Origin: Nitrospinae bacterium RIFCSPLOWO2_12_FULL_45_22
Lineage (GTDB): Bacteria; 2-12-FULL-45-22
Assembly (NCBI GenBank): GCA_001803565.1
Contig: MHDQ01000282.1
Span: 1 to 16,331, forward strand
Reading direction: 5' to 3'
Length of the DNA stretch: 16,331 nucleotides
A model generated the notes under the pieces. It made no database searches, was not told the origin of the DNA, and saw only the letters and a program-made list of their open reading frames with translations. Shown here one piece after another: positions 1 to 16,331 of the stretch (position 1 is its first letter; every line of letters begins with the position of its first letter). A program made the translations under genes and the position numbers.

Positions 1-675
1 GACATTCATCTTCAGTCCGACCTTATCTTCCGCGGCCATGGCCCCCTTTAATAGCATTACTATATTTTCGATCTTCTGCTTCTTCCATTTATCTTGCCAG
101 GCTCTTTTATTAACGATAAATTTAGTAGTTGATTCCAGAACGGTATCTATAACCCGCAGGCTATTGGCCTTTAATGATGAGCCAGTCTCGGTAACTTCTA
201 CGATAGCATCCACTAGCATCAGTGGCTTGACCTCAGTGGCACCCCAGGAAAACTCTACCTTGGCTTTAACTCCATGCTTTTTAAGATATGCCCTGGTTAC
301 TCCTACCAATTCCGTGGCTATTTTTTTACCTTCCAGATCTTTGACAGTTTTAGCTTTACTCGCCTCAGGGACAGCTAGAACCCATTTGACGGGCCTTAAT
401 CCCTGCTTTGCATAGATAAAATCCGCCACCTCTATTACCCTGGCCTTATTCTCTAATACCCAATCCTTTCCGGTTAGGCCACAATCAAGGCCCCCATCTT
501 CTACATATTTGGCCATCTCCTGGGCCCTAAGCATTATACATTCAATCTCAGGGTCATCTATCGAAGGGATATATGATCTCTCATGGGCAACAATATTGTA
601 TCCCGCTTTTTTGAACATCCTGAAAGTTGATTCTTGCAAACTTCCTTTAGGCAAACCAAGTCTTAGGCGATTCAT
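1..675 (-). CDS. hisG: ATP phosphoribosyltransferase, long form (partial, 3' end off window)
   Basis: Catalyses the first step of histidine synthesis, joining ATP and PRPP to give phosphoribosyl-ATP, in the cytoplasm. I translated the minus strand from ATG 675-673; 225 codons stay open to the window edge. The N-terminus has the family pattern [10 protein letters not shown] (residues 6-15). The PRPP-binding loop is near residues 155-171 ([16 protein letters not shown]). The last visible residues (about 214-225, [12 protein letters not shown]) match the beginning of the C-terminal regulatory domain. That points to the long, histidine-inhibited form of about 290 residues rather than the short HisZ-dependent form. 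The start lies 2 nt after the hisI stop, and GGAGG at the end of hisI is a suitable though slightly distant ribosome binding site. The missing part is outside the window, so no truncation is implied. Confidence 0.93.
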
Positions 676-677
676 GA

Positions 678-1064
678 TTATTTCTTTCCTCCATACACCT
701 TTTCCGGGTCGAATATTTTCTCCTCTTTGAATATACGAAATTCCCCGTCCTTTAATTCTCTGAAGAAGCAAGAATTATATCCGGTATGGCAAGCAGCCCC
801 ACCTATCTGCTCCACTTTCAACAAAAGGGTATCATCATCACAATCTATTAAGATTTTTTTTACCAACTGAAAATGTCCTGACTGTTCCCCTTTAAGCCAC
901 AGTTTATTCCTTGACCGGCTCCAATAATGGGCTTTTTGGGTCTCCAATGTCTTGTCCCAGGCCTCTTGGTTCATAAAGGCCAGCATTAATATCTCGTTAC
1001 TAAGATAGTCCTGGACAATTACTGGGATCAAGCCATTAAATTTACTAAAATTTATCTCCATCAT
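678..1064 (-). CDS. hisI: Phosphoribosyl-AMP cyclohydrolase
   Basis: Opens the adenine ring of phosphoribosyl-AMP, the third step of histidine synthesis, as a zinc enzyme in the cytoplasm. The 128-residue product has the usual length of the stand-alone cyclohydrolase, without a fused HisE domain. The visible signature is [11 protein letters not shown] (58-68), then D74-C75-D76-x-D78 (Mg and Zn ligands in the family), then C92 and C99 in [13 protein letters not shown], which complete the zinc site. The protein starts Met-Met and either Met may be used; no strong Shine-Dalgarno precedes them. It heads a two-gene his unit with hisG 2 nt downstream. A promoter-like -10 lies about 110 nt upstream, with a large palindrome between. 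Confidence 0.95.
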
Positions 1065-1098
1065 AAAACGTACTAGTAGAGCGATTCCTAATTAACCT

Positions 1099-1172
1099 TG
1101 TCATCTCGACCGGAGGGAGAGATCTTTCTAACCCTTTTAGTAAAAAGATTTCTCGCTTCGCTCGAAATGACA
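1099..1172. repeat. Imperfect palindrome, 29-nt arms
   Basis: The arms at 1099-1127 and 1144-1172 match at 24 of 29 positions when one is reverse-complemented. The outer ends are TGTCAT and ATGACA, and the loop is 16 nt. In RNA on either strand this would form a long hairpin. It lies in the leader between the putative his promoter and hisI. I recall very similar palindromes (arms like TTTCGAGCGAAGCGAGAAAT) scattered between genes in several bacterial phyla, which would make this a small dispersed, MITE- or REP-like element; that is memory and was not searched. No T-run follows, so it is not a classic terminator. Confidence 0.75.
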
Positions 1173-1174
1173 GC

Positions 1175-1204
1175 ATTATAACGTTACTTTGGAAACGATG
1201 TACT
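1175..1204 (-). promoter_or_regulatory. Putative sigma70 promoter for hisIG
   Basis: On the minus strand there is a perfect TATAAT at 1180-1175. A weak -35 match (AGTACA, 1204-1199) lies at 18-nt spacing. Transcription would begin near 1168, so almost the whole palindrome at 1099-1172 would sit in the his leader. The call rests on motif and position only. Confidence 0.35.
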
Positions 1205-1335
1205 AGACTCAGATTTTTTCTCTTTTCTTTAAAAACCCTTCTTCTTTATTCGCTTATCGAAATATCTCCTAACCTATAACAAAATATCGAAAAAATCAAT
1301 GCGGGAATTTACTGGGGTTTCAGAGATAAAACTAT

Positions 1336-1363
1336 TTGACAGGTAGTAAGATAGTATGATAAA
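1336..1363 (+). promoter_or_regulatory. Putative sigma70 promoter for the molybdoenzyme operon
   Basis: There is a perfect TTGACA at 1336-1341, then a 16-nt spacer and GATAAA at 1358-1363 (four of six consensus bases). Transcription would start near 1370, leaving a leader of about 88 nt. That leader contains a small hairpin (GGGCT 1394-1398 with AGCCC 1407-1411). The rest of the 1065-1457 intergenic region shows no gene. Confidence 0.35.
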
Positions 1364-1457
1364 TAAGAACCAATTTATCTTGTTTCGCATTTTGGGCTTT
1401 AACCTTAGCCCGGCTCCAAAATATAAGGGATAACTATTACCGAAAGGTGGGTTTATT

Positions 1458-4046
1458 ATGGATAAAGACACCCAGGTGCAAGAGGATGTCTGGATACCCA
1501 CGGTTTGCAGCATGTGCTATAGCCAGTGTGGTATCCGGGCTCATCGGGTAAATGGTAAGGTGGTCAAGATCGAGGGCAACCCAGAAAGCCCGCTGGGTAT
1601 AGGAAGGATCTGTGCCAAGGGGCTAGCCGGCATAATGCTCCTATATGACCCCTATCGCCTAAATGTCCCTATGAAGAGGACTAACCCTGAGAAGGGTATA
1701 GGTATAGACCCTAAGTGGGTAGAGATAAGCTGGGAAGAGGCCCTGGACACTATTACTCAAAAACTCAAGAAGATCCGGGCGGAAGACCCCAGAAAGCTGG
1801 TATTTACTGGCTGCATACCGTCTATGTCCCCGATGGTCTTTGGCCTGGCATTATTCATGCCCGCCTTTGGCTCACCCAATGTCTTTATTTCTAACGGTCA
1901 TCAGTGCGGTAATGCAGAACACTTACTGGCTGCTACCCTCCATGGTGCCCTGACCACTAACCCGGACATGCAATATTGCAACTACCTCATTATGTTTGGT
2001 TGCCACTGTGGCACTGCGGCCTATTATGCCTATACCACCATGTGCCAGCGGATGGCCGATGCGCGGGTACGGGGTATGAAGCTGGTGGTAGTGGACCCTA
2101 TGCTGAATACCGGCGCAGAGAAAGCCGATGAATGGTTGCCTATCAAGCCCGGCACTGATGGTGCCCTGGCTATGGCCATGCTCCATGTCTTGCTTAATGA
2201 ATTAGGCATCTATGATGAAGAATACCTTAAAGAGCATACCAATGCCCCTTATCTCATTGCGATGGATGGCTATTATCTCCGGGATAGGGAGACAGATAAA
2301 CCCCTGATCTGGGACCCAAGGGACCAAAAGGCCAAGACCTATGATGACCCCAGCATAAAGGACTATGCCCTGGAAGGGGTCTATCAGTTTGATGAGATGC
2401 TGGGAAAACCCGCCTTTAGCTTGCTTAAAGATCAGGTAAAGAAATTCACCCCCGAACATGCGGCTGAAATCACTACTATACCCGCGGAGACTATCCGCCG
2501 GATAGCTAAGGAATTTGGTGAGGCGGCCCGGATCGGCAGCACTATAACTCTGGATGGTAAAGAGTTGCCTTACCGACCGGCATCGGTAGTCTATTTTAAA
2601 GGGGCTCATGGACATAATCATGCCTGGTTAACCTCATTGGCCATTGAGCTCCTCTGCGAGGTGGTAGGGGCCAGCAATGTACCGGGCGCCTTCCTGGGTT
2701 GTAACCCGGTATGCTATGGTTATCCAGAAACCGGCCGACCTCGTTGGGAGCCCAAAGTCGGGCCTGATGGGCTCTTATCCCCCGGGCTCTGGTTCGGTGG
2801 TAGCGAGCCGGGCTTGATACCCGGTCCTTATCCCCCGACCGAGCCACAACCACCACAGACCCTTAACCTGATGGACCTACTTACCCCAGCCCTGACTAGC
2901 CACTTACCGGTACTGACGATACCGCGTTGGGATGAATTCAAAATACCCTATAAGCCAGAGATGCTGATCAATTATGGGGCCAATAGCCTGATGAGTATAG
3001 GCAATCCCGAGATAGTGGCCCAGTCCTTCAAAGACCTCTTTGTGGTCTCCTTCAATCTCTGGCTGGACGAGACCACTGATCTGGCAGACATAGTATTGCC
3101 CGATACTTGCTATCTGGAACGACTAGACCCCTCGCCTAATATGCACCATCACCATTTCCCTGTGGGGTTAGGCGAGTGGGGCTGGCAGATCCGGCAGCCT
3201 GTAGTAGAACCCCTCTACCAGAGGCGGCATTTTTGTGAAGTGATGCTCGAATTAGGCGAGCGGGTAGGCATCCGGCCCGAGTTTTACATGGTCGTTAACC
3301 TGTACTTTGACCTGAAAGAACCGTTTAGATTGGACCCAGCAAAAAAATATAGTTGGGAGGAGATAGCAGATACTATATACAAATCCTATTTTGGCCCCGA
3401 GCATGGTCTGGAGTGGTTTAAGAAACATGGGGTGCTAAAATGGCCTAAAAAGCCAGAAGAACCTTATTGGAAGCCCTTTATTAAGGCCCGGGTACCGATC
3501 TATTTTGAATGGATAAAGGGATTGGGAGAAAAAATAAAGAAGATCGCTGAAGAACAAGACCTGAAGGATATTGATACCTCAGATTTCCAGCCCCTGCCCG
3601 ACTGGAAACCCTGTAGTGCCCTGGAGTATCAAGGGAATGAGTATGACCTGCAGGCCATCTATTATCGCGTACCCTGGCATACCTTCTCGATGACCTATGA
3701 GAACCCCTGGCTGGATGAGATATCAGACAATGAGCCATACAGCTACTTTATCTCTATCAATACCGATACTGCTAAAAAGAAAGGTATAAAAGATGGGGAC
3801 CTTATCTGGGTAGAATCGTTAGATGCCGGTAAAACCAAAGGCCGGGCCAGGTTGGTTGAAGGCATTCATCCCGAGGTAATCGGGGTAGCTAATAATGGCG
3901 GCCATTGGAGCCCTAACATGCCGGTGGCTAAAGGTAAAGGGGTATTTTTTGAGGCCCTATTACCTTTAGCCCTGGCCAAGACTGACTTGTTAACCATTAC
4001 TATGGATTGTGATGCCCGAGTAAAGATATATAAGGTGGAGGGATAG
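1458..4046 (+). CDS. Molybdopterin oxidoreductase catalytic subunit (DMSO reductase family, no Tat signal)
   Basis: An 862-residue catalytic subunit of the bis-pterin Mo/W enzyme superfamily. The N-terminal [4Fe-4S] motif is C17-x2-C20-x3-C24 with the fourth Cys at C52 (ICAKG). The Mo/W ligand is most likely C150 in ISNGHQCGNAEHLL, the position of the protein ligand in Psr/Phs-type enzymes. The C-terminal pterin-binding beta-barrel spans roughly 740-862. A His run (M562-HHHH) precedes a family-like segment (QIRQPVVEPLYQRRHF). The start is well fixed: GGTGG lies 7-10 nt upstream of ATG and an in-frame TAA lies at 1431. There is therefore no room for a Tat leader, which PsrA, PhsA and DmsA carry. 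The gene is followed 3 nt later by the Fe-S subunit and then an NrfD subunit. The substrate cannot be read from the sequence; sulfur-compound or other respiratory reactions are possible. A cytoplasm-facing complex like SoeABC is a reasonable comparison. Confidence 0.9.
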   Translation: MDKDTQVQEDVWIPTVCSMCYSQCGIRAHRVNGKVVKIEGNPESPLGIGRICAKGLAGIMLLYDPYRLNVPMKRTNPEKGIGIDPKWVEISWEEALDTITQKLKKIRAEDPRKLVFTGCIPSMSPMVFGLALFMPAFGSPNVFISNGHQCGNAEHLLAATLHGALTTNPDMQYCNYLIMFGCHCGTAAYYAYTTMCQRMADARVRGMKLVVVDPMLNTGAEKADEWLPIKPGTDGALAMAMLHVLLNELGIYDEEYLKEHTNAPYLIAMDGYYLRDRETDKPLIWDPRDQKAKTYDDPSIKDYALEGVYQFDEMLGKPAFSLLKDQVKKFTPEHAAEITTIPAETIRRIAKEFGEAARIGSTITLDGKELPYRPASVVYFKGAHGHNHAWLTSLAIELLCEVVGASNVPGAFLGCNPVCYGYPETGRPRWEPKVGPDGLLSPGLWFGGSEPGLIPGPYPPTEPQPPQTLNLMDLLTPALTSHLPVLTIPRWDEFKIPYKPEMLINYGANSLMSIGNPEIVAQSFKDLFVVSFNLWLDETTDLADIVLPDTCYLERLDPSPNMHHHHFPVGLGEWGWQIRQPVVEPLYQRRHFCEVMLELGERVGIRPEFYMVVNLYFDLKEPFRLDPAKKYSWEEIADTIYKSYFGPEHGLEWFKKHGVLKWPKKPEEPYWKPFIKARVPIYFEWIKGLGEKIKKIAEEQDLKDIDTSDFQPLPDWKPCSALEYQGNEYDLQAIYYRVPWHTFSMTYENPWLDEISDNEPYSYFISINTDTAKKKGIKDGDLIWVESLDAGKTKGRARLVEGIHPEVIGVANNGGHWSPNMPVAKGKGVFFEALLPLALAKTDLLTITMDCDARVKIYKVEG

Positions 4047-4049
4047 AAT

Positions 4050-4655
4050 ATGGTAAGGTATGGTATAGTAATAGACCTGAAGAGATGCATTGGATGCTAT
4101 GGTTGTTTAGTAGCCTGTAAGGCAGAGAACTTCACCCCACCAGGGGTATTCTGGGCCCGGGTATTAAAACGAGAGGACGGTAAATACCCGTCCGTGAGAC
4201 GACTATCTCTGCCATTACTCTGTATGCATTGTGCAGAGCCAGCCTGTGTAGAGGTTTGCCCAACCGGGGCCAGTACTCAGAGGGAGGATGGGATAGTCTT
4301 TATTGATGCCGAGAAGTGCTTTGGCTGCCGGTATTGTATGATGGCCTGTCCCTATGGCTCTCGCTTTTTCCATTACCGGGAAAGGCCATATTTTCCTGCG
4401 GGCTTTACCCCCTATGAAGAAATGGGGCGGCAAAAACATCCTACCGGGGTAGTAGAAAAGTGTGATTTATGCCGGGAGAGGATCGAGAAGGGCTTAGAAC
4501 CGGCTTGCGTGGCCAATTGCATGACCAAAGCCAGGTATTTTGGCGACCTGGAAGACCCGGCCAGTGAGGTCTCACGACTGATCAGACAGCGGCACGGCTT
4601 CCAACTACGGCCAGAGGCTGGCACTGACCCGTCAGTCTATTATCTATCACCTTAA
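4050..4655 (+). CDS. Four-cluster [4Fe-4S] ferredoxin subunit (DmsB/PsrB/NrfC type)
   Basis: The electron-transfer subunit that links the molybdopterin subunit to the NrfD membrane protein. The 201 residues contain four Cys groups: C13/C16/C19/C23, C58/C61/C66/C70, C90/C93/C96/C100, and C138/C141/C153/C157. That is the four-cubane pattern of the DmsB/PsrB family, with normal length. No signal peptide is present, as expected for a subunit that is either cytoplasmic or carried by a Tat-bearing partner; here the partner has no Tat signal either. ATG 4050 lies 3 nt after the stop of the upstream gene, and GTGGAGGG at the end of that gene serves as ribosome binding site, so the two are translationally close. 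Confidence 0.94.
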   Translation: MVRYGIVIDLKRCIGCYGCLVACKAENFTPPGVFWARVLKREDGKYPSVRRLSLPLLCMHCAEPACVEVCPTGASTQREDGIVFIDAEKCFGCRYCMMACPYGSRFFHYRERPYFPAGFTPYEEMGRQKHPTGVVEKCDLCRERIEKGLEPACVANCMTKARYFGDLEDPASEVSRLIRQRHGFQLRPEAGTDPSVYYLSP

Positions 4656-4671
4656 AACTGAGGAGGCAGCT

Positions 4672-5595
4672 ATGGAAGATAGGCTTATTCATCCTACCGA
4701 GTTGTTTGTAGACAGTTTTAAAGTCCAGAGGGAATGGATAGAAGGGAAAGGAATGCTTTTGCTGTTAGCCATCTTTTTTGGCGAGCTAGGGGCTGGCATG
4801 TTCCTGGTTTCCTGGTATCTTAATTACCTGCTGGGTATGGTCTTCGGGATAGTCATAGTAGCCTCACTAAAAACTACCTTCCATATCCTCTTCCTGGGCC
4901 AACCATTGAAGTTCTGGCGGGCCTTTACCCGCCCCCAGAGCTCCTGGATCAGCCGGGGCGTGATCATCATGTCGGTATTTGTGGTCTTTGGCGGCTTATA
5001 TGTCTTGCCTGCTATCCCAGGATTCAACTGGCTGCCCTGGACAGCCCAGAGCCCTTTAGGTAATGCTTTAGTGGTGGTGGCTATTGTAGCCGCTTTGGGC
5101 GAGATAATCTATGTAGGCTTTCTACTGGCCTCCTTACCATCTATACCTTTTTGGAATAGCGGGTTATTGCCTATACTATTTATCACCTACTCGTTATTGG
5201 ATGGGGCAGGCTTGACCTTCATTATCGCCCCGGCCCTCTCTAATGAGGCCATTAATGTTCATCAGTTGAAGCGGATCGAGATCTGGCTTACGCTGTTTGC
5301 TATTATAAATATATTGGCTTATATCTGGACTATGTACCACACCACCGTAGGGGGTAAAGAATCAGTCCTGGAATTGATCAAAGGCCGCATTGCGACCCCT
5401 TTTATCGGTGGTGTGCTCATAGTAGGGATACTGATCCCATTGCCAGTAGCGATTTATGCCCATTTTTTCCTGATGCCATATGCCGTCCTGGGGATAACTG
5501 CGTTTATGGCCTTAGCTGGAAGTTTTCTGCTGCGCTACTCTATCCTTAAGGCCGGGATCTTCCCACCCCTTTACCCATTATATACACCGGTATGA
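4672..5595 (+). CDS. nrfD: NrfD/PsrC-type membrane subunit
   Basis: The quinone-interacting membrane anchor of the complex. The 307 residues form about eight hydrophobic helices (roughly 27-52, 53-73, 94-115, 130-152, 165-187, 203-223, 242-263, 268-290). The loop after helix 2 has the family pattern FLGQPLKFWRAF followed by SWISRG (residues 74-96), as in PsrC/NrfD proteins. No heme ligand pattern of the b-type anchors is obvious. It starts 16 nt after the Fe-S gene with a strong GAGGAGG ribosome binding site. Gene order (catalytic, Fe-S, NrfD) defines a complex iron-sulfur molybdoenzyme that exchanges electrons with menaquinone or ubiquinone. The direction of electron flow is unknown. Confidence 0.9.
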   Translation: MEDRLIHPTELFVDSFKVQREWIEGKGMLLLLAIFFGELGAGMFLVSWYLNYLLGMVFGIVIVASLKTTFHILFLGQPLKFWRAFTRPQSSWISRGVIIMSVFVVFGGLYVLPAIPGFNWLPWTAQSPLGNALVVVAIVAALGEIIYVGFLLASLPSIPFWNSGLLPILFITYSLLDGAGLTFIIAPALSNEAINVHQLKRIEIWLTLFAIINILAYIWTMYHTTVGGKESVLELIKGRIATPFIGGVLIVGILIPLPVAIYAHFFLMPYAVLGITAFMALAGSFLLRYSILKAGIFPPLYPLYTPV

Positions 5596-5604
5596 AAGTG
5601 AGGG

Positions 5605-5637
5605 GTAAGGAGTTAGCGGTGAGCAGTTACTCCTTAC
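5605..5637. repeat. Hairpin-forming repeat downstream of the nrfD-like gene
   Basis: A perfect 9-bp inverted repeat (GTAAGGAGT 5605-5613, ACTCCTTAC 5629-5637) has a 15-nt loop. A second, mutually exclusive pairing exists between GTGAGC in the loop and GCTCAC at 5639-5644. AGTGAGC/GCAGT-like words continue to about 5690. There is no T-run, so termination is uncertain; the wordy, self-similar make-up suggests a dispersed intergenic repeat. Confidence 0.45.
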
Positions 5638-5789
5638 GGCTCACTGCATGCTCCGCGGGCTCTGTGCTCTGCAGTGGGCAGTTAGCTGGTTAAAACCTGA
5701 AAAATCAGTGACCAATGAATCAAACCTCTTGAATGTCGGGTGAATAGTAAATAGAGATAAATTGAGAATAGTTAGTTATTTTTTTATAG

Positions 5790-6191
5790 GTGAAGGGATT
5801 GACCAGGGTAAAGGTAAATTTTTACGGTCTGATAAAAGATGTGGTGGACAAACGCTCCGATGAAGTCGAGCTGCCGGCTGGGGCTTCAGTAGAAGATTTG
5901 CTCCAGTTATTGGTTAGACAGCACGGAGAGCGGTTTCGTAATCGGGTTCTGACCAAAGAAGGTCAACTCCAGCGGTCGGTTAAGCTGGTAGTAAATAACG
6001 AACAGATAGACCCTGCCCGCTTAGATTTCAGCCTAACATCCAATAGGGATTCATCCTCCGCAGAAGTAACAGTCCTTATCTTCCCCCCCGTATTTGGCGG
6101 CCAAAAGAAGAAGGGTCAGGTCTATTTTTTTAGCAATTTATCTTTCTTGTTTAGAATCCTGCTTATTGAAGTAAAGTGCATTCCAAGATGA
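5790..6191 (+). CDS. moaD: MoaD/ThiS-like sulfur carrier, 3' end overrun by a transposon
   Basis: A small ubiquitin-fold sulfur carrier of the MoaD type, which as a C-terminal thiocarboxylate donates sulfur for molybdopterin synthesis. Residues 6-104 cover the complete fold, beginning RVKVNFYGLIKDV and ending IFPPVFGG, where G103-G104 are the residues that should be the free C-terminus. Instead the frame continues for 29 residues, most of them encoded by the left end of the REP-type transposon (from 6111). As it stands the carrier cannot be adenylated unless the tail is removed. The annotated start is GTG 5790; TTG 5799 is an attractive alternative because AGGTG lies 6 nt before it. It lies 194 nt after the NrfD-like gene on the same strand, a sensible place for a cofactor-supply gene. 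Confidence 0.75.
   Translation: MKGLTRVKVNFYGLIKDVVDKRSDEVELPAGASVEDLLQLLVRQHGERFRNRVLTKEGQLQRSVKLVVNNEQIDPARLDFSLTSNRDSSSAEVTVLIFPPVFGGQKKKGQVYFFSNLSFLFRILLIEVKCIPR
6111..6128. repeat. Left terminal inverted repeat of the transposon
   Basis: Eighteen bases that match the reverse complement of 7025-7042 exactly. It overlaps the transposase stop codon (6124-6122) and is read in frame as part of the MoaD-like tail. Confidence 0.8.
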
Positions 6192-6988
6192 TCGGCAATC
6201 TGTTTCTGTTTGTAGCCGTATCCGTACACGGCCTCTTCTATCATCTTGTCTCTCTTACCTTTGTCCCCACAGATGTCTTTGGTAAATATCTTTTCAAGAC
6301 CCGGTCTGCTTACGTATCTCTGACCCTTAGAGATTTCCGGAATCTTCTCATGCCCCCTGATGTATGGCTTCAGCCTTTCTGCAAACCTCTCTTCTCCCAG
6401 TAAACACTGTTCTTTGACTTCCTTCCAGATGGTCTCTTTTCCCATCCCTTCCATTACAAACTCCCGGTATCCTTTTTCAGCCGTGCTCCTGTTCGTGTGG
6501 AATTGTGAGAGTATCCATTGGGTGCTAAGGCAAGGATGGGGGGCCTGCATGCCTGCTGTGGCCAGATAGCTGCTCCAGTTCCATTCATCGGGTTGCTTTG
6601 TTATATGCGCCCTTATGGGGTTCAGGATAATGTACCTGGCTACTTCGAGGAGATGGGAGTCTTTCTGTATGAGAATAGCCTTGTATCTTCCCTGAAAGAG
6701 GTGGCCGGTCCTGTTGTGCCTTTTATTGAATCTCTGGGTATATATACCGTTCACCTGCCTCATGCCGATTGAAAGGTTTCCTTCAGGGGTTTCTATCAGT
6801 AGGTGATAGTGGTTATCCATAAGGCAGTAGGCATGGCATACCCAGTTATATCTTTTATTGACTTGCTGGATGGTATAGAGAAAACTGGTTCTGTCCTGAT
6901 CGTCTTTGAAGATGGTCTTCTTTTCATTTCCTCTGGATGTTATGTGATATACTGCTCCTGGGTATTCTATACGGAGGGGTCTGACCAT
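6122..6988 (-). CDS. REP-associated tyrosine transposase (Y1 HUH family)
   Basis: A single-strand DNA transposase/nickase of the IS200-like TnpA_REP family. The 288-residue protein begins with the classic MVRPLRIEYPGAVYHITSRG. It has the HUH motif H60-Y-H62 in CLMDNHYHLL, and the likely catalytic tyrosine Y83 in NGIYTQRFNKRH. The family segment GHLFQGRYKAILI and the NPIRA motif follow. A helix-turn-helix near 258-281 (QKQIADHLGMHFTSISRIL) is the extra C-terminal DNA-binding part found in longer members. All expected residues are present and the frame is intact, so it may be functional. The start is 36 nt inside the right terminal repeat. Confidence 0.93.
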   Translation of the reverse strand: MVRPLRIEYPGAVYHITSRGNEKKTIFKDDQDRTSFLYTIQQVNKRYNWVCHAYCLMDNHYHLLIETPEGNLSIGMRQVNGIYTQRFNKRHNRTGHLFQGRYKAILIQKDSHLLEVARYIILNPIRAHITKQPDEWNWSSYLATAGMQAPHPCLSTQWILSQFHTNRSTAEKGYREFVMEGMGKETIWKEVKEQCLLGEERFAERLKPYIRGHEKIPEISKGQRYVSRPGLEKIFTKDICGDKGKRDKMIEEAVYGYGYKQKQIADHLGMHFTSISRILNKKDKLLKK

Positions 6989-7024
6989 AATAGATATTTA
7001 TCATTTCGCCGAAACGATGTCAAG

Positions 7025-7042
7025 AAAATAGACCTGACCCTT
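7025..7042. repeat. Right terminal inverted repeat of the transposon
   Basis: The exact reverse complement of the left repeat at 6111-6128. It lies upstream of the transposase start and 12 nt before the 16-bp direct repeat at 7055. Confidence 0.8.
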
Positions 7043-7054
7043 TCTTTTTCTTTC

Positions 7055-7070
7055 CGGATAATATACTGTG
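7055..7070. repeat. 16-bp direct repeat, copy 1
   Basis: CGGATAATATACTGTG occurs here and again at 10235-10250 in the same orientation. At copy 2 the sequence is part of an IS91-type transposase relic (minus strand, QYIIR). Here only the same five residues can be read before the similarity ends. Homology to mprF starts immediately after it. Confidence 0.55.
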
Positions 7071-7548
7071 GCAGGGCTATTTCCGATTCCTGGCTGGTCG
7101 AGAAGAAAACGAAGGAGAAAGGATTTTCCCTGGGGTTTTTCAAAGAAGAGTACGTCAAGCAATTTCCCGCGGCGACCGTCTGGAGAGAAGGCCGGATCGT
7201 GGCTTTTGCCAATATCTGGCAAGGAGCCGGGAAGGAGGAGATCTCGATCGACCTCATGTGCTACCAACCGGAGGCTCCCCACGGAGTTATGGAGTACTTG
7301 TTCATCGAGCTCATACTGTGGGGAAAAAGAGAGGGGTATCACTGGTTTAGCCTGGGCATGGCGCCTTTGTGTTCCGTCATGGAGAACATTTTTACAATTT
7401 TCAGGGTTTGCGTCACTACAAGGAGAAGTTCGATCCGGTCTGGGAGCCTCGCTACCTGGTTTCTCCCGGAGGTCTGACACTGCCCGGCATTTTCAACAAT
7501 TTAGCTTCTCTCATTTCGGGGGGCATCACTGGGGTCTTCGGCAAGTGA
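7070..7548 (+). pseudogene. mprF: mprF 3' fragment (lysyl-phosphatidylglycerol synthase C-terminal domain), frameshifted
   Basis: A remnant of the cytoplasmic aminoacyl-transfer domain (DUF2156) of MprF, which adds lysine or another amino acid to phosphatidylglycerol. The first half reads in one frame: ISDSWLVEKKTKEKGFSLGF, then RIVAFANIW, then GVMEYLFIELILWGKREGY and FSLGMAPL, up to about 7369. The ending lies in a different frame from about 7360 to the TGA at 7546: [20 protein letters not shown], then [14 protein letters not shown] and the C-terminal [11 protein letters not shown]. From the family, roughly 20 residues (the SGLE...LWNRLG stretch) should lie between these halves, so a deletion with loss of frame has occurred. 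The N-terminal membrane domain and most of the catalytic domain are absent. It is non-functional and its left edge abuts a 16-bp repeat. Confidence 0.85.
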
Positions 7549-7675
7549 GCGAGCCCAGTTGGAACATGGCGCAAACTTCACAGGCCCGATTGGCTGAGAA
7601 GCTCTTGACCCAAGGCCGATTTTCTTACCTTGCGGAAAAAAGGAGTTGAGCGTAAACTCTTGAATTTGTATAACC

Positions 7676-7701
7676 AAACGGACCGGGGGTTTGGCCCGTT
7701 T
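7676..7701. terminator. Possible hairpin terminator after the mprF remnant
   Basis: The arms 7676-7684 and 7693-7701 (AAACGG-CC with GGCCCGTTT) pair at 8 of 9 positions around an 8-nt loop. Only three T residues close the right arm, so it would be a weak factor-independent terminator. It lies about 130 nt after the mprF stop and before the YejM-like gene. Confidence 0.3.
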
Positions 7702-7835
7702 ACCAATTTCCAGGCACTATAGAGGAAACCCAACCGTGAAACCCGACCAGAGAAAACTAGATAAAGGCAACCCAGCCTATTCCTTTACAAAAGTTTTGCA
7801 TCATTATTTTTTTTGTTTCATACGTCATAGTTTTA

Positions 7836-9680
7836 TTGTTATGTTTGGGGTTTTTAAAATATGTGCACTTCACCGATATAGAAACCGATATTTTTTCCAT
7901 AACGGTTTATCTGACCTATTCTCTGATCTATCTCCTTTTCTCTATAATAGCGACCTATATCGTTAACCTTTTGAGAATGGTGAATAAATTTAAACATTCC
8001 AGGCTACTGTTCTATTTTATTTGCACCGTTGCAGTGATTACCACTGCATTTACAAATATGATGATTTTCGCGGATTATAAGATTTTTACTATGTTTGGTT
8101 TTCATTTTAATGGCTTCGTTTGGAATCTAATAACTACGCCGGGTGGTATTAGATCTATGGGTGCAGACCTATCGACCCACATAAGTGTTGCTTTATTTGC
8201 AATATTTTTTGTTTTAATGCAAATTGCATTATTGTATGGAATAAATAAGTTATTATCCAATAATAATAGCCTATTATTTAAAAAACATGAATATAAATTT
8301 AGGAAGTCTTATCGTATGCTATTAATATGTTTTCTTATTTTAACTGTAACGGAGCGTATCACATTCGGCATATGCCATTTGCGGAGTTATACGCCTGTTA
8401 TTGAGGCAGCGGGTAAATTTCCCTTTTATATTCCTTTAACATTTTCAGAATTTGCCAAAAAAATGGGGGTTAAAAGAGTCAAGACTGATCAACTTACTAT
8501 TCACGTAAAATCATCGGTGCTAGAATATCCTCTTGAAAAATTAACGGTAAGACCGCCGTCTCATCCTGTAAACGTGGTTTGGCTTGTATCGGAATCATGG
8601 AGGGCCGATACGCTGACGCCTGAAATTATGCCCGGAACCTATGCTTTTGCTGAACATGCTCACCGATTTACCAATCACTACAGTGGCGGGAACGGCACCC
8701 GTATGGGAGTTTTTTCGATGTTTTACGGTGTATACGGCTCCTATTGGCTCAATTTTCTGAACAGTGGACGGGCACCGTTGATCATGGATTTGATGCAGCG
8801 GGAGAATTATCAATTTGATATGTTTACCAGTGCGGAATTTACCTATCCTGAATTTGACAGGACCGTTTTTGTCAATATCCCAACTCGGTTACTGCATCAA
8901 TCCGGTGGAACGGGCGGGTTTATAAATGACCGGAATAATGTTTCCGAGCTCATCAACTTCATCAAAAACTGTGACAAAAACCGCCCGTTTATGACCTTTA
9001 TGTTTTTCGAATCGCCTCATTCCCCATATACGTTTCCGGAAGATTGTATAGTCAGAAAAGACTACTTGCCTCATATTAATTATGCGATTACTGATATAAA
9101 GAAAAATATTGAATTGATCCATAATCGCTATATTAATTCAGTACATCACCTGGATACTCAGTTTGAGCGGATATTTGAATTCTTTAAAAAAGAGAAACTT
9201 TTAGAAAATACCATTGTGGTTGTCACTGGAGATCACGGTGAGGAATTCATGGAGAAAGGACATTGGGGGCATCGGTCTTCTTTTGTCGAGGAGCAAATAC
9301 GAGTTCCTCTGGTAATATACATTCCAGGATCAGGTAATGATGTCCATAACTCCATAACAAGCCACATCGATATTGTTCCTACAATAGCACCCTACCTTGG
9401 TATAAAAAACAAATCGGAAGATTACTGTCTGGGATATGATCTACTTGGAAATATCAAAAAGAATTATGCCGTTGTTTCGGACTGGTACCATATAGCAATC
9501 ATCAATGATCAATATAAATATGTAGTTCCGGTCAAGGACACAGTCGTTTCACTCAGCTACCTGTTTACCAGAGGTGATAAAAAAATCGAAAGTCAGGATG
9601 AGTTCTTTGTCGAAGGAAAAAATATTCTTTTGGAGATCATGGCCAATTTAGGGAGATTTTTAAAAAAAGGGACCTCTTAA
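7836..9680 (+). CDS. YejM/LtaS-like sulfatase-fold membrane protein
   Basis: An inner-membrane protein with an N-terminal helical bundle and a C-terminal alkaline-phosphatase/sulfatase domain, of the YejM (PbgA) and lipoteichoic acid synthase group. The segment GFHFNGFVWNLITTPGG (88-104) is typical of YejM-like proteins. Helices lie near 20-46, 57-78, 113-140 and 159-180. The globular domain keeps a full-looking metal site: E253 (LVSESWRAD), T288 as the nucleophile position (GGNGTRMGVFSMFYG), H395 (ESPHSPY), D466-H467 (TGDHGEE) and H476. Pseudo-enzyme YejM has lost part of its site, so this member may be catalytic. The reading frame is open upstream to 7761 and encodes the missing first helix, but has no ATG or GTG. 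The called start is TTG 7836 inside that helix. A GTG at 7736 with a good GAGGA site lies in another frame, suggesting a 5' frameshift. The gene is clearly more AT-rich than its neighbours. Confidence 0.8.
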   Translation: MLCLGFLKYVHFTDIETDIFSITVYLTYSLIYLLFSIIATYIVNLLRMVNKFKHSRLLFYFICTVAVITTAFTNMMIFADYKIFTMFGFHFNGFVWNLITTPGGIRSMGADLSTHISVALFAIFFVLMQIALLYGINKLLSNNNSLLFKKHEYKFRKSYRMLLICFLILTVTERITFGICHLRSYTPVIEAAGKFPFYIPLTFSEFAKKMGVKRVKTDQLTIHVKSSVLEYPLEKLTVRPPSHPVNVVWLVSESWRADTLTPEIMPGTYAFAEHAHRFTNHYSGGNGTRMGVFSMFYGVYGSYWLNFLNSGRAPLIMDLMQRENYQFDMFTSAEFTYPEFDRTVFVNIPTRLLHQSGGTGGFINDRNNVSELINFIKNCDKNRPFMTFMFFESPHSPYTFPEDCIVRKDYLPHINYAITDIKKNIELIHNRYINSVHHLDTQFERIFEFFKKEKLLENTIVVVTGDHGEEFMEKGHWGHRSSFVEEQIRVPLVIYIPGSGNDVHNSITSHIDIVPTIAPYLGIKNKSEDYCLGYDLLGNIKKNYAVVSDWYHIAIINDQYKYVVPVKDTVVSLSYLFTRGDKKIESQDEFFVEGKNILLEIMANLGRFLKKGTS

Positions 9681-9938
9681 CCATCGAGTCAGATCGGGAG
9701 GCATCCCCAGCGCCTTCCACAATGGAGCGCGTGGGCCAGGAAGAAGGACGCAATTCGAAATCCCCAGGAAGGGCCGCTAATCTTGGCCCAGACCACGATT
9801 CCTTCTTTCGAGATTTGGAGAAGTTGATAAGGAATTGCTTTTTTGTTTAGGAAAGATTAACATAGCGATAAAGAAGATGGCAACCTTTTTTTTCTAGCTT
9901 TGAAAGGGAATTTCTATTTATCGAGCCAGAAGAAGTAA
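9681..9938. other. Intergenic debris, no convincing gene
   Basis: About 260 nt after the YejM-like gene without a supportable gene. It holds an imperfect inverted repeat around 9734-9795 (TGGGCCA with TGGCCCA) and several poly-T/poly-A runs. A 42-codon frame from ATG 9722 has no ribosome binding site and no recognisable similarity. Confidence 0.4.
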
Positions 9939-10250
9939 TTAAGAGATAGATAGGGTAGTAAGAGCTTGTTGTGAGGCAGATTTTTTCATAGACTCTCTCG
10001 CCCTTAGGTGAAGATTCCCGGTTGGGTGGGTCTCTGGAAGGTCATCCTCAGGTCTTGCTTGAGGTGCTTCACCCGGTCTCTGGATACCCTGTTTCTTGCG
10101 TATCCCTCGTGATTTATTTGAATACCATCCGTAATAGCGCACCATACTGAAACAAGTTCAGCACAGGTCTGGAATGGTAGATAACTGTGCCCGTCTTCTC
10201 GATATAGCTCATCTTCTCAAGGGAAAAGGTATTGCGGATAATATACTGTG
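9939..10250 (-). pseudogene. IS91-family (Y2) transposase relic
   Basis: Two pieces of a rolling-circle IS91-type transposase can be read on the minus strand. Upstream, from about 10250, is QYIIRNTFSLEKMSYIEKTG followed by TVIYHS. After a gap in the homology and a change of frame, from 10145, comes MVRYYGWYSNKSRGIRKKQG. Both are characteristic of the C-terminal part of the Y2 transposase, where they are normally separated by about 30 residues (the usual HIPNKGEQ region is missing here). The N-terminal catalytic part is absent, and the end does not show the usual CPxC zinc motif. It is a dead fragment. Its 5' edge coincides with the second copy of the 16-bp direct repeat. Confidence 0.7.
10235..10250. 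repeat. 16-bp direct repeat, copy 2
   Basis: Identical to 7055-7070 and in the same orientation, 3180 nt away. It forms the 5' edge of the IS91-type relic. Confidence 0.55.
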
Positions 10251-10307
10251 ATCGGGCGGTTTGGAACGGCACGGACTGACATCATGTGGACGCATTTCTG
10301 TCGTGGA

Positions 10308-10367
10308 AATGGATTGATGAACCACTGGATCACGAGAAAACATCAATCCATTGATCCATCAATCCAT
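10308..10367. repeat. Inverted and direct repeats beyond the patatin-like gene
   Basis: A perfect 12-bp inverted repeat (AATGGATTGATG 10308-10319, CATCAATCCATT 10341-10352) encloses 21 nt. The word CATCAATCCAT is repeated directly at 10341-10351 and 10357-10367. The set begins 2 nt beyond the stop of the minus-strand patatin-like gene, so its RNA would form an AU-rich hairpin there. It may act as an end-of-transcript structure. No clear U-run follows. Confidence 0.6.
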
Positions 10368-10368
10368 G

Positions 10369-13233
10369 CTACGCGTCTCTTTGCCAGCCTTTCAAAGTCT
10401 CAAACTCCGCCAGTGCCTGCTTCCCAAGATGCTCCCCTAGCGCTCGATAGGCCTCGAACTGGGCGTCGTCGAAGAACTGGTCGCCCGTGGATTGATGCGG
10501 AAAATCCGGGTGGTTCTTGTGGTAGTTGTTGATATGCACCGGAACCTCTTGCGCTGGCTCGTTTATGGAGGCTTTCAGGTAAAGCAGTCTTCCTTCCGAC
10601 GGATCCTGATCTGCCGTCTTCGGATAAGAAATTTTGCCTTCCGCTACACTTTTCTTGCTAAGCTGAGAAGACCCATCCTTGTTTTTTTCGGGTACGATCG
10701 CTGTCAAGTCGATATCAATCTCGATATTCTCCTCGATGAAAGCCATTCTGACCGCGTTGTTGAAGGATTCGAACCCGTATTCCGGGTCGGCCTCTCCGTC
10801 GCAGACCACGATGACCCGGCAGCGCCTCTGCAGAAGAGGTAGAAGCCCCAGGTTATCTCCGGTGTGTCCGCCGTCGGATAAGTTGACTATGCGCCCCCGC
10901 GCGGTGAAGCGGCCCAATAATTCCTTCCCCAACCACCAGGGCCAAAAGGTCATCCCCTGCTCCGGATTCCTATCGCTCTTGCAGTAGAGCCACGGATTGG
11001 CCATCCAGTAGCCCAGGCGCACGTTGAACAGAGTAGTCGCGAAGGCCTGCGCCCAGAAAGAATGGTACCCCATGGCTGAGCCTGCCGCTGCTGCCGAGAT
11101 GGTCATGGCCCTGGCCAGCTTGGTTTCGCCGCCGCGATATCTGTCCGTCGGAACATATCCCGTCACTCTGGATCCGATATAGTTCTTGGTGAAGATGAAA
11201 TGCTCGGAAAGCATGGTCTTGCGGTTCAGCTCATCGGAGCCTTGCAGGTTGAGGGCTGCCACGATAATGTGGTAAGGCGCACGATGGTTGTTTTTGCCGA
11301 GATCGGCCAGCCTAAGGTTTTCGCTGTTGCGCACGCTTACCAGCGGCATGCCTTGGCGCTGGTGCGGATCGCTGCGCGTGATACGGGCGTCGGTCTTTAG
11401 GTAAGCCTCGGTCAGCCGGTCCCGGTAGAAGTAATGCGGTGAGATTCGGTTGGAGTTTACCATCGTCCCCAACAAACTGAAAACAACCACGGCGCCGGCG
11501 AAAATAATCAACGGGGCACCATTGATCGCAAACGCAGCCGGAGACCAAACTAGCGTAAACTTCGGGTAAACCGAGGTCAGCAGGAAGGCGGAGACCCAAT
11601 CGAAGGTCAACGCGACAAACAATAAGAGCAAAAGGGTCAGTATGGGTTTCTTGAGTACGTTCATGACTTTGCTTGTTTTCGTCTTCGGATCGAATTTCTT
11701 CTGGAGCACGAAATAGCTTGCCAAAAGCGACACCAGCGACCACCAAAATTTCAGCTTGAAATAACTTAATGAAAATAGCAAGACCAGACCGACCGGCACC
11801 AGCGCGGCCAGCACCACGCCGTAAAAGGCCGCGCCCTGGATCGCGTTGAATAACGAGCGTCGTACCCGATCCCATTCCGGCAGGATCGATTTGCTCCAAG
11901 TACCCAGAACCACAGAAGCAAGCCCGCCGCCAAGCGCAAACGCTAACGGCAGAAAGAGTACGGCCAGGTAACTGCTATTGGCCAGCCTCAATGAATGGTA
12001 AACGCCATACGCCAGCGTCGCCACCGCCGGCACCACAACAGAGGCCCAATTGAAGATAAAAATGTATCTGGATTCAAAATGGTCCTCCACGTTGAAGCCA
12101 GATTTGGCTTGCTCGAAGGCATGGCTTTTAGGGTCGTAGATTCTGTTGCGAACAGAGCGGAGCCTCAAAAAGAAAATCGAGCACCAGACGACTCCGCCGA
12201 TGAAAAAAAACAGATAAGCTGTTTTTTTTTCGGAAAAACCGCCATAAAGCATGTGGTAGAGCGGCTCGCCAATGCGCGCGTAAGCCCATGTTTTGAGCTC
12301 ATTTACAACATAATCGACGCGGCTGTCTTCGACATCACCTGCATACATCAAGATTGAGTCATAGTCGTCGCTGGCCAGGCCGGGCAGTACACCGCGAACA
12401 GTGGCCACAAAATCATCTTTTCCCCTAAAGAAACCCCGATCTTGTAGGTAAACCAGTTGGGCTAGGGCGCTGTCGGAAAAGCCATCGGCTTTTAGGCAGT
12501 CCAACGTCTTCTGCGTAATCTTGTAGTAGCTGTTCTCGGAATAATTGAGCTCCCGTAGAAAAGGCGTGGCGGTTAGGATCGAATCCGGCTTAGAAGCCGA
12601 TCTCCCAAGCCGGTCTCCGGTGTCAGACGGATATTCGGTTATCGCCAACAGAATGAAATGTATCAACGACACGAGGGCAAAAAGGAGAAGCGTGTAGAGT
12701 ACGAGATGGTGCAAGATACCGGCAAAGAGGGTGCCGACGGCGCGCTGGAAATCGCGGCTCAAAATACCCTTGCGCGGAACGATGTACTCGCCGTGGGTGC
12801 GCAGGTGGTGCATCTGATGCCGAACGTTCAGCTTGGTGTCGTCTTTGCCGGCGTATTCAGCCGATTCGTTCAGGCCCACAAAGGGCGAGTTTTCCGGATC
12901 CACGCCAACGACTTCTTGGGCTTCGTCCGGCTTGTCGGGGGAGAGCAGAGATGTCAAACAGCTTCCGATATAGCCGCCACCGGAAACCGTACTCAGGTAG
13001 TCGAATCTCCTGAAGATCCGCCCCTTTATGAAGCTCTGCATGATCCCCAGGCACAGAGTCGCCGAGCGAATACCGCCGCCGGAAAAGCAAATACCAGTTA
13101 GAGAAGCATCGTCGGATAAACTGGGGAGATCGTTTTTCTTGCGCCTATCTTCGATATATGCCTTTTCGGAACGAATGACATCTGCCAAGTCGTGTGTGTG
13201 ACTATCTTGACCGTTTGATGGCTTCCCGTCCAT
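10369..13233 (-). CDS. Large membrane-embedded patatin-like phospholipase
   Basis: A 954-residue predicted lipid acyl hydrolase. The N-terminus carries a patatin/cPLA2-like oxyanion loop (GICFSGGGIRSATLCLGIM, G52-G54). The likely nucleophile S84 lies in YLSTVSGGGYIGS, so the motif is V-S-G-G-G rather than the usual G-x-S-x-G. The second dyad residue, about D787, is in IVNLSDGGHTGDNLGLLPLL. Between them, roughly residues 168-600, are about eight hydrophobic helices, for example VLYTLLLFALVSLIHFILL, AYLFFFIGGVVWCSIFFLRL and PILTLLLLLFVALTF. The two halves of the hydrolase must come together around a membrane domain. ATG 13233 has an excellent AGGAGGAGG site 6 nt upstream. The gene stands alone, with no partner on its strand nearby. 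Substrate and role (lipid turnover, envelope or defence) cannot be told from sequence. Confidence 0.8.
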   Translation of the reverse strand: MDGKPSNGQDSHTHDLADVIRSEKAYIEDRRKKNDLPSLSDDASLTGICFSGGGIRSATLCLGIMQSFIKGRIFRRFDYLSTVSGGGYIGSCLTSLLSPDKPDEAQEVVGVDPENSPFVGLNESAEYAGKDDTKLNVRHQMHHLRTHGEYIVPRKGILSRDFQRAVGTLFAGILHHLVLYTLLLFALVSLIHFILLAITEYPSDTGDRLGRSASKPDSILTATPFLRELNYSENSYYKITQKTLDCLKADGFSDSALAQLVYLQDRGFFRGKDDFVATVRGVLPGLASDDYDSILMYAGDVEDSRVDYVVNELKTWAYARIGEPLYHMLYGGFSEKKTAYLFFFIGGVVWCSIFFLRLRSVRNRIYDPKSHAFEQAKSGFNVEDHFESRYIFIFNWASVVVPAVATLAYGVYHSLRLANSSYLAVLFLPLAFALGGGLASVVLGTWSKSILPEWDRVRRSLFNAIQGAAFYGVVLAALVPVGLVLLFSLSYFKLKFWWSLVSLLASYFVLQKKFDPKTKTSKVMNVLKKPILTLLLLLFVALTFDWVSAFLLTSVYPKFTLVWSPAAFAINGAPLIIFAGAVVVFSLLGTMVNSNRISPHYFYRDRLTEAYLKTDARITRSDPHQRQGMPLVSVRNSENLRLADLGKNNHRAPYHIIVAALNLQGSDELNRKTMLSEHFIFTKNYIGSRVTGYVPTDRYRGGETKLARAMTISAAAAGSAMGYHSFWAQAFATTLFNVRLGYWMANPWLYCKSDRNPEQGMTFWPWWLGKELLGRFTARGRIVNLSDGGHTGDNLGLLPLLQRRCRVIVVCDGEADPEYGFESFNNAVRMAFIEENIEIDIDLTAIVPEKNKDGSSQLSKKSVAEGKISYPKTADQDPSEGRLLYLKASINEPAQEVPVHINNYHKNHPDFPHQSTGDQFFDDAQFEAYRALGEHLGKQALAEFETLKGWQRDA

Positions 13234-13274
13234 TTTGGTCCTCCTCCTAACCTGAATAATTCCTATTTCCTAAC

Positions 13275-13288
13275 GCGGCAAGAGCCGC
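13275..13288. repeat. Small hairpin in the patatin-like gene leader
   Basis: GCGGC (13275-13279) and GCCGC (13284-13288) pair perfectly around a 4-nt loop, about 40 nt upstream of the start codon. There is no T-run; its role is unknown. The rest of 13234-13411 shows no gene. Confidence 0.3.
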
Positions 13289-13411
13289 AAATCGAAAACT
13301 TTGGGTATTAAAAATGTGGCTCTATGTCGATCAGTGTGGGTAAAATAGTAGTGCTTAAGAATGTGTTTGCCAACGGATGTACACTGACTAAAAATGACCC
13401 CCTCTGTTAAT

Positions 13412-13645
13412 CTAAGTGGTCTTGCTTTCTTTAAGGCGATAGACACTGATAGCCATGTCCGGGCACATCTGACCGCAGATACCGCAAGCATTACATTTCT
13501 CAGGTTCGGATATAACAGGCAATAGATAGCCCTCTGGATTGATCTTTCCCTGGGAAAGCGTAATACAGGATTGAGGGCAAAATACTATGCACAATTCACA
13601 TCCCTTACAAAGGATTTCATTAATGACAACCTCTCCCTTAGCCAC
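13412..13645 (-). CDS. 2-oxoacid:ferredoxin oxidoreductase delta subunit (2[4Fe-4S] ferredoxin)
   Basis: The ferredoxin-like subunit that passes electrons from the TPP centre to soluble ferredoxin. The 77 residues hold two cubane motifs: C13-x2-C16-x2-C19-x3-C23 and C51-x2-C54-x2-C57-x3-C61, each Cys followed by Pro at the last position. The length and the segment between the motifs (GKINPEGYLLPV) fit the KorD/VorD type. The start is GTG 13645, with GGGGAG about 7 nt upstream. It is the last gene of the four-gene operon, 25 nt after the gamma subunit. No obvious terminator hairpin follows. Confidence 0.9.
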   Translation of the reverse strand: MAKGEVVINEILCKGCELCIVFCPQSCITLSQGKINPEGYLLPVISEPEKCNACGICGQMCPDMAISVYRLKESKTT

Positions 13646-13670
13646 TTTTCTCTCCCCATATGAACCGAGG

Positions 13671-14234
13671 TTAATCTTTATAATTCCTTACCAGCTTAGC
13701 TCCTTCTCGTAGGGCTTTTTTATTGAGGGGCAACAGCGTTTCCCAAATTTCAGCCCCCCTTCCCCGGGACCGCTCTCCCAGGCCATCTTCGACAGCCTCG
13801 ATGGGTAGGGCCTGGGTTGCTTCCAGATAAGCACCCAAAAAAATCAGGTTAGCTACCCGTCCAGAACCGATCTCAGTAGCTCGCTTTGTTGCCGGCAGAT
13901 AATAAGTCTGAACGTCATTCCTTGCGATTTTTTCTTTTGATAAAGTGCTATCTAGAAAAAATATCCCTCCTGGCTTCACTCGGCTTTGATATTCTGAAAG
14001 GAATTGGGGATGCATAAGGATCACGGACGGTACTTCTAAGCGGAGGGCCGACTTGATCTCTTGATCTGAAAGAATGGTAATAGACTCACTTGGCCAGCCG
14101 CGCATTAATGTGGCATAATTGGGAAAAAAGGTTACATAGTTATATTTTTTCATACCTGTTTCCGCCAGCAGTCTTCCAGCCAGGAGCACACCCTGTCCTC
14201 CTACGCCAGCTATTGCGACTTCAAATCTACTCAT
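13671..14234 (-). CDS. 2-oxoacid:ferredoxin oxidoreductase gamma subunit
   Basis: The gamma domain of the pyruvate/ketoisovalerate/2-oxoglutarate oxidoreductase family, which binds the CoA end of the reaction. The 187 residues start with the family motif EVAIAGVGGQGVLLAGRLLA (VGGQG at 11-15), followed by FPNYATLMRGWPSESITI, a variant of the usual YGPEMRGG segment. Length is normal. ATG 14234 follows the beta stop by 11 nt with AGGAGG between them. Together with alpha, beta and delta it forms the Vor/Kor-type enzyme. Confidence 0.92.
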   Translation of the reverse strand: MSRFEVAIAGVGGQGVLLAGRLLAETGMKKYNYVTFFPNYATLMRGWPSESITILSDQEIKSALRLEVPSVILMHPQFLSEYQSRVKPGGIFFLDSTLSKEKIARNDVQTYYLPATKRATEIGSGRVANLIFLGAYLEATQALPIEAVEDGLGERSRGRGAEIWETLLPLNKKALREGAKLVRNYKD

Positions 14235-14245
14235 GTCTCCGCCTC

Positions 14246-15031
14246 CTATCCATCAGAGAGATGTTCTATATAGTCAACATTTTTAAACTCGCCTAAAGGA
14301 TATTCAGCTATCATCTGGTTTTCAATGAAATCCAGACATTCCTTCGGCCCCAGGTGCCAATTCACTGGGCAGGCTGACAGGAATTCTACAATACTAAAAC
14401 CCACACCAGCAATTTGCTTCTCAAAGGCAGTCTTTAATGCCTTTTTTGCCTTTTGGCGATTGGCTGGCGTGTGAACACTCATCCGGGCGGAGTAAGCAGT
14501 CCCCTTCATTGATGCTGCCAGCTCTGCGCCATGAAAAGGAAAGCCAGTGATCTTAGGATCTCTTCCCTGGGTCGTGGTGGTGGTACGCATACCCAATAGG
14601 GTAGTCGGGGCCATCTGGCCACCAGTGGTGCCGAAGCAGGCATTATTTAGAAATATAGTAGTAATTTTTTCTCCCCGTAAGGTTGCGGCCATAAAATAAC
14701 CTAAGCCAATGGCGCCCATTTCTCCATCTCCCTGGGCGGCAAAGACAATGGAATCTGGATGCACCCGTTTAATAGCCGTTGCTATAGCCAATCCAGGACC
14801 GTGTACTCCACCATACATATCCAGGTCGAAATACATAGTCCAAAAACCCGTGCATCCTCCACCTCCCAACCCTATCGTTCGATCTTCTATCCCTAATTCT
14901 TCTATTACTTCGCAGATCATCCGTATAATTATTCCATAATGACATCCTGGACAGTTCATAATGGGTATGCTCTGCAATCTCGTTCTAGGTGGTTCACAAA
15001 CCACCTCTTTGGTTATCTCTTTTTTAGTCAT
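14246..15031 (-). CDS. 2-oxoacid:ferredoxin oxidoreductase beta subunit (TPP-binding)
   Basis: The thiamine diphosphate-binding subunit. The TPP/Mg motif runs from G101-D102-G103 to N129-N130 (IFLNNACFGTTGGQ). C27 and C30 in MNCPGCHYG, with C60 in GGGGCTGF, are the cysteines that in beta subunits of this family help hold the proximal [4Fe-4S] cluster. The 261-residue length fits KorB/VorA-type proteins. Its ATG overlaps the alpha stop codon (ATGA, 4 nt), showing translational coupling. Confidence 0.93.
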   Translation of the reverse strand: MTKKEITKEVVCEPPRTRLQSIPIMNCPGCHYGIIIRMICEVIEELGIEDRTIGLGGGGCTGFWTMYFDLDMYGGVHGPGLAIATAIKRVHPDSIVFAAQGDGEMGAIGLGYFMAATLRGEKITTIFLNNACFGTTGGQMAPTTLLGMRTTTTTQGRDPKITGFPFHGAELAASMKGTAYSARMSVHTPANRQKAKKALKTAFEKQIAGVGFSIVEFLSACPVNWHLGPKECLDFIENQMIAEYPLGEFKNVDYIEHLSDG

Positions 15032-16101
15032 AAGAGACTCTTCACCTCCTTAAGAATTCTTTCGGGAAAGATGAGCCCTTGAGGGCCTGGATTATGCCGG
15101 GCCAGTATGTTTAAAAGAGATACCCGGGCCGAGTCGCCCGCACTGGCTTGCACATCTTCTACTAATTCGCCTGGGCTATCCTCAACCACTAAAATATTTC
15201 CTATCCTGGCGCCTAGCTCTTTAACGGCCTTTTGCGGGAAGGGCCACAGTGTTATGGGCCGCAACAAACCGACTTTTATCCCCTTCTCTCTAGCCATATC
15301 TACTGCGTCTTGGGATGATCTGGCTGAGGAACCATAAGCAACCAACAACAACTCTGCGTCGTCAGTGAGACATGTCTCATACTTGGTTTCTGTCTCGGCT
15401 ATACGGTTATATTTTTCAATCTGGTGGCTAAAATATCCCGGGATTCCTCCAGGGGCCATTAACCCCGAAAGAATCTGTTTGGATTTACCCCCCTTTTTTC
15501 CTTTTCCTACCAGGGCCCAATCCTTTTCTGGCAAATGATCAAAATTAAGGGGTTTGGGGTCAACCAGTTCTGACATGCGACCCAATATAAAGTCCGTAAG
15601 GATAATTACTAAAATGCGATATTTTTCGGCCAAATAAAAGGCCCATTGGGTAAAATCCAAAATTTCCTGCACCGAATAAGGAGCCAGGACAATGCTGCGG
15701 TAGGCCCCATGGCCTCCGCCTTTAGTTGCCTGGCGGTAATCGGTCTGGCCCTGTTGGGTAGTTCCTGCCCCCGGCCCGAGACGCATTACATCGACAATAA
15801 CAGCTGGAACCTCTGTTACTGCCATATGAGAAATAGCCTCTTGCATGAGGCTGAAGCCCGGGCTTGAGGTGGCAGTCATACAGCGGGCACCGGCCAGGGT
15901 TCCCCCAAAAAGCATGAATCCAGCCGCAGTTTCCCCTTCGGATTGTAAGTAGACACCCCCTATCTTGGGTAACTCCCGAGAAAAGAATTCAGCGATCTCA
16001 TTCTGGGGAGTAATAGGATAGCCAAAAAAATGTTTACAACCAGCCAGGAGCGCCCCGCGTCCTACGGCTTCGTTACCATCTATAATGACCTTTCCTGCCA
16101 A
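15028..16101 (-). CDS. vorB: 2-oxoacid:ferredoxin oxidoreductase alpha subunit (VorB/KorA type)
   Basis: The alpha subunit of an enzyme that oxidatively decarboxylates a 2-oxoacid to the acyl-CoA and reduces ferredoxin, in the cytoplasm of anaerobes. The 357 residues contain CKHFFGYPITPQNEIAEFF (22-40), YLQSEGETAAGFMLFGGTLAGAR, and TATSSPGFSLMQEAISHMA, all typical of the pyrimidine-binding domain of VorB/KorA proteins. The C-terminal domain begins near 245 (ELLLVAYGSSARS). The start is TTG 16101, supported by a near-perfect AAGGAGGTGA ribosome binding site 9 nt upstream; no ATG is available nearby. First gene of the operon. Substrate is uncertain: the GYPITPQNEI signature is usually annotated as 2-ketoisovalerate (VorB), but 2-oxoglutarate is possible. 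Confidence 0.9.
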   Translation of the reverse strand: MAGKVIIDGNEAVGRGALLAGCKHFFGYPITPQNEIAEFFSRELPKIGGVYLQSEGETAAGFMLFGGTLAGARCMTATSSPGFSLMQEAISHMAVTEVPAVIVDVMRLGPGAGTTQQGQTDYRQATKGGGHGAYRSIVLAPYSVQEILDFTQWAFYLAEKYRILVIILTDFILGRMSELVDPKPLNFDHLPEKDWALVGKGKKGGKSKQILSGLMAPGGIPGYFSHQIEKYNRIAETETKYETCLTDDAELLLVAYGSSARSSQDAVDMAREKGIKVGLLRPITLWPFPQKAVKELGARIGNILVVEDSPGELVEDVQASAGDSARVSLLNILARHNPGPQGLIFPERILKEVKSLL

Positions 16102-16191
16102 ATCTTATCACCTCCTTAATTTTTCTTGGTCTTGGATTGAATTAATCTCCCATCACACCCAAGGATCTAAAACTTACCTTTGCTAATGCTC

Positions 16192-16257
16192 AACAATGGC
16201 TAAAACAATGGCTCTGTATCCTATGGAACTGATCCTGATTAGGAACTGATAACTGAT
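16192..16257. repeat. Short tandem repeats in the oxidoreductase leader
   Basis: AACAATGGCT occurs twice at a 12-nt period (16192-16201, 16204-16213). AACTGAT occurs three times (16227-16233, 16244-16250, 16251-16257). Both sets lie in the roughly 180-nt leader of the minus-strand operon. They may be simple-sequence debris. Confidence 0.4.
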
Positions 16258-16286
16258 AGGAAATCGCTTTTTAAGCCGATAGAGAC

Positions 16287-16318
16287 ATTATAACATAACA
16301 AAATACTACAAATTTCAA
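16287..16318 (-). promoter_or_regulatory. Extended -10 promoter for the 2-oxoacid oxidoreductase operon
   Basis: On the minus strand TGTTATAAT (16295-16287) is a perfect extended -10 element. TTGAAA at 16318-16313 could be a -35, but the 20-nt spacing is long. The surroundings are AT-rich. Transcription would start near 16280, about 180 nt upstream of the TTG start. Confidence 0.5.
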
Positions 16319-16331
16319 CTATTTTTTCAGG

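What the first reader, a model, noticed from the sequence alone, without database searches (positions are those of the whole stretch)
10369..13233. Patatin fold split by an eight-helix membrane domain, with V-S-G-G-G at the nucleophile
The oxyanion loop and Ser84 are at the N-terminus, and the Asp of the DGG motif is about 700 residues later, with roughly eight transmembrane helices between. The nucleophile motif departs from G-x-S-x-G. This suggests a lipase assembled on a membrane channel-like domain. The accessory setting between mobile remnants makes a defence or toxin-type effector conceivable, but nothing nearby encodes a sensor.
Basis: partly seen in the sequence, partly recalled or inferred. 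Interest (0 to 1): 0.6.

Follow-up and report, generated by a model that had tools for sequence, protein, structure and literature searches.

The report
Membrane-embedded patatin/cPLA2-like lipid hydrolase
This gene encodes a fat-cutting enzyme whose active site is built from the two ends of the protein chain, with a bundle of about eight membrane helices inserted between them; it belongs to a large, seemingly undescribed family found across many bacterial phyla, and nothing here shows it to be a toxin or defence gene in this organism.

Summary
The ORF (10369-13233, minus strand, 954 aa) has the oxyanion motif SGGGIR at 51-56, Ser84 in STVSGGGY and Asp787 in SDGGH, with about eight transmembrane helices between them. 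It is not a one-off. At least 573 loci in GTDB genomes, from many phyla, encode relatives. In all 49 aligned homologues with both motifs, every predicted membrane segment lies between Ser and Asp. VSGGG is the family norm, not a deviation. AlphaFold2 (pLDDT 84.6, pTM 0.85) folds the two ends into one patatin/cPLA2 domain (human cPLA2 Z about 26; PlpD 230 of 255 residues at 3.0 A). A distant member folds the same way. Positive charges place the active site on the cytoplasmic side. Best reading: an inner-membrane phospholipase/acyl hydrolase whose membrane domain seats the active site on the bilayer. 'Channel-like' is unsupported. Defence is not supported for this copy; TIR neighbours mark one alphaproteobacterial subclade only. 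An unexpected lead: several separate branches sit beside a c-type cytochrome, GMC oxidoreductase and RoxA/fatty-acid-oxygenase-like di-haem cytochromes, including one GMC-patatin fusion. The window's genome has no GMC and no RoxA-like cytochrome above cut-off.

The parts
10369..13233 (-). Whole gene, 954 aa: membrane-embedded patatin/cPLA2-like hydrolase
   Evidence: ORF; Pfam Patatin above cut-off at 48-118; AF2 model pLDDT 84.6, pTM 0.85
13240..13248 (-). Shine-Dalgarno AGGAGGAGG ahead of the ATG at 13233
   Evidence: sequence
12757..13116 (-). N-terminal half of the catalytic domain (residues about 40-159), cytoplasmic by the positive-inside rule
   Evidence: alignments A2 and A4; model; charge count
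13066..13083 (-). Oxyanion motif SGGGIR (residues 51-56)
   Evidence: nearly invariant in 53 homologues
12973..12987 (-). Nucleophile motif VSGGG (83-87); Ser84 codon at 12982-12984
   Evidence: Ser84, Gly85 and Gly86 invariant in 53 homologues
11452..12756 (-). Inserted membrane domain (residues about 160-594): 8 TM helices, near 170-196, 338-356, 386-410, 424-444, 466-487, 494-511, 534-556 and 571-592
   Evidence: hydropathy and AF2 helices
12223..12645 (-). Large loop between TM1 and TM2 (residues 197-337), predicted extracytoplasmic, partly low model confidence
10372..11451 (-). C-terminal half of the catalytic domain (residues 595-954)
   Evidence: alignment A3; the SDGGH region shows weak PLA2_B similarity; 5 of 43 members match PLA2_B weakly
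10864..10875 (-). Catalytic Asp motif DGGH (787-790); Asp787 codon at 10873-10875
   Evidence: Asp787 invariant in 53 homologues
10435..10503 (-). Family signature FPHxSTxDQFFxxxQFExYRxLG (residues 911-933)
   Evidence: near-invariant
10309..10367 (-). 22-nt inverted repeat just past the stop codon, possibly a transcription terminator
   Evidence: 86% complementary arms; not called by the terminator scan

Best explanation
It is an integral inner-membrane acyl hydrolase of the patatin/cytosolic-PLA2 fold (phospholipase A or lysophospholipase type). Shown by sequence and model: residues about 40-159 (oxyanion SGGGIR and Ser84) and 595-954 (Asp787) together form one alpha/beta hydrolase domain with a Ser-Asp dyad, and about eight TM helices are inserted between nucleophile and acid. 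An even helix number returns both halves to the same face; charge bias says the cytoplasmic one. Inferred: the membrane bundle seats the mouth of the active site on the bilayer so that acyl chains of membrane phospholipids enter directly, giving free fatty acid and lysolipid for membrane remodelling or turnover. The 141-residue outer loop and the fast-changing bundle may tune regulation or lipid preference. In some relatives the released fatty acid probably feeds oxidation enzymes; this copy appears to stand alone.
For: Ser84 and Asp787 are invariant and the oxyanion glycines nearly so across 53 homologues. In 49 of 49 rows with both motifs all TM segments lie between Ser and Asp, none outside. 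AF2 model pLDDT 84.6, pTM 0.85, about 97 around both catalytic residues. Structural alignment spanning both ends: cPLA2-delta Z 26.1 (384 residues, 3.7 A), cPLA2 Z 25.8 (402 residues, 3.6 A), PlpD Z 19.9 (230 of 255 residues, 3.0 A), patatin-17 Z 17.5-18.4. A distant member with a different insert gives the same result (cPLA2 Z 25.8, PlpD 233 of 255). The N-half profile hits VipD, cPLA2-delta, ExoU and cPLA2 by sequence; the C-half shows weak PLA2_B similarity. Positive-inside: K+R counts of 6, 4 and 7 in loops 2, 4 and 6 against 1, 1 and 1 in loops 3, 5 and 7; family-wide 25 of 27 members with an even helix count agree.
Against: No activity is known for any member. The Ser84-Asp787 distance was not printed by any tool; contact is inferred from alignment to whole domains. 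Residue -2 of the nucleophile is Thr, not Gly. Substrate, sn-position and physiological role are unknown, and the neighbours here (2-oxoacid oxidoreductase; a LapC/YejM-like sulfatase-fold protein on the other strand) give no functional link. The membrane-face assignment rests on the positive-inside rule alone.
Confidence: 0.75

Rival explanations
1. It is a self-directed defence (abortive infection) effector: on infection it degrades the cell's own inner membrane, as the CBASS phospholipases CapV and CapE do.
For: CapE and CapV are among its structural matches. Four alphaproteobacterial relatives forming one starred group sit among TIR/ThsB-like genes, and the model of one of them carries an N-terminal helical bundle. 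One plasmid relative lies beside a second patatin and an MPN/JAB gene, a Streptomyces one beside a gene annotated as a Pycsar effector. Patchy occurrence.
Against: No PADLOC model hits the protein or the nine other window proteins scanned. Of the nearest neighbours of relatives very few match defence models. The window copy lacks the N-terminal extension, and its own clade shows no defence neighbours among those examined.
Confidence: 0.13
2. It belongs to a fatty-acid oxidation (oxylipin-like) pathway: the hydrolase frees unsaturated fatty acids, which RoxA/FadCcp-like di-haem cytochromes and a GMC oxidoreductase then oxygenate.
For: In 49 family-bearing genomes 8 of 9 strong homologues of the linked c-type cytochrome, and 8 of 28 strong RoxA-like cytochromes, lie within about 10 kb of a family gene (expected 0.04 and 0.11). 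A GMC-patatin fusion in Mesorhizobium with a cytochrome gene directly upstream. NCBIfam CytoC_perox hits. Related P. aeruginosa enzymes oxygenate oleate (PMC4496055). A catalase/animal-peroxidase protein near another member.
Against: The window's genome (85% complete) has no GMC gene and no RoxA-like match above cut-off; no such neighbours in the window clade. c-type cytochromes are periplasmic, whereas the hydrolase site is predicted cytoplasmic.
Confidence: 0.08
3. The membrane domain is a channel or transporter, with the patatin domain as a regulatory or inactive appendage.
For: About eight helices and a large outer loop.
Against: The catalytic residues are the best conserved part, the membrane part the worst. 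The insert's best fold match is weak (heme exporter Z 8.1, helical). Helix count varies from 3 to 11 between members by hydropathy.
Confidence: 0.04

Closest known systems
Cytosolic phospholipase A2 (group IV; 1cjy, 5iz5) and the PLA2_B/lysophospholipase family (PF01735)
   Same: Closest fold (Z about 26); SGGGxR oxyanion motif with a conserved Arg; SGG-type nucleophile elbow; a long insertion between Ser and Asp (cPLA2 carries a soluble cap there, from own knowledge); weak PLA2_B similarity at the Asp motif
   Different: Bacterial; the insertion is a polytopic membrane domain; far below the PF01735 cut-off; no C2 domain match in Pfam
Classic patatins and bacterial PlpD (PF01734)
   Same: Same core fold (PlpD 230 of 255 residues at 3.0 A); Pfam cut-off passed by the N-half
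   Different: Ser-Asp spacing 703 against roughly 140-150 (own knowledge); Thr at -2 instead of Gly; membrane insert; no POTRA/barrel secretion parts found
CBASS effectors CapV and CapE
   Same: Patatin-fold phospholipases (Z 17-20)
   Different: Those are soluble, nucleotide-activated and encoded with a CD-NTase; no such gene was found in the window
ExoU and VipD
   Same: Detectable N-half sequence similarity and fold
   Different: Those are secreted host-directed effectors; this one is an integral membrane protein with no secretion part found
Unnamed family annotated 'patatin-like phospholipase family protein' or 'hypothetical protein' (e.g. WP_111069335.1, WP_244673261.1, WP_331375401.1)
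   Same: This is the family: same motifs, same insert
   Different: No described or named member was found in ten literature searches

Membership tests
Patatin/cPLA2 fold superfamily | Alpha/beta fold with nucleophile elbow and the acid of the dyad in one domain | tested here: met
   AF2 model aligned to cPLA2, PlpD, CapE and patatin-17 across both halves; same for a distant member
Patatin/cPLA2 fold superfamily | Oxyanion GGGxR/K motif | tested here: met
   SGGGIR 51-56, conserved in 53 homologues
Patatin/cPLA2 fold superfamily | Ser and Asp of the dyad conserved | tested here: met
   Ser84 and Asp787 invariant
Patatin/cPLA2 fold superfamily | Ser-Asp within hydrogen-bond distance; lipid hydrolysis | not testable with these tools
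   coordinates not available; no assay
Classic patatin (strict G-x-S-x-G) | Gly at -2 and +2 of the nucleophile | tested here: not met
   T-V-S-G-G: +2 is Gly, -2 is Thr, family-wide. Not filed as a classic patatin
Patatin PF01734 | Pfam gathering score | tested here: met
   30.3 against 27.7 bits, but only positions 1-69 of 191
PLA2_B / group IV PLA2 (PF01735) | Pfam gathering score | tested here: not met
   10.6 against 23 bits for the C-half; resemblance by fold only
CBASS phospholipase effector (CapV/CapE) | Adjacent CD-NTase | tested here: not met
   no PADLOC hit in the window proteins scanned
CBASS phospholipase effector (CapV/CapE) | Activation by a cyclic nucleotide | not testable with these tools
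   needs biochemistry
Linked cytochrome/GMC module of part of the family | GMC oxidoreductase and RoxA-like di-haem cytochrome nearby | tested here: not met
   no GMC in the genome; RoxA-like only below cut-off; genome 85% complete

The most novel reading that the evidence does not exclude
A widespread, undescribed family of polytopic membrane phospholipases in which the bilayer domain is threaded through the active site, a bacterial membrane-integral counterpart of cPLA2; in several lineages it works with GMC and di-haem cytochrome oxygenases as a bacterial phospholipase-to-oxygenase (oxylipin) route.
Probability: 0.3. Interest if true: 0.75.

Novelty: new variant of a known kind. Interest (0 to 1): 0.5.

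Why it matters
Patatin/cPLA2 enzymes are usually soluble and dock on membranes from outside. A family with hundreds of members that carries a membrane domain inside the catalytic domain would show how an interfacial lipase can be built into the bilayer, and gives a defined set of residues, loci and partner genes to test. The link of some members to fatty-acid-oxygenase-like cytochromes makes a bacterial parallel of the animal cPLA2-to-oxygenase sequence directly testable.

Tried and rejected
Single-protein scan of GTDB contigs found nothing; the profile scan did. No relatives in phage records, one in viral contigs. Whole-length profile against PDB sequences returned GPCRs and transporters, an artefact of hydrophobic columns; replaced by profiles of the two soluble halves. 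The C-half alone has no PDB sequence hit of note. BFVD fold search gave nothing significant. No clear fold match was found for the membrane domain (best Z 8.1, helical), which is inconclusive, not evidence of a new fold. Universal partner gene: none. Ten literature searches found no paper on a patatin split by a membrane domain; most subscription papers and preprints are not held. NF040606 could not be used as a genome query, so PF21419 was used.

Full report
WHAT IS THERE. The finding is an intact 954-aa ORF on the minus strand, 13233 down to 10369, with a strong Shine-Dalgarno. It carries SGGGIR (51-56), STVSGGGY with Ser84 and SDGGH with Asp787. Pfam sees only the first third of a Patatin domain (residues 48-118, 30.3 bits, cut-off 27.7); NCBIfam and PADLOC see nothing. 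Hydropathy finds seven clear membrane segments, all between Ser and Asp; together with the helices of the model, eight.

A FAMILY. tblastn finds 39 plasmid records and none in phages. In a 53-row alignment Ser84, Gly85, Gly86, Asp787, Gly788 and His790 are invariant and the oxyanion motif nearly so. In all 49 rows in which both motifs were found, every predicted TM segment lies between Ser and Asp (3 to 11 of them by hydropathy) and none outside. The membrane insert is the least conserved part. The nearest relative is in a Desulfobacterales MAG (58% identity over the shared part; sister in the tree with support 100), followed by Saprospiraceae members.

DO SER84 AND ASP787 MEET? AlphaFold2 on the 53-row alignment gives pLDDT 84.6 and pTM 0.85, about 97 around both residues. 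VIA-align places human cPLA2 at Z about 26 (384-402 residues at 3.6-3.7 A, model range 1-950), CapE at Z 20, PlpD at Z 19.9 (230 of its 255 residues, 3.0 A, model range 43-950) and patatin-17 at Z 17.5-18.4. A compact domain such as PlpD, which holds its own dyad, can only be aligned over 90% of its length if both ends of our protein form that domain. The distance itself was not printed, so contact is inferred. A distant member (L090, 837 aa) gives the same result: cPLA2 Z 25.8, PlpD 233 of 255 residues. By sequence the N-half profile reaches VipD (1e-4), cPLA2-delta (1e-3), ExoU and cPLA2, and five C-halves show weak PLA2_B similarity, best E 0.003. A shared fold does not prove a shared function.

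WHICH SIDE. Loops 2, 4 and 6 hold 6, 4 and 7 K/R; loops 3, 5 and 7 hold 1 each. Over the family, 25 of 27 members with an even helix count show the same bias. Both catalytic halves are therefore predicted to be cytoplasmic and the 141-residue loop after TM1 outside. This is inference from the positive-inside rule.

NEIGHBOURS. No partner is universal. In the window the upstream genes are a ferredoxin and a 2-oxoacid:acceptor oxidoreductase, the downstream one a LapC/YejM-like sulfatase-fold protein on the other strand. The gene is richer in G+C (52-55%) than most of its surroundings (mostly 39-50%), which fits horizontal gain but is weak evidence. Recurrent contexts elsewhere: (a) TIR/ThsB-like genes in one alphaproteobacterial group of four; (b) peptidoglycan hydrolases beside several plasmid members; (c) a c-type cytochrome, a GMC oxidoreductase and RoxA-like di-haem cytochromes on several separate branches, with a single-chain GMC-patatin fusion in Mesorhizobium onobrychidis.

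TEST OF CONTEXT (c). Forty-nine genomes chosen only for holding the family were searched. Of nine strong homologues of the L039 cytochrome, eight lie within 10 kb of a family gene; 0.04 are expected by chance. Of 28 strong RoxA-like cytochromes (E below 1e-12), eight in five genomes lie within about 11 kb, against 0.11 expected. The copies are not all independent (two Chromobacterium species; tandem pairs) and the lead was found in the same loci, so the P-values overstate the case; but one linked set (G108, contig C40) belongs to a second family gene that had not been seen before. The RoxA-like proteins tested pass the NCBIfam 'di-heme-cytochrome C peroxidase' cut-off. The related PA2077/PA2078 of P. 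aeruginosa oxygenate oleic acid, and the hydroperoxide is toxic when unbalanced (PMC4496055). A hydrolase that frees fatty acids beside such oxygenases makes sense, but the compartments (cytoplasmic site, periplasmic cytochromes) are unresolved. The window's own genome has no GMC gene and no RoxA-like match above cut-off.

DEFENCE. No PADLOC hit in the window proteins scanned; among 120 nearest neighbours of relatives only isolated hits, such as one ThsB, with no recurrent system, and three TIR_2. A defence role may hold for the TIR-linked subclade, whose modelled member carries an extra N-terminal helical bundle, but it is not supported for this copy.

CONCLUSION. Observation confirmed; architecture well supported; activity, substrate and role inferred. 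It works like a cPLA2/patatin hydrolase, is not filed as a classic patatin (strict motif not met) nor as PLA2_B (cut-off not met), and is best called a new, membrane-threaded variant of the patatin/cPLA2 fold.

Noticed in passing
L105:4694-9382 (Mesorhizobium onobrychidis plasmid pOM4): Single-chain fusion of a GMC oxidoreductase with a member of this family, with a weakly RoxA-like cytochrome gene directly upstream.
   Followed up: partly
G083:C15, G091:C27, G108:C40; also G070:C3 and G106:C64 without the hydrolase: Clusters of tandem RoxA-like di-haem cytochromes with the 823-aa type c cytochrome recur in several phyla, mostly next to a family gene.
   Followed up: partly
L090:9512-12022; also L043, L005, L011, L063, L085: TIR-linked and planctomycete members have long N-terminal extensions; in L090 it is modelled as a helical bundle (about residues 8-128), absent from the window copy.
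   Followed up: partly
L104:9405-9803 (Streptomyces aurantiacus plasmid): A gene annotated as Pycsar system effector lies directly downstream of a family member.
   Followed up: no
L098:11422-14271 (Phyllobacterium plasmid): A protein with catalase and animal haem peroxidase domains lies about 2 kb downstream of a family member.
   Followed up: no
window 6122-6988 (-): REP-associated tyrosine transposase (NF047646 above cut-off) with a C-terminal extension showing a weak helix-turn-helix match.
   Followed up: no
window 1458-5595 (+): Three-gene molybdopterin oxidoreductase / DsrO-like Fe-S / NrfD membrane subunit operon; the catalytic subunit falls well below every NCBIfam cut-off listed, so its substrate is open.
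   Followed up: no
window 7836-9680 (+): LapC/YejM/PbgA-like protein (DUF3413 plus sulfatase fold) below the NCBIfam cut-off.
   Followed up: no
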